In this document: positions 1 through 52,600 of the stretch, piece after piece
Position numbering within the stretch: position 1 is the first letter of the stretch
Layout: the number at the start of each line of letters is the position of its first letter
Assembly: GCA_017559855.1 (NCBI GenBank)
Contig: JAFYQP010000002.1
Coordinates: forward strand, 1 to 52,600
Length of the DNA: 52,600 bases
From: Clostridia bacterium
GTDB taxonomy: Bacteria; Bacillota; Clostridia; Oscillospirales; JAAYXM01
Direction: 5' to 3'
Program-made: the position numbers and the translations under genes
Notes under the pieces: generated by a model
What the model saw: the letters and a program-made list of their open reading frames with translations, nothing else
Database searches by the model: none
Told to the model about the DNA's origin: nothing

Positions 1-21
1 ATAAAAAAAGAAACAAGGAGC

Positions 22-111
22 ATGAAACTCACACTCCTTGCGATCTTTCTGCCTACAATTTGCGGACTTATCCTTTGTGGCTTTGTAAACTTAATATCCA
101 AAATTATATAA
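22..111 (+). CDS. Possible 29-residue hydrophobic peptide
   Basis: An ATG followed by 29 codons reads MKLTLLAIFLPTICGLILCG and continues to a TAA. The peptide has one Lys near each end and is otherwise hydrophobic, so a single membrane span is possible. An AAGGAG lies upstream at 15-20 but only one base from the ATG, which is too close for a normal site. CAAGGAG at 14-20 can pair with CTCCTTG at 34-40, which would hide both that sequence and the start. I do not recognise a family. It could be a small membrane peptide or chance. The stretch 112-202 shows nothing I can name. Confidence 0.22.
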   Translation: MKLTLLAIFLPTICGLILCGFVNLISKII

Positions 112-202
112 AAATCAATGCACGGTAAACGTCATTATGATGCAAAAACGCATCCCCATGCCAAAGACCGGGTTTAAAAATAGCCCAAAGATAAACTATA
201 AA

Positions 203-235
203 AAGGCAGGCGGCAATAATTATGCCGCCTGCCTT
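203..235 (-). terminator. Rho-independent terminator of wecC
   Basis: A perfect 13-bp stem (AAGGCAGGCGGCA at 203-215 with its complement at 223-235) encloses a 7-base AT loop. Read leftward it is followed by a short T run, and it lies 30 bases past the wecC stop. Confidence 0.85.
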
Positions 236-265
236 ACCATACTTTTTTAACACACTCATCATCCC

Positions 266-1486
266 TTACAGACGGTATGTACCGGGAAGGTCAACAACCT
301 TGCGTGTATCGAACACTACCTTTCCGGAAAGTTTCTGCATATTTTCCTTAATCTCATTATGATTTACCATAACAACAACCATATCAACGTCATTTAAGAA
401 CGCATCTAAATCGTGATACTGATTGGGTACGATGTCATCTGTGATAAAGGGATCATATGTTTTAAGCGGTGCTGCCAGATGACGTGCCTGACTCTCAAGC
501 AACTGTAATGTAGGCGACTCACGGCAGTCATCAACGTTTTCCTTATATGTAAGGCCGTAAAGACCTACACGGGAAATGTCGGTAATGCCGTTTTCCTTCA
601 TAATTTCGTGAATTCTGTTTAACACGAAATCCGGCATACCGTCATTGATATGCATGGACTGATTTGTAAGAAGTGCAAGGCTGGGATAATCGCCAACCAA
701 GAACCATGGATCAACGCTTATGCAATGGCCGCCAACACCGGGACCTGGCTGGAGGATGTTTACACGGGGGTGCATATTACAGATTTTGATAATCTCATAA
801 ACGTCCATATCGTCCTGACGGCAAATTTTTGCAAGTTCGTTTGCAAATGCGATATTTACCGCACGGAAAGTATTTTCAACAACCTTTGTCATTTCCGCGG
901 TACGGATGTCGGTAACTACGATTTCGCCTAAACAGAAAGAGGAGTAAAGTTCCTTTATCTTCTCGCCAACTTCCTTACTGTCTGCACCGATGGTACGGTT
1001 ATTGTGCAAAAGTTCGTACACCATATTGCCGGGGATAATACGCTCCGGTGCGTGAACAAGATTTAAGTCACGACCGATTACAAATCCGTTTTCCTCAATT
1101 ACCGGGCGGACGAATTTATCAATGGTGCCGGGTGAAACGGTGGATTCGATAACAACGGTAGCACCCTTCGGGCATACCGCCATAACGCTCTTAACCGCAG
1201 ACACAACGTATTTTGCATCGATTTTCTTGCTGAAACTGTCATATGGGGTGGGGACGGAAACGATGTAAACATCGGTTACCTGATAGTCGTTTGTGAACTT
1301 AATGCCGCCTTTGAGTGCGTCTGCAAAAAGTTCGTCCAGACCATCCTCCTTGAACGTGGTTTTACCTGCATTGAGGGTTGCCACAAGTTCCTTATTATAG
1401 TCTGTTCCCACAACCTCAACACCGTGAGATGCAAGCATAAGTGCGGTGGGAAGACCAATATATCCGAGACCTATTACATTTACCAT
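266..1486 (-). CDS. wecC: UDP-N-acetyl-D-mannosamine dehydrogenase
   Basis: A 406-residue cytosolic nucleotide-sugar dehydrogenase of the UDP-Glc/GDP-Man dehydrogenase family. Such enzymes oxidise the C6 hydroxyl of the sugar twice with NAD+, giving a uronic acid. The N-terminus shows the Rossmann motif GLGYIG (residues 6-11). The catalytic Cys255 sits in GPGVGGHCISVDPWF, the form typical of WecC rather than of UDP-glucose dehydrogenases. The C-terminal domain has GLTYKENVDDCRESP. The start follows AGGAGCG with 7-8 bases of spacing. It has its own promoter and terminator, so it is a single-gene unit. No UDP-GlcNAc 2-epimerase is nearby. The family is certain; ManNAc as substrate is inferred from the motif. 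The product could feed the wall-polymer genes further right. Confidence 0.9.
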   Translation of the reverse strand: MVNVIGLGYIGLPTALMLASHGVEVVGTDYNKELVATLNAGKTTFKEDGLDELFADALKGGIKFTNDYQVTDVYIVSVPTPYDSFSKKIDAKYVVSAVKSVMAVCPKGATVVIESTVSPGTIDKFVRPVIEENGFVIGRDLNLVHAPERIIPGNMVYELLHNNRTIGADSKEVGEKIKELYSSFCLGEIVVTDIRTAEMTKVVENTFRAVNIAFANELAKICRQDDMDVYEIIKICNMHPRVNILQPGPGVGGHCISVDPWFLVGDYPSLALLTNQSMHINDGMPDFVLNRIHEIMKENGITDISRVGLYGLTYKENVDDCRESPTLQLLESQARHLAAPLKTYDPFITDDIVPNQYHDLDAFLNDVDMVVVMVNHNEIKENMQKLSGKVVFDTRKVVDLPGTYRL

Positions 1487-1522
1487 TTTTATACGCTCCT
1501 TTTTAAGTTCGTACTTATTATT

Positions 1523-1551
1523 ATAATATCACACTAAATATCTGTTGTCAA
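1523..1551 (-). promoter_or_regulatory. Sigma-A-type promoter of wecC
   Basis: Read leftward: TTGACA (complement of 1546-1551), 17 bases, then TATTAT (complement of 1523-1528). It points at wecC, with a predicted transcript start near 1516. Its -35 box is 12 bases from the -35 box of the promoter facing the other way. Confidence 0.75.
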
Positions 1552-1563
1552 TTCTTGCCGTAC

Positions 1564-1592
1564 TTGACAGATGCAAATCTTGAATGTATCAT
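1564..1592 (+). promoter_or_regulatory. Sigma-A-type promoter of the 68-residue protein
   Basis: TTGACA at 1564-1569, a 17-base spacer, and TATCAT at 1587-1592. The predicted transcript start is near 1599, giving a leader of about 25 bases. Confidence 0.75.
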
Positions 1593-1624
1593 TATATTAC
1601 TAAATCTTTATGGAGGCAAAAACA

Positions 1625-1831
1625 ATGGATAACATTCAGGCTACTTTTTTAAACGATGAGTTTGAAAATTCTATGACAGGAGAAAAAGTTGAGGGTATTA
1701 CCGTTATCGTAGACGGTGATTTCAAGGATTTTCTCTATGACATTCTTGAGAAAAATGGTGACAAGTACTCAAACGTTACCGAGATTGTAAAGGACGCTAT
1801 GGTAATCGGCCTTAAAACAATGATCGACTAA
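1625..1831 (+). CDS. Small acidic hypothetical protein (68 aa)
   Basis: I do not recognise this protein. GGAGG at 1612-1616 sits eight bases before the ATG at 1625; an ATG at 1610 overlaps that sequence and is not used as the start. The protein begins MDNIQATFL and is rich in Asp, Glu and Val. It has no Cys, signal peptide or membrane span. The C-terminal half (YSNVTEIVKDAMVIGLKTMI) looks helical, with a hydrophobic face like that of small DNA-binding or dimerising proteins, though this is only an impression. It is a single-gene unit with a strong promoter and a perfect terminator, so it is probably well expressed. Confidence 0.75.
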   Translation: MDNIQATFLNDEFENSMTGEKVEGITVIVDGDFKDFLYDILEKNGDKYSNVTEIVKDAMVIGLKTMID

Positions 1832-1840
1832 TTAAAAAGA

Positions 1841-1874
1841 AAAAAGCCGTGTGGTGCAAACCACACGGCTTTTT
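1841..1874. terminator. Bidirectional terminator
   Basis: A perfect 15-bp stem (AAAAAGCCGTGTGGT at 1841-1855 with its complement at 1860-1874) closes a GCAA tetraloop. It has A and T runs on both flanks, so it can serve the small gene on the plus strand and transketolase on the minus strand. Confidence 0.95.
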
Positions 1875-1889
1875 GCTATATAATCGGTA

Positions 1890-3872
1890 CTACTTAATTA
1901 ATGCTTTTGCCTTTGCAACTACGTTCTCAACGGTGAAGCCGAACTTCTTGAAGAGAAGACCTGCAGGAGCAGATGCACCAAAGTGGTCGATGGAGATGAT
2001 GTCGCCGTCAAGACCAACGTACTTATCCCAACCGAAAGAAGAGCCTGCTTCAACAGCAAGACGTGCACGAACACTCTTGGGAAGAACGCTTTCCTTATAT
2101 TCAGCACTCTGCATCTCGAAGAGTGACATGGAGGGCATACTTACAACACGAGCATCAATGCCGTCTTTTGCAAGTTCTGCGTGTGCATTGTATGCAAGTT
2201 CAACCTCGGAACCGGAAGCGATAATGATTACGTCCGGAGTCTCCTTCTTGGAATCGAGAAGAACGTATGCACCCTTGAGTGCATCCTTGCCGCTTTCCTT
2301 GTACTGCGGTAAGTTCTGGCGGGTAAGAGCAAGGCCAACCGGATGTTTGCCGTTGGTTACTGCATAGTACCAAGCAGCAGCGGTTTCGGTGCCGTCTGCC
2401 GGACGGAAATCAACAAAACCGGGGATGGAACGCATTGCTGCGAGTTGTTCGATAGGCTGATGTGTAGGACCGTCCTCGCCAACGCCGATACTGTCATGGG
2501 TTAAGATGTAAGTAACAGGCTGATTCATAAGAGCGGAAAGTCGCATTGCCGGCTTCTCGTAATCGGAGAATACGAAGAAGGTTGCATTGTATGCGAAAAG
2601 TCCGCCGTGAACGGAGATAGCATTGGAGATAGCACCCATTGCGTGTTCACGAACGCCGAAGTGTAAGTTGTTACCTGCGTAATTATCCTTGGAGAAATCG
2701 CCCATACCGTTCATATAACTCTTATTGGAGGGTGCAAGGTCAGCAGAGCCGCCGAAGAGATTGGGAACGAATTTAGCAAGGCGATTTAAAACCTCACCGG
2801 AGGTTGCACGGGTTGCCATGGGCTTGTCTTCAAATGCCCAGAACTCATCAGAATTGAGTGCGTCCATATCAACCTTGCCGCTGAACCAGAGTTCCCATTC
2901 CTTTGCAAGGTCGGGATATGCCTTTGCATATTCTGCGAAAGCCTTGTCCCAAGCGTCAACGTTTGCGTCAAGTTCTGCAATCTTTGCAGCCATAAAGTCT
3001 GCAACCTCGCTTGATACAAAGAACTCATCTGCGGGCATACCGAGATTCTTCTTTAAATCAACGATGTTATCTGCACCTAAAGGCTCACCATGGGAGGAAG
3101 CCTTACCTGCCTTAGCGGAGCCATAGCCGATAACGGTGGTAATCTTGATGATTGTCGGGCGGGTTGTGTCTGCCTTTGCAGCATCGATTGCAGCGTTGAT
3201 TGCATCTAAGTCATTGCCGTCTGCAACTTCAAGAGTCTGCCAACCATATGCAGCGAAACGAGCGTTAACATCCTCGGTAAATGCGATGTCGGTGTTACCT
3301 TCAATGGTAATGGAGTTGGAATCGTATAAAACGATAAGTTTACCGAGACCTAAAGTACCTGCAAGAGATGCAGCCTCTGCGGAAACACCTTCCATAAGAC
3401 AACCATCACCGCAAAGAACGTACGTAAAGTGGTCAACTACATTGTGACCTTCACGGTTAAATTTTGCAGCAAGATGTGCCTCTGCCATAGCAAAGCCAAC
3501 ACCATTTGCAATACCCTGACCTAAGGGGCCGGTTGTAATTTCAACACCCTTTGTGTGGCCAAATTCCGGATGACCGGGAGTAAGGCTGTCAAGCTGACGG
3601 AAGTTCTTAAGGTCGTCCATTGACACGCCGTAGCCGAAAAGGTGGAATAAACTATAGATAAGTGCGGAGCCGTGGCCTGCGGATAAAATGAAGCGGTCAC
3701 GGTTTGCCCAATTTAAGTTCTTCGGGCTGTGCTTCATCTGATTTGCCCAGATTGCGTATGCAATGGGAGCAGCACCGAGGGGAAGGCCCGGATGACCGGA
3801 ATTTGCCTTCTGTACGGTTTCAGCAGAGAGCACACGAATAGTATTTACTACGTTAGTTTCGATTTTATTCAT
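1890..3872 (-). CDS. tkt: Transketolase
   Basis: A 660-residue thiamine-diphosphate enzyme of the non-oxidative pentose phosphate pathway that moves two-carbon ketol units between sugar phosphates. The N-terminal domain shows NSGHPGLPLGAAP, GHGSALIYSL and the ThDP/Mg motif GDGCLMEG followed by LYDSNSITIEGNTD. The middle domain has GSADLAPSNKS and FGVREHAMGAI with the catalytic Glu. The C-terminal domain ends the chain at normal length. The start is the ATG at 3872, six bases from AGAGGTG. A GTG nine bases upstream lies inside that ribosome site and is unlikely to be used. The gene is monocistronic, with its own promoter and the shared terminator at 1841-1874. Confidence 0.97.
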   Translation of the reverse strand: MNKIETNVVNTIRVLSAETVQKANSGHPGLPLGAAPIAYAIWANQMKHSPKNLNWANRDRFILSAGHGSALIYSLFHLFGYGVSMDDLKNFRQLDSLTPGHPEFGHTKGVEITTGPLGQGIANGVGFAMAEAHLAAKFNREGHNVVDHFTYVLCGDGCLMEGVSAEAASLAGTLGLGKLIVLYDSNSITIEGNTDIAFTEDVNARFAAYGWQTLEVADGNDLDAINAAIDAAKADTTRPTIIKITTVIGYGSAKAGKASSHGEPLGADNIVDLKKNLGMPADEFFVSSEVADFMAAKIAELDANVDAWDKAFAEYAKAYPDLAKEWELWFSGKVDMDALNSDEFWAFEDKPMATRATSGEVLNRLAKFVPNLFGGSADLAPSNKSYMNGMGDFSKDNYAGNNLHFGVREHAMGAISNAISVHGGLFAYNATFFVFSDYEKPAMRLSALMNQPVTYILTHDSIGVGEDGPTHQPIEQLAAMRSIPGFVDFRPADGTETAAAWYYAVTNGKHPVGLALTRQNLPQYKESGKDALKGAYVLLDSKKETPDVIIIASGSEVELAYNAHAELAKDGIDARVVSMPSMSLFEMQSAEYKESVLPKSVRARLAVEAGSSFGWDKYVGLDGDIISIDHFGASAPAGLLFKKFGFTVENVVAKAKALIK

Positions 3873-3917
3873 GTTTTTCACCTCTTATAAAATTTTGAGC
3901 AAAATAACTTAATATAC

Positions 3918-3946
3918 ATTATACACTATATTTTTCAATTTGTTAA
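3918..3946 (-). promoter_or_regulatory. Sigma-A-type promoter of tkt
   Basis: Read leftward: TTAACA (complement of 3941-3946), 17 bases, then a perfect TATAAT (complement of 3918-3923). It lies in a very AT-rich stretch about 45 bases before the tkt start. Confidence 0.75.
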
Positions 3947-3982
3947 TATTTTTTTAAATTTTTTCAAAAAATAAAAAAGTTC

Positions 3983-4011
3983 TTTACATTTTTGCAAAGT
4001 CGTGCTACAAT
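3983..4011 (+). promoter_or_regulatory. Sigma-A-type promoter of rpsO-pnp
   Basis: TTTACA at 3983-3988, a 17-base spacer, and TACAAT at 4006-4011. The predicted transcript start is near 4018, so the rpsO leader is about 128 bases, long for a simple ribosomal-protein gene. Confidence 0.75.
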
Positions 4012-4017
4012 ATCTAG

Positions 4018-4145
4018 GCGTGGGTTTTTGCCTATGCGATGTCCCTTGTCTATGTTTGGGGATAAAGCCTTGCTACTTAAAGGTTTTTCACCCACCCCAT
4101 ACGCAGATTGGCGGATAAAAAATCTATAGAAAGGTGAAGTGCATT
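4018..4145 (+). promoter_or_regulatory. Structured rpsO leader, candidate S15 autoregulatory RNA
   Basis: The 128-base leader can fold. GTGGGT at 4020-4025 pairs with ACCCAC at 4090-4095, enclosing TCCC (about 4042-4045) that can pair with GGGGA (about 4058-4062). After this comes an unpaired A-rich stretch and AAGGTG at 4131-4136. Several unrelated rpsO leader structures through which S15 represses its own translation are known, so a leader of this length in this position is a candidate. The exact fold is inference. Confidence 0.4.
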
Positions 4146-4412
4146 ATGATTTTAAAAGAGCAGAAGACCGCGGTTATTGAGAAAAACCGCACTCATCCGA
4201 CCGACACCGGTTCGCCTGAGGTTCAGATCGCTATCTTAACCGAGCGTATTGCTCAGCTCACCGAGCATCTTAAGGTACACCACAAGGATAACCATTCCCG
4301 TCGTGGTCTCTTACAGATGGTTGGTAAACGCCGTAATCTTTTAAACTACCTTGCAAAGAAAGATATCGAGCGTTATCGTGCAATCGTTGCTAAGTTAGGT
4401 CTGAGAAAGTAA
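4146..4412 (+). CDS. rpsO: Ribosomal protein S15
   Basis: An 88-residue small-subunit protein that binds the 16S rRNA central domain early in assembly. The family signature is plain: [20 protein letters not shown] in the N-terminal helices, then [20 protein letters not shown], the rRNA-binding segment. Length matches the usual 88-89 residues. The ATG at 4146 lies nine bases after AAGGTG; an upstream GTG at 4134 is inside that ribosome site. It is first in an rpsO-pnp unit, a pairing common across bacteria, and is separated from pnp by two strong hairpins. Confidence 0.97.
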
Positions 4413-4421
4413 TTGACTATG

Positions 4422-4458
4422 AGAGGGTAAGATACAGTTTTGCTGTGTCTTACCCTCT
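4422..4458 (+). promoter_or_regulatory. Strong hairpin directly after rpsO
   Basis: A 16-bp stem (4422-4437 with 4443-4458, one G-U pair) encloses a TTTTG loop. It is followed by ATTGTCTG, not a T run, so it is a poor intrinsic terminator. It could act as a weak terminator, a 3' stabiliser of rpsO mRNA or a nuclease processing site. Confidence 0.7.
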
Positions 4459-4461
4459 ATT

Positions 4462-4560
4462 GTCTGAGTGAATTTTGCGTGGTGTTTGTTTAGCAGTTGA
4501 ATTTGCCTCCGATACATCGGGGTCAGACTCAAATGCTAAACATACGCTCTTCACTCAGAC
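4462..4560 (+). promoter_or_regulatory. Long irregular hairpin in the pnp leader
   Basis: A roughly 99-base irregular helix occupies nearly the whole space before pnp. The arms pair as 4462-4472 with 4550-4560 (11 bp, perfect), GCGT 4477-4480 with ACGC 4544-4547, GTTTAGCA 4488-4495 with 4534-4541, TTTG 4502-4505 with CAAA 4530-4533, and CCGA 4509-4512 with TCGG 4517-4520. In E. coli a pnp leader hairpin is cut by RNase III, and PNPase then represses its own mRNA. The geometry here suggests the same logic. Confidence 0.65.
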
Positions 4561-4585
4561 GCTGAGTATGAAAGGAGAGTATAAA

Positions 4586-6709
4586 ATGATTAGAAAAATG
4601 GAATTTAATAAGTTCCGCACTTTCGAAACCGAGTATGCAGGTCGCAAACTCGTAGTCGAGACCGGCAAAATGGCAGGTCTTGCAAACGGCTCTTGTCTTC
4701 TTCGTTACGGCGAGACCGTTGTTTTGGTTACCGCAACCGCTTCCGAAAAGCCCCGTGCAGGTATCGACTTCTTCCCCTTGTCAGTTGACTTTGAGGAGCG
4801 TCTTTACGCAGTAGGTCGTATTCCCGGAAGTTTTATGCGTCGCGAAGGTCGTCCCAGCGAGCGTGCAATCCTTGCATCCCGTCTTATCGACCGTCCTACA
4901 CGTCCCCTCTTCCCCTCTGATATGAGAAATGACGTTGCAATCGCTGCAACCGTTTTATCCGTTGACAATGAGTGCTTACCTGAAATTATCGCTATGATCG
5001 GCACCTCTATCGCAATCTCCATCTCCGACATTCCGTGGGGTGGTCCGGTAGGCGGCATCAACATCGGCTACGTTGACGGCGAGTTTGTTATGAATCCGGG
5101 TTCCGATGCACGTGCAAAGAGCAGCCTTAACTTAACCGTTGCAGGTACTGCAGAAAAGGTTGTTATGATCGAGGCGGGCGCTGACCAGATTCCCGACGAC
5201 ATCATGTACGACGCAATTATGTTTGCACATGAGGAAATCAAGAAACTCGTTGCTTTCATTTCCGAAATCAAGGCTGAAATCGGCCTTCCCAAGTTTGAAT
5301 ATGCAAAGGCTGCATTTGACTATGACCTCTTTGAGGACATCAAGGCTTATGCAATCGACAAGGTTCGTTACTGCATGGATACCGATGATAAACTTATCCG
5401 TGATGAGCGTCTCCGTGTTCTTTCCGAAGAACTCACAGAGCAGTTTATCGAGAAGTACCCCGAAATGGAAACCTATCTTGGCGAGTGTCTCTACAAAATC
5501 CAGAAGATGGTTGTTCGTGAATGGTTACTTCAGGGCAAGCGTGTTGACGGTCGTGCACTTGACGAAATCCGTCCCCTTGCTGCAGAGGTTGGCGTTCTTC
5601 CCAGAACCCACGGTACCGGTATGTTCACCCGTGGTCAGACTCAGGTTCTCACCGTTGCTACCCTCGGTACCATCGGTGATCAGCAGTTACTTGACACAAT
5701 CTACGAGGAGGAAACCAAGCGTTACCTCCACCACTATAACTTCCCGTCTTATTCCGTAGGTGAGGCTCGTCCCAGCCGCGGTCCCGGCCGTCGTGAAATC
5801 GGTCACGGTGCTCTTGCAGAACGTGCTCTTGAACCGGTTATCCCGTCCGAGGCAGAGTTCCCCTATTCCATCCGTCTTGTTTCCGAGGTTCTTAGTTCCA
5901 ACGGTTCCACCTCTCAGGGCTCTATCTGCGGTTCCACCCTCGCACTTATGGATGCAGGTGTACCGATCAAGGCTCCCATTGCAGGTATCTCCTGTGGTCT
6001 TGTTACCAAGGATGACCAGTGGCTCACCTTCATCGACATTCAGGGCGTTGAGGACTTCTACGGCGATATGGACTTTAAGGTTGCCGGCAGTAAGGCAGGT
6101 ATCACCGCAATCCAGATGGACCTTAAGGTTGACGGTTTAACTCCCGAAATCATCCGCAGTGCACTCACCATTACCCGTGATGCACGTTATCAGATTTTAG
6201 ACGAGATTATGCTCCCCTGCATCGCAGAACCGAGAGCTGAGCTTTCCAAATACGCTCCCAAGATGCTCCACATGACCATTGATCCGGACAAGATCCGTGA
6301 CGTAATCGGTAAGGGCGGCAGCGTTATCCAGAAGATTTGTGCTGACACCGGTGCTAAGGTTGATATTGAGGATGACGGTAACGTTTACATCTCCGGTATT
6401 GAGCAGGAGGCATGTGAACGTGCAATGGCAATTATCAAGACCATTGTAAGCGATCCTGAGGTTGGCACACTTTACTACGGTAAGGTTGTTCGTCTTATGC
6501 CCTTTGGTGCATTCGTTGAACTCGCACCCGGCAAGGATGGTATGGTTCACATTTCCAAACTTGAAAATCACCGTGTAGAAAAGGTTGAGGACGTTCTCAA
6601 CGTTGGCGATATGACCTGGGTTAAGGTTATTGAAATCGACAAGCAAGGTCGTATCAACCTCTCCCGTAAGGATGCCTACAACGAAATGGCAGAGTCTGAA
6701 AACAAGTAG
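4586..6709 (+). CDS. pnp: Polynucleotide phosphorylase
   Basis: A 707-residue 3'-to-5' exoribonuclease that uses phosphate to release nucleoside diphosphates. It forms a trimer and acts in mRNA decay in the cytosol. It shows two RNase PH-like domains (first: GRKLVVETGKMAGLANGSC; second: QGKRVDGRALDEIRPLAAEV), a KH domain with DVIGKGGSVIQKI near residues 560-575, and a C-terminal S1 domain with YYGKVVRLMPFGAFVEL. Length is normal. The ATG at 4586 lies eight bases after AAAGGAGA; the open frame runs back to 4475, but that part overlaps the leader hairpin and has no ribosome site. It is second gene after rpsO and is probably controlled through the hairpin. Confidence 0.97.
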   Translation: MIRKMEFNKFRTFETEYAGRKLVVETGKMAGLANGSCLLRYGETVVLVTATASEKPRAGIDFFPLSVDFEERLYAVGRIPGSFMRREGRPSERAILASRLIDRPTRPLFPSDMRNDVAIAATVLSVDNECLPEIIAMIGTSIAISISDIPWGGPVGGINIGYVDGEFVMNPGSDARAKSSLNLTVAGTAEKVVMIEAGADQIPDDIMYDAIMFAHEEIKKLVAFISEIKAEIGLPKFEYAKAAFDYDLFEDIKAYAIDKVRYCMDTDDKLIRDERLRVLSEELTEQFIEKYPEMETYLGECLYKIQKMVVREWLLQGKRVDGRALDEIRPLAAEVGVLPRTHGTGMFTRGQTQVLTVATLGTIGDQQLLDTIYEEETKRYLHHYNFPSYSVGEARPSRGPGRREIGHGALAERALEPVIPSEAEFPYSIRLVSEVLSSNGSTSQGSICGSTLALMDAGVPIKAPIAGISCGLVTKDDQWLTFIDIQGVEDFYGDMDFKVAGSKAGITAIQMDLKVDGLTPEIIRSALTITRDARYQILDEIMLPCIAEPRAELSKYAPKMLHMTIDPDKIRDVIGKGGSVIQKICADTGAKVDIEDDGNVYISGIEQEACERAMAIIKTIVSDPEVGTLYYGKVVRLMPFGAFVELAPGKDGMVHISKLENHRVEKVEDVLNVGDMTWVKVIEIDKQGRINLSRKDAYNEMAESENK

Positions 6710-6722
6710 TTTAAAACTTTTT

Positions 6723-6753
6723 AAAGCCGATGGCAATGCCATCGGCTTTTTTT
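6723..6753 (+). terminator. Rho-independent terminator of pnp
   Basis: A 12-bp stem (AAAGCCGATGGC at 6723-6734 with 6738-6749) is followed by a run of T, 13 bases after the pnp stop. Confidence 0.93.
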
Positions 6754-6798
6754 ATGTAATTTTCGCCCTCCTCGTCGAATAAATTATCCGAGAGGGGG

Positions 6799-8313
6799 GT
6801 GTTTTTTATCACTAAGATTTCTAGAAATTCAGTTTTCTATAATGTAATGACTCTTACATTTTCCAATATAGTACTTCACATCTTAGGTTTTTTATATCGT
6901 ATATTTTTAAGCCGTATGGTTGGCAGTGCAGGTATGGGCGTCTATCAACTCATCCTTCCTGCTTATTCCGTCATCTCTTCATTCTGCATCACGGGACTGA
7001 CTATGGCTACCTCACGGCTTTGTGCCCTTCACTCCGCAAACCGCAATCACCGCACCTCGCACAAGGTGGTCTCGGTTTCCGTTAAAGTATTTTTAGTCCT
7101 TTTCTTTTCCATCGCCGTTCTGATTTTATCCTTTTCCCGCTTTATTGCTACGGATATGTTGGGGGACACCCGCACAAGACTTTCACTTTTTATTATTTTG
7201 CCCTGCCTTCTTTTTACGGGGATTGAAAACATTCTCAAAAACTACTTTTTCGGCACAAGTAATTTAAAACCGCCCATTATCTCGGAACTTACAGAGCAAA
7301 TCGTTCGCTTCATTGCGGTTATTGCCCTGCTTTTTATCTTCGCACCACGGGACGCAGGACATTCCTCTGCCCTTATCATTTGCGGAATGGTAATAAGCGA
7401 GGTGATAAGCGTTTTAATTCTCTCACGGTTTTACGGAGTGCGAAAATCCGACAGTACTCCGGTTTTAAAATCCATTGGAGAGATTGCATTTCCCGTTGCT
7501 GTTTCCGCAATTTTCAACAATTTGCTCTCTGCGGCAAATTCCGTACTCATCCCAAATCGGCTTGTAGTCTACGGTTATTCCCACGATGCGGCGGTTTCCT
7601 TCTTCGGTGTTCTTTTTGGTATGACTATGCCCACGGTATGTCTGCCATTTGGTATTATCGGATCGCTGATTACCGTGATTATACCCAAGATGTCGGAACA
7701 TACGGGAAAAGTTTCATATCTGCGTCGCAAAGCGGGTAAGATAATCCATACCACAAGCCTTATCGCTCTTCCCGCCGTGTGTATTCTCATTACTTTCGGT
7801 GAGAATATATGCAAAATTATGTATGCAAATCCTTCCTCCGGTGAATATATCGTTCCTCTTTCAATCGCCGCACTTTTTTCCTTTTATCATATGAGTTTTA
7901 CCGCGGTTTTAAATGCAATAGGCTTACAACGCCGTGCAGCTTTTATATCGGTAACAGGCGGGGTTATTCAACTAGCGGGTACTTATCTTGTAGGCTGCAA
8001 GGCCATTGGCATTTACGGCTTTATCGCAGGCGATATACTATCAGCACTTTTTTGTGCCGTTTTCTCCCTCATCCCCATAATAAGGCGGTTAAAACTTCAT
8101 ATTTCCGTAGCGAATTGGTTTCTCCGCCCTATACTTTCCGCACTTAGCGGCACATTCTCAGCCAGATATATTTATTTAATTGCAATAAAAGACGGAATCA
8201 ATACAAGTTTTGCATTGATTCCGTCCCTAACGATTTTTGTTTTAGTCTATCTTATTACACTTCGCATTATGGGCACAAGTTTTATCGGTTATTTAAAAAA
8301 GCTTCAATCGTAA
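6799..8313 (+). CDS. SpoVB/MurJ-type polysaccharide flippase
   Basis: A 504-residue polytopic membrane protein of the MOP superfamily (SpoVB/MurJ/polysaccharide transporter branch), probably with 12-14 spans. Such proteins flip lipid-linked wall precursors outward. Family-like segments include FSNIVLHILGFLYRIFLSRM near the N-terminus, GSAGMGVYQLILPAYS, and PIISELTEQIVRF. The start is uncertain: a GTG at 6799 touches the purine-rich AGAGGGGGG, and no ATG with a ribosome site follows until the first span. The 3' end overlaps the end of the facing gene by 32 bases, with no terminator. A second, only distantly similar member lies at 47345-48958. The substrate cannot be told from sequence. Confidence 0.85.
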   Translation: MFFITKISRNSVFYNVMTLTFSNIVLHILGFLYRIFLSRMVGSAGMGVYQLILPAYSVISSFCITGLTMATSRLCALHSANRNHRTSHKVVSVSVKVFLVLFFSIAVLILSFSRFIATDMLGDTRTRLSLFIILPCLLFTGIENILKNYFFGTSNLKPPIISELTEQIVRFIAVIALLFIFAPRDAGHSSALIICGMVISEVISVLILSRFYGVRKSDSTPVLKSIGEIAFPVAVSAIFNNLLSAANSVLIPNRLVVYGYSHDAAVSFFGVLFGMTMPTVCLPFGIIGSLITVIIPKMSEHTGKVSYLRRKAGKIIHTTSLIALPAVCILITFGENICKIMYANPSSGEYIVPLSIAALFSFYHMSFTAVLNAIGLQRRAAFISVTGGVIQLAGTYLVGCKAIGIYGFIAGDILSALFCAVFSLIPIIRRLKLHISVANWFLRPILSALSGTFSARYIYLIAIKDGINTSFALIPSLTIFVLVYLITLRIMGTSFIGYLKKLQS

Positions 8314-9565
8314 CGGTAAGTATCTTTTCCTCATTCGGTTTGAGATAAAGCAAGTTTTTCTTAGTATTCAGTGCATCGGGGGCTGCACTCCACGGTTCGG
8401 CACAGGCGTATTTTGCGTCCTCCGGTGAAAAGAAAACGTACGCATTGTAGTTCTCGTCTGCAACAACCTTCACAGAATGACCGAGCCCCGTATCAAGTGT
8501 TACGGTTTTAGATGTTATATCATCTACCACAAAATCGGGTTCTTTGTCAAAACTAAATTTTCTCTCCCCCATAAGGGCTGTGCACTTTTCACGCAGTGCG
8601 TTGAAATACGGGTGTACGCCGCTTGAGAATGGCATAACCTCATTTGATAAATTCTTGAATTTCTGGGTTACGGTAAGTTTATCGCCCTTTAGTGTATAGG
8701 TATATTCAACGGAAAAATCAAAAGGATATTTCTTTTTTGTTTCCTCATTGCTATCAAGGCGAATTGTGAGGGATGCCCCGTCCTTTACGTCCGTTGACAC
8801 AAATTCCCACGCAAGGGCACGTGCAACACCGTGAATATCAAGTTCGTAGGTTTTGCCAAAAAGGTCATACTTTCCGTCGGTCAGACGTCCGCAAATCGGG
8901 AAAAGTATTGGCATACCGCCACGAACTTTTGATTTTTCATCGTTTAGCGTGTCCCAATTCATAAAGATTATATCACGAGAAATTGCGTAGAACGTGGTAA
9001 GGATTCCACCGCGTTTGACCGCAATGGAAGCACTTGTTCCTGCATTTTCATCATAGAGTTCCACACTCGCCCACCTGTCGTCTTTTTTAACCGTACGATA
9101 GCCGGAGAGGGCGGTTTTATAAACCTTTGTTTTCAAATTGTGTGCAGGATCAACCGTGTCGCACACAAGTGTCCAACCTAATTTTTCATAATATTTCGAG
9201 GTGTGCTCGGTACGCAGATAAAGGGTGTCAAAGCCTGATGCCTTCGCACGTTTTCTTATGTGCAGTATAAGTGCACGGGCAATGCTCCTGCCACGCATTT
9301 CGGGCAGAACATAGAGCGAGCCCATCCACGGGGTAAACTCACTTCCCGCAAGATTATTGTCATAATACGCGATAGTTCCCACCGGTTTATCATCAATTAC
9401 TGCAACGTAGGTGTGGGGTACAGACTCTTTGGTTTGACGCACAAGTTTTTCCCGTGTCTGCTCTAAAGTAACCGTAGGGCGGTCTACTTTACAAAACTCA
9501 GTCCATGTCCAATTTGCAACTACGTCGATATATTCGGGATGATCGCAAAGTGATACAATTTTCAT
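8282..9565 (-). CDS. GNAT acetyltransferase fused to aldose 1-epimerase-like domain
   Basis: A 427-residue protein with two unrelated domains. Residues 1-150 form a GNAT N-acetyltransferase (YVAVIDDKPVGTIAYYD, then the acetyl-CoA loop around RGRSIARAL and the SKYYEKLGW end). Residues 155-427 are a galactose-mutarotase-like sandwich of the LacX/YeaD sort (GRLTDGKYDLFG, His245 in DIHGVAR, His318 in GVHPYF, probable base Glu390 in CAEPWSAAPDALN). The frame is unbroken across the join. The ATG at 9565 follows GGAGAG; an ATG at 9583 lies upstream of that site. It is the last gene of the leftward ricT operon or a separate unit after a hairpin. Acetyl acceptor and sugar are unknown. Confidence 0.85.
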   Translation of the reverse strand: MKIVSLCDHPEYIDVVANWTWTEFCKVDRPTVTLEQTREKLVRQTKESVPHTYVAVIDDKPVGTIAYYDNNLAGSEFTPWMGSLYVLPEMRGRSIARALILHIRKRAKASGFDTLYLRTEHTSKYYEKLGWTLVCDTVDPAHNLKTKVYKTALSGYRTVKKDDRWASVELYDENAGTSASIAVKRGGILTTFYAISRDIIFMNWDTLNDEKSKVRGGMPILFPICGRLTDGKYDLFGKTYELDIHGVARALAWEFVSTDVKDGASLTIRLDSNEETKKKYPFDFSVEYTYTLKGDKLTVTQKFKNLSNEVMPFSSGVHPYFNALREKCTALMGERKFSFDKEPDFVVDDITSKTVTLDTGLGHSVKVVADENYNAYVFFSPEDAKYACAEPWSAAPDALNTKKNLLYLKPNEEKILTVTIEAFLNNR

Positions 9566-9586
9566 AGTACTCTCTCCGTTCATATG

Positions 9587-9613
9587 AAAATAAGGGGCAA
9601 TGCCCCTTATTTT
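9587..9613 (-). terminator. Terminator after ricT
   Basis: AAAATAAGGGGCA at 9587-9599 pairs with TGCCCCTTATTTT at 9601-9613, so the loop is effectively CAATG. The hairpin starts at the ricT stop codon. It lies between ricT and the GNAT-mutarotase gene, so the latter may depend on read-through. Confidence 0.8.
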
Positions 9614-10575
9614 TAATTATTGTTATTCGGTTTCTTGGGGAAATGACGGCGACGACGGCGGAAAGTGGGTTTCTTCTGTTCACTACTCTCATCTGCCACC
9701 TTTTCTGCAGGTTCTGCGACAGTTGAGATTTCTTCTTCCTTCTCCTCTATCCTCTTGGGGCAACCCTTACCCTTGGGGCAAAGTTCGCACTTGTCATATA
9801 CACGAGGTGCAAGTTCGGTTGAATCATCAAGACGCACCTTGAGTTTTCCGCGAAGGAGGTTTACGTCAACTACGGTTCCCGGACCGTCGGGAGTCTCTAC
9901 TGCGGCATCCACTCTTGGTGTGGTGCGGTTCAGGTCCTCATATGCTTCCTGCTCATACTTGAGGCAACACATAAGTCGGCCACAAGTGCCGGAAATTTTC
10001 GTGGGGTTAAGGGACAGATTCTGCTCCTTTGCCATTTTAATTGATACCGGCTGGAAATCATCAAGGAAACTTGAACAGCAGAAGGGGCGACCGCAAATAC
10101 CGAGGCCGCCTAAAAGCCTTGCCTCATCACGGACACCAACCTGACGAAGTTCGATTCGTGTTTTGAAAATGGACGCCAAATCACGGACAAGTTCACGGAA
10201 ATCCACCCTGCCGTCGGCAGTAAATTGGAATAAAAGTTTACTGCGGTCGAAGGTGCATTCCACGTCAATAACCTTCATTTCAAGATTATGTTCAACTACT
10301 TTTTCCTGACAGATTTTAAGAGCCTCTGCCTCTTTTTCCTTGTTCTTTGCAAGGGTTTCGCAATCCTCATCTGTCGCCGCACGAACCACCCTTTTAAGCG
10401 GTTCCACAACCTCTTCATCGGGGATTTCGTAGTTACCCTCGGCAACGTAGCCGTATTCCAGACCACGGGAGGTTTCAACGATTACCTCATCATTTTTCTT
10501 GTATATTTTTCCGCAGGGGTCGAAGGAATACACCCTGCCCAATTCTTTAAAACGAACACCGACTATTTCCCTCAA
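9613..10575 (-). CDS. ricT: RicT (YaaT), PSP1-domain regulator of RNA processing
   Basis: A 320-residue PSP1-domain protein. In Bacillus RicT joins RicA and RicF in the iron-sulphur Y-complex that steers RNase Y mRNA cleavage and affects sporulation and competence. The cysteine-rich signature is complete: GGLGICGRPFCCSSFLDDF near residues 155-173 and GTCGRLMCCLKYEQEAYE near 195-212. A further CELCPKGKGCPK follows, then a low-complexity tail with a run of Arg and four Asn. The ATG follows AGGAGG. It lies 18 bases after holB; ricT next to holB is the usual Firmicute order. RicA and RicF are not in the window. Confidence 0.93.
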   Translation of the reverse strand: MREIVGVRFKELGRVYSFDPCGKIYKKNDEVIVETSRGLEYGYVAEGNYEIPDEEVVEPLKRVVRAATDEDCETLAKNKEKEAEALKICQEKVVEHNLEMKVIDVECTFDRSKLLFQFTADGRVDFRELVRDLASIFKTRIELRQVGVRDEARLLGGLGICGRPFCCSSFLDDFQPVSIKMAKEQNLSLNPTKISGTCGRLMCCLKYEQEAYEDLNRTTPRVDAAVETPDGPGTVVDVNLLRGKLKVRLDDSTELAPRVYDKCELCPKGKGCPKRIEEKEEEISTVAEPAEKVADESSEQKKPTFRRRRRHFPKKPNNNN

Positions 10576-10593
10576 AACATAGTCCTCCTTTTT

Positions 10594-11457
10594 CTACATC
10601 AATGCACCGGATATTTGCACCGCACATTTCGCCACAACGTGGGCAACACCCACATTGCGTAAAATCAGTGCACGTGCATCACGCAGTACATCCATTATTT
10701 CAACAATTTCCTGTGCGGAGATTTTCGAGATATTATCACTTACATGGTCGTCTACAAGCATCTCGCACCGACTCACGGATTTTACCATTCCGTCACGCAT
10801 AAGCATTGTAACACAAGAGATGATTTCATGCATCTCATCCCTCTTTTTCTTCTCACAGGCGATAAACGCCTTTAGAATTTCAATCTCACTTCTCTCACCG
10901 ATTGCACGGACGATTGCACGGGCAGATTCCAACGTCTCATCGTCAACTCCGCAACTCTCACTTTTTTCCATAAGTTTAAGATGTGTAACACGGGAGAGTA
11001 CTGTTGTGAGCAGACTATTATGATTATAACACAAAAGTATAAAGGTTGTAAATCTCGGCGGCTCCTCTAAAATTTTAAGGAGTGCGTCCTGTGCCTCTTG
11101 TGTCATTTTATCACTGTCGCATATTACGTATACCTTTTTTTCACCGTCATTGGGAAGAAGATATGCGTCACGCCTGATTGCACGGATTTCGTCAACCTTG
11201 ATTGAACTGCCCTCGCACTCTTTCCAGATTATATCGGGGTGAATACCCGCCTCTGCTTTCTTACACGCATTACACGTATCGCAAGGCGAATTTTCACCTG
11301 TACACACAATTGCACCGGAAAGTGTTTTTGCAAGATTTCTTTTTTCCTCCTCATCACTTCCCGAAATGAGGAATGCGTGAGGCACGGTTTTACCGTTAAA
11401 CGCCGCGGTCAGGTAGTCCCTGACACGGGGGTTTCCGCTGAATTTCTCAAAACCCAT
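10594..11457 (-). CDS. holB: DNA polymerase III delta-prime subunit
   Basis: A 287-residue clamp-loader subunit that opens the sliding clamp with delta and tau/gamma. Its zinc site has Cys at 52, 59, 62 and 65, the same spacing as in the E. coli protein. The P-loop region (SGSDEEEKRNLAK) is degenerate, as expected for a subunit that does not hydrolyse ATP. A QDALLKILEEPP motif (SRC region: LLTTVLSRV) completes the AAA+ core. The start ATG overlaps the darA stop by one base (TGATG), so translation is coupled. The C-terminal collar is short and diverged. Confidence 0.92.
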   Translation of the reverse strand: MGFEKFSGNPRVRDYLTAAFNGKTVPHAFLISGSDEEEKRNLAKTLSGAIVCTGENSPCDTCNACKKAEAGIHPDIIWKECEGSSIKVDEIRAIRRDAYLLPNDGEKKVYVICDSDKMTQEAQDALLKILEEPPRFTTFILLCYNHNSLLTTVLSRVTHLKLMEKSESCGVDDETLESARAIVRAIGERSEIEILKAFIACEKKKRDEMHEIISCVTMLMRDGMVKSVSRCEMLVDDHVSDNISKISAQEIVEIMDVLRDARALILRNVGVAHVVAKCAVQISGALM

Positions 11458-11780
11458 CAGAACTTTTCAAACCTTTCTACGTCGAGGACAAACACCGTTG
11501 CACCGCCAACGTTTACCTCAACGGGTGCGGTCGGGAAGAAACACATACCGATTTCACTTGTGGAGGGTAAAAGTTGCTTTCTGCTATGTGAAAACTCGTT
11601 AATGGTGTCAAGCACGTCGGGCACTTTATCTTCTTCCACACCGATAATAACCGTTGTATTACCGGTCTTTAAAAATCCGCCGGTTGTGGCAAGACGGGTA
11701 ACAGAGTATTTTTTCTTCATAAGTTCGTTTATAACTTCGTTTGCATCGTCTGCATTGATAATAGCAAGTACCAATTTCAT
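11457..11780 (-). CDS. darA: DarA/PstA cyclic-di-AMP receptor (YaaQ family)
   Basis: A 107-residue PII-like protein of the DUF970 family. Homologues bind cyclic-di-AMP as trimers; their downstream target is not established. Signature: MKLVLAIINADDANEVINEL at the N-terminus, then TTGGFLKTGNTT, the ligand-binding loop, and IGVEEDKVPDVLD. The ribosome site AAGGAGG lies inside the end of speA, two bases separating the genes. Neighbours holB and ricT are as in Bacillus, but tmk, normally just upstream, is missing. Confidence 0.93.
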   Translation of the reverse strand: MKLVLAIINADDANEVINELMKKKYSVTRLATTGGFLKTGNTTVIIGVEEDKVPDVLDTINEFSHSRKQLLPSTSEIGMCFFPTAPVEVNVGGATVFVLDVERFEKF

Positions 11781-11781
11781 A

Positions 11782-13155
11782 TTATGTATCCTCCTTTATT
11801 ACAAGTATTAAATCCTCATCATCAAAGCCGTTATGATATAAATACGGCAAAAACTCGTCTTCTATAACCTCGCCCATTGCTATAACCGGAATGCCCGGCG
11901 GGTATGGACTGATATTCGCCGCCGCAATTCTGCCACCTGCATTTTTGAGCATTATCCGCTCACACTCCCGCTTCATTACCTCATGGGGTGAGAGTTTAAC
12001 GCAAGGGGCTTTGTGTGACACGGTTTCGGCGGAAATCGCCTCTCCCCGTCGCTCTTCAAGCGCGATTATGGAATTTAAGAGAATATCAAGTTCCTCCTCA
12101 GTATCGGCAGGAGTAATTATAAAAAGAACCTGACGCTCATCCGCCATTTCGCAGACCACTTTGTATTCATCTTCCAGAATCCGTGCCGCAACATAACCGG
12201 ATATCCCTGCACCACTCGTCATAACGCAAAGGCGTAGCGGATCACCGTCAGGAAAATCAAGAGCGGTAAATATTCCTCTTTTGTTTATTATATCACGAAT
12301 TTCGTGTATCTTCTCAATATGTTTTTTGCAGACTTCCCTGCCCTCGTTTTCCATATAATCACGGGCAAGGTCAATGGATGCCATAATCTGATATGACGGA
12401 CTGCTTGTGCCGAAGATTGACATTTTCTGGCGTATCTCGTAATCACGAAAAGTCTTTCCTGCGGTAAGGAGTGCCGCCTGACCGAGAGCGGGTAGCGTTT
12501 TATGCAGAGAGCAAACCGCAAGGTCAGCCCCCCGTGACACCGCAGAGCCTTTACCCGAAATGAAAGGAAAATGTGCACCGTGTGCTTCATCAACTAAGAG
12601 CAACACGCCCCTTTCATGGCAAACTTCCGCAATTTTTTCAATATCGGTACAAATACCGTAATAGGTCGGACTTGTTAAAATAAAAGCACCGATTTCCTCG
12701 TCTTTTTCAAGTGCCGCCGAAACGGCATCGGTTGTGTATGCCGTGGCAATACCGTGTTTTTTATCAAATTCCGGATAAATGTAAACCGGCTCTAAGTCAA
12801 GAAGTCCCAACGCGTTATAAACGCTCTTATGAGAGCCTCGATCAACTAAAACTTTACCCGTCCGCATACGGACAAGAGACAACATCGTATGTATTCCCAT
12901 TGTGGCACCGCCGGTTAAAAAGAAGGCGTTTTCACAACCCCAAGCAGATGCACACCTATCCTCCGCATCGAAGATTGGATACACCCCGTCGTATAAGTTC
13001 CCCGTACCATAGAGTTCGGTAAAATCTATTGCACAGGAGGTGCTTAAAACACTCGCCGGAATGGGTTTTCCTTTGTGTCCCGGCATATGAAAGCGGATTG
13101 TACCCGCATCATTACGCTCTTTTAAAACATTGTAAAGGGGTAGGTCACGTTTCAT
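11782..13155 (-). CDS. Orn/Lys/Arg decarboxylase-family PLP enzyme (YaaO/SpeA type)
   Basis: A 457-residue fold-type I PLP enzyme. The family decarboxylates basic amino acids to polyamines or their precursors. The N-terminus RFHMPGHKGKPIPAS is typical, followed by FFLTGGATMGIHTM (phosphate cup), Asp189 in DEAHGAHFP and the PLP lysine Lys219 in CSLHKTLPALGQ. The chain lacks the long N-terminal wing domain of E. coli inducible enzymes and matches the shorter YaaO/SpeA form. Substrate (Arg, Lys or Orn) cannot be set from sequence. It sits between alr and darA in one operon, with 11 bases to alr. The yaaO-darA-holB-ricT order is conserved apart from missing tmk and yaaR. Confidence 0.9.
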   Translation of the reverse strand: MKRDLPLYNVLKERNDAGTIRFHMPGHKGKPIPASVLSTSCAIDFTELYGTGNLYDGVYPIFDAEDRCASAWGCENAFFLTGGATMGIHTMLSLVRMRTGKVLVDRGSHKSVYNALGLLDLEPVYIYPEFDKKHGIATAYTTDAVSAALEKDEEIGAFILTSPTYYGICTDIEKIAEVCHERGVLLLVDEAHGAHFPFISGKGSAVSRGADLAVCSLHKTLPALGQAALLTAGKTFRDYEIRQKMSIFGTSSPSYQIMASIDLARDYMENEGREVCKKHIEKIHEIRDIINKRGIFTALDFPDGDPLRLCVMTSGAGISGYVAARILEDEYKVVCEMADERQVLFIITPADTEEELDILLNSIIALEERRGEAISAETVSHKAPCVKLSPHEVMKRECERIMLKNAGGRIAAANISPYPPGIPVIAMGEVIEDEFLPYLYHNGFDDEDLILVIKEDT

Positions 13156-13166
13156 AAAATCCCTCG

Positions 13167-14261
13167 TTAAATATATTTACGCACAACGTTTGCGTTGACA
13201 TAAAGGGGGTTTACCTTAAATTGCACGTTGTCTCCAACCTTACAGGTAAGGTCGGTTATATCAACAACGGTATGAAGCATACCGATATGTCCAAGTACCC
13301 TTGCACGTTTACCGTTTACCGTAACGTAAACCTTTTCTCCCGAAAGAGTGCGTTTTATATCCTGCAGGACGTAACGCACACCGTCACGGAATCTGTAGGT
13401 GTCACGGATTTTCTCAACGCCGAAGCCGTGACTGTACCCCAGGGGAATAATTGCGATTTTTTTAGGGCTTTTTGCACGGTATGCACCGCCATATCCCACG
13501 GTTGCACCCTTTTCAAGCCAACGGATTTCGCAAATCTCACTTTCTAAATAGCCGATTCTGTTAAGTCCGGTTTTGCAAGGATATGGTATCCTTCCGGTAA
13601 ATGCAGAGCCGATTCGCACCGCATCTAAAAAATCCATATCCGAAAAACGGTAAAAGGCACTTGAATTTGCAAAATGCACACATCCGGCTTCATAACCGCG
13701 ACGTTTAAGTTCCGCAACAAGAGCCTTAAAACTCTCTATCTGTGCAAGAGTTTTTTTCTTACTGCCGAATGCCGCATTTAGGTGGGTATAAATACCCAGC
13801 GGTTCGATATTATCCATATAATCGTAAACCGCACCGATTTTTTCAATATCGTTTAGCAGATATCCGTATCTGCCCATACCTGTATCTATTTTTATATGCA
13901 CTTTCGCTTTCGTGCCGAGGCGTCCTGCAATTCCGTTTATTGTAACCGCATCCTCGTTTGAGCCCACGGTAAGGATTGCATTATGCCGTAAAAGTTCCTC
14001 AATTTCTCCGGGAATTGCGGTGGCACGGATCATTAAAATTTCACAGTCAATACCCGCCTCACGGAGTGCCGCAACCTCATATGGTTCGGTAACCGCAAGA
14101 GCGTTTATGCCGCAAGTTACAAGAATTTTAGCGTAGGTGCAAAGACCAAAACCGTAGCCGTCACCTTTTATTACCGCGTAAATTTTGCGACTTGCTGCTT
14201 TTGCAATAATTTGCTTTATATTGTCGTGAAGTTTTTCTGCCTCTATAACAAATGCATTCAT
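13167..14261 (-). CDS. alr: Alanine racemase
   Basis: A 364-residue PLP enzyme that makes D-alanine for peptidoglycan. The PLP lysine is Lys32 in IYAVIKGDGYGFG and the second catalytic base is Tyr257 in VGYGGAYRAKS, followed by IAIIPLGYSHGFG. HIKIDTGMGRYG (residues 122-133) is the barrel signature. The family also includes serine racemases, but no extra membrane domain is present. It lies seven bases after femX, so D-Ala supply and peptide cross-bridge building are co-transcribed. Confidence 0.92.
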   Translation of the reverse strand: MNAFVIEAEKLHDNIKQIIAKAASRKIYAVIKGDGYGFGLCTYAKILVTCGINALAVTEPYEVAALREAGIDCEILMIRATAIPGEIEELLRHNAILTVGSNEDAVTINGIAGRLGTKAKVHIKIDTGMGRYGYLLNDIEKIGAVYDYMDNIEPLGIYTHLNAAFGSKKKTLAQIESFKALVAELKRRGYEAGCVHFANSSAFYRFSDMDFLDAVRIGSAFTGRIPYPCKTGLNRIGYLESEICEIRWLEKGATVGYGGAYRAKSPKKIAIIPLGYSHGFGVEKIRDTYRFRDGVRYVLQDIKRTLSGEKVYVTVNGKRARVLGHIGMLHTVVDITDLTCKVGDNVQFKVNPLYVNANVVRKYI

Positions 14262-14268
14262 ATTATCC

Positions 14269-15330
14269 CTACTTCTTCTTATTCTTTAACATAAACAGGT
14301 TCTTGCGAAGTCTGCGGAACACTTTTTCGCCCTTGTTTACCGCAAACTCAACCGCAGGTTTGAAGATTAAGTCAAACTCACCCACAAATTCGGTAAAATC
14401 ACCGTTAAAGCCCTTTTTGAAACGGTAAAGACCGTATAAAGGATTGTCCTCGGAAAGGTCGCCCGAAACACCGCGGAAATCGTATATTCTGCAGCCATTC
14501 TCAATTGACCACTTTATCATATTCCATTGTAGCAGGTAGTTTGGCATAAGGTTTCTGTGCTCATTTGAAGATGCACCGTATAAGTACCACACTTTATCAC
14601 CGTATAAAATCGCAAGTGTACCTGCAATTGCAACACCATCGGAGTACGCCATATAAAGACGGGCATTCTCCCCTAAATTGTCGAGCATATTGGCAAAATA
14701 CGCCTCGTTTCTTACCACGAAGCCGTCACGCACACCGGTTTCAAGCATAATGCGTGAAAAGTCCGGCACCGCTTCCTTGCCCATAATTTTAACCTCGACA
14801 CCTTTACGCTCCGCAACACGGATATTATAACGGGTTTTTGAATGGAAAAGTGCGAAAACCTCGTCCTCTGTCTTTCCCTCAACGTTTAAACGAAATACAA
14901 ATCTGGGCTGGATACCCGAAAAGTTCTTGCCGGTGTCCAAATGCTTATAGCCGAGGCTTTTCATCATTTCAGCAAATTCAGTATCGGATGCAAGTACGTC
15001 CGGATCAATTTTAAGAGAATATGCCTTATACTTTTTAGCAAGTTGTTTTGCACCCTCGGTCAGGTCGGAAACCACGTCTTTATCGTGAATATCGCAAACC
15101 GGACCGCGTCCTGCGTACATAAGCGTATAAGGAAGATACGGTACTTTACGGATTAAAACACTCATGGCACCACGGATATTTCCGTCATTATCCTTTGAAA
15201 GAATAGCCTCCCATTTCCATTCGGGTTTTTGCTTTGACCACATGGAAGACTGCATAAAATGGCCCTTGGGATGAGCCGCAACAAAAGCGTCATATACCGC
15301 AATATTTTCAGTATTTACAAATTCAATCAT
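14269..15330 (-). CDS. FemABX-family peptidoglycan bridge aminoacyltransferase
   Basis: A 353-residue protein built of two GNAT-like lobes. FemABX enzymes add amino acids from aminoacyl-tRNA to the lipid II stem peptide. Typical segments are GHFMQSSMWSKQKPEWKWE at the start, the FHSKTRYNIRVAERKGVEV motif in the middle, and LYGASSNEHRNLMPNYLLQW then YDFRGVSGDLSEDNPLYGLY near the end. It is the first gene of the leftward operon, behind a clear promoter. The amino acid added cannot be told. Pairing with alr fits a role in wall synthesis. Confidence 0.9.
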   Translation of the reverse strand: MIEFVNTENIAVYDAFVAAHPKGHFMQSSMWSKQKPEWKWEAILSKDNDGNIRGAMSVLIRKVPYLPYTLMYAGRGPVCDIHDKDVVSDLTEGAKQLAKKYKAYSLKIDPDVLASDTEFAEMMKSLGYKHLDTGKNFSGIQPRFVFRLNVEGKTEDEVFALFHSKTRYNIRVAERKGVEVKIMGKEAVPDFSRIMLETGVRDGFVVRNEAYFANMLDNLGENARLYMAYSDGVAIAGTLAILYGDKVWYLYGASSNEHRNLMPNYLLQWNMIKWSIENGCRIYDFRGVSGDLSEDNPLYGLYRFKKGFNGDFTEFVGEFDLIFKPAVEFAVNKGEKVFRRLRKNLFMLKNKKK

Positions 15331-15364
15331 GGTAATATATCCCCCATTATCATCTTCTGATTAT

Positions 15365-15393
15365 ATAATACCATTTTTTAATCGTTTAGTCAA
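15365..15393 (-). promoter_or_regulatory. Sigma-A-type promoter of the femX-alr-speA-darA-holB-ricT operon
   Basis: Read leftward: TTGACT (complement of 15388-15393), 17 bases, then TATTAT (complement of 15365-15370). The transcript would start about 28 bases before the femX ATG. Confidence 0.75.
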
Positions 15394-15409
15394 AGCAAAT
15401 ATGTAGTTT

Positions 15410-15439
15410 AGGAGAAAATCCTTAAGAGAATTTTCTCCT
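15410..15439. repeat. Inverted repeat over the CBS-protein stop codon
   Basis: AGGAGAAAAT at 15410-15419 pairs with ATTTTCTCCT at 15430-15439. It covers the end of the CBS gene. There is no T run after it on the minus strand, so it is at best a weak terminator. Confidence 0.45.
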
Positions 15440-15853
15440 GGGTGTGCTAATGTCGCAAAATGCACGGGACGCCTCCATATCAAAAGCGGTTTTCCGTGCG
15501 ATGTCTCCCAGAGTTATCATACCCACAACACGGCCGCCCTCTACTACCGGCAGACGTCGTACCTGCTCTGCCGACATAAGGTGCGTTGCCGCACGAACAT
15601 CATCCTCCGGTGATACCCAAGAAACGCCACGTGTCATAATTTCACGCACTCCCGTTTCCTCCGGTTGATATTGTCCCGCAACACACCTTAACACGACGTC
15701 ACGGTCGGTTACAATACCGCGAAGTTTGCCGTCAGGTGTGCATACCGGAAGTGCCCCGATATTGTGCCGTGCAAAAAGAGTAGCGGCGTGTGTCACCGTG
15801 TCATCGGGTTTAAGCGTTACAACGTTACCTTTCATAAGTTCCGATACCTTCAT
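15422..15853 (-). CDS. Tandem CBS-domain protein
   Basis: A 143-residue cytosolic protein made of two CBS modules (about 8-60 and 73-127), forming one Bateman unit. It begins MKVSELMKGNVVTLKPDDTV; the pairs GIVTDRDVVLR and GMITLGDIARK close each module in the usual way. Such stand-alone proteins bind adenine nucleotides or derivatives and act as energy or second-messenger sensors. The target is unknown. AAAGGGG precedes the ATG. It stands alone between a terminator upstream and the femX promoter downstream. Confidence 0.92.
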   Translation of the reverse strand: MKVSELMKGNVVTLKPDDTVTHAATLFARHNIGALPVCTPDGKLRGIVTDRDVVLRCVAGQYQPEETGVREIMTRGVSWVSPEDDVRAATHLMSAEQVRRLPVVEGGRVVGMITLGDIARKTAFDMEASRAFCDISTPRRKFS

Positions 15854-15882
15854 AGATAAAACCCCTTTCGTTTAAAAATAGA

Positions 15883-15920
15883 ATACCCGTGATTGCACTT
15901 TTGTATGCAATCACGGGTAT
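15883..15920 (-). terminator. Terminator of the cell-wall polymer operon
   Basis: A perfect 15-bp stem (15883-15897 with 15906-15920) has an 8-base loop. Read leftward it follows the stop at 15925 directly and is trailed by TTCTATTTTT. T residues also follow on the plus strand. Confidence 0.9.
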
Positions 15921-15924
15921 TTTT

Positions 15925-17472
15925 TTAAAGTTTTATCTTGGCACCATCGGTAATCTGCGGGATGTCAACAAGTTTCTGCTCTATTTCACCGTTTTTCTCT
16001 GCGAAGAGGAAGCATTTTGTGGGCATATCGTTTGTACCCTTTACGGTGAGTTCGATGGAATCACCATCGCAACTTAACTCTTCAAAGGTTATATCGTGTT
16101 TTGCCCTTGCGTACTTGCAGATTTCATCAACCGTCAGATACATCGGCTCATAATTTGCAACACTTGCGGTTACATCATTCAATATATTCTCCCAACGTGT
16201 GGGGGTAATTCTCTGAATCCATGCGGATTCGTGAGTTAAAAGGATGCCCGGACACATTGAGTCGAAGCATCTTCTAAGTTGTGTTACGCCGTTATTTACA
16301 GTCTCCTCCACTCTGACTGTAGGTGCCCATTCATAGCCGCAAACGTCACGGATTTCAATCGTACAGTTGAAGAACTTACCATCTGCCACATAATCGCCGT
16401 AATAAACCGGTTTCTTACCTGAGGGCAGACCATCGTGGTCCTTGCGGTATGGTCCGCAATGAATCCAATTTTCAGCCTTGCGGTAGGGAACGTCAAAATC
16501 CATCTGGAGTGAAATGAACTCGCAACCCCAATCCTCAAGATAGGGAATTGCGTTTGCACCGGTCTCGTAATAATGAGCACAAGCGTATTTTGCAATGGGG
16601 ATGTTATGCTTGTCAAACCACGCTTTGGTGCGGGTTGCATTTTCTTTCATTACCTCATCGGTATAGGCACCGACAGCATGTTCTAAATACGTGCACACTT
16701 CGGCCCTGTCATCGCAAACCCAATTACATCCGGAGAGTGCGTGGGGGAATGCGGTTGCATTACCTTCTGCAACATATTTACTTGCAATTTTCGCGATTTC
16801 ATCGGTCATATCGTCGTTGAAAATACCGAGCCAAGGCTTTATGCCGTATTTATTGGCAATCTCTACCCACAAAAGCGGATTTTCCGGATTCCATTCACGC
16901 CAAGCACCCCAAACGTCATCTACACGGAGACCAACCATCGGCGGCATACCCTGCATTACGAAGGGCTTCTTCGCCGCCCATACGATACTTCTCCATAAAA
17001 GGTCGTCTATACCGTTAATCGGGCCTAACACCTCGTCTGAGAGTTGACGTGTGCCGTGCCAATATGCAATCTTACCTGCACCATATTCACCGGTTTCCAA
17101 AAGTACGCCGTCTCCTGCAGTGGCTATTACGTCGCCTGAGAGTTTTTTCTCTCCAACTAAAAGCATGGGCATATAGAGTGCTCTTGTGTGCCCGTCTTCG
17201 TGAAGTGCGGATATGTAATGACCTGCATTTACCTTAATTTTGGTAGCACACACGTCTCCGCCGTTTGCAAAGCAAACAAGACCTGCACCCGCTTTTACCG
17301 CACTCATAATGCTCTCATCTTCAAGGACAGAGTCTCCCGCTATAATGAGGGCACAGTCTGAAACTTTATCGCTTTCTTTATATGCAAAACCGAAAAAGTC
17401 AAGATAAGGCTTTAATAAGTTGTAATTTCCTTTAAATGTTTCCTTTAGTACAATTATGTTTCTGTATGACAT
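15925..17472 (-). CDS. Large uncharacterised protein with deacetylase-like barrel
   Basis: A 515-residue protein I cannot name. The first 180 residues resemble a class-I-amidotransferase-like fold (ALIIAGDSVLEDESIMSAVK, then GAGKIAYWHGTRQ) without a catalytic Cys that I can place. The middle holds GLRVDDVWGAW, whose paired Asp recalls the metal site of NodB-type polysaccharide deacetylases, and a His in TAFPHALSG. The end is beta-rich. No signal peptide is visible. The ATG at 17472 follows GAGGTGG; a GTG nine bases upstream is inside it. It overlaps the end of vanZ by 41 bases and is last in the operon, suggesting a role in polymer trimming, which is inference. Confidence 0.6.
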   Translation of the reverse strand: MSYRNIIVLKETFKGNYNLLKPYLDFFGFAYKESDKVSDCALIIAGDSVLEDESIMSAVKAGAGLVCFANGGDVCATKIKVNAGHYISALHEDGHTRALYMPMLLVGEKKLSGDVIATAGDGVLLETGEYGAGKIAYWHGTRQLSDEVLGPINGIDDLLWRSIVWAAKKPFVMQGMPPMVGLRVDDVWGAWREWNPENPLLWVEIANKYGIKPWLGIFNDDMTDEIAKIASKYVAEGNATAFPHALSGCNWVCDDRAEVCTYLEHAVGAYTDEVMKENATRTKAWFDKHNIPIAKYACAHYYETGANAIPYLEDWGCEFISLQMDFDVPYRKAENWIHCGPYRKDHDGLPSGKKPVYYGDYVADGKFFNCTIEIRDVCGYEWAPTVRVEETVNNGVTQLRRCFDSMCPGILLTHESAWIQRITPTRWENILNDVTASVANYEPMYLTVDEICKYARAKHDITFEELSCDGDSIELTVKGTNDMPTKCFLFAEKNGEIEQKLVDIPQITDGAKIKL

Positions 17473-17926
17473 ATCTACCACCTCTTTTATTTATTATATA
17501 AACCACAAGCAACGCTGTCATCACCCCGCAGAATGCACCGAAAAAATCAAGTAACACATCACTTACCTGAGAAGATCTTCCCGGAAAAAATGACTGAATC
17601 ATCTCGTCAATTACCGCAACGGCCATAGAGAAAAAAAGCGGTTTTGTCAAATGCAGTACAATCTTTTTTGTAAATGCTACGGTTGTAACAAGAAAGGATA
17701 CACCAAGACCGAAAAACTCCACAAAATGGGCAATCTTGCGGAGCAGGTTATGTGGCATTCGCCAATCGATACCGAAAAAGGCTATCACACCGTTTATAAA
17801 GCCTAAAAGTCCGCCGCTCATATCACCCGATTCTTCTGCCGGGCAGGCGGAGTTTGTGAAGATAAACGCCACAATCAAAATGGAAATAACAAGGCTTATA
17901 AATTGAAACTTGTTTAACTTTTTCAT
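17432..17926 (-). CDS. VanZ-family membrane protein
   Basis: A 164-residue protein with about four membrane spans. The VanZ signature is clear: RKIAHFVEFFGLGVSFL in the second span region and DEMIQSFFPGRSSQVSDVLL before the last. VanZ gives teicoplanin resistance in some enterococci by an unknown route; chromosomal relatives are common near surface-polymer genes and mostly unstudied. Its start overlaps the glycosyltransferase stop by four bases (ATGA), and its tail runs 41 bases into the next gene. Confidence 0.88.
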   Translation of the reverse strand: MKKLNKFQFISLVISILIVAFIFTNSACPAEESGDMSGGLLGFINGVIAFFGIDWRMPHNLLRKIAHFVEFFGLGVSFLVTTVAFTKKIVLHLTKPLFFSMAVAVIDEMIQSFFPGRSSQVSDVLLDFFGAFCGVMTALLVVYIINKRGGRYVIQKHNCTKGNI

Positions 17927-19077
17927 CTAAAAATTCCCTTTGAGTGAAGGATATTTTCCATACGCTCTACCCTTGCATCCCAGGAGCAATCCTTGCCGTA
18001 TTTTATACGCAAATTAGTCTTTTCTTCATTGGTCTCAGAAAGTGCCTTTTCGCACATATCAACCATATCGGCAGTTGTGTTTGCGATATAAACGCAGTCT
18101 GCGTAATCAAGCACCTGCTCAGGTTGCGGTGTGCTTACAACAGGTTTTCCCGTTGCGAGATATTCAAAGAATTTAAGGGGACTTACGTCTTTTGACAAGT
18201 CACCGCTTCTAAACACGTTAAGGCATACGTCAAACGCACCTAAATATGCAGGCATTTCCCCATAGGGTTTCATACCCAAGAAGTGAATGTTGGGGTATTT
18301 CTTTAAGTAGTCAAGATTAACGCCCGGCATATTTCCGCCAACCAACACTACCGACCATTCGGGACGGTTTTTCGCAATTTCCTCAATTGCGTCATAGTCT
18401 ATACATTCCTGAAGCATACCGGAGAAACCGATTATGGGACGGGGTAAATCCTTTACATCATCGGGAATGGGAAGGTCTCCGTCTGCGACGGAATTAAAAT
18501 GCTCGAACTTAACGCCGTTTGGGAGCATAATTGTTCCTTCATTGTACTTTGAAAGCGTTTCCGCAAGTCCGCTTGCAGTACAGAATACCTGATCGGCAGC
18601 GGTTGCAAGGTCACGTTCCATAGCGTCAACCGTCGCAACGTCAATCATTCCCTTATATGCGGAATGGCGGTCAACACAATCGTAAACAAGGGCTGAGTGC
18701 GGGATGTTTTCCACCGCATCGCAACTCATGGGAGAGTAGCACCAAAGCACGGGATTTTCAAAACCGTGACGTTTCATTCTCCTGCGTACGTATCTTGCGA
18801 TTTTACGCTGATTTAACTTATTTATCCATCTGTATTTATTGTAAAAAGGGAGCACCGGAGGCAAACGATAAACCACAACAAAATCCTCTACTACCTCGCC
18901 TTTTTTACACCACGCAAAAAGTCGGTTTATGCACTTTTTGTCTTTAAGTGGTGCAAGATAGGTTATTGGCGGATCAAAATAGAGTATGTTTGCACGTTTT
19001 AATCTGCTCATAACGTGCTGTTTTCTCGTGGGAAAAGGATACCACGTGCTGGTGGACAAACACACAACATTATTCAT
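17923..19077 (-). CDS. Glycosyltransferase, TuaH-like
   Basis: A 384-residue GT-B-fold enzyme like TuaH and other GT4-related transferases. It begins VVCLSTSTWYPFPTRKQHVM, has LVYDCVDRHSAYKGM in the acceptor half, and IIGFSGMLQECIDYDAIEEI opening the donor half. DVSPLKFFEYLATGKPVVST carries the acidic pair that binds the nucleotide sugar. The start overlaps the upstream gene by eight bases. It should extend or branch the same polymer that CsaB modifies; donor and linkage are unknown. Confidence 0.87.
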   Translation of the reverse strand: MNNVVCLSTSTWYPFPTRKQHVMSRLKRANILYFDPPITYLAPLKDKKCINRLFAWCKKGEVVEDFVVVYRLPPVLPFYNKYRWINKLNQRKIARYVRRRMKRHGFENPVLWCYSPMSCDAVENIPHSALVYDCVDRHSAYKGMIDVATVDAMERDLATAADQVFCTASGLAETLSKYNEGTIMLPNGVKFEHFNSVADGDLPIPDDVKDLPRPIIGFSGMLQECIDYDAIEEIAKNRPEWSVVLVGGNMPGVNLDYLKKYPNIHFLGMKPYGEMPAYLGAFDVCLNVFRSGDLSKDVSPLKFFEYLATGKPVVSTPQPEQVLDYADCVYIANTTADMVDMCEKALSETNEEKTNLRIKYGKDCSWDARVERMENILHSKGIFR

Positions 19078-21295
19078 AACTAAAAAACCCCTTTACGCAT
19101 TCTCCGTTAATCCGCTCATTCTCACGGATTGTTCGGGTTGCCGTCTGTAATTTCTCGCTCATATCCTCGCTAAGTGCAAGGTCAATATCCGCAACAAGTG
19201 TCTCATAGGTAAGATCTTCATATTCAATGCAAAGTTCGCCGCCGATGTAATTCATAAAGTTTGACACCTTTTCGTCATACGAAATGCCAACCACCGGCAC
19301 ACCTTGCCCTGCACCAAATACAAGCGCGTGCAGTCGCATTGCCACAATGAGTTTCATTTTGGAAAGAATACCAATCATTGTATAAACGTCATACTCACCG
19401 CTAAGTATTTTTGCTTCACATTCCATTTTCTCAAAAATCGCACGGGCGATGGGTAAATCACGCTCACGCTCCATAGGCACAAGTACGGGAATAAGTCCGT
19501 GTTTTTTTGCAATGTAATCCACCGCACGGGCGATATGTGGAAGTTTTCCGTCAAAATCCTTCCACTTTCGCATTGCTATACCCACGTATTTTCCGTCAGA
19601 GTCAAGTCCTTCGCTGAAAAATGCACTTTGAATTACCGCCTCCCCTGCCGGCTCTAAATTGAGCGTGGGATCTGCGGCAAGGTGCATTTCAGGCTTATTC
19701 ACGCCCATACGGGAGAGTTCTTCAAGGGAGCCCTGCTCTCGCAGGGTGATTACGTTTACGCATTTATTTATCGTTCGTGCAGACAGTGCACGATTAAATC
19801 GTCCTTTTACCGGACCGATACCGCAACCGTACATCATAACTTTACATCCGCAAAGTTTTGCCATACGGAGGGTAAACAGGTAAAACCAGAGACTTCTGCT
19901 GCTTGTAGAGTCCTGAATAAGGCTTCCGCCACCGTTAATATACAATTCCGACTTTCGCATTGTGGAAATCATTTTGAAGGGATTGAAGGTGTAGATGCTT
20001 GAAACACGGTAAGAAAGTCGTGTCTTTTTAGGGGATCTGGACATTACGCAAAGACGGATATCCGGTGATATTTCAATAAGTTCCTTGTTTACCGCCTTTA
20101 ATATGGCGTCATCTCCCGCATTGCCGCGTCCGTATGAGCCGCAAATGGTAACACGATTTTTCTTTTTCTTATCACTCTCTACACGGCGGAGAACGTTTTT
20201 GTAAATCTCTATCTGGTCAGATACCATTTTATCAAGGGAGTAAAGTGTACTTGCCTTCTCATAGAGTTTCTTTGCCATATCAGAACGTATTTCCGGATTT
20301 TTATACAGATATTCAAGATGTTCAGAGAGTTTTTCTGCGTCCTGGGGTTTAAACAGAAGTCCGTTTGCACCGGAATCAATAAGCACCGGCATACCGCCTA
20401 CTGCACTTGTTACCATTGTGCAGCCGGAACGAATTGCCTCAAGCACACTATAGGGGAAACTCTCGCTTAGTGATGAGAGAAGATTTATGTCAATTGCGTT
20501 TAAGAAGGTGTCCATATCGGAAACCCAACCAGCAAAGACAACCCTGCCCTCAAGACCGCTATCGCGGGTTAGTTTTTTGAGATATTCCATTTGCTCACCG
20601 TCACCGCCGATGAGAAGGTAGAGTTTCGGGCATATGTCCTTGATTTTTGCAAGGGCACGGATGATTGTTCCGATATCCTTTACCGGATGAAGTCGTGCCG
20701 CAATGCCGCACACAACCGTTTCATCGTCGCAGGAAATACCGTACTGACTTAAAAAGTCACCTCGTGACATTTGGGGATTGGGTGTTATACCAAAATCAAG
20801 GCCGTTATATAAAACCTGAACACGGTAGGGATCAAAACCACGGTCGATGAGCATATCCGCAAAATTATCGGTAACGCCGACGTAACCATCAAGGCGTCGC
20901 AGTGCGTACGCGTTTAAAAGGCCGAAAGTGTACTGTTTTTTGGGATTTCCCATATAGTCCAACTTCCAATCACTATGCACGGTGGTAATTACGGAAATTT
21001 TGCACTTTTTGCGTAAAAGTGTACCCATAACGTTTGCCTTCGCACCGTGGCAATGCACAAGGTCAAAGCCGCCCTCGGTTACGAAATTTTGCAGTTTTTT
21101 AATGTCATTAATGGGGTTTCCCGTGTGAATTACTTTAACGGTAATTCCCATTTTACGGGCATCTTCCGCAAATTCACCCTCTCTTAAACTGATGAGCACA
21201 ACCTCAATTTGCTTTGACATCTGTGCAACAAGCGAGAGAACGTGAGTCTTTGCACCGCCAACGTCGCCGCCACCGATTATGTGAACAACCTTCAT
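19070..21295 (-). CDS. csaB: Fusion of GT4 glycosyltransferase and CsaB pyruvyltransferase
   Basis: A 741-residue bifunctional protein. Residues 1-370 are a GT4 transferase: VVHIIGGGDVGGAKTHVLSL, GIAARLHPVKDIGTIIRAL, and the EX7E motif Glu278-Glu286 in ESFPYSVLEAIRSG. A basic KKKK linker (about 376-379) leads into CsaB at 380-741: GNAGDDAILKAV, YINGGGSLIQD, YGCGIGPVKG and VAMRLHALVFGAGQGVPVVG. CsaB adds ketal pyruvate from phosphoenolpyruvate to wall-polymer sugars, making the ligand for SLH domains. It is first in the operon behind the promoter at 21353-21381. An SLH protein is encoded at 26298-27416. Confidence 0.92.
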   Translation of the reverse strand: MKVVHIIGGGDVGGAKTHVLSLVAQMSKQIEVVLISLREGEFAEDARKMGITVKVIHTGNPINDIKKLQNFVTEGGFDLVHCHGAKANVMGTLLRKKCKISVITTVHSDWKLDYMGNPKKQYTFGLLNAYALRRLDGYVGVTDNFADMLIDRGFDPYRVQVLYNGLDFGITPNPQMSRGDFLSQYGISCDDETVVCGIAARLHPVKDIGTIIRALAKIKDICPKLYLLIGGDGEQMEYLKKLTRDSGLEGRVVFAGWVSDMDTFLNAIDINLLSSLSESFPYSVLEAIRSGCTMVTSAVGGMPVLIDSGANGLLFKPQDAEKLSEHLEYLYKNPEIRSDMAKKLYEKASTLYSLDKMVSDQIEIYKNVLRRVESDKKKKNRVTICGSYGRGNAGDDAILKAVNKELIEISPDIRLCVMSRSPKKTRLSYRVSSIYTFNPFKMISTMRKSELYINGGGSLIQDSTSSRSLWFYLFTLRMAKLCGCKVMMYGCGIGPVKGRFNRALSARTINKCVNVITLREQGSLEELSRMGVNKPEMHLAADPTLNLEPAGEAVIQSAFFSEGLDSDGKYVGIAMRKWKDFDGKLPHIARAVDYIAKKHGLIPVLVPMERERDLPIARAIFEKMECEAKILSGEYDVYTMIGILSKMKLIVAMRLHALVFGAGQGVPVVGISYDEKVSNFMNYIGGELCIEYEDLTYETLVADIDLALSEDMSEKLQTATRTIRENERINGECVKGFFSYE

Positions 21296-21333
21296 GGTAT
21301 TTTCGCCCCTATCATAAATTTACCAATAAATAC

Positions 21334-21362
21334 TTGTGATATTTTCTTTTATATTATATAAT
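21334..21362 (+). promoter_or_regulatory. Sigma-A-type promoter of the DUF4330-polymerase pair
   Basis: TTGTGA at 21334-21339, a 17-base spacer, and a perfect TATAAT at 21357-21362. The predicted transcript start is near 21369. Its -10 box shares two bases with the -10 box of the promoter on the other strand. Confidence 0.7.
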
Positions 21363-21381
21363 AAGGATTAAGATCGGTCAA
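21353..21381 (-). promoter_or_regulatory. Sigma-A-type promoter of the csaB operon
   Basis: Read leftward: TTGACC (complement of 21376-21381), 17 bases, then a perfect TATAAT (complement of 21353-21358). The -35 box lies in a small inverted repeat (GGTC 21376-21379 with GACC 21388-21391), which could be an operator. Confidence 0.7.
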
Positions 21382-21420
21382 GCAACCGACCAATAATTTG
21401 AAATATTTTGGAGGCAGACT

Positions 21421-21924
21421 ATGAAAATCGTAAATGAAAAAGGTAAACTTTTCGGTATTATCAATCCGGTTGACTTAATTGTTATTCTGGCAATTGTCGC
21501 CCTTGTTTTTGCATTGGGTGTAAAATTCCTCCGTACTCCTGTTGAGGCGGTTGTTTCCAACAAGCAGGAAATGGAAATCACTCTTCGTGTTCGCGGTGCA
21601 ATGCCCTCTTTAGTTGCCGCTACATCCGCTATCGAGCCGGGTGCAAAACTTGTTGCAGGTAACGATTATATCGCCGATGTAAGTGTTGTTTCCGTAAGCG
21701 TTGAAGATTACGTTTACACCGTTGCAGATGCAGAGGGTGTTACCGTCGAGACCGTTGATCCCATGAAAAAAGACCTTATTATAGTAATCAAGGGCGTAGG
21801 CTCTCCTTCCGATGCGATTTTAAAGGTTGGCAATCAGGAAGTTCGTACCGGCCGCGGCTTCATTTTCAAGACCAATACCGTTGAGGTTAACACAACTATC
21901 GAATCGGTGATTTTTAATGGATAA
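21421..21924 (+). CDS. DUF4330-domain membrane-anchored protein
   Basis: A 167-residue protein with one N-terminal membrane span (about 17-37) following LFGIINPVDLIVILAIVALV, the hallmark of the DUF4330 family. The remainder is a soluble, beta-rich extracytoplasmic part (ITLRVRGAMPSLVAATSAIE, GRGFIFKTNTVEVN). Function is unknown; members often sit beside glycosyltransferase or polymerase genes, as here. GGAGG lies six bases before the ATG. Its 3' end overlaps the polymerase gene by eight bases, so the two are translationally coupled. Confidence 0.85.
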   Translation: MKIVNEKGKLFGIINPVDLIVILAIVALVFALGVKFLRTPVEAVVSNKQEMEITLRVRGAMPSLVAATSAIEPGAKLVAGNDYIADVSVVSVSVEDYVYTVADAEGVTVETVDPMKKDLIIVIKGVGSPSDAILKVGNQEVRTGRGFIFKTNTVEVNTTIESVIFNG

Positions 21925-23491
21925 TATTTTGCTAAGTTGCTTTATTGCACGTTTTATCTCCTCTTGCAGGGATATATATTCAAAAAGTGTGCTGGCAAAG
22001 TTTTTTACAAAAACGAAAGAACTTTTCTTAAAGTCCGGCACTTATAACTTTTTCTGTGCACTACTTGCAATTCCCAGCACTCTTCCCTATTCAACCACTT
22101 ATAAAATCCTCTATAAGTTCAATACTTTCCTCTCTTCTATAGGCGACAAAATCCACCCCACACTGACAAAAAGTCTTGTCTACCGTACAACCAAGGCAAT
22201 CTCTGACAGTAAGTTCGTAGCAAACAGCAAAATTTTAAGTTTGTTAAAATCTCTTGGAATGCGTGGACTTCTTCTTATCGCTCTGGGTTTTACACTTCCT
22301 ATCGATTGGCTTATAAGAGACGTTATTAAGTTTGACGCACTAGGTTCAATTTGGGATGAAGGGCTTATGATTGTGTGCATCGGCTACATCTTCGCTAAAC
22401 TTATTTTCACAAACGGAAAGCCGTTAAAGCCGAGACTCACACCGGTAGATGCACCCGTTCTGCTCTTTATGTGCGTGGGACTTCTCATAATGTTTATGGT
22501 GTGTCCTGTTCCAAGTGTTGCTTTTGCAGGTTACCGTGCGGTATGTCAGTCAATGCTTTGGTTCTTCGTTGTAACACGACTGCTTCAGGATGACCGTGAC
22601 TTAAACCTTTTCTTCGGTGCACTTTGCATTATGTCTTTTGTAATTTGCCTCCATGGCATTTATCAGTACGTTGTAGGTGCCCCAATGCCCTCTCATTGGG
22701 TATCACAGGCGGAAACCGCCGATATGCGTACCCGTATTTACTCAATAACAGGAAGCCCCAACATCATGGGTGCTCTTATGGTAATGTGTGCACCGCTCTT
22801 TGCTGCTCTTGCATATTACGCAAAACCCCTTTGGGCAAAATGCCTTGCATGGGGTGCCACCGGCCTACTTTGCCTTGCGGTAATATTCACGTTCTCACGT
22901 GGTGCGTGGTTCGGCCTTGCAATTGCGGTTGTTATGTTCTGCCTTTTAGTTGATTTTAAACTCCTTGCAATCGCTCTTGTTGCGGTTGCGGCGGTAATCT
23001 TCTGTGTCCCCGCAATCGGTGACCGCATAGGATTTTTATTCACCTCAGATTTCACTCAGGCGACCAATAACGGCGGCAGAGCAGAGCGTTGGGCAACCGG
23101 TTACAATCTCCTCCGCACAAGTCCGGTTTGGGGCTTTGGTCTCGGTCGTTTCGGCGGTGCTATTGCAATGCAGAATCAGTCGGTTGAAGGTTTAAGATAT
23201 TTCTATATGGACAACTACTATATGAAAACCCTTGTCGAGATGGGTTACGTTGGCCTTTCTTTCTACATTTATCTTCTTCTTTCAAACGTGTATTCTTCAC
23301 TCCGTGGTCTCTTCCGTGCTAAAAAAACAAATCTTCGCATCCTTGCGGCAGGACTTTTCAGCGGTGCGGTGGGTGTTCTTGCCCATTCCTACTTTGAAAA
23401 TATATTTGAAGAGCCGTATATGAACTCCTATTTTTGGTGCATTGCGGCGGCAATTATGTATATCTGCTTCCTTCGCAAGAGAAAAGTATAA
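21917..23491 (+). CDS. O-antigen ligase/polymerase-like membrane protein (Wzy_C)
   Basis: A 524-residue integral membrane protein with about ten to twelve spans. The family signature is present: TFSRGAWFGLAIAV near residues 330-343 and TSPVWGFGLGRFGGA before a large outside loop. GSPNIMGALMVMCAP is also typical. Such enzymes join lipid-linked repeat units to each other or to an acceptor on the outer face of the membrane. The N-terminal 110 residues are an extra cytosolic or membrane-associated part with several basic helices. It is coupled to DUF4330 and faces away from the csaB operon, so probably polymerises the polymer those genes build. Confidence 0.85.
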   Translation: MDNILLSCFIARFISSCRDIYSKSVLAKFFTKTKELFLKSGTYNFFCALLAIPSTLPYSTTYKILYKFNTFLSSIGDKIHPTLTKSLVYRTTKAISDSKFVANSKILSLLKSLGMRGLLLIALGFTLPIDWLIRDVIKFDALGSIWDEGLMIVCIGYIFAKLIFTNGKPLKPRLTPVDAPVLLFMCVGLLIMFMVCPVPSVAFAGYRAVCQSMLWFFVVTRLLQDDRDLNLFFGALCIMSFVICLHGIYQYVVGAPMPSHWVSQAETADMRTRIYSITGSPNIMGALMVMCAPLFAALAYYAKPLWAKCLAWGATGLLCLAVIFTFSRGAWFGLAIAVVMFCLLVDFKLLAIALVAVAAVIFCVPAIGDRIGFLFTSDFTQATNNGGRAERWATGYNLLRTSPVWGFGLGRFGGAIAMQNQSVEGLRYFYMDNYYMKTLVEMGYVGLSFYIYLLLSNVYSSLRGLFRAKKTNLRILAAGLFSGAVGVLAHSYFENIFEEPYMNSYFWCIAAAIMYICFLRKRKV

Positions 23492-23497
23492 TACAAA

Positions 23498-23801
23498 CGC
23501 CACAGCCCTAAGGCGGTTGGTCACAGGGAGAAGACGGTTTTGAACTTATCTTTTCCGCCAATAGTGTATCAAAAAATCAGGCAATACGTCAGTATTACCT
23601 GATTTTTATTCTTTCTCTTGACAGAAAATCTCAATTTCAAAACTGCAAGGCACTTTAAAGAGTGCATTTTTTGTTTCAGAACAAGCAATAAAATCGCAGA
23701 TTATCCCGGCGGATATCAAGATTTTTTGTGCAGTTATGGACTAAAAATGCCTCTTTTAAGCGTTTTATCCCTGTGGCCAACCGCCTAAAAGGACTGTGGC
23801 G
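23498..23801. repeat. 304-bp element closed by long inverted ends (structured RNA or MITE)
   Basis: The two ends are complementary over most of 34 bases. CGCCACAG 23498-23505 pairs with 23794-23801, and the 18-base stretch 23512-23529 pairs with 23768-23785 (one G-T pair), with an internal loop between. Inside, AACTGCA 23641-23647 pairs with 23729-23735 and encloses GCACT/AGTGC; a strong hairpin lies at 23572-23607. No flanking target duplication is visible and no transposase is present. On the minus strand a 42-codon open frame (contains KNALFKVPCSFEIEIF) ends at 23606 against the hairpin; I do not recognise it. It could be a multibranched RNA, a miniature transposon or a gene relic. Confidence 0.6.
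23572..23607. terminator. Terminator-like hairpin inside the 304-bp element
   Basis: AAAAATCAGG pairs with CCTGATTTTT and AATAC with GTATT (23572-23587 with 23592-23607, one mismatch), loop GTCA. It is symmetrical, with A and T flanks. It could end transcription from the polymerase gene or from the minus strand. Confidence 0.65.
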
Positions 23802-23916
23802 TAATTTATTTACAAAATATTAACCCATTTGCATAAAAGTTAGTGTATAATAAGATAATCCAAGTGATATGAAAATTTGAGTGATTCGACTCGACGCAAC
23901 TTTACGGAGGTGTTTT

Positions 23917-24612
23917 ATGAGCAATAAAATTTTAATTGTGGAAGACGAGGCAAATATCGTTGTGCTTATAAGTCTTTACCTGAACAAAGAGGGCTTTGAA
24001 ATTTGTACTGCAAGCGACGGCATTGAAGCGCTTGAAAAATTTAAAACTTTCTCACCCGACCTTGTTCTGTTAGACCTTATGTTGCCTAAACTTGACGGTT
24101 GGGGTGTGTGCCGCGAAATACGCAAGGAAAGTCAAACCCCTATTATTATGCTCACTGCAAAGGACGAAACTCTCGACAAGGTTACCGGCCTTGAAATCGG
24201 TGCGGACGACTATATCTCAAAGCCTTTCGAAATGAAAGAAGTAATCGCAAGAATCCATGCGGTTTTACGCCGTAGTTCACGTGTAAACAGCAGAAAGAAT
24301 CAGGTTCTTACCTTTGATAATCTTATAATTGACACCGGCGAATATCGCGTCACCGTTGCCGGTAAACGCATTACCTTGCCCAAAATGGAATTTGAACTTT
24401 TATACTTCCTCGCAAGTAATCCCGGTAGAATATACACACGTGACGAACTTTTAGACCACGTATGGGGTTTTGACTATACCGGCGACACAACACGCACGGT
24501 TGACGTGCATATAAAACGTCTGCGTGACAAGATACAACACGCAAGTAAATATTGGCGTATTAAAACCCTTCCACGCCGCGGATATGGTTTTGAGGTAGGA
24601 GAAGAGGAATAA
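23917..24612 (+). CDS. OmpR/PhoB-family response regulator
   Basis: A 231-residue transcription factor. The receiver has acidic pocket Glu9-Asp10-Glu11, phospho-acceptor Asp53 in LVLLDLMLP, Thr80 and Lys102 in ISKPF. The winged-helix C-terminal half shows TLPKMEFELLYFLASNPGRI and TRTVDVHIKRLRDKI. The ATG at 23917 follows GGAGG by six bases; the open frame upstream has no ribosome site. The cognate kinase begins three bases after the stop. The layout resembles PhoPR/WalRK-type pairs, but the signal cannot be told. TATAAT at 23846-23851 is a likely -10 box without a convincing -35. Confidence 0.93.
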   Translation: MSNKILIVEDEANIVVLISLYLNKEGFEICTASDGIEALEKFKTFSPDLVLLDLMLPKLDGWGVCREIRKESQTPIIMLTAKDETLDKVTGLEIGADDYISKPFEMKEVIARIHAVLRRSSRVNSRKNQVLTFDNLIIDTGEYRVTVAGKRITLPKMEFELLYFLASNPGRIYTRDELLDHVWGFDYTGDTTRTVDVHIKRLRDKIQHASKYWRIKTLPRRGYGFEVGEEE

Positions 24613-24615
24613 GGC

Positions 24616-26025
24616 ATGAGACGGAATGTATTGTATAAATATTTCACATTCGGTGCCGCCCTGATTCTCATAAGTTTTATTATTCTCGGTATCGGTATGT
24701 CGGCTCAGGTATATAATTATTCGGTGTCGGAGAAGGAAAAAAGCCTTGAATTTTCTGCCCTTCGGATCTCCGCAATGACTACGGAAATCAACTCGCAATT
24801 CAGTTCTATAAGGCCGCAAACTTTCCGCGTTCTTATCTCCTCAACACTCGCAAACAGCGAGATGAGTGCGGTATTGTGTGATTCTTCCGGCAGGATTGTG
24901 GTAACCTCGGAAAATGTTCCGCCACCGATAACTATGAACGTGCCACCCGAACTTGTGGAAAAGGTTATTGCCGACAAGTATTTCTCCGGCCGTAATTCAC
25001 TTGGTAGTTTATATAAAAACGGACATTTTACCGTAGGTGTTCCCTACTATGATTATCTTGGAAAACCTGCAGGTTGCGTTCTTGTCACGTCCACCATTTC
25101 GCATATGCGAGGGCTTCTTTTTGCAATCGTTAAAATTTTCCTGGTTTGTGCCCTTGTTGTTTTCCTTATTATGCTTGTTGCGGCATTTTTCGGAACGCAT
25201 CGCATCATTCGCCCGATAAAAAATATAACCACCGCCGCTCGTGAATTTGCCCACGGTGACTTTTCCGTGCGTGTGCCGGTAAGTGGTAATGACGAGTTGG
25301 GCGAACTGTCCCGATCATTTAATACAATGGCGGATTCCATAGAAAAAACCGAAGATCTGCGGCGAACCTTCGTTGCAAACGTATCCCACGAATTACGATC
25401 ACCCATGACCTCCATCGGCGGCTTCGTGGATGGAATTTTAGACGGCACCATTCCCCAGGAAAGCGAGAAAAAATATCTTGAGATCGTCTCAAGTGAAGTT
25501 AAACGTCTTTCACGCCTTGTAAGTAATATGCTTGAAATCACAAGACTTCAATCCGAAGATTTATCTCAAAATGCCACAAACTACGATTTCTGCAATCAAG
25601 TTCGGCGAGTTATTATGGGGTTTGAGTCTAAAATAAACGAAAAAAACATCAAAATTAACTTAACTCTACCCTCGGATGAACTTGAGCTTTGTGCAAATGA
25701 GGACGCAATATTCCAGGTAATTTACAATCTTCTTGAAAATGCACTTAAATTTTCAAACCCCGATACGGAAATGACGATTGATGTTTCCGTTAAATCCGGA
25801 AAACTTTGGTTCTCCATTAAAAATTCAGGAAATGATATTCCCTCGGATGAACTGCCCTATATTTTCGACCGCTTCCACAAGGGGGACAAATCACGAGGCA
25901 AGGATAAAACAAGCCTCGGTCTTGGCCTCTACATCGTTAAAACCATAGTGAATCAGCACGGTGGCGATTGCGGTGCAGAAAGCAAAAACGGCATTACCGA
26001 ATTTCACTTTACATTACCCATATAA
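24616..26025 (+). CDS. Sensor histidine kinase
   Basis: A 469-residue membrane kinase. Span 1 is at about 11-31 and span 2 at about 168-192, with a 135-residue extracytoplasmic sensor between them that resembles the PAS/Cache-like domain of PhoR/YycG kinases. A HAMP domain follows (TTAAREFAHGDFSVRVPVSG). The phospho-acceptor is His258 in VSHELRSPMTSIGGF. The ATPase has NLLENALKFSNP, and the G boxes are FDRFHKGD and SLGLGLYIVKTI. It is paired with the regulator just upstream and followed by a terminator. Confidence 0.94.
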   Translation: MRRNVLYKYFTFGAALILISFIILGIGMSAQVYNYSVSEKEKSLEFSALRISAMTTEINSQFSSIRPQTFRVLISSTLANSEMSAVLCDSSGRIVVTSENVPPPITMNVPPELVEKVIADKYFSGRNSLGSLYKNGHFTVGVPYYDYLGKPAGCVLVTSTISHMRGLLFAIVKIFLVCALVVFLIMLVAAFFGTHRIIRPIKNITTAAREFAHGDFSVRVPVSGNDELGELSRSFNTMADSIEKTEDLRRTFVANVSHELRSPMTSIGGFVDGILDGTIPQESEKKYLEIVSSEVKRLSRLVSNMLEITRLQSEDLSQNATNYDFCNQVRRVIMGFESKINEKNIKINLTLPSDELELCANEDAIFQVIYNLLENALKFSNPDTEMTIDVSVKSGKLWFSIKNSGNDIPSDELPYIFDRFHKGDKSRGKDKTSLGLGLYIVKTIVNQHGGDCGAESKNGITEFHFTLPI

Positions 26026-26031
26026 AAAGCA

Positions 26032-26062
26032 CAAGAGGAAGCAAAAAACTTGCTTCCTCTTG
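26032..26062 (+). terminator. Terminator of the two-component operon
   Basis: A perfect 13-bp stem (26032-26044 with 26050-26062) is followed by ATTGTTTTATT, seven bases after the kinase stop. Confidence 0.9.
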
Positions 26063-26210
26063 ATTGTTTTATTCAAAAATTCCCTTCTGATAAGTGTTTT
26101 CCCCTCAAGACGTTTTCTACCGCTCTGCGTAATAGCGTGTAAGCACGGTACCTTGCCGCCGCCGGAACAATCTAAAACTCTTTCGGCACTATCATTACAA
26201 TAAAAAGAAA
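26063..26210. other. Unexplained intergenic stretch between two terminators
   Basis: This 148-bp stretch between the kinase terminator and the SLH-gene terminator is less AT-rich than nearby spacers, with a GC-rich core at 26120-26165. The minus strand is open for 72 codons (26232 to 26014) with SGGGKVPCLHAITQSGRKRL in it, but without a ribosome site and running through both hairpins. I assign no function. It may be a gene remnant or part of a repeat. Confidence 0.3.
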
Positions 26211-26252
26211 ATGATGTGGAATCCTTTAACATTTAATAGGATACCACATCAT
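26211..26252 (-). terminator. Terminator of the idh-rex-SLH operon
   Basis: ATGATGTGGAATCCT at 26211-26225 pairs with 26238-26252 (one mismatch in 15). Read leftward it lies about 45 bases past the SLH-gene stop and is followed by TTTTCTTTTTA. Confidence 0.8.
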
Positions 26253-26297
26253 ATTGTGTTTGTCATTAAAATTTTTATTACATTTAGTATCAAATAG

Positions 26298-27416
26298 TTA
26301 CAAACGGGGACTTGTCATTTTTGCAATTGCTCGGTCTGCGACAGAGCGAGAAACCGTTTTTTCGTTTATCAGTTTATCAAGAAGAGTGCTCTCGCTTCCT
26401 TTTAATTTTGCAAACAAAGTATGGTAGGAAAGATACGTCATATGGTCACGCATAAAACTCTCTTTCGTTATGAGTTGATGCTCACCTGCCGTGATATTCC
26501 CGGCGTTTTTTGCAAAATCAATCGCCTTGTCCCATTTAAAATCACCATTTGCATCATTATATCCCAAAGTGCGGAGAAGAAACGTCATATAATGGTTTGC
26601 CGATGTTGTATTGCCTGAACCGAAGAGGGTTTTGGAAATTCCGTTTGTATAACCTCTGTTATAAGCGTATGCGACGTATCTGTCCACCCATTCCGGCACG
26701 TCGGTAAACGGGTGCTTACCGTTATAGCGGAGAGCCTCATCCTCCTCGCCTAAAAGGCGGAGGAGCATAACGAGAGATTCCGCCCTCGTCGCCGCACGGT
26801 CAAGTTCATAACCTATGTTGCTGCCACGGAAAAGATTCATAGCCTTTAAGGCGTCTGCACGGTCAAAATACTTTGCACGATAACGGAGAGACACTATTCT
26901 GTATACGCCGTCCACCCACACGGTTGCCCGATCGGAGGTAATGCGGATACCCGCACCGCTGCTTTTGGGAATCATATAATTTGTATTCTGTGCAACCCCT
27001 GCACCGCTTTTTGCCTCATTGCCGCCGGTTATATTTACGATAGTATCGTTTATAACCTTTGCACTGCCTGAACGCAGGATAAGCGTTGTGCCGGTAAGGC
27101 CGGAGAGAACGTCGTCCTTTTTAAGAACAACCTCTTGTCTGCCTTCGGTTGAATACATATAAAAGCCTTTCATCTGCAATCTTTCAAGGACTCTGTTCGC
27201 CACGTCTCGTTGAACACCCGCATTTGAAAAAACATTCGTATCGGGTACTTTGACAGTATCAAACATTGAAAGAACGGTTTTTTCGACCTCATCTTCAAGT
27301 TGGGGTTTTATCGTGCCGTTTAAATATGACAGTGATATAACCGTCTCATTTGAGGCAAAAACACAAAATCCCAGACAAGAGACAAGAACTAAAAATAACG
27401 CAATAACTTTTTTCAT
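26298..27416 (-). CDS. Secreted protein with SLH domains
   Basis: A 372-residue exported protein. The first 21 residues are a classic signal peptide (MKK, then a hydrophobic core, then FCVFA). The first half (25-180) is not recognised. From about 183 two SLH modules follow: ATRAESLVMLLRLLG with HPFTDVPEWVDRYVAYAYNR at 209-254, then the weaker TTSANHYMTFLLRTLGYND and a degenerate third near 291-345. SLH domains bind pyruvylated wall polymer, the product of CsaB. The start is four bases after the rex stop with only GGAA as ribosome site, so it is coupled to rex. The role of the N-terminal half is unknown. Confidence 0.85.
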   Translation of the reverse strand: MKKVIALFLVLVSCLGFCVFASNETVISLSYLNGTIKPQLEDEVEKTVLSMFDTVKVPDTNVFSNAGVQRDVANRVLERLQMKGFYMYSTEGRQEVVLKKDDVLSGLTGTTLILRSGSAKVINDTIVNITGGNEAKSGAGVAQNTNYMIPKSSGAGIRITSDRATVWVDGVYRIVSLRYRAKYFDRADALKAMNLFRGSNIGYELDRAATRAESLVMLLRLLGEEDEALRYNGKHPFTDVPEWVDRYVAYAYNRGYTNGISKTLFGSGNTTSANHYMTFLLRTLGYNDANGDFKWDKAIDFAKNAGNITAGEHQLITKESFMRDHMTYLSYHTLFAKLKGSESTLLDKLINEKTVSRSVADRAIAKMTSPRL

Positions 27417-27420
27417 AGTA

Positions 27421-28047
27421 CTATTCCGAAATTCCGTAGCACAGAGTCATAAGACTGTCTGCAAAATGAACATCCTCGATTACGATGTTGGGATGTCTTC
27501 TCTTTAAATCAACGTTTACAAAATTCCAAATACCTTTGATGCCTAAGTTAACAAGACGGTCGGACATTTCCGGTGCCGCTTTTTTAGGGAGTGCAAGAAT
27601 TGCGATATCAAAGGGATTTTCCTCTGCAAACTTTTCAAGATCATCGGGATGAAGAACGGGAACGCCTTCAATTTTATTTCCTATCATATCCTCGCCAAGG
27701 TCAAAAGCACAGACAATTTCAAACCCGCATTTTGCAAAATTAAAATTGTGCAAAAGTGCATGTCCGATATTACCCACACCGATCATAACCGCCTTGTGTA
27801 GTTTTTCCACACCGAGAATACTTGCGATCTCTGTCATAAGGGTATTCACGTTATAACCGTAACCCTGCTGACCGAAACCGCCGAAACAGTTGAAATCCTG
27901 ACGGATTTGCGAAGCGGTAAGGCCCATATACTCCGCGAGGGTACGTGATGAAATTTTTGTAACGCCGTCTTTTGCAAGTTCATTAAGACAACGATAGTAT
28001 TTCGGCATCCTGCGAATTACCGCATTTGAGACCTGACCTCTATGCAT
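27421..28047 (-). CDS. rex: Redox-sensing transcriptional repressor Rex
   Basis: A 208-residue repressor that binds DNA when NADH is low relative to NAD+ and controls fermentation and respiration genes in Gram-positives. The winged helix spans about 8-75 (PKYYRCLNELAKDGVTKISS, SQIRQDFNCFGGFGQQGYGY). The Rossmann domain has GVGNIGHALL at 90-99. Length is typical. AAGGAG precedes the ATG. It is second in an operon after isocitrate dehydrogenase and before the SLH gene. I could not find a clear Rex operator in the operon promoter. Confidence 0.96.
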   Translation of the reverse strand: MHRGQVSNAVIRRMPKYYRCLNELAKDGVTKISSRTLAEYMGLTASQIRQDFNCFGGFGQQGYGYNVNTLMTEIASILGVEKLHKAVMIGVGNIGHALLHNFNFAKCGFEIVCAFDLGEDMIGNKIEGVPVLHPDDLEKFAEENPFDIAILALPKKAAPEMSDRLVNLGIKGIWNFVNVDLKRRHPNIVIEDVHFADSLMTLCYGISE

Positions 28048-28068
28048 AATTTCCTATTCTCCTTAAAA

Positions 28069-29214
28069 CTACTGAATTTTGCTCATTACGTAATCGGCAA
28101 ACTCTGCACAAGTAGCACCTGTATCACGACCGGTAATAACAACCTTCTTCTCTTCGTACATACAGATATCAAGTGCACGTTCTAACTTCTTTGCAAGTTC
28201 AACTTCACCGATATGCTCAAGAAGCATAACCGATGCACGGAGCATACTGCAAGGATCTGCATACTTGTCTCTTCCCTCTGCAACCATACGGGGTGCGGAG
28301 CCGTGAATAGCCTCGAACATTGCGTAACGCTTACCGATATTAGCACTGCCTGCGGTGCCGACACCACCCTGGAACTCAGCAGCCTCGTCGGTAAGAATAT
28401 CACCGTAGAGGTTGGGAAGAACCATAACCTGGAAATCACGACGGCGTTTCTCGTCAACGAGTTTTGCGGTCATAATATCAATGTACCAATCGTCGAAGGA
28501 AATATCCGGATACTTCTTTGCAACTTCCTTACAGATATTGAGGAACTTACCATCGGTAGTTTTGATAACATTTGCCTTGGTAACCGCGGTTACACGGGTT
28601 CTGCCCATACGGTTTGCGTAGTCAAATGCAAGTTCTGCAATACGCTCACTACCCTGAGTGGTAGCGATGGTAAAGTCGATTGCAAGGTCGTCGGTAACGT
28701 TTACGCCGAGACTTCCTACCGCATATCCGCCCTCTGTATTCTCACGGAAGAACATCCAATCGATACCCTGGGACGGAACCTTTACGGGACGCATATTTGC
28801 AAAAAGGTCGAGTTCCTTTCTCATTGCAACGTTTGCACTTTCAATATTCGGCCAGGGATCACCTGCACGGGGAGTGGTGGTCGGGCCCTTTAAGAGCACG
28901 TGGCACTCCTTAATCTCTGCAAGGACGTCATCGGGAATAGCCTTACCTGCTGCCGCACGGTTTTCGATAGTGAGACCGTCGATAACACGGAACTCGATCT
29001 TACCTGCTTTTACCTTATCTGCAAGTAAGGTCTCAAGAACACGGTGAGACTCCTTGGTGATTGCCGGACCGATACCGTCACCGCCAAGCACACCGATAAT
29101 AAGTGTGGGAAGTGTGGAATAGTCGATAAAATCTGCCTGAGATTTCATATTCTCAATACGTTTAAGCTGCATTTCAATAATCTTTTCAAAAGACTTAATT
29201 GTGTTTTCGTTCAT
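28069..29214 (-). CDS. Isocitrate dehydrogenase (NAD(P)+), IDH/IMDH family
   Basis: A 381-residue beta-decarboxylating dehydrogenase. Landmarks: LGGDGIGPAITKE, the substrate loop ESANVAMRKELDLFANMRPV, FFRENTEGGYAVG with the catalytic Tyr, KANVIKTTDG with the catalytic Lys, the metal aspartates in NLYGDILTDEAAEF, and FEAIHGSAPRMV. These fit isocitrate better than isopropylmalate. The first 35 residues are an extra helical segment. The ATG at 29214 lies eight bases after AAGGTGG, and the GTG at 29226 is inside that site. It likely supplies 2-oxoglutarate. It is the first gene of a unit with rex, a sensible link to NADH balance. Confidence 0.88.
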   Translation of the reverse strand: MNENTIKSFEKIIEMQLKRIENMKSQADFIDYSTLPTLIIGVLGGDGIGPAITKESHRVLETLLADKVKAGKIEFRVIDGLTIENRAAAGKAIPDDVLAEIKECHVLLKGPTTTPRAGDPWPNIESANVAMRKELDLFANMRPVKVPSQGIDWMFFRENTEGGYAVGSLGVNVTDDLAIDFTIATTQGSERIAELAFDYANRMGRTRVTAVTKANVIKTTDGKFLNICKEVAKKYPDISFDDWYIDIMTAKLVDEKRRRDFQVMVLPNLYGDILTDEAAEFQGGVGTAGSANIGKRYAMFEAIHGSAPRMVAEGRDKYADPCSMLRASVMLLEHIGEVELAKKLERALDICMYEEKKVVITGRDTGATCAEFADYVMSKIQ

Positions 29215-29282
29215 TAGTATTTCCACCTTTTCTAACTTTAATTTTTTAACAGTAATAAATTGCGAAAACTTACCTATATTAT

Positions 29283-29311
29283 ATAATACTGTTTTTTTAC
29301 CCTTTTGTCAA
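29283..29311 (-). promoter_or_regulatory. Sigma-A-type promoter of the idh-rex-SLH operon
   Basis: Read leftward: TTGACA (complement of 29306-29311), 17 bases, then TATTAT (complement of 29283-29288), with a second overlapping TATAAT just downstream. Confidence 0.78.
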
Positions 29312-29732
29312 TGTTGATTACAAATTGTATAGGTTTTTTATCCTGCACATTTTCTTTATTCATTTATACATATTTTACAATTTTTACCATTTGCTTTTTG
29401 TGCCTTACTTTTGCAAAAATCGGGGGTTTTTGCACCTTTTTTAACCCGCTGAAACGCCCTCCATATTACGACATTTTACGCATTTTTATTTTACATAATT
29501 TTATTACTCCGCAAGTTCTACAGATAGTTATGCACATTTTCCACAGAGTTTTTCACAAGGGTTAATCTATTGTGGCACAATGCTTATACCGTTTTATCCC
29601 AATTTTAGGAAAACTCGCAACCGAAGTTTTGCACTTTTTCCCACACCATTATCCGTTTACATAATTCCGCCTTTATCGACCGAAATTTACCGTGCATAAA
29701 ATCCTTGTATATACCATTGATTTGCGAATAAA
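29312..29732. other. Long AT-rich intergenic region
   Basis: About 420 bp holds no credible gene. Besides the DnaA-box cluster at 29528-29557 it has an 8-bp hairpin (TGCAAAAA 29412-29419 with 29427-29434, loop TCGGGGG), two one-mismatch DnaA-like 9-mers (TTTTGCACC near 29428 and TTTTGCACT near 29628), and a small palindrome TTGTGGCACAA at 29570-29580. Only short chance frames are open. Confidence 0.6.
29528..29557 (+). promoter_or_regulatory. Cluster of three DnaA-box matches
   Basis: TTATGCACA at 29528-29536, TTTTCCACA at 29537-29545 and TTTTTCACA at 29549-29557 lie head to tail on the same strand. All three fit the relaxed DnaA consensus TTWTNCACA exactly, though none is the strict TTATCCACA. 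Three exact fits in 30 bases, spaced 9 and 12, are unlikely by chance even in AT-rich DNA. Whether DnaA binds is untested. Confidence 0.55.
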
Positions 29733-29769
29733 AAAATGACTAAAGACTTATACAATCTTTAGTCATTTT
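29733..29769 (-). terminator. Terminator of polA-rimI-tsaD
   Basis: A perfect 14-bp stem (29733-29746 with 29756-29769) lies just after the tsaD stop and is followed, read leftward, by a T run. Confidence 0.92.
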
Positions 29770-29773
29770 CTCA

Positions 29774-30796
29774 TTATTTATTGCCGAATAATTTATCAAT
29801 TGGCATGGTTGCGTACGCATTCAGGTCCGCACCCGCACAATTTCCGTCTAAATATTCAAAATAAGCCTGAGCACCTATCATCGCCGCATTGTCGCCGCAA
29901 AGGGAAAGGGGCGGTAAATATAATTCACACGCTAACTTCTCCGCCATGGTTTCAAGTTCACGACGTAAAAACCCATTTGCCGCAACGCCGCCCGCAACCG
30001 CGAGTTTCTTATATCCGGTCTTTTCAAGTGCCGTTGCGGTACGAGGTACCAACGTGTCTGCCACAGCGGCAGAAAAGGATGCCGCAAGAGACGCACCGTC
30101 TATGGTCTCGCCCTTTTGCTCTGCATTGTGTACCGTATTGATAACCGCTGTTTTAAGACCGGAGAAGGACATATCAAGTTCATTGTCCGCCACCTTCGCA
30201 CGGGGCAGTTTGTACTTTGTCGTATCACCGCCGGATGCAAGTTTATCCATTGCCGCACCGCCGGGATAAGGAAGTCCCAGCACACGGGCACATTTATCAA
30301 ACGCCTCTCCTGCCGCGTCATCACGGGTAGAGCCTAAAATCTCAAATTCCGTATAACCTTTTACGTCCACAATAAGAGTGTGTCCGCCGGATACAACAAG
30401 GCATAAGAAGGGTGGTTTTAAATCGGGAAACGCTATGTAGTTTGCCGCAATATGCCCTCTTATGTGATGTACCGGAATAAGGGGTTTATCAAGGCCGATT
30501 GCTACCGCTTTTGCAAAACCCACACCCACAAGGAGTGCCCCGATTAAGCCCGGTGCATAGGTTACCGCAATCGCATCAACGTCCTGCTTCTTCATATTTG
30601 CTTTGCTCAGTGCCTCTTCGGCGAGAATTGTGATGGACTCTATATGTTGGCGTGAGGCAATTTCCGGCACGACGCCGCCGTATAGTGCGTGAGTCTCAAT
30701 TTGTGACCGCACAACACTTGAAATCACCTGTCTGCCGTCCTCCACAACCGCTACTGCGGTTTCGTCACAAGAGGTTTCTATGGCAAGTATCCTCAT
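29774..30796 (-). CDS. tsaD: tRNA N6-threonylcarbamoyladenosine transferase TsaD
   Basis: A 340-residue ASKHA-fold enzyme that, with TsaB and TsaE, moves the threonylcarbamoyl group to A37 of ANN-decoding tRNAs. ILAIETSCDETAVAVVED opens the chain; metal ligands His111 and His115 lie in VHHIRGHIAANY, and CLVVSGGHTLIVD and VAGGVAANGFLRREL are family motifs. The start overlaps the rimI stop by four bases (ATGA). TsaB and TsaE, often linked to rimI, are not in this window. Confidence 0.97.
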   Translation of the reverse strand: MRILAIETSCDETAVAVVEDGRQVISSVVRSQIETHALYGGVVPEIASRQHIESITILAEEALSKANMKKQDVDAIAVTYAPGLIGALLVGVGFAKAVAIGLDKPLIPVHHIRGHIAANYIAFPDLKPPFLCLVVSGGHTLIVDVKGYTEFEILGSTRDDAAGEAFDKCARVLGLPYPGGAAMDKLASGGDTTKYKLPRAKVADNELDMSFSGLKTAVINTVHNAEQKGETIDGASLAASFSAAVADTLVPRTATALEKTGYKKLAVAGGVAANGFLRRELETMAEKLACELYLPPLSLCGDNAAMIGAQAYFEYLDGNCAGADLNAYATMPIDKLFGNK

Positions 30797-31239
30797 TTTT
30801 CAATCTCCTTAGTCATAAGATACGCGTCCTCCTCAGGATTTGAATAATACTTCGGACGCACACCAACCTGTTCAAATCCCAATTTTTCATATAAGGCGAT
30901 GGCACCTGCATTTGATGCCCGTACCTCAAGCGTAAGAAATGAAAGGTCACGGTTTTCCGCAACAAGTTTTTCCACAAGGGCTTTTGCTATCCCTCGACGA
31001 CGAAAGCAAGGTAAGACCGCAACGTTTGTTATATAGCCTTCATCCAAAATTTTATAAAGGCCAACATAACCTGCCACTCTATCCCCCTCTTCCCATACGA
31101 TAAGGTATGAGCAGGGGTTATCATAGGTCTCCTCAAGCATTTTTTCACTCCATGGAGAGGAAAAACACTCTTTCTCCAGCATAGCGACCTGAGGTATATG
31201 CCGTTTTTCCATTTTTATTATATTACTTTTTTGCATCAT
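30793..31239 (-). CDS. rimI: Ribosomal-protein-alanine N-acetyltransferase
   Basis: A 148-residue GNAT enzyme that acetylates the N-terminal Ala of S18. Landmarks: HIPQVAMLEKECFSSPWSEK, YITNVAVLPCFRRRGIAKAL with the acetyl-CoA loop, and LEVRASNAGAIALYEKLGFE, all diagnostic of RimI. The chosen ATG at 31239 follows GGAG inside the end of polA, so the genes overlap by 17 bases. The open frame extends upstream but lacks a ribosome site. RimI next to TsaD is a common arrangement. Confidence 0.93.
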   Translation of the reverse strand: MMQKSNIIKMEKRHIPQVAMLEKECFSSPWSEKMLEETYDNPCSYLIVWEEGDRVAGYVGLYKILDEGYITNVAVLPCFRRRGIAKALVEKLVAENRDLSFLTLEVRASNAGAIALYEKLGFEQVGVRPKYYSNPEEDAYLMTKEIEK

Positions 31240-33847
31240 ACCAATTTTCTCCGATTGCCGCCTCTGCAATAAGCGGTACCGAAAGTGCATATGCACTCTC
31301 CATCTCCTTTGTGAGAATCTCCGCAACACGCTCCGCTTCATCTTTTGGTGCTTCAACTATAAGTTCGTCGTGCACTTGAAGCACAAGGCGGGCTTTAAGC
31401 CCCTCATCACGAAGTCGCTTTGAAACCGCAATCATTGCTATTTTAATTATATCTGCCGCACTGCCCTGAATGGGAGCATTGAGTGCCACACGCTCACCGA
31501 ATGAACGAAGATTAAAATTCTTTGCATTTATCTCCGGAATATCACGTCTGCGATTTAAAAGTGTGGTAACGTACCCGTCACGGTGTGCTCGTTCCACAAT
31601 ATCTTTCATATAGGCATTAACGCCGGAATAATTTGCAAGGTAGTTTTCAATATATCGCTTTGCCTCATATCGGGATACTCCGATATCCTCTGCGAGAGAG
31701 AATTCACTTATTCCGTAGACAATACCGAAGTTTACCGCCTTTGCCGCACGACGCATATCTTGAGTTACGTCATCGGGTGAAACGCCGAACACCTGAGATG
31801 CTGTGATTGTATGGATATCCGCATTGTCGATAAATGCTTTTTTCATAACCTCGTCATCGGATATGTGTGCTAAAATTCTAAGTTCTATCTGCGAGTAGTC
31901 CGCATCAACAAAAACCCAGCCGTCCCTCGGCACAAACATTCGTCTTACCTCACCACCGAGTTCCGTTCTTACCGGAATGTTCTGCAAATTCGGCTCGGTT
32001 GAACTGATTCTTCCCGTAGCGGTTACCATTTGATTAAATGATGAGTGTATTCTTCCGTCACGGGGTGAAATTACCTTTGCAAGGCCGTCACAGTAGGTGG
32101 ATTTTAACTTTGTATATTGTCTGTACTCAAGAATAGGTGCGATAATCTCGTACTTATCCTTTAATTTAGCAAGTACGTCCGCATTGGTAGAGTATCCGTT
32201 TTTTGTCTTTTTAACAGGCGGAATGCCCATTTTTTCAAAGAGCACCTCACCTAACTGCTTGGGTGATTGGATATTAAATTCCATCCCCGCAAGGGTGAAA
32301 ATCTCATTTTCAAGTTCCTTTATTCGTGTTGAGAGTCTTGCACCAAAGTCCAATAATTCCTCGCGGGACGCTGCCATTCCAACGTGCTGCATATCTGCAA
32401 GAACCGTAGCAAGAGGCAACTCGATTTCATAATAGAGTTTGTCCATTTTAAGGTCCGCGATTTTGTCACGCATTATGGAACAGACACACGACAACCCATA
32501 GGCAATTTCATAAAGTGCCGTTGCACCCGTGTCTCCACCGATAAGCGGCGAGAATGCCTCTTCTTGAGAGAGCACTTCAGGCTGCGCCTTAAGTGACGGT
32601 GCATATTCCTCGCAAACCTCACGGATTTCAAAAGATTTTGAAGTGGGCGATATTACATACGCACCGAGGGCCACGTCAAACACGAACCCTTCAGCGTCTA
32701 TTCCCATTTCAAGCAGTTTTACACGGAGAGTTTTTACATCGTGTGCAATTTTAGAAACCTTGTTTGAAAAAAGGTGTTTGATAAACGAGGAATACTCATC
32801 CTCCCCGTAACTTGCGGAAAGAACGGCAAAAGGTTTCCTATCCACACAGATACCAACACCCTCAAGGTTTTCGCTTATACAGACCGCACATTCACGACCT
32901 TCAAGAGTTTTTTCCAAAGTGGAAAGGGTGTCCGTATAAATTTCGCCCTCAATCGGCTCTTCCGCTACTTGTTCTTTTTCAAGGTTTAATCTTGCGATTA
33001 ATTTGCTAAATTCAAGTTCAGTAAAAAGAGTGTAAAGTTCAGGAACATTATACTCTTTTATTCTGTACTCCTCTAAATTTACGTCAATAGGTACTTCCTG
33101 ATTTATGGTTGCAAGATATTTTGAAAGGTAGGCATCCTCTTTTCCGTCACGGAGTTTTGCCTTTACCGAGTCACGAATATCAAGGGATTCCAAATTTTCA
33201 TAAATTTCATCAATTGTGCCGAATTTTGCAATAAGGTCTATTGCGGTCTTCTCGCCGATTCCGCGGACACCGGGGATATTATCAGACGCATCGCCCATAA
33301 GTGCCTTTAAATCTATCATCATCTCAGGCGGAAGCGTGTATTTTTCCACAACCCCTGCACTGTCATAACGCACCGTTTCGGTTTTTCCCATACGGCTTGT
33401 TACAAGGAGGACGTTTGTGCCCTCGTTTGCGATAAGTTGGAAACTGTCCCGATCACCCGTTACTATATCACAAGTGCTTCCCGCCTCACGGCAGGTACGG
33501 CTTATTGTTCCGATAATATCGTCTGCTTCATAGCCTTCACACTCAAGCCTTGTTATGTTCATAGCATCGAGAACACGCTTTAAATACGGCAACTGCTCTG
33601 CAAGTTCTTCAGGCATTCCCTTACGTTGTGCCTTGTAACCGTCATATTCCTTATGGCGGAAGGTAGGAGATCGCATATCAAAGGCAATGCACACACCGTC
33701 CGGTTTTTCATCCTCAAGTAATTTAAGGTATATGGTAAGGAAACCGTATATGGCATTTGTATTAAGTCCCGCACTGTTGGTAAGAGGACGGACACCGTAG
33801 AATGCACGGTTTACCATACTGTTTCCGTCAATGACCATTATTTTCAT
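31223..33847 (-). CDS. polA: DNA polymerase I
   Basis: An 874-residue repair and Okazaki-fragment polymerase. The N-terminal 5'-nuclease (about 1-285) has MVIDGNSMVNRAFYG, YEADDIIGTISR and DASDNIPGVRGIGEKTA. The 3'-5' exonuclease domain is present in size but lacks the usual FDLET aspartate and glutamate; CISENL stands there, so proofreading is probably lost, as in Bacillus. The polymerase motifs are intact: DADYSQIELRILAHIS, RRAAKAVNFGIVYGIS and VHDELIVEAP. The ATG at 33847 follows AGGAAG; an in-frame ATG at 33880 does not. It is preceded by a hairpin separating it from cysS. Confidence 0.96.
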   Translation of the reverse strand: MKIMVIDGNSMVNRAFYGVRPLTNSAGLNTNAIYGFLTIYLKLLEDEKPDGVCIAFDMRSPTFRHKEYDGYKAQRKGMPEELAEQLPYLKRVLDAMNITRLECEGYEADDIIGTISRTCREAGSTCDIVTGDRDSFQLIANEGTNVLLVTSRMGKTETVRYDSAGVVEKYTLPPEMMIDLKALMGDASDNIPGVRGIGEKTAIDLIAKFGTIDEIYENLESLDIRDSVKAKLRDGKEDAYLSKYLATINQEVPIDVNLEEYRIKEYNVPELYTLFTELEFSKLIARLNLEKEQVAEEPIEGEIYTDTLSTLEKTLEGRECAVCISENLEGVGICVDRKPFAVLSASYGEDEYSSFIKHLFSNKVSKIAHDVKTLRVKLLEMGIDAEGFVFDVALGAYVISPTSKSFEIREVCEEYAPSLKAQPEVLSQEEAFSPLIGGDTGATALYEIAYGLSCVCSIMRDKIADLKMDKLYYEIELPLATVLADMQHVGMAASREELLDFGARLSTRIKELENEIFTLAGMEFNIQSPKQLGEVLFEKMGIPPVKKTKNGYSTNADVLAKLKDKYEIIAPILEYRQYTKLKSTYCDGLAKVISPRDGRIHSSFNQMVTATGRISSTEPNLQNIPVRTELGGEVRRMFVPRDGWVFVDADYSQIELRILAHISDDEVMKKAFIDNADIHTITASQVFGVSPDDVTQDMRRAAKAVNFGIVYGISEFSLAEDIGVSRYEAKRYIENYLANYSGVNAYMKDIVERAHRDGYVTTLLNRRRDIPEINAKNFNLRSFGERVALNAPIQGSAADIIKIAMIAVSKRLRDEGLKARLVLQVHDELIVEAPKDEAERVAEILTKEMESAYALSVPLIAEAAIGENWYDAKK

Positions 33848-33868
33848 ATTCGTACACTTCCTATTAGT

Positions 33869-33893
33869 AAAGAGAGGCATAACGCCTCTCTTT
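33869..33893 (-). terminator. Hairpin between cysS and polA
   Basis: AAAGAGAGGC at 33869-33878 pairs with GCCTCTCTTT at 33884-33893, loop ATAAC. Read leftward the T run is only three bases, so it is either a partial terminator or a processing site between the operon ending in cysS and polA-rimI-tsaD. Confidence 0.65.
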
Positions 33894-33905
33894 TAAACTA
33901 TTGCT

Positions 33906-35306
33906 TTACGCCTTACGCCACTTGACGCCCTGGGGGGTATCCTCAAGAACGATGCCACGCTCTTTAAGTTCGTCACGGATACGGTCTGCCTCTGCAAAGT
34001 CGCGGTTCTTTCTTGCAGCCTGACGCTTCTCAATAAGTGCCTCGATTTCGGCATCCAAATCCGCCTCATCATCACTCTGTAAAAGTCCCAATACGTCACA
34101 GAGTTCCATAATTTTAGCAAGACAAGCCTTTGCAAACTCGGCACTGGGAGTGCCCTCTGCAACCGAGGAGTTAACATCACGCACAAGTTCGAAAATTACA
34201 GCGATACCATCTGCGGTATTAAGGTCGTCATCCATTGCGGTAATGAATTTTTCACGATAGGTTGCAAAGGAGGCAATCTTTTCACTCTCTTCCGGAGTGA
34301 GGCCGCCTTCGGCACCGTTTTTACTTAAGAATTCAAGGTTATCCTTTGCGGTATGGAGACGTAAAAGTGCCGCCTGTGCCTGTTCTAAGGATTCTTGTGA
34401 ATAGTTAATCGGGCTTCTGTAATGTGCAGAGAGCATAAAGAAACGGATAGGCTCATAGCCGTATGCACCCGCCGCATCTCTTACGGTGAAGAAGTTGCCC
34501 AAAGATTTTGACATCTTGCGATTGTCAATATTCAAAAATGCATTGTGCATCCAATAATTTGCAAAAGGAGCATCATTTGCCGCCTCAGACTGTGCAATTT
34601 CATTCTCGTGGTGAGGGAAGGTAAGGTCTACACCGCCACTGTGAATGTCGATGGTCTTGCCCAGATAACGGTTTGCCATCGCACTACACTCAATATGCCA
34701 ACCGGGACGGCCTTTACCCCAGGGGGAGTCCCAGGACGGCTCTCCGGGTTTTGCCGCTTTCCAAAGAGCAAAGTCAATGGGATCTTCCTTACGCTCGTCT
34801 ACACCGATTCGAGCACCGGACTCAAGATCTTCAAGGGGCTGACCGGAGAGTTTTCCGTAACCCTTAAACTTCTTTGCACGGTAGTACACGTCGCCGTCAA
34901 CCTCGTAAGCATAGCCTTTTTCAACAAGAGTGCTTACGATCTCGATGATTGCGTCGATATTTTCGGTTGCCTTGGGATGAATGGTAGCCGCACGGATACC
35001 CAAGCCCTGTGCATCGGTGAAATATTCCTTAATATAGCGATTTGCAATTTCCTCGAAGGAAACGCCCTCTTCATTTGCACGGTTTATTACCTTATCGTCA
35101 ATGTCGGTGAAGTTCTGAACGAATTTTACCGTATAGCCGGTAAATTCAAAGTAGCGTCTGAGCACGTCGAAAACGATAAATGGACGTGCGTTTCCTATAT
35201 GGAAGAAGTTATATACAGTAGGACCGCAGGAATAAATTTTTACCTCACCGGGGGTGATAGGTTTGAATTCTTCCTTTTTGCGTGTCATTGAGTTAAATAT
35301 TTTCAT
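33906..35306 (-). CDS. cysS: Cysteinyl-tRNA synthetase
   Basis: A 466-residue class I synthetase charging tRNA-Cys. The zinc and active-site segment is [18 protein letters not shown] (Cys27 and the HIGN motif), with [15 protein letters not shown] and the zinc ligands in [24 protein letters not shown] carries the KMSKS loop. The C-terminal DALR and anticodon domains follow. No T-box leader is possible because its ATG overlaps the pgsA stop by one base (TAATG); AGGAGGG lies within pgsA. Confidence 0.97.
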
Positions 35307-35863
35307 TACTTTTTTCCCTCCTGGCTTATTATTTTTCCGAAGTTTTTAAAATATTCTATACCTGATAAAACGGTAACCGCTACCATCGTCCATACAAGTA
35401 TGTCGGTGAGTACGATACCGAAAAGTGTCTTTTCTGTAATCGCAATCGGCATAAACAGCAAAATTGCGATAACAACAATCTGTACCACGGTTTTGATTTT
35501 ACCGGAAAGTCGTGCCGCAATTACCTGTCCTGCGTCAATTGCCACAATGCGAAGTGAGGTTACAATAAACTCACGTGCGATAATAATTGTAGCTGCAACC
35601 GCAGATATTACGCCGTTCTGTACGAAAATAAGAATGGCGGCGGTAACGAGAAGTTTATCCGCGAGGGGATCTAAAAACTTACCCAAAGTTGTTACCTGAT
35701 TATACTTTCTCGCAATATATCCGTCCACACCGTCGGTAGCACTTGCCACGATGAAGATTACAAGGGCAACTATATTCCAAGAAAGACCACCTGTAAGGGC
35801 GGCGAACATAAACACGGGGATAAGGGCAATTCTCACAATTGTAATAATATTTGCAGTTGTCAT
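35306..35863 (-). CDS. pgsA: CDP-diacylglycerol-glycerol-3-phosphate 3-phosphatidyltransferase
   Basis: A 185-residue membrane enzyme making phosphatidylglycerol phosphate, the committed step to phosphatidylglycerol and cardiolipin. The CDP-alcohol phosphotransferase signature is complete in [15 protein letters not shown] then [13 protein letters not shown]. About five spans are expected. It lies between rimO (15 bases) and cysS (one-base overlap), a position beside recA-linked genes seen widely in Firmicutes. Confidence 0.96.
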
Positions 35864-35878
35864 TACAAATTACCTCAC

Positions 35879-37204
35879 TTAAACTATTTTTCCTACTAAA
35901 TCACCGTCTAAAACCTCGGTGAGTTCAACGTCGTAAATCTCACCGATGGGTGTATCCTTCGGTGCATCAAAAAAGATTTTTCCGTCTATATCGGGTGAAT
36001 CGGCATAACTTCTGCCGTAGAAGCACTCTGCAAATTGGTCGAATCCCTCACAAAGTACCTTTTCTACCCTGCCGATTTTACTCTCGTTCCACTCGTTCAT
36101 AATTCGGTCCGTGAGTGAACAGATAAGTTCAACGCGTCGCTCTTTAACACTCTCCTCGACCTGATCGGGCATACTGTATGCCGGCGTGCCCTCCTGAGGA
36201 GAAAACGCAAATGCACCCGCACGTTCTATCTTATGCTTTGCGATAAAATCACATAACTCTTCAAATTCTTCATCGGTCTCACCGGGAAGTCCCACGATAA
36301 GACTTGTTCGCAGAACAAGGTTCGGGATTCTGTTTCTGAGTTTAGTAAACAATTCGTCTAAATATTTACTGCCTCCCCGCCTGTTCATTGCGGTAAGAAT
36401 TCTGTCGTTTACGTGTTGAATGGGAATGTCTAAATACTTTACAATCTTTTCTTCATGTGCCACGGTTTCGATTAATTTATCGTCAATTTCATCGGGGTAT
36501 AAATAGTGGAGTCTTATCCATGAGATACCCTCGATTTTACAAAGGTTTTCCAACAGTTCGGATATCTTACGCTCACCGTATAAATCAATACCGTAGCGGG
36601 TTGTGTCCTGTGCAACAACTATTAGTTCTCGCACACCGCTCATTGCAAGGCCCTCCGCCTCACTTATGATATCCTCCATCTTTCTGCTTCTGAATTTGCC
36701 TCGGAGGGACGGAATGACACAGTATGAACACTTGTTGTCGCAACCTTCAGCGATTTTGATATACGCCATATGTACCGGGGTTGTGAGGATTCTGCCCTCT
36801 TCACGGATGGGTGCGTCGATATCACCGAAAAGGGAGACGGTCGCACCCTCGAAAACACGCTTTAGGGCAGACACGATATCAAAAAAACTTCCGCAACCCA
36901 CAAGTGCGTCTATCTCCGGAAAGGTGGTCAAAAGTTCATCTCCCACACGTTGAGGGAGACAACCGGCAACAATAATCTTGCCGAGTTTTCCTTCCGCCTT
37001 AAGAAGTCCCGCTTCACGGATATTCTCATACGCCTCTTCCCTCGCCGACTCAATAAAACCGCAGGTGTTTATAACAACCGCATCGGCATTTTCAAGTTCA
37101 CCGGTAAGTTCAAAGCCTGCATCGTCAATAAGGGCGAGCATCTGCTCACTATCCACCAGATTTTTTGCACAACCAAGTGATATAATTCCAACCTTTTTCG
37201 CCAT
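35879..37204 (-). CDS. rimO: Ribosomal protein S12 methylthiotransferase
   Basis: A 441-residue radical-SAM enzyme that methylthiolates an Asp of S12. The N-terminal UPF0004 domain begins VGIISLGCAKNLVDSEQML, with the cluster cysteines in INTCGF and AGCLPQR. The radical-SAM triad is in EGCDNKCSYCVIPSLRG; a TRAM domain ends the chain. SLGCAKNLVDSE separates RimO from the tRNA enzyme MiaB. Its ATG overlaps the recX stop by one base. Confidence 0.96.
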   Translation of the reverse strand: MAKKVGIISLGCAKNLVDSEQMLALIDDAGFELTGELENADAVVINTCGFIESAREEAYENIREAGLLKAEGKLGKIIVAGCLPQRVGDELLTTFPEIDALVGCGSFFDIVSALKRVFEGATVSLFGDIDAPIREEGRILTTPVHMAYIKIAEGCDNKCSYCVIPSLRGKFRSRKMEDIISEAEGLAMSGVRELIVVAQDTTRYGIDLYGERKISELLENLCKIEGISWIRLHYLYPDEIDDKLIETVAHEEKIVKYLDIPIQHVNDRILTAMNRRGGSKYLDELFTKLRNRIPNLVLRTSLIVGLPGETDEEFEELCDFIAKHKIERAGAFAFSPQEGTPAYSMPDQVEESVKERRVELICSLTDRIMNEWNESKIGRVEKVLCEGFDQFAECFYGRSYADSPDIDGKIFFDAPKDTPIGEIYDVELTEVLDGDLVGKIV

Positions 37205-37821
37205 TAGAAACCGTTTCCTCCATTTTCTGTACGGTTAAACGCCCTTTTAATCTCGTCGTAGGAATGGCCACGACGCAAAAGTGCATTTGTAATTCTTGCT
37301 TTCAGTTTATCGTCAAGTTCGGCTCCTCGGATCTTCTTCAATATGTATTCGGTAATTTCCTCGTTCATATCGCAATCGTCAAGAACCGTGTCCGCAACTT
37401 CACGGGTAATGCCTCGCTTCCGCATCTCCTCTAAAATTCTGCGGTTGCCAAACCCTCTGGTACGATAATGTGCCACAAGGGTTTTTGCATATGCGGTGTC
37501 GTCCATAATACCCAGCCCACAAAGCCAATCAAGTGCGGCTTGGGCCGAGATTTCATCGATACCTTTGTCTCGCAGTTTTTTAAGAAGAGTTGCACAGGAC
37601 ATACTGCTTCTTCCTATAATCCGTGCCGCACACGCCTTTGCCGCACTTTCACGGGAGGAGTCGCTTAACTCCTGCATAAGGGTTGCGTCAACCTCGTCAC
37701 CCGCTTTAAGATTTAATTCCCGTGCACGTTCGACGGAAACCGTTATGTACGACTTGTCTTCAAAATAGACGATGACACGGGATAAGTCGTTTTTATATGC
37801 GTCTACCTTACGGATAAGCAC
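37204..37821 (-). CDS. recX: RecA regulatory protein RecX
   Basis: A 205-residue helical protein that caps or modulates RecA filaments. Three-helix repeats are visible: SCATLLKKLRDKGIDEISAQ, YRTRGFGNRRILEEMRKRGI and YDEIKRAFN near the end. The N-terminal 55 residues (VDAYKNDLSRVIVYFEDKSY) are the beta extension common in Firmicute RecX. It lies four bases after recA and is co-transcribed. Confidence 0.92.
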   Translation of the reverse strand: MLIRKVDAYKNDLSRVIVYFEDKSYITVSVERARELNLKAGDEVDATLMQELSDSSRESAAKACAARIIGRSSMSCATLLKKLRDKGIDEISAQAALDWLCGLGIMDDTAYAKTLVAHYRTRGFGNRRILEEMRKRGITREVADTVLDDCDMNEEITEYILKKIRGAELDDKLKARITNALLRRGHSYDEIKRAFNRTENGGNGF

Positions 37822-37825
37822 AAGA

Positions 37826-38965
37826 TTATCCCTCGAAATCGTCAGCGTCTACCTTAATCGCCTTTTTAGCGGTTTTAATAGGTGCTTTTTCCTCGATTAC
37901 AGGTGCTTCTTCAACTTTTTTCTCCTCTAAAGGTGCACGGCCTGCCGCACGAGCAGCCGCAAGCATCTGACCGGTAAGGAGTTTATGTGCGTTTGCACGG
38001 ATGTCTTTTTCAAGTTGCTCTGCAATATCGGGGTTTTCCGCAAGGAATCTCTTTGCATTGTCTCTGCCCTGACCGATACGCATATCGCCCATGCTAATCC
38101 ATGCACCGGACTTTTGTAAAAGGTCAAGTTTGATACCAACATCGACGATTTCTCCAAGTTTAGAGATACCTTCACCGTACATAATGTCAAACTCTGCCTC
38201 ACGGAAGGGAGGTGCAAGTTTGTTCTTAACAACCTTTGCACGAGTACGGTTACCAATCATTTCGCCGCCGTTTTTAAGAGTTTCGGTACGACGTACGTCG
38301 ATACGTACGCTGGAGTGATACTTAAGTGCACGGCCACCGGGGGTTACTTCGGGGTTACCGTACATAACGCCAACCTTCTCACGAAGTTGGTTGATGAAGA
38401 TTGCCGCACAGTTGCCCTTGCTGATTGCACCGGAGAGTTTACGCATTGCCTGAGACATAAGACGAGCCTGAAGTCCTACGAAGGAATCGCCCATCTCGCC
38501 CTCAATTTCCATACGGGGTGCAAGTGCCGCAACAGAGTCGACAACGATAATGTCAATCGCACCGCTGCGAACAAGTGCTTCTGCAATTTCAAGTGCCTGT
38601 TCACCGGTATCCGGCTGAGAAACTAAAAGATTGTCAATATCAACGCCAAGTGCTCTTGCATAAACCGGATCAAGTGCATGTTCAACGTCGATAAATGCCG
38701 CCTCACCGCCCATTTTCTGTGCCTCTGCGATAACGTGGAGAGAAAGGGTGGTTTTACCGGAAGATTCCGGTCCGTAAATCTCAATGATTCGGCCGCGGGG
38801 AATACCGCCGATACCAAGTGCCATATCAAGTGTAAGTGAGCCTGTGGGAATTGCATCAACGTTCATTGCCACATTCTCGCCAAGACGCATAATGGAGCCT
38901 TTACCGTACTGTTTTTCGATTTGCTCCATTGCGGTTTCCAATGCTTTTTTCTTATCAGTTGCCAT
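37826..38965 (-). CDS. recA: Recombinase RecA
   Basis: A 379-residue ATP-dependent strand-exchange protein and SOS co-protease. Walker A is [10 protein letters not shown] (about 66-75), Walker B VDSVAAL, L1 and L2 follow ([38 protein letters not shown]). The C-terminal tail is long and rich in Glu and Lys. It lies three bases after prmC, so it has no promoter of its own at that point; any SOS control must act at an upstream promoter inside the operon or at its head. I did not see a Cheo-type LexA box in the short gap. Confidence 0.98.
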
Positions 38966-38968
38966 AAT

Positions 38969-39844
38969 CTATTCTACCTCAACTTTCTTAAAGCCGGACA
39001 CTACACGGGGAATACCCTGAGTATCCTCAACTATTTTTATCTTCTCAATTCCTGCATCCTTCATAAGACGGGCAACGTCTCTGGCCTGGAGATATCCCAC
39101 CTCAAATGCGATATATCCGCCTGATTTTAAAAGTTTTAACCAACCGCTTAAAATCGCACGGTAGAAGTCAAGACCGTCCTCACCGCCGCAAAGTGCACCT
39201 CTCGGCTCATACTCACGAACGGAGGCGTCAAGTTCCAGCATTTCCGCCTCGGTGATATACGGCGGATTTGATACTAAAACGTCAAACTTTCCGATTCTCT
39301 CGTCTGCCGTATCGAGCATATCGCCGGGAACGCAGAAAAGGCGGTTTAACATACTGTATCTCTTTACGTTGTCCTTTGCAATATCCACCGCACCGGGAGA
39401 CACGTCCATAAGCACACCTCGTGCATTGGGAAAAAGATGTGCAAGTGCGATACCGATACAACCGCTTCCGCAACCGAGATCAAGGAACCTGAACTCATTT
39501 TCTCCAAAGGTACTCTTAAGTACCGCCGCCGACCAATCCACCAAAACCTCGGTATCGTTTCTCGGAATAAGTACCGACGGTGATATGGAAAGGGTAAGTC
39601 CGTAGAAATCCCACTCACCTAAAATATAAGCAAGGGGCTCACCCTCGATTCGTCGCTCTACCATACGCTCTGCCTTCTGCTCAATTGCAGCGGGAGCCGC
39701 AAGTTGACGGTCACGGAGAAAAACCTCCGCCCTCTTATTTGCAGCCGAGCATACCAAATCTCTTGCCTCAAAATCTGCATTTTCAATGCCTGCCGCTTTC
39801 ATTCTGCGACGGGCATCTAAATAAATATCCCCATATGTTGCCAT
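38969..39844 (-). CDS. prmC: Peptide chain release factor N5-glutamine methyltransferase
   Basis: A 291-residue SAM enzyme that methylates the GGQ Gln of release factors. The substrate-binding NPPYI motif (VSNPPYITEAEML) and the SAM motif FLDLGCGSGCIGIALAH are intact, and PLAYILGEWDFYGL is the typical N-terminal linker. prfA, often adjacent, is absent here; yqhQ is upstream, as in many Clostridia. Confidence 0.96.
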   Translation of the reverse strand: MATYGDIYLDARRRMKAAGIENADFEARDLVCSAANKRAEVFLRDRQLAAPAAIEQKAERMVERRIEGEPLAYILGEWDFYGLTLSISPSVLIPRNDTEVLVDWSAAVLKSTFGENEFRFLDLGCGSGCIGIALAHLFPNARGVLMDVSPGAVDIAKDNVKRYSMLNRLFCVPGDMLDTADERIGKFDVLVSNPPYITEAEMLELDASVREYEPRGALCGGEDGLDFYRAILSGWLKLLKSGGYIAFEVGYLQARDVARLMKDAGIEKIKIVEDTQGIPRVVSGFKKVEVE

Positions 39845-39857
39845 ATTTTCACCTCAT

Positions 39858-40784
39858 TTACCATTTATCTTCGTTATTCTCTGGAATTACCGGCTTTAAT
39901 GCTTCAATCGCAATTTCTATCATCGAGTCGTCCGGCTCAAACGTTGTAAAGCCCTGGAACCAGACGCCCGGTGCACGGAGAAAGCGAGTGAACCAATTAT
40001 CGTAACGACCGATAAGGCGATTTGCTTCGTAACTAAGTGATATTACAACCGGTAGCAGTAAAAGTCTGAGTGCAATTCGCATAAGCGGATTTGACCATTG
40101 CACTACAGAGAAAACAAGAATACTTATTATCATTACGCTAAAGAGAAAACTTGTACCGCATCGGGGATGCTCTTTGGAAAATTTTCTTACGTTTTCAACG
40201 GTTAATTCTTCTCCCGCTTCGTAACAGAAAATCGTCTTATGCTCTGCACCGTGGTAGGAGAACGTACGCCGTATATCCTTCATGTGGGATACGGAGAGCA
40301 TAAACAGAAGGAAGGTTAAAATTCTTATCGCACCCTCTGCAAGATTTCTTAAAATCCCGTTTCCGATATACTCGTCAAATATTCCCGCAAGAAGCGTTGG
40401 CAGGAAAATAAAAAGTACGATGGGAAGTATGACACCGATTACCGTGGAAATTGTCATAAGAACTTTTTGCACCTTTTCCCAGCCGAATTTTTTATCAAGC
40501 CACTTGTCAAACTTTGACTCCTCTACTTCCTCCTCTTCGATGAATTCCGCAGAGTACATAAGTGCCGACGTTCCTCGCTTCATAGATTCATAAAGGGCGA
40601 AAACGCCTCTTATAAACGGAAGTGAGCATATCTTCCACTTATCCTTAATGGATTTTACATCTTCAACTTTAAGTTCAATTTCGCCGTTTGGTTTTCTTAT
40701 TGCTATTGCACTTTTTTTCGGGCCAAGCATCATAATACCTTCAAGGAGTGCCTGACCTCCGATTGTTGTTTTTCTGCAACTCAT
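39858..40784 (-). CDS. yqhQ: DUF1385 membrane protein YqhQ
   Basis: A 308-residue protein with the DUF1385 start TIGGQALLEGIMMLGPKKSA, a central membrane part with about four spans, and HGAEHKTIFCYEAGEELTVE with a pair of His and Glu resembling a metal site. RCGTSFLFSVMI and SYEANRLIGRYDNWFTRFLR complete the family pattern. Function is unknown; it is linked to prmC across Clostridia. It lies three bases after the kinase gene. Confidence 0.93.
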   Translation of the reverse strand: MSCRKTTIGGQALLEGIMMLGPKKSAIAIRKPNGEIELKVEDVKSIKDKWKICSLPFIRGVFALYESMKRGTSALMYSAEFIEEEEVEESKFDKWLDKKFGWEKVQKVLMTISTVIGVILPIVLFIFLPTLLAGIFDEYIGNGILRNLAEGAIRILTFLLFMLSVSHMKDIRRTFSYHGAEHKTIFCYEAGEELTVENVRKFSKEHPRCGTSFLFSVMIISILVFSVVQWSNPLMRIALRLLLLPVVISLSYEANRLIGRYDNWFTRFLRAPGVWFQGFTTFEPDDSMIEIAIEALKPVIPENNEDKW

Positions 40785-40787
40785 TTT

Positions 40788-42257
40788 TTATTCTTCACCC
40801 TCCTCGGGATTTATTTCTTCCATAGTTACCTTAATTAGCGGCAGGATAACGTATACACAAGTACCTTCACCGAAGGTACTTTCTACTTTAAGTTCACCGC
40901 CGTGGAGTTTGACAATTTCGTCGCTTACCGCAAGTCCGATGCCGCTACCCTGAGTTTTGGACGTTCCTTTGTAGAATTTAAGTTTTACGTAAGGAAGTTC
41001 CTCTTCAGGGATTCCTTCGCCAAAATCACGAATGGAGATTACCGCATTTCCCTCTTCCGATATATGAGCACCGATTTCAAGTTTTTCTCCCTTTTCGCCG
41101 TGTTTTACCGCATTGTCTAAAATATTGAAGAAAACCTGTTTTAACCTCTCACGGTCACCGTTTATAATGATGTCACCGTCACACTGGTCGTATGCGATTT
41201 TAATTTTTTTCTTTTTGAAGGTTTCGTTATACATAAAGAGGGTTTCTTCAAGTTCAACTTTAAGATCCATTTCCTCCATACAAAGGTTAAAGCGACCTGA
41301 TTCCATCCTTGCGAAAACAAGTAATTCCTCAACCATTTTTGAAAGGCGACGGGTTTCTTTTAAGATAATGCCGATACCCTTCTGGGTTTCTTCGTAATTT
41401 TCAGCACCTACCGCGGTAAGGGTTTCGCCCCAACCGATAATGGCGGTAAGCGGTGTACGCAACTCGTGTGACACGGACGAAATAAACTCATTCTTCATTT
41501 TCTCCGTACGGGAGAGTTCAAGGGACATTTCGTTTATCGTGTCGCACAGTTCACCTATTTCATCATCGTATTTCTTTTCAATTTTGATGCCGTAACTACC
41601 TTTGGTAATCTGCTTTGTAATTTCTATAATCTCATTTAACGGGTTTACGATTGAACGGACAAAGTATCTGTTTGAAACGAAGACAAGGAGAATAATAATG
41701 ATGCCGATAAGGGTTGCTATAAGACTTTTTACAATTATGTCCTTATCAACCTCTCTGAGGCTTGTCACGTAACGAATTGCACCTATAACCTGCTGATTAT
41801 CCGTGACAAGAGGTGCGGTTACGCTTAAAATACGTTCACCCGTCATAGGATCGGTGCCGATATAGTCACAAACTTTATTCTCCAAAATCGCACGGTCAAT
41901 TTCCGGTGTGCCCGGAATTGTTCCTGTAGGAAGTCCCGACGTGGAGAACATAACACGCCCGTCGGTATATAAAATTTGACGTTCAAGTCTGTCACGTTCG
42001 GTAAAATCCAGCGTTTGTCTACGTGCATTGTGGTAGAATGAGGAGAAATCCGTATTTACGTTGTCGTTAAAATATCGTGCCGACATAAGTGAACGACTTG
42101 TAAGATTGTCCTTTGTGCTTGAGTATGAGAAATTCATACTCGCAACCGAGTAAATGATAACGGCAAGAACAACAAGCAATACCACATATATTAAGTTGTT
42201 TAAAATCCAGCGTTTCTTAATTCCGCCACCCTTGTGCTCTGCCACTTTTTTGCTCAC
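40788..42257 (-). CDS. Sensor histidine kinase
   Basis: A 489-residue membrane kinase. Span 1 is about 21-41 and span 2 about 177-197, with a 135-residue extracellular sensor between them (RYFNDNVNTDFSSFYHNARR). HAMP follows, then the phospho-acceptor His264 in VSHELRTPLTAIIGWGETL, and ATPase boxes NILDNAVKHGEKGE, IRDFGEGIPEE and GSGIGLAVSDEIVKLHGG. It is distinct from the kinase at 24616-26025. Its partner is the regulator seven bases upstream. Confidence 0.94.
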   Translation of the reverse strand: MSKKVAEHKGGGIKKRWILNNLIYVVLLVVLAVIIYSVASMNFSYSSTKDNLTSRSLMSARYFNDNVNTDFSSFYHNARRQTLDFTERDRLERQILYTDGRVMFSTSGLPTGTIPGTPEIDRAILENKVCDYIGTDPMTGERILSVTAPLVTDNQQVIGAIRYVTSLREVDKDIIVKSLIATLIGIIIILLVFVSNRYFVRSIVNPLNEIIEITKQITKGSYGIKIEKKYDDEIGELCDTINEMSLELSRTEKMKNEFISSVSHELRTPLTAIIGWGETLTAVGAENYEETQKGIGIILKETRRLSKMVEELLVFARMESGRFNLCMEEMDLKVELEETLFMYNETFKKKKIKIAYDQCDGDIIINGDRERLKQVFFNILDNAVKHGEKGEKLEIGAHISEEGNAVISIRDFGEGIPEEELPYVKLKFYKGTSKTQGSGIGLAVSDEIVKLHGGELKVESTFGEGTCVYVILPLIKVTMEEINPEEGEE

Positions 42258-42264
42258 CTACCTG

Positions 42265-42954
42265 TTAATTGCTCCATCTGTATCCGTATGATCTTTCGGT
42301 CTTGATGTATTCAGGATTTGCGGGATCGTCCTCAATCTTTATACGGAGACGTCGTATATTTACGTCGATTATTTTAAGTTCATCGCAGTACTCACTTCCC
42401 CATACTGCCGCAAAAATATCATCACGGGATACCGGCTCGTCGGGGTTTTCCATAAAGAACTTCATAAGTGCGTACTCAATCTGTGTAAGTTTTATGCGTA
42501 CGCCGTTTTTGTCAAGTGTACGGCGTTTTGTGTCCAACACAAAAGGTCCACTTTTGATATGTGACGTATCCTCAACCACGATATCGCCAAGGCGTCTGAA
42601 AAGTGCGTCAATTCGTGCGATAAGTTCCGTAGGAGAAAAGGGTTTTGTAACGTAATCGTCCGCACCGGTCATAAGTCCGGTTACACGGTCAACCTCCTGT
42701 GCCTTTGAGGTGAGCATTATTATACCGATTTTCGAGCCGTTTCCTCGAATCCTGCGGCACACCTCAAAACCGTCAATATCAGGAAGCATAATGTCAAGGA
42801 GTGCAACGCCAATATCCTTTTGCTCATTTAAAAGGGTAAGTGCTTGTTCTCCACACTCCGCCTCCACGATTTCATAACCTGCACGCTCTAAATTTATAAC
42901 AACGAAACTTCTGATACTCGGCTCGTCGTCTAATACAAGAACTTTCTTCTTCAT
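42265..42954 (-). CDS. OmpR-family response regulator
   Basis: A 229-residue regulator. The receiver has Asp9, Asp10, Glu11, phospho-acceptor Asp54 in ALLDIMLPDIDG and Lys104 in YVTKPF. The winged-helix half has KLTQIEYALMKFFMENPDEP and IIDVNIRRLRIKIEDDP. The ATG at 42954 follows GGAGG by seven bases; the open frame extends upstream over the end of the lipoprotein gene. It forms a three-gene module with the lipoprotein and kinase. Confidence 0.93.
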   Translation of the reverse strand: MKKKVLVLDDEPSIRSFVVINLERAGYEIVEAECGEQALTLLNEQKDIGVALLDIMLPDIDGFEVCRRIRGNGSKIGIIMLTSKAQEVDRVTGLMTGADDYVTKPFSPTELIARIDALFRRLGDIVVEDTSHIKSGPFVLDTKRRTLDKNGVRIKLTQIEYALMKFFMENPDEPVSRDDIFAAVWGSEYCDELKIIDVNIRRLRIKIEDDPANPEYIKTERSYGYRWSN

Positions 42955-42968
42955 ACCATAACCTCCAA

Positions 42969-44294
42969 TTAAAATACAACCTCGCCCGTTGACCATTCTG
43001 CTTCACGGAATGTAAAACGTTCAGCCAACATCTCGGCGGTGATGTCGTATCCTAAATAGCGTTTTTTCTTGATTTGTATCGCATAGAGAGTGTTTCCACG
43101 CTCGGACAGTTTTTCATATCCCAATTTTTCCATATTTTTCTCACGGTTTTCACCGGAGATTGCCATTATGCTAAACAATTCCTCGCGAGTACCGTCCTCT
43201 TTATAACTGTACACCGTGCTCACGTTAAGTGAGGGGGACATTTTGCGATAGACGGCAACGCATCGATTTCGCCAATCAAGGGGCAGGGATACATTCCACT
43301 TCTCCACGCTTGAACGGAAGATAAACGCTTTCAATTTATAGTCTTTTCCAACACCATACCATGAAACGCCGGGGATAATTTCGCCCTCACCCTCACCATT
43401 TACGGGCATACCTGGTATGGGGATCTCCAGAGCACCGTCTAAGTCAACATCCTCACAGTACATTTCATATGTACGTGCGGTCTTTTCGCTTTCCTCGGCG
43501 GTGTCGGAATATGTAAGATTTTTAAGGATTTTATCCTTCCATGTTATAACGTCTGTAATAACACCTGCGGAGCCGTGTCGTTTTTCAACAAACACCGCGG
43601 GTTGCATATCATCTATATATGCGGCACGAATTCTTAAAATCACGTCACTCTTTGCGGAAAGAGGGGCAGATGCTCGGAAAATGAAATTCCCCTCATCTTG
43701 AGAGTAAAATGCAAGTTTCTGCTTTCCGTCGGCAGGATCTTGATACACAACGCACAAGTCGTTTACCATATCGCCGTTTAAATCGCAGGCGATGTGATAG
43801 AGACTGTTTACCTCGCAAAGTTTAACCGAATCTTCTTCGGTCACCGAGTACACGCCAACAGACTTGGCCCCGCTGTCGGACAAACTCCAACCGATGATTA
43901 CCTCGTTATTGCCGTTGCCCATAAGGTCGGCGTAGGTTACGTTTTCCACCGTATCGCCCGAACCCTCGATTTTTGCGGTAATACCGTAGCCTTCCTCGTT
44001 CTGTTCAAAGAAATACGCGTATACTTTATGTGCATTTCCGATTTCTCTGAAAAATGCAACGCCCTCGTCGATTCCGTCATTATCAAGGTCGGTAAGTTGC
44101 ACGGACTGACGGTTGGTGCCGCCGTTCGGGGATACAAGTTCAAAACCTTCGTTTTTGATTTTGTTTATTTCATCGTTAAATTCAACGTATTCTTCAGGTA
44201 ATTGTGGTACGCGAAGAGAGCCGTCTATGGTATCCTCGCCACAGCCGCAAAGCATTATGAGTATTGCAATTATAAAGGCAATTTTTGTACGCAT
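42969..44294 (-). CDS. Lipoprotein with FG-GAP/VCBS-like repeats
   Basis: A 441-residue putative lipoprotein. A signal peptide ends in the lipobox LCGC, making Cys18 the lipidated residue. The body has several D-x-D/N-x-D/N-G repeats like FG-GAP or VCBS blades (LTDLDNDGIDEGVAFF, ADLMGNGNNEVIIGW, CDLNGDMVNDLCVVY, EDVDLDGALEIPI), so a calcium-binding propeller is likely. The exact family is unknown. The ATG at 44294 follows GGAGGGAG. It heads the long operon and precedes the two-component genes, so an accessory sensor role is possible. Confidence 0.75.
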   Translation of the reverse strand: MRTKIAFIIAILIMLCGCGEDTIDGSLRVPQLPEEYVEFNDEINKIKNEGFELVSPNGGTNRQSVQLTDLDNDGIDEGVAFFREIGNAHKVYAYFFEQNEEGYGITAKIEGSGDTVENVTYADLMGNGNNEVIIGWSLSDSGAKSVGVYSVTEEDSVKLCEVNSLYHIACDLNGDMVNDLCVVYQDPADGKQKLAFYSQDEGNFIFRASAPLSAKSDVILRIRAAYIDDMQPAVFVEKRHGSAGVITDVITWKDKILKNLTYSDTAEESEKTARTYEMYCEDVDLDGALEIPIPGMPVNGEGEGEIIPGVSWYGVGKDYKLKAFIFRSSVEKWNVSLPLDWRNRCVAVYRKMSPSLNVSTVYSYKEDGTREELFSIMAISGENREKNMEKLGYEKLSERGNTLYAIQIKKKRYLGYDITAEMLAERFTFREAEWSTGEVVF

Positions 44295-44356
44295 AACTAC
44301 TCCCTCCGTCCTCTGAATTTCATGCACTTCTGCACAGGGCATACATACCCGATAAT

Positions 44357-44365
44357 ATTATATCA
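44357..44365 (-). promoter_or_regulatory. Extended -10 promoter of the lipoprotein-recA-cysS operon
   Basis: Read leftward: TGA directly joined to a perfect TATAAT (complement of 44357-44365), an extended -10 element. No good -35 is seen 17 bases upstream. The leader is about 55 bases. Confidence 0.6.
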
Positions 44366-44426
44366 CATCTTTTCTCACTTGCCTATAATTATTTTACCTT
44401 TTTTTATACTTTTTTTAAGATAAAAA

Positions 44427-44455
44427 TTGACGGATAGTACAGAATCCATTATAAT
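44427..44455 (+). promoter_or_regulatory. Sigma-A-type promoter of the pyrK operon
   Basis: TTGACG at 44427-44432, a 17-base spacer, and TATAAT at 44450-44455. The predicted start near 44462 leaves a leader of about 30 bases, too short for a PyrR attenuator. Confidence 0.8.
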
Positions 44456-44493
44456 ATTCTCTATAAATATATTTTGGAATGGAATGGAAAATT

Positions 44494-45261
44494 ATGGCTA
44501 TTACAGAAATCTGCACAATTATCGCTTTAAAGCAACTTTCCCCCACTCATTTTGACATGATTTTGGATGCTCCCAAACTCTCCGAGATGGCAAAGCCCGG
44601 TCAGTTTGTGTCTATCCTTTGCGGTCATTCCCGCACATTACGTCGCCCCATAAGCATCTGCGATGCTCTTGAGGGTACACTCCGCCTTGTTTTTGAGGTA
44701 AGGGGCGAGGGTACGGAATATTTATCAAAACGCAAAGTTGGTGACACGCTCGACGTGCTCGGCACTTTAGGTTGCGGTACTTTCCCCATACTCGACGATG
44801 ACCGTCCCGTCCTTCTTATCGGCGGCGGTATAGGCGCACCGCCTCTTCTCTACACCGCAAAGGCACAAAAGGCGGCTCATGCGGTTCTCGGTTTCAGAAA
44901 TGAGGCTGCAATTGTTCTTAAAAACGATTTCTACAATGCTTGCGAAACCCTTATGATTGCAACCGATGACGGTTCATTCGGTGCCAAGGGCACAATCGAG
45001 GCACCCGCACGTCTGCTTCTCTCCAAGAACAAGTATTCCGCAATTCTTGCCTGCGGTCCCAAGCCCATGTTAAAAGCCGCACAGAGTCTTGCAGAGGAAT
45101 TCGGCATTCCCTGTTGGCTTTCAATGGAAGAGCGTATGGGTTGCGGTATCGGTGCGTGTCTTGTTTGTGCTTGTAAGACGAAGGATGAAAACGGTGAGGA
45201 AAAGTTCTCACACGTTTGCAAAGACGGCCCTGTATTCCCCGCAGAATACATGGTATGGTAA
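44494..45261 (+). CDS. pyrK: Dihydroorotate dehydrogenase electron-transfer subunit PyrK
   Basis: A 255-residue iron-sulphur flavoprotein that passes electrons from PyrD to NAD+. The FAD motif RRPISICDA and the NAD site LIGGGIGAPPLLY are present. The 2Fe-2S ligands are Cys217, Cys222, Cys225 and Cys242 in GCGIGACLVCACKT and HVCKDGP. The start is less certain: the ATG at 44494 follows a weak GGAA; an ATG at 44479 gives five more residues. It is first in the rightward operon, 12 bases from pyrD. Confidence 0.95.
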   Translation: MAITEICTIIALKQLSPTHFDMILDAPKLSEMAKPGQFVSILCGHSRTLRRPISICDALEGTLRLVFEVRGEGTEYLSKRKVGDTLDVLGTLGCGTFPILDDDRPVLLIGGGIGAPPLLYTAKAQKAAHAVLGFRNEAAIVLKNDFYNACETLMIATDDGSFGAKGTIEAPARLLLSKNKYSAILACGPKPMLKAAQSLAEEFGIPCWLSMEERMGCGIGACLVCACKTKDENGEEKFSHVCKDGPVFPAEYMVW

Positions 45262-45273
45262 GGAGGCAAAGTT

Positions 45274-46185
45274 ATGAATTTATCGGTTAATATAGCAGGT
45301 GTTGAACTTAAAAATCCGGTTGTCACCGCCTCCGGCACTTTTGGTTTCGGCCATGAGTACAATGAATTTTACGATTTATCCGAACTTGGCGGTATCGCGG
45401 TAAAGGGCCTTACCTTAAAACCCCGTTTAGGTAATCCCCCGCCTCGTATTGCAGAGACTCCCATGGGTATTTTAAACTCGGTCGGTCTGCAAAATCCTGG
45501 TATTGAAAAGTTTATCGAGGAGGAAATTCCCTTCCTCCGCAAGTTTGACACTAAAATTATCGCAAACATTTCCGGCTCAACCGTTGAAGATTACATTGCT
45601 ATTGCAGAAATTGCAGGTAATTCCGACGTTGACCTGCTCGAACTCAATATCTCCTGCCCTAACGTGAAGGCAGGCGGTATGGCGTTTGGTACCTGTCCGA
45701 AATCCGTTGAGGACCTTGTTAAGAAGGTACGGGCGGTAGTTAACCGTCCGCTTATCGTAAAACTCTCCCCCAACGTTACCGACATTACCGAAATTGCACG
45801 TGCGGCGGAGTCAAGCGGTGCGGATGCACTCAGTCTTATAAACACCCTTTTGGGTATGAGAATTGATATAAAAACCCGCCGTCCCATTTTAAAGAACAAT
45901 ATGGGCGGTATGTCCGGCCGTGCGGTTTTCCCCATTGCCGTACGCATGATAAATCAGGTTTACCGTGCGGTTAAACTCCCGCTTATCGGTATGGGCGGTG
46001 TTGCCACCGGAAACGATGCGATTGAAATGATGCTTGCAGGTGCTTCTGCCGTTGCGGTTGGTACTGCATGTTTCACCGATCCCATGGCACCGGTCAAGGT
46101 TCGTGACGGCATTGTTGATTACCTCAAGGCAAACAACATTGATGATGTAAACGACCTTGTAGGTCAGGTGATACTGCATGACTAA
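45274..46185 (+). CDS. pyrD: Dihydroorotate dehydrogenase, class 1B catalytic subunit
   Basis: A 303-residue FMN enzyme for the fourth step of UMP synthesis. The active-site Cys128 in ELNISCPNVKAGG marks class 1 enzymes, and pairing with pyrK marks class 1B. SGTFGFGHEYNEFYDL, NSVGLQNPG and GMGGVATGNDAIEMMLAGAS are family segments. AAGGAGG precedes the ATG. Its 3' end overlaps the next gene by eight bases. Confidence 0.97.
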   Translation: MNLSVNIAGVELKNPVVTASGTFGFGHEYNEFYDLSELGGIAVKGLTLKPRLGNPPPRIAETPMGILNSVGLQNPGIEKFIEEEIPFLRKFDTKIIANISGSTVEDYIAIAEIAGNSDVDLLELNISCPNVKAGGMAFGTCPKSVEDLVKKVRAVVNRPLIVKLSPNVTDITEIARAAESSGADALSLINTLLGMRIDIKTRRPILKNNMGGMSGRAVFPIAVRMINQVYRAVKLPLIGMGGVATGNDAIEMMLAGASAVAVGTACFTDPMAPVKVRDGIVDYLKANNIDDVNDLVGQVILHD

Positions 46186-47329
46186 AATTTTCGTCGTCCG
46201 TCACGCAGAGGCAGACGGTAATATCTACCGTCGCGTTCACGGGCATTACGATGGCTACGTTACACGAAACGGGTATCGTCAAATCGAGGCTCTCCGTGAG
46301 CGTTTTGCAGACATTCCCGTTGACGTTGTATACTCAAGTGATCTTTTCCGCACTTGCAAAACCGCCGAGGGAATCTATGGCGGCAGAGGTATTCCCCATA
46401 TCAAATGCGAAGATTTCAGAGAAATCAACTTGGGCGTATGGGAGGATCTTACCTGGGGTGAACTTATGCGTTCCTACCCTGTGGAGTACGATGCCTGGAC
46501 ATATCATCCCCAGGATTTCAGGGTGGAAAAGTCTGAGTCTTATGCCGAGGTTTACCTGCGTTTTAAGGCAAAACTCGACGAGATTGTAAAAGAAAACCCG
46601 AATAGGACCATAGCGGTTGTTAGCCACGGTTCCGCAATAAGAAGTCTTCTTTGCGGTCTTTCGTTCGGCGGCGACATGAACCGTCTTATGGACATTAAAT
46701 GGTGCGACAACACCGCGGTTGCATATATTGAAGCGGACGAGAATTTAAATTACGAAATTATTTATCAGAACGATAATTCACATCTTAAAGAACTCAGCAC
46801 TTTAAACCGCCAGAAATGGTGGCGTGAGGGCGACCGACAGTCCATGTATAATCTTTGGTTTTCCTCCGCAGCTTTTCCGGAGGACTCACAAAAGGCATGT
46901 GACTATCACAGAGATGCCTGGTTTACCATTTTCGGTGCGGGCGGCTTCTCTCCCCTTTGTGCAAAATTGCACGTAGAAAATCTCTACTCCTCATGTCGAG
47001 GGGCAATCGCCTTCGGCTACCGTGAGGACGAAGAGGTAGGTGCAATAATGCTTGACGGCAGTGCAAGACTTGTTCCTGACGGCGGACACATTTCCCTGCT
47101 CTATTTAAACGAGGAGTTTCGGTCACAGGGTTTTGGTATTCAATTTTTAGGCTATGCGGTAAGTATTTACCGAAATCTCGGTCGAAAATTCCTTACCATC
47201 CGTGTTGCAGAGCATAATGCACACGCAATTGCGTTCTATGAAAAGTACGGTTTTGAGGAATTCGGCCGTGAAAACGACGGTGAATCGGTGCAGATTCTTA
47301 TGAAGATGCCCATATATTATGAGTTGTAA
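46178..47329 (+). CDS. Histidine phosphatase fused to GNAT acetyltransferase
   Basis: A 383-residue two-domain protein. Residues 1-200 are a phosphoglycerate-mutase-type phosphatase: catalytic His9 in VVRHAEADGN, the acid residue in REINLGVWED, and His150 in VVSHGSAIRSL. Residues 215-383 are a GNAT domain with the acetyl-CoA loop RSQGFG (315-320) and AHAIAFYEKYGFEEFGREND. The frame is continuous and no start lies at the join. Substrates are unknown. The coupling to pyrD (eight-base overlap) suggests co-expression, perhaps in nucleotide or phosphosugar house-cleaning, which is speculation. Confidence 0.87.
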   Translation: MTKIFVVRHAEADGNIYRRVHGHYDGYVTRNGYRQIEALRERFADIPVDVVYSSDLFRTCKTAEGIYGGRGIPHIKCEDFREINLGVWEDLTWGELMRSYPVEYDAWTYHPQDFRVEKSESYAEVYLRFKAKLDEIVKENPNRTIAVVSHGSAIRSLLCGLSFGGDMNRLMDIKWCDNTAVAYIEADENLNYEIIYQNDNSHLKELSTLNRQKWWREGDRQSMYNLWFSSAAFPEDSQKACDYHRDAWFTIFGAGGFSPLCAKLHVENLYSSCRGAIAFGYREDEEVGAIMLDGSARLVPDGGHISLLYLNEEFRSQGFGIQFLGYAVSIYRNLGRKFLTIRVAEHNAHAIAFYEKYGFEEFGRENDGESVQILMKMPIYYEL

Positions 47330-47344
47330 AAGGACTTGATTTAA

Positions 47345-48958
47345 TTGACAAAGAAAGAAAGCAACACCTTTTTTAAAGGTGCACTTATCCTTGCGGTTTC
47401 AAACATTTTAATTAAAATCATCGGTGCGGTGTTTAAAATACCCTTAACCCGTATTGTGGGCGACTATGCAATGGGCCTTTATAACACGGCATACACCTAC
47501 TACACGATTTTACTTACCATTGCAACCGCAGGTCTCCCCATTGCGATATCAAAGATGATATCCGAAAGTCGGGCATTGGGCAAATACTCCCTCGCAAAGC
47601 GAATTTTCAGAATGGCACTTCTTACTTGTGCCGCTCTCGGTCTTTTCGGCACGGTGGTTATGCTTTTAGCACCAAGTGTTCTCGGCAAATTCTTCCCCGC
47701 CGCTTACGGAGTTTTATTCAACAACCCCGATACTATTGAGAGTTTATGGGCACTCGCCCCTGCGGTACTGTTTATTTCCGTAGCCGCCGCTTTCCGCGGT
47801 TACTTCCAGGGACATAACGATATGCTCCCCACCGCACTTTCACAACTTACCGAGGCACTTTGCCGTTTATTTGTAGGTCTTGCACTTGCATATCTTTTCA
47901 TCAAAATCGGACTTGCACAGAAATTCATAGCGGCAGGTGCAATTTTCGGCATTACCTTCGGCACTCTGCTTTCCGCACTTTTACTTTTTGGAATTTTCCT
48001 TTACAGAAAGAAAAAAGCAGGAAATGAACTCGATGCACTCCAAGATGACCGCAGCGGTAAAACAATTTTTAACAATCTCATGTCAATCGCCGTTCCGGTA
48101 ACTATCGGTGCTTTGGTAATCAATTTAACAAACTTTATTGATACGATTATGATCCCATCCCGCCTTCTTTCCATCGGCGAGTACACCCGTGACCGTGTAA
48201 CCGAACTTTACGGTATCTACACAAGTTATGCGGTGTCCATGTTTAACCTTGTACCAAACGTTTTAATTTCAATAAACGCAAGTATTACACCGGTTGTTGC
48301 GGCGGCTTACGCACGAGAGGATAAAAAGGAACTGCACAGCACCCTAACCTCTGCAATCCGCCTTGTTATAATCATTTCCGCACCTGCGGCGGTAGGTATT
48401 TCGGTTTTATCACAACCTATACTCTCCCTGCTGTTTGGTGTAGGTGAAAGTGCAAACATCGCGGCGGGTGCCCTTTCGATTTTATCCTTCGGCTCACTTT
48501 TCCTTTGCATTTCTTCACTTGCATCGACTATCTTGCAGTCACTTGGTAAGGCAAGTATTCCGGTTTACAATATGCTTATCGGTGCGGGACTTAAACTTCT
48601 TGCAAACTTCTTCCTTATTGCAATTCCCGGTGTTGAACTTTTAGGTGCGGCAATCGGTACGGTAATCTGTTATGCAGTTATTGCAATATTAAACCTTGCA
48701 TATCTCGCTAAATTCATTGGCTTTAAGCCGAGTTTAAGCACTTACCTCCGTCCCCTCATTGCAACGGTTGTAATGGGTGCGATTGCATTTTTCGTTTGCA
48801 ATCTCATAAGCGGAATATTTATTTCCATCGTAGTATCTATCGGTACTGCGGCAATTGGTTACGGTGTTGTTCTTATCGCAATCGGCGGTATAACCCGTGA
48901 GGATGTAAAACTCCTGCCAAAAGGTGAGAAAATAGCAAACCTGCTTCGACTTAAATAA
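47345..48958 (+). CDS. SpoVB/YtgP-type lipid-linked precursor flippase
   Basis: A 537-residue membrane protein with about 14 spans, of the MOP superfamily branch that includes YtgP/MurJ and SpoVB. Landmarks: AVSNILIKIIGAVFKIPLTR, GDYAMGLYNTAYTYYTILLT, FRGYFQGHNDMLPTALSQLTEALCR (a strong YtgP-type segment) and IGTVICYAVIAILN. It starts with TTG at 47345, nine or so bases after AAAGGA, and no better ATG is nearby. It is last in the pyrK operon before the terminator. It is a candidate MurJ for this organism; the second flippase at 6799 lacks the FRGYFQG segment. Confidence 0.9.
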   Translation: MTKKESNTFFKGALILAVSNILIKIIGAVFKIPLTRIVGDYAMGLYNTAYTYYTILLTIATAGLPIAISKMISESRALGKYSLAKRIFRMALLTCAALGLFGTVVMLLAPSVLGKFFPAAYGVLFNNPDTIESLWALAPAVLFISVAAAFRGYFQGHNDMLPTALSQLTEALCRLFVGLALAYLFIKIGLAQKFIAAGAIFGITFGTLLSALLLFGIFLYRKKKAGNELDALQDDRSGKTIFNNLMSIAVPVTIGALVINLTNFIDTIMIPSRLLSIGEYTRDRVTELYGIYTSYAVSMFNLVPNVLISINASITPVVAAAYAREDKKELHSTLTSAIRLVIIISAPAAVGISVLSQPILSLLFGVGESANIAAGALSILSFGSLFLCISSLASTILQSLGKASIPVYNMLIGAGLKLLANFFLIAIPGVELLGAAIGTVICYAVIAILNLAYLAKFIGFKPSLSTYLRPLIATVVMGAIAFFVCNLISGIFISIVVSIGTAAIGYGVVLIAIGGITREDVKLLPKGEKIANLLRLK

Positions 48959-48998
48959 AAAAATCCCTTACTCTCACGAGTAAGGGATTTTTTTATTT
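48953..48998. terminator. Bidirectional terminator between convergent operons
   Basis: A perfect 21-bp stem (48953-48973 with 48978-48998) closes a TCAC loop, with A and T tracts at its base. It overlaps the flippase stop codon and lies three bases from the stop of the facing SDR gene. Confidence 0.96.
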
Positions 48999-49001
48999 AT
49001 A

Positions 49002-49766
49002 TTAGAGGGTTGAACCAAAGTCGGTAACGATGGTCTGACCTGTGATTGCACGGGATTCGTCGCTTGCGAAGAAGAGGAGCATATTTGCAACGTCATCGGG
49101 CATACAGGGCTGAACCTTTAAGTCGTTGTGCTTCATCATCTGGCCGAAGATGTTCATATCCATATTCTCCGGTGCCATACCTGCAACCATGGGGGTAACG
49201 ATTGTTCCCGGACAGATTGCGTTACAACGGATGTTGGTACCTGCGAAACGGAGTGCGGTGTGGCGAGTAACGCCGATCACAGCCGCCTTGGATGCAACGT
49301 ATGCTGCACCGCCACAGCCCATAACACCTGCAACGGACGCAACGTTTACGATTGAACCGTAGCCGGTCTTTGCCATCTCGGAACTTACCTCACGGATCAT
49401 GCACATTGTACCCTTGGTATTGATGTTAAGTACCTTTTCAACGTCTGCATCGTCAAAATTATCAATTGCCTTAAGGCCGGTATCAAGGACACCTGCATTG
49501 TTGATAAGAACATCGATTTTGCCGAATGCTTCAATGGTTTTTTCTGCAACCATCTTTGCATCCTCTGCCTTTGAAATATCGCTTACAATGGGGAGAACTT
49601 CGCCGCCGATAGCGCGAATTTTCTCCGCAACTTCAGACAGCGGAGCCTCACGACGTGCGGTGATTACTACTTTTGCACCCTCGGATGCAAACTTGATTGC
49701 GGTTGCGGCACCAACGCCGGAGTTACCGCCGGTAACGATTGCTACTTTTCCTTCTAAACGAGCCAT
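49002..49766 (-). CDS. Short-chain dehydrogenase/reductase
   Basis: A 254-residue classical SDR. The NAD(P) motif is TGGNSGVG (12-19), NNAG at 89-92, and the catalytic tetrad Asn115, Ser144, Tyr156, Lys160 is complete. Alanine-39-type residues after beta-2 (TARRE) lean to NADP(H). The family covers 3-oxoacyl-ACP reductases, sugar and steroid dehydrogenases; the substrate cannot be told. It is last in a leftward unit after the ClC gene, 15 bases away, with AGGAGG before its ATG. Confidence 0.93.
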   Translation of the reverse strand: MARLEGKVAIVTGGNSGVGAATAIKFASEGAKVVITARREAPLSEVAEKIRAIGGEVLPIVSDISKAEDAKMVAEKTIEAFGKIDVLINNAGVLDTGLKAIDNFDDADVEKVLNINTKGTMCMIREVSSEMAKTGYGSIVNVASVAGVMGCGGAAYVASKAAVIGVTRHTALRFAGTNIRCNAICPGTIVTPMVAGMAPENMDMNIFGQMMKHNDLKVQPCMPDDVANMLLFFASDESRAITGQTIVTDFGSTL

Positions 49767-49781
49767 TTTAAACTTCCTCCT

Positions 49782-51029
49782 TTATTTTTTTGCGGTTTCG
49801 TTTATAAATTCCGACCGGAATTTTGAGTACATAATTTTTTGCTTACTGTAAAGACTTGTATAGCCGGAGAGCATATAACTCACCGAACAGATAATGAGTA
49901 AAAACGGTGCAAGTTCCATACCGAAAAGTTCAACACCGATTAAAAATGAGGTAATGGGACAATTTGTAACACCGCAGAACACCGCAACCATCGAGAGAGC
50001 TGCACAGAACGAGGCGTCCAGGCCGATAATGGGACCCGCGACCGCACCAAACGTTGCTCCGATAAAGAACGACGGCACGATCTCGCCGCCTTTGAATGCC
50101 GCCGCCAGAGTTATTGAGGTAAACACAATTTTAAATGCGAACGCAAGGGGATGTGCTTCCCCGCTGAGTGCCTTCTGTATTACGTCCGTACCTGCACCAA
50201 GATAATCACGGGTACCGATAAGAAGAGTTATAACAATGATAATACAAGAGCCGCACACGGTTCTTAAGTAATCGTTTTTAATGAATTTTTCGCCAAGACT
50301 GTTTGTCTTACTGAGAGTTTTACAGAAAATATAACTTACAACCGCACAGGCACCGCCAATAATTGCCACTTGAACCATAGGAATTGGTGAAAGGTTTGGA
50401 ATGATTGAAACACCATTCCATACATGTTCAAGTCCCAGCCAATGGGAAATGACGGTAGCGGTAAGTGCAGAAATCGCACAGGGCACAAGTGCCGCATAGT
50501 ACATAACGCCGACGCTTACCACCTCAAGAGAGAAAATCGCCGCCGCTATGGGTGTGCCGAAGACCGCCGCAAAGCAAGCACTCATACCGCACATTGTAAT
50601 TATGTTCATATCCTTAGTGTCAAGTTTGAACAGTTTTCCGAATGCCTGACCGATACTGCCACCCATTTGAAGAGCGGCGCCTTCACGACCTGCAGAGCCG
50701 CCGAAAAGATGCGTTATAATGGTTGATATAAAGATAAGCGGAGTCATACGGAAGGGAACGTTCTCCTCAGACCTGACGGCCAGAAGCACAAGGTTTGTAT
50801 CCTGCCGTGTTCCCTTTGCAAGTTTATGGTACAAAAATACAATCACAATACCTGCAAGGGGCAATAAATAAATAATCCAGGTTTTCCAAAGGCGGACGGT
50901 CTCTACCATACCAAGCAGCCAATAGAAAGCACAGCCAACAAGGCCGACCACGGTGCCGAGCAGTATTGCAATACCAACCCACTTTAAAAAAATTATCCCG
51001 TTTTGGTATATTTCTTTGAGCCTTTCCAT
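49782..51029 (-). CDS. ClC-family anion channel or antiporter
   Basis: A 415-residue ClC protein, shorter than E. coli ClcA and lacking CBS domains. The gating Glu is Glu116 in GGSAGREGAALQMGGS. FGTPIAAAIFSLEV and FKGGEIVPSFFIGATFGAVAGP are the other conserved loops. The GSGIP motif of chloride transporters is replaced by TRQDTNLVLL. That replacement and GREGAALQ hint at the divergent branch holding fluoride exporters, but a fluoride riboswitch is not seen in the 26-base gap upstream. Ion identity is open. Confidence 0.85.
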   Translation of the reverse strand: MERLKEIYQNGIIFLKWVGIAILLGTVVGLVGCAFYWLLGMVETVRLWKTWIIYLLPLAGIVIVFLYHKLAKGTRQDTNLVLLAVRSEENVPFRMTPLIFISTIITHLFGGSAGREGAALQMGGSIGQAFGKLFKLDTKDMNIITMCGMSACFAAVFGTPIAAAIFSLEVVSVGVMYYAALVPCAISALTATVISHWLGLEHVWNGVSIIPNLSPIPMVQVAIIGGACAVVSYIFCKTLSKTNSLGEKFIKNDYLRTVCGSCIIIVITLLIGTRDYLGAGTDVIQKALSGEAHPLAFAFKIVFTSITLAAAFKGGEIVPSFFIGATFGAVAGPIIGLDASFCAALSMVAVFCGVTNCPITSFLIGVELFGMELAPFLLIICSVSYMLSGYTSLYSKQKIMYSKFRSEFINETAKK

Positions 51030-51055
51030 AATTCGGCTCCTCTCCTGCTGATTAA

Positions 51056-51961
51056 TTAAAAGTAAATCTCAAGATCCTTTTTCATTGCAAGGGCAGCCTC
51101 TCGTGCCGCATCCTTAAAGTCCGCACCGGTTTTCTTCCAAGCGTAAATAATTCCGCGGGATGAGTTGATAATAGCACCGAGACCGTTTTTATCAAAAGCA
51201 CCCTTAAGGTCCTCTGCGGTGGCACCCTGTGCACCGTAACCGGGAACTAAGAAGAAACTGTTCGGGCATGATGCACGAAGTTCTGTAAGTTCACGGGGAT
51301 GGGTTGCACCCACAACGAATCCGACGGATGAATAGCCGTACTCACCCACAACGCTCTCACCAAGTTTGGAAACCGCTTCTGCCATTGTGCGGTAGATTGT
51401 CTTATCTCCTACCACAAGGTCCTGAAGTTCACTTGATGAGGGATTGGAGGTCTTAACTAAAACGAACATACTCTTGTCGTATTCCTTGCAAAGATTTATA
51501 AAAGGATTAAGACCGTCAGAGCCGAGATATCCATTTACGGTAACGCAATCCGCACCAAAGGGAGCAATTTTCTCACCTGCAATTTCAACCTCGCCAAGAT
51601 ATGCCTTTGCATATGCGGTTGCGGTTGATCCGATATCGTTTCTCTTAACGTCGGCAATTATGTAAAGGCCTTTTTCCTTTGCATACTGCATTGTGCGTTT
51701 TAAAACCTCAACGCCCTCCGGACCGTACATTTCATAGTATGCAGACTGGGGTTTTACCGCAGGAATAATATCGCAAACAGAGTCGATAATCCCTGTGTTA
51801 AACTCATAAATCGCCTCAGCTGCCGCCTTTAAGTTCTTACCATACTTCTCAACGTTTCTTGCAAGAAGTTCGGGGGGCATCTGCTCTAAATTCGGGTCCA
51901 GTCCCACAACGGTGGGGTTCTTTTTCTGGATAATCTTTTTGATAAGTAAATCCATTGACAT
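51056..51961 (-). CDS. pyrF: Orotidine 5'-phosphate decarboxylase, type 2
   Basis: A 301-residue barrel enzyme for the last step of UMP synthesis. The longer type-2 form is shown by VVGLDPNLEQMP, the catalytic ADVKRNDIGSTATAYAKAYL and VPGYGAQGATAEDL. The ATG at 51961 follows GGGAGAG. It lies 17 bases after pyrC and 26 before the ClC gene, so all are likely one transcript. Confidence 0.96.
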   Translation of the reverse strand: MSMDLLIKKIIQKKNPTVVGLDPNLEQMPPELLARNVEKYGKNLKAAAEAIYEFNTGIIDSVCDIIPAVKPQSAYYEMYGPEGVEVLKRTMQYAKEKGLYIIADVKRNDIGSTATAYAKAYLGEVEIAGEKIAPFGADCVTVNGYLGSDGLNPFINLCKEYDKSMFVLVKTSNPSSSELQDLVVGDKTIYRTMAEAVSKLGESVVGEYGYSSVGFVVGATHPRELTELRASCPNSFFLVPGYGAQGATAEDLKGAFDKNGLGAIINSSRGIIYAWKKTGADFKDAAREAALAMKKDLEIYF

Positions 51962-51978
51962 TTTAAAACTCTCCCTTT

Positions 51979-52600
51979 TTATTTAATCTTTCCGTTTTCA
52001 AGTACAATTTTGCCTGAAACAATTGTATATTCGGCAGCACCATATAAGGTGGCTCCGATGTAAGGCGTGTTTTTCGCCTTGGATACGATTTCATCTTCTT
52101 TTACGGTAAATGCTTTGTTTGTGTCAAAAATTACAATATCGGCAGGTCCACCCACCGCCAGGTATCCCGCATCAATTCCGATAATCTCCGCCGGACGATA
52201 AGTCATACAAGCGAGAATGTCTGTAAGTGACATTTTGCCCTTTCGGTAAAGTTCTGTTATCGCAACGGGAAGCGATGTTTCAAAACCTAAAATTCCGTTG
52301 GGTGCAGATTCAAAATCTTTTGCCTTTTCGTCTGCGTGGTGAGGTGCGTGGTCGGTAACTATTGCGTCGATCGTACCGTCTGAAAGTCCCTCGATAATCG
52401 CCTGAAGGTCGTCCTCGGTACGAAGTGGCGGATTCATTTTTGCCATGGTACCGAGTCTTTCACACGCCTCTTCGGTAAGTGAGAAGTAATGCGGACAGGT
52501 CTCACAAGTTACTTTGATTCCGCGTTTTTTTGCATCTCGCACCAAAGCGACCGAGCCTCTTGTGCTCACGTGGGCGATGTGGATATGTGCATCCACGGTA
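51979..52600 (-). CDS. pyrC: Dihydroorotase (C-terminal half, cut by window edge)
   Basis: The visible 206 residues are the second half of a class I dihydroorotase, which closes carbamoyl-aspartate to dihydroorotate. Metal and substrate segments include HIHIAHVSTRGSVALVRDAK, CETCPHYFSLTEEA, AKMNPPLRTEDDLQAI and DAIVTDHAPHHADEKAKDFE. The start lies beyond base 52600 and is not in view. It is followed by pyrF. Confidence 0.95.
   Translation of the reverse strand, partial: TVDAHIHIAHVSTRGSVALVRDAKKRGIKVTCETCPHYFSLTEEACERLGTMAKMNPPLRTEDDLQAIIEGLSDGTIDAIVTDHAPHHADEKAKDFESAPNGILGFETSLPVAITELYRKGKMSLTDILACMTYRPAEIIGIDAGYLAVGGPADIVIFDTNKAFTVKEDEIVSKAKNTPYIGATLYGAAEYTIVSGKIVLENGKIK

Follow-up and report, generated by a model that had tools for sequence, protein, structure and literature searches.

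Group IIC introns are associated with terminator hairpins and with attC sites. IS1272/TnSha1 of staphylococci (IS1182 family) also enters terminator hairpins, without primary sequence specificity; it carries a transposase gene and, on insertion, removes part of the hairpin and leaves the target unduplicated (PMC4923244). The Yersinia palindromic repeats YPAL, for which filled and empty sites are known, have targets that span or adjoin dyad symmetry and duplications of 3-26 bp, and RUP has TA as target and shares its ends with IS630-Spn1 (Delihas, PMC2229807). Analyzing the window, i.e. the whole stretch of 52,600 nucleotides from a Clostridia bacterium draft genome, we found a 276-bp element (23511..23786, + strand) whose target, like that of IS1272/TnSha1, is a terminator hairpin. 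Unlike IS1272/TnSha1, it carries no gene, retains the stem arms and duplicates 2 bp, and no IS1182 transposase was detected in ten carrier genomes (0/10). Like YPAL/RU-2 (168 bp) and the ERIC-type repeats, the family consists of short palindromic repeats that are mobile, non-coding and intergenic; it differs from YPAL in its 2-bp duplication, its specific use of terminator loops, its length of about 275 bp, its order-wide clostridial distribution and, probably, its sequence. With RUP and TA-ended MITEs it has in common small size, lack of genes, inverted ends and, in one of its two clades (clade B), a TA target, whereas its ends differ between subfamilies, IS630 does not track its carriers and clade A needs no TA. 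Inverted-repeat ends and target duplication, as well as the lack of a group II intron match in Rfam, distinguish it from group IIC introns. The features of bacterial MITEs in the broad sense are present: the element is short and non-coding, occurs in many dispersed copies, has terminal inverted repeats in all full copies and duplicates its target. In conventional MITEs, however, the ends are normally common and the inside differs, whereas in the present family the ends vary and the core stays. Given that defining features tested for derivatives of IS1182 (blunt loss of part of the hairpin without duplication, the transposase) and IS630 (a transposase associated with carriers) failed to appear, we place the family with the MITE/palindromic-repeat kind and describe it as working like a palindromic MITE with hairpin targeting. 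Searches of the open-licence literature yielded precedents for hairpin targeting and no paper recognisable as describing this family.

The ends of the element are precise. They were set by 16 full-length copies with unrelated flanks; in the alignment of copies, homology ends at GGCGG...CCGCC and one outer base pair (the outermost A/T pair, included in the 276 bp), beyond which the flanks are unlike in every copy. The 274-bp core GGCGG...CCGCC (23512-23785, + strand) matched the covariance model with 296.6 bits. Its consensus layout comprises an end stem P1, an arm P2 with an inner hairpin, a 3-bp mini-hairpin and an arm P3, all described here on the + strand. P1 (helix 1) is formed by the left terminal arm at 23512..23536 (GGCGGTTGGTCACAGGGAGAAGACG) and the right terminal arm at 23761..23785; 96% of its cells are paired and 9 of its 20 pairs show two-sided changes. 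P2 (23537..23643, helices 2-4), with the base helix GGTTTT...AAAAC, holds the inner hairpin at 23573..23607 (helix 4; AAAAATCAGG..CCTGATTTTT), whose stem covaries between subfamilies and which, carrying an A-tract and a T-tract, looks like a bidirectional intrinsic terminator. The mini-hairpin TGC-AAG-GCA at the four-way junction (23644..23652, helix 5, 3 bp) is paired in 100% of cells, and P3 (23653..23760, helices 6-9) is a long imperfect hairpin whose base helix has 17 pairs, 13 of them with two-sided changes. An inverted-repeat search recovered the terminal arms (23511-23539/23758-23786, 29 nt, 86%), the arms of the inner hairpin (23572-23587/23592-23607) and a pair of outer arms (23497-23509/23790-23802, 13 nt, 92%). 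Folded as RNA, the + strand reached -123.4 kcal/mol (z -12.0) and the - strand -132.7 kcal/mol (z -13.4), values reached by 0/100 dinucleotide shuffles in either case. The covariance model also gave high scores to the opposite strand of each element (e.g. 140 bits for the window copy), because the element itself is a diverged inverted dimer. The original prediction of a 304-bp unit with two paired end blocks around nested hairpins and without a transposase thus described real features, as both blocks and the nested hairpins are present and no gene lies inside; of the 304 bp, the inner 276 bp are the element, whereas the outer block, about 12 bp per side, belongs to a host terminator.

This terminator serves the upstream O-antigen-ligase-like gene (21917..23491, + strand; named from its sequence), which the element follows at 20 nt from the stop codon. 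The terminator's 5' arm (ACGCCACAGCCCT; 23497..23509, + strand) and its 3' arm (AGGACTGTGGCGT; 23790..23802, + strand), the latter followed by AT-rich AATTTATTT, lie outside the element and account for the outer 8-12 paired bases of the reported 304 bp. The possibility that the outer stem is part of the element was rejected: in other copies the inner stem is kept while the outer stem is different and copy-specific, and relatives hold plain terminators at the same place. Generally, the left and right flanks of one copy pair with each other, the left one usually having an A-tract and the right one a T-tract. Flank duplexes of the 16 full-length same-family copies averaged -17.5 kcal/mol, versus -7.9 kcal/mol for mismatched flanks (permutation p 1e-5), and 13/16 copies had a copy-specific terminator stem, i.e. 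their own duplex lay below the 5th percentile of mismatched pairs. In an independent set of 33 copies of other genera the values were -17.0 and -8.5 kcal/mol (p 5e-5), with 23/33 copies having such a stem. Flanks that are unlike among copies and pair within each copy indicate that an intrinsic terminator was already there and that its loop received the element. Among group-A copies with enough flank, and considering genes of at least 100 codons, a gene 3' end lay within 150 nt of the element in 28/30 copies, mostly at 15-50 nt; genes ended at both sides in 14 of those 28, and the remainder showed no orientation bias (7 left only, 7 right only).

Comparison of filled and empty sites agreed with this placement. 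Each same-family relative has one O-antigen-ligase orthologue (that of G007 is split over two contigs), and in G002, G003, G004, G007 and G008 its stop codon is followed by a plain hairpin. At the 3' end of the glutamate dehydrogenase gene the element is present in G003, while G002, G005 and the genome of the window carry plain terminators; at the 3' end of an SDR gene it is again present in G003, with plain terminators in G005 and in the genome of the window (in the window itself, at about 49.1 kb). Five of these plain terminators were checked by folding; as the empty sites are from other species whose terminator stems have diverged, they are positional and not base-for-base empty alleles. 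In G005 the element stands behind the O-antigen-ligase gene as it does in the window, with different terminator arms. The two insertions (G005:C33:92593 and window 23512) belong to two genera and also differ in their downstream neighbors, and the shared site reflects either an ancestral insertion or a recurrent target.

Insertion is accompanied by a 2-bp target duplication. The two bases outside the outermost pair were identical in 12/16 copies versus 4.5 expected (p 1e-4), e.g. CA/CA in L047 and L049, TA/TA in L048 and AA/AA in L027 and L055. Besides being short, the duplications are biased towards A/T. That of the window copy is imperfect (TA on the left, AA on the right) and therefore no duplication was seen in the original reading of this sequence, an absence that the copies as a whole do not support. 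Reading the flanks of 80 copies and assigning groups from end sequences revealed two clades. Group A, which includes the window, occupies terminator loops with duplications TT, AA and others; group B has ends of type GAGTCGAACCC and shows no terminator pairing (own flanks -7.4, mismatched -7.2, p 0.29). The 2-bp duplication was found in 17/33 group-A and 26/46 group-B copies, and in group B it was TA in 21 of the 26 matching copies. An inner hairpin with A4+/T4+ tracts was present in 40/49 group-A versus 10/46 group-B copies, indicating that copies living in terminators tend to have the terminator-like hairpin. In many group-B copies (L233-L284) the end sequence is GGGTTCGACTCCC, which is similar to a tRNA gene's T-arm, a likeness that may reflect descent, mimicry or chance.

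A DNA search of the window's own genome (1.58 Mb) matched the element on some 30 contigs, corresponding to about 15 separate insertions at unrelated sites, a count that combines the left ends of two subfamilies with deletion derivatives. Many of these copies lie at contig ends, where a repeat that interrupts draft assembly is expected. Further copies were found in the same-family relatives G002-G005 and G008, and a pattern scan of named genomes detected the element in Oscillospiraceae/Clostridia metagenome bins, among them bins from goat and water buffalo. Across the order, whose members are gut bacteria, the covariance model, which was built from the copies described here, found it in 107/394 genomes and 56/168 genera (E up to 0.001). 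Four candidates were scored per genome, which makes the copy numbers minimum values, and among the weak matches some may be false; strong matches were mostly full-length (270-278 bp). Phage and plasmid collections held no DNA similar to the element, and the 37 matches to an exact pattern in viral contigs are attributed to chance because none of them scored with the covariance model; carriage by phages or plasmids was therefore rejected. The dispersed copies and the comparison of filled and empty sites indicate that the element is mobile, which is the outcome that the original prediction had tied to copies at unrelated sites.

The fold is kept by compensatory change. RNAalifold of 15 copies gave 88 pairs, 37 of them with two-sided compensatory change. 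When this structure was held fixed, shuffles had 24.2 such pairs on average, and 95.0% of cells paired versus 83.3% in shuffles; 0/500 shuffles reached either observed value. Sliding the partners by 1-3 columns reduced the covarying pairs to 6-14. The number of further pair types was not distinctive (67 vs 64.9, reached by 151/500 shuffles). In an alignment of 86 copies, whose fitting to the structure biases it in that direction, 66/88 pairs showed at least three Watson-Crick types. Conservation among 47 genomes, with one copy per genome for most, was 0.53 and 0.45 bits/column in the end arms and 0.77-0.90 in P2 and the junction region; the best-conserved spots include P2 and the mini-hairpin at the junction. 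The ends are thus the least conserved part, yet complementary, and the core is conserved. The original prediction had treated scattered copies and covarying stems as exclusive outcomes, the former meaning a transposon and the latter an RNA; each of them was observed, and it is their exclusivity that does not hold.

Such covariation would be explained if a structured RNA were the selected unit, e.g. a 3'-UTR stabiliser or the RNA of a retroelement, with RNA-based spread and RNA selection behind the compensatory changes. The strong multibranched covariation, the location in transcribed 3' ends and, in the model-fitted alignment, slightly more G-U than A-C cells (316 vs 220, this alignment being biased towards G-U) are consistent with it. 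Were the RNA of one strand selected, however, that strand should show clearly more G-U pairs than A-C mismatches, and the 64 pairs that were predicted for each strand independently contained 8 G-U and 16 A-C cells; moreover, the two strands are equally stable when folded (means of -107.2 and -107.3 kcal/mol), orientation to genes is unbiased and the element has no matching family in Rfam (none above gathering score), by which a known RNA family was rejected. We therefore regard selection for an RNA as improbable. As G-U is not clearly favored on either strand, a palindrome acting at the DNA level, or one maintained by template-switch correction, is likelier than an RNA gene, the numbers being small. 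Correction of imperfect palindromes by hairpin template switching is an established bacterial process, and it could produce the compensatory changes as a mutational by-product, conserving a fold that is not needed. This explanation is compatible with mobility and accords with changes that are almost purely Watson-Crick and without strand preference, but it leaves unexplained why 56 genera have kept this particular multibranched layout, the junction motifs (GGTTTT, AAAACTGC..GCA) and a length of about 275 bp, and correction alone should drift to a perfect palindrome; we consider it rather doubtful. A gene relic, proposed from a minus-strand frame, was rejected: the frame has 43 stop-free codons in the window, among copies the longest minus-strand frame without a stop spans anywhere between 40 and 86 codons, and the alignment of copies contains single-base indels. 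Of the initial choice between a multibranched RNA and a MITE with a relic, mobility and the conserved multibranched fold remain, whereas the RNA gene is not favored and the relic is not supported.

The element might instead be an ordinary MITE, mobilised through fixed terminal inverted repeats and descended by internal deletion from a DDE insertion sequence that is missing from these assemblies; its terminator preference would be inherited from that sequence, as for IS1272. The inverted ends, the 2-bp duplication and the dispersed copies fit this view, and IS1272/TnSha1 provides the precedent for targeting of terminator hairpins (PMC4923244). In searching for a mobilising enzyme, we found no rve transposase in six carrier genomes, no DDE_Tnp_1 transposase in ten, and no Y1 transposase (Y1_Tnp) in G003, G005, G010, G034 and G050. 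IS630 (DDE_3) was absent from carriers of the window's family; it occurred in 28/394 genomes of the order and was no commoner in carriers (5/107) than in non-carriers (23/287). Consequently, rve/IS30/IS3-type, DDE_Tnp_1 (IS4/IS5), IS1182, Y1 and IS630 enzymes, being absent or unassociated in the genomes searched, were rejected as mobiliser, and no autonomous insertion sequence sharing the ends was found among the transposase families searched in these draft assemblies. A degenerate Y1-transposase relic occurs in the window's genome (L148, G000:C40:23643-23843), with no copy of the element nearby. Draft assemblies lose multi-copy insertion sequences and the donor may simply be missing from them. 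Nevertheless, an ordinary MITE normally has common ends and differs inside, whereas here the ends are least conserved and the core is conserved order-wide; length and multibranched fold are kept across 56/168 genera, and four tested transposase families are absent from the window's own family. We thus judge an ordinary MITE of this origin to be unlikely.

Taken together, the element is probably one long, diverged palindrome of fixed length (about 275 bp), a non-coding and non-autonomous mobile DNA that is moved in trans. For this trans-moved palindrome we infer that a transposase or recombinase supplied in trans would cut with a 2-base stagger and would recognise the conserved core together with the end stem, folded or palindromic, and not any fixed end sequence. 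In clade A the enzyme would prefer extruded or palindromic target DNA, hence terminator hairpins, while clade B would choose TA. Because of the element's own bidirectional terminator-like hairpin, entry into a terminator may cost the host little, and this harmless niche would let copies persist. It is possible, albeit less than likely, that these elements represent a class recognised by a conserved folded structure (cruciform, single-stranded DNA or RNA) instead of their end sequence and ancient in one bacterial order, in which one clade is a terminator-loop specialist with its own terminator to stay neutral, and that the mobilising enzyme is of a new type. Terminators would offer an almost cost-free landing site; if an element enters their loops and supplies a terminator in exchange, selfish DNA would have here a clear example of niche specialisation. 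It is unusual for a family to be dispersed by movement and, across a whole order, to covary in an internal fold, and this makes it testable whether DNA shape can take the place of end sequence in transposition. In practical terms, the family lies at many contig breaks of the window's draft genome, and its hairpins can be mistaken for regulatory RNAs or plain terminators.

Several copies depart from the full-length form. In three tiny derivatives (L067, G000:C3:6536; L075, G005:C9:62341; L125, G005:C9:53623) the left and right ends are joined and nearly all of the inside is deleted; they are still positioned in terminator loops and look like slippage products of the palindrome. Two independent right-end remnants of 33-35 bp (L045, G000:C41:50852-50886; L046, G000:C24:3312-3344) have the common inner boundary TT(T)AAGCG, each lying exactly in a terminator loop with GAC/GTC flanks, and this type is possibly a unit that moved by itself. 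A solo AAAAATCAGGTAATAC..GTATTACCTGATTTTT-like hairpin occurs outside the element at three loci of the window's genome (L044, L062, L063), and these copies are decayed elements or else gave rise to the inner terminator. Finally, the left ends of L052 (G005), L098 (Clostridia bin RGIG2055) and L101 and L112 (Clostridia bin RGIG1828) run directly into sequence that is unrelated or into another terminator hairpin, joins which suggest that the inner hairpin is exchanged internally between copies.
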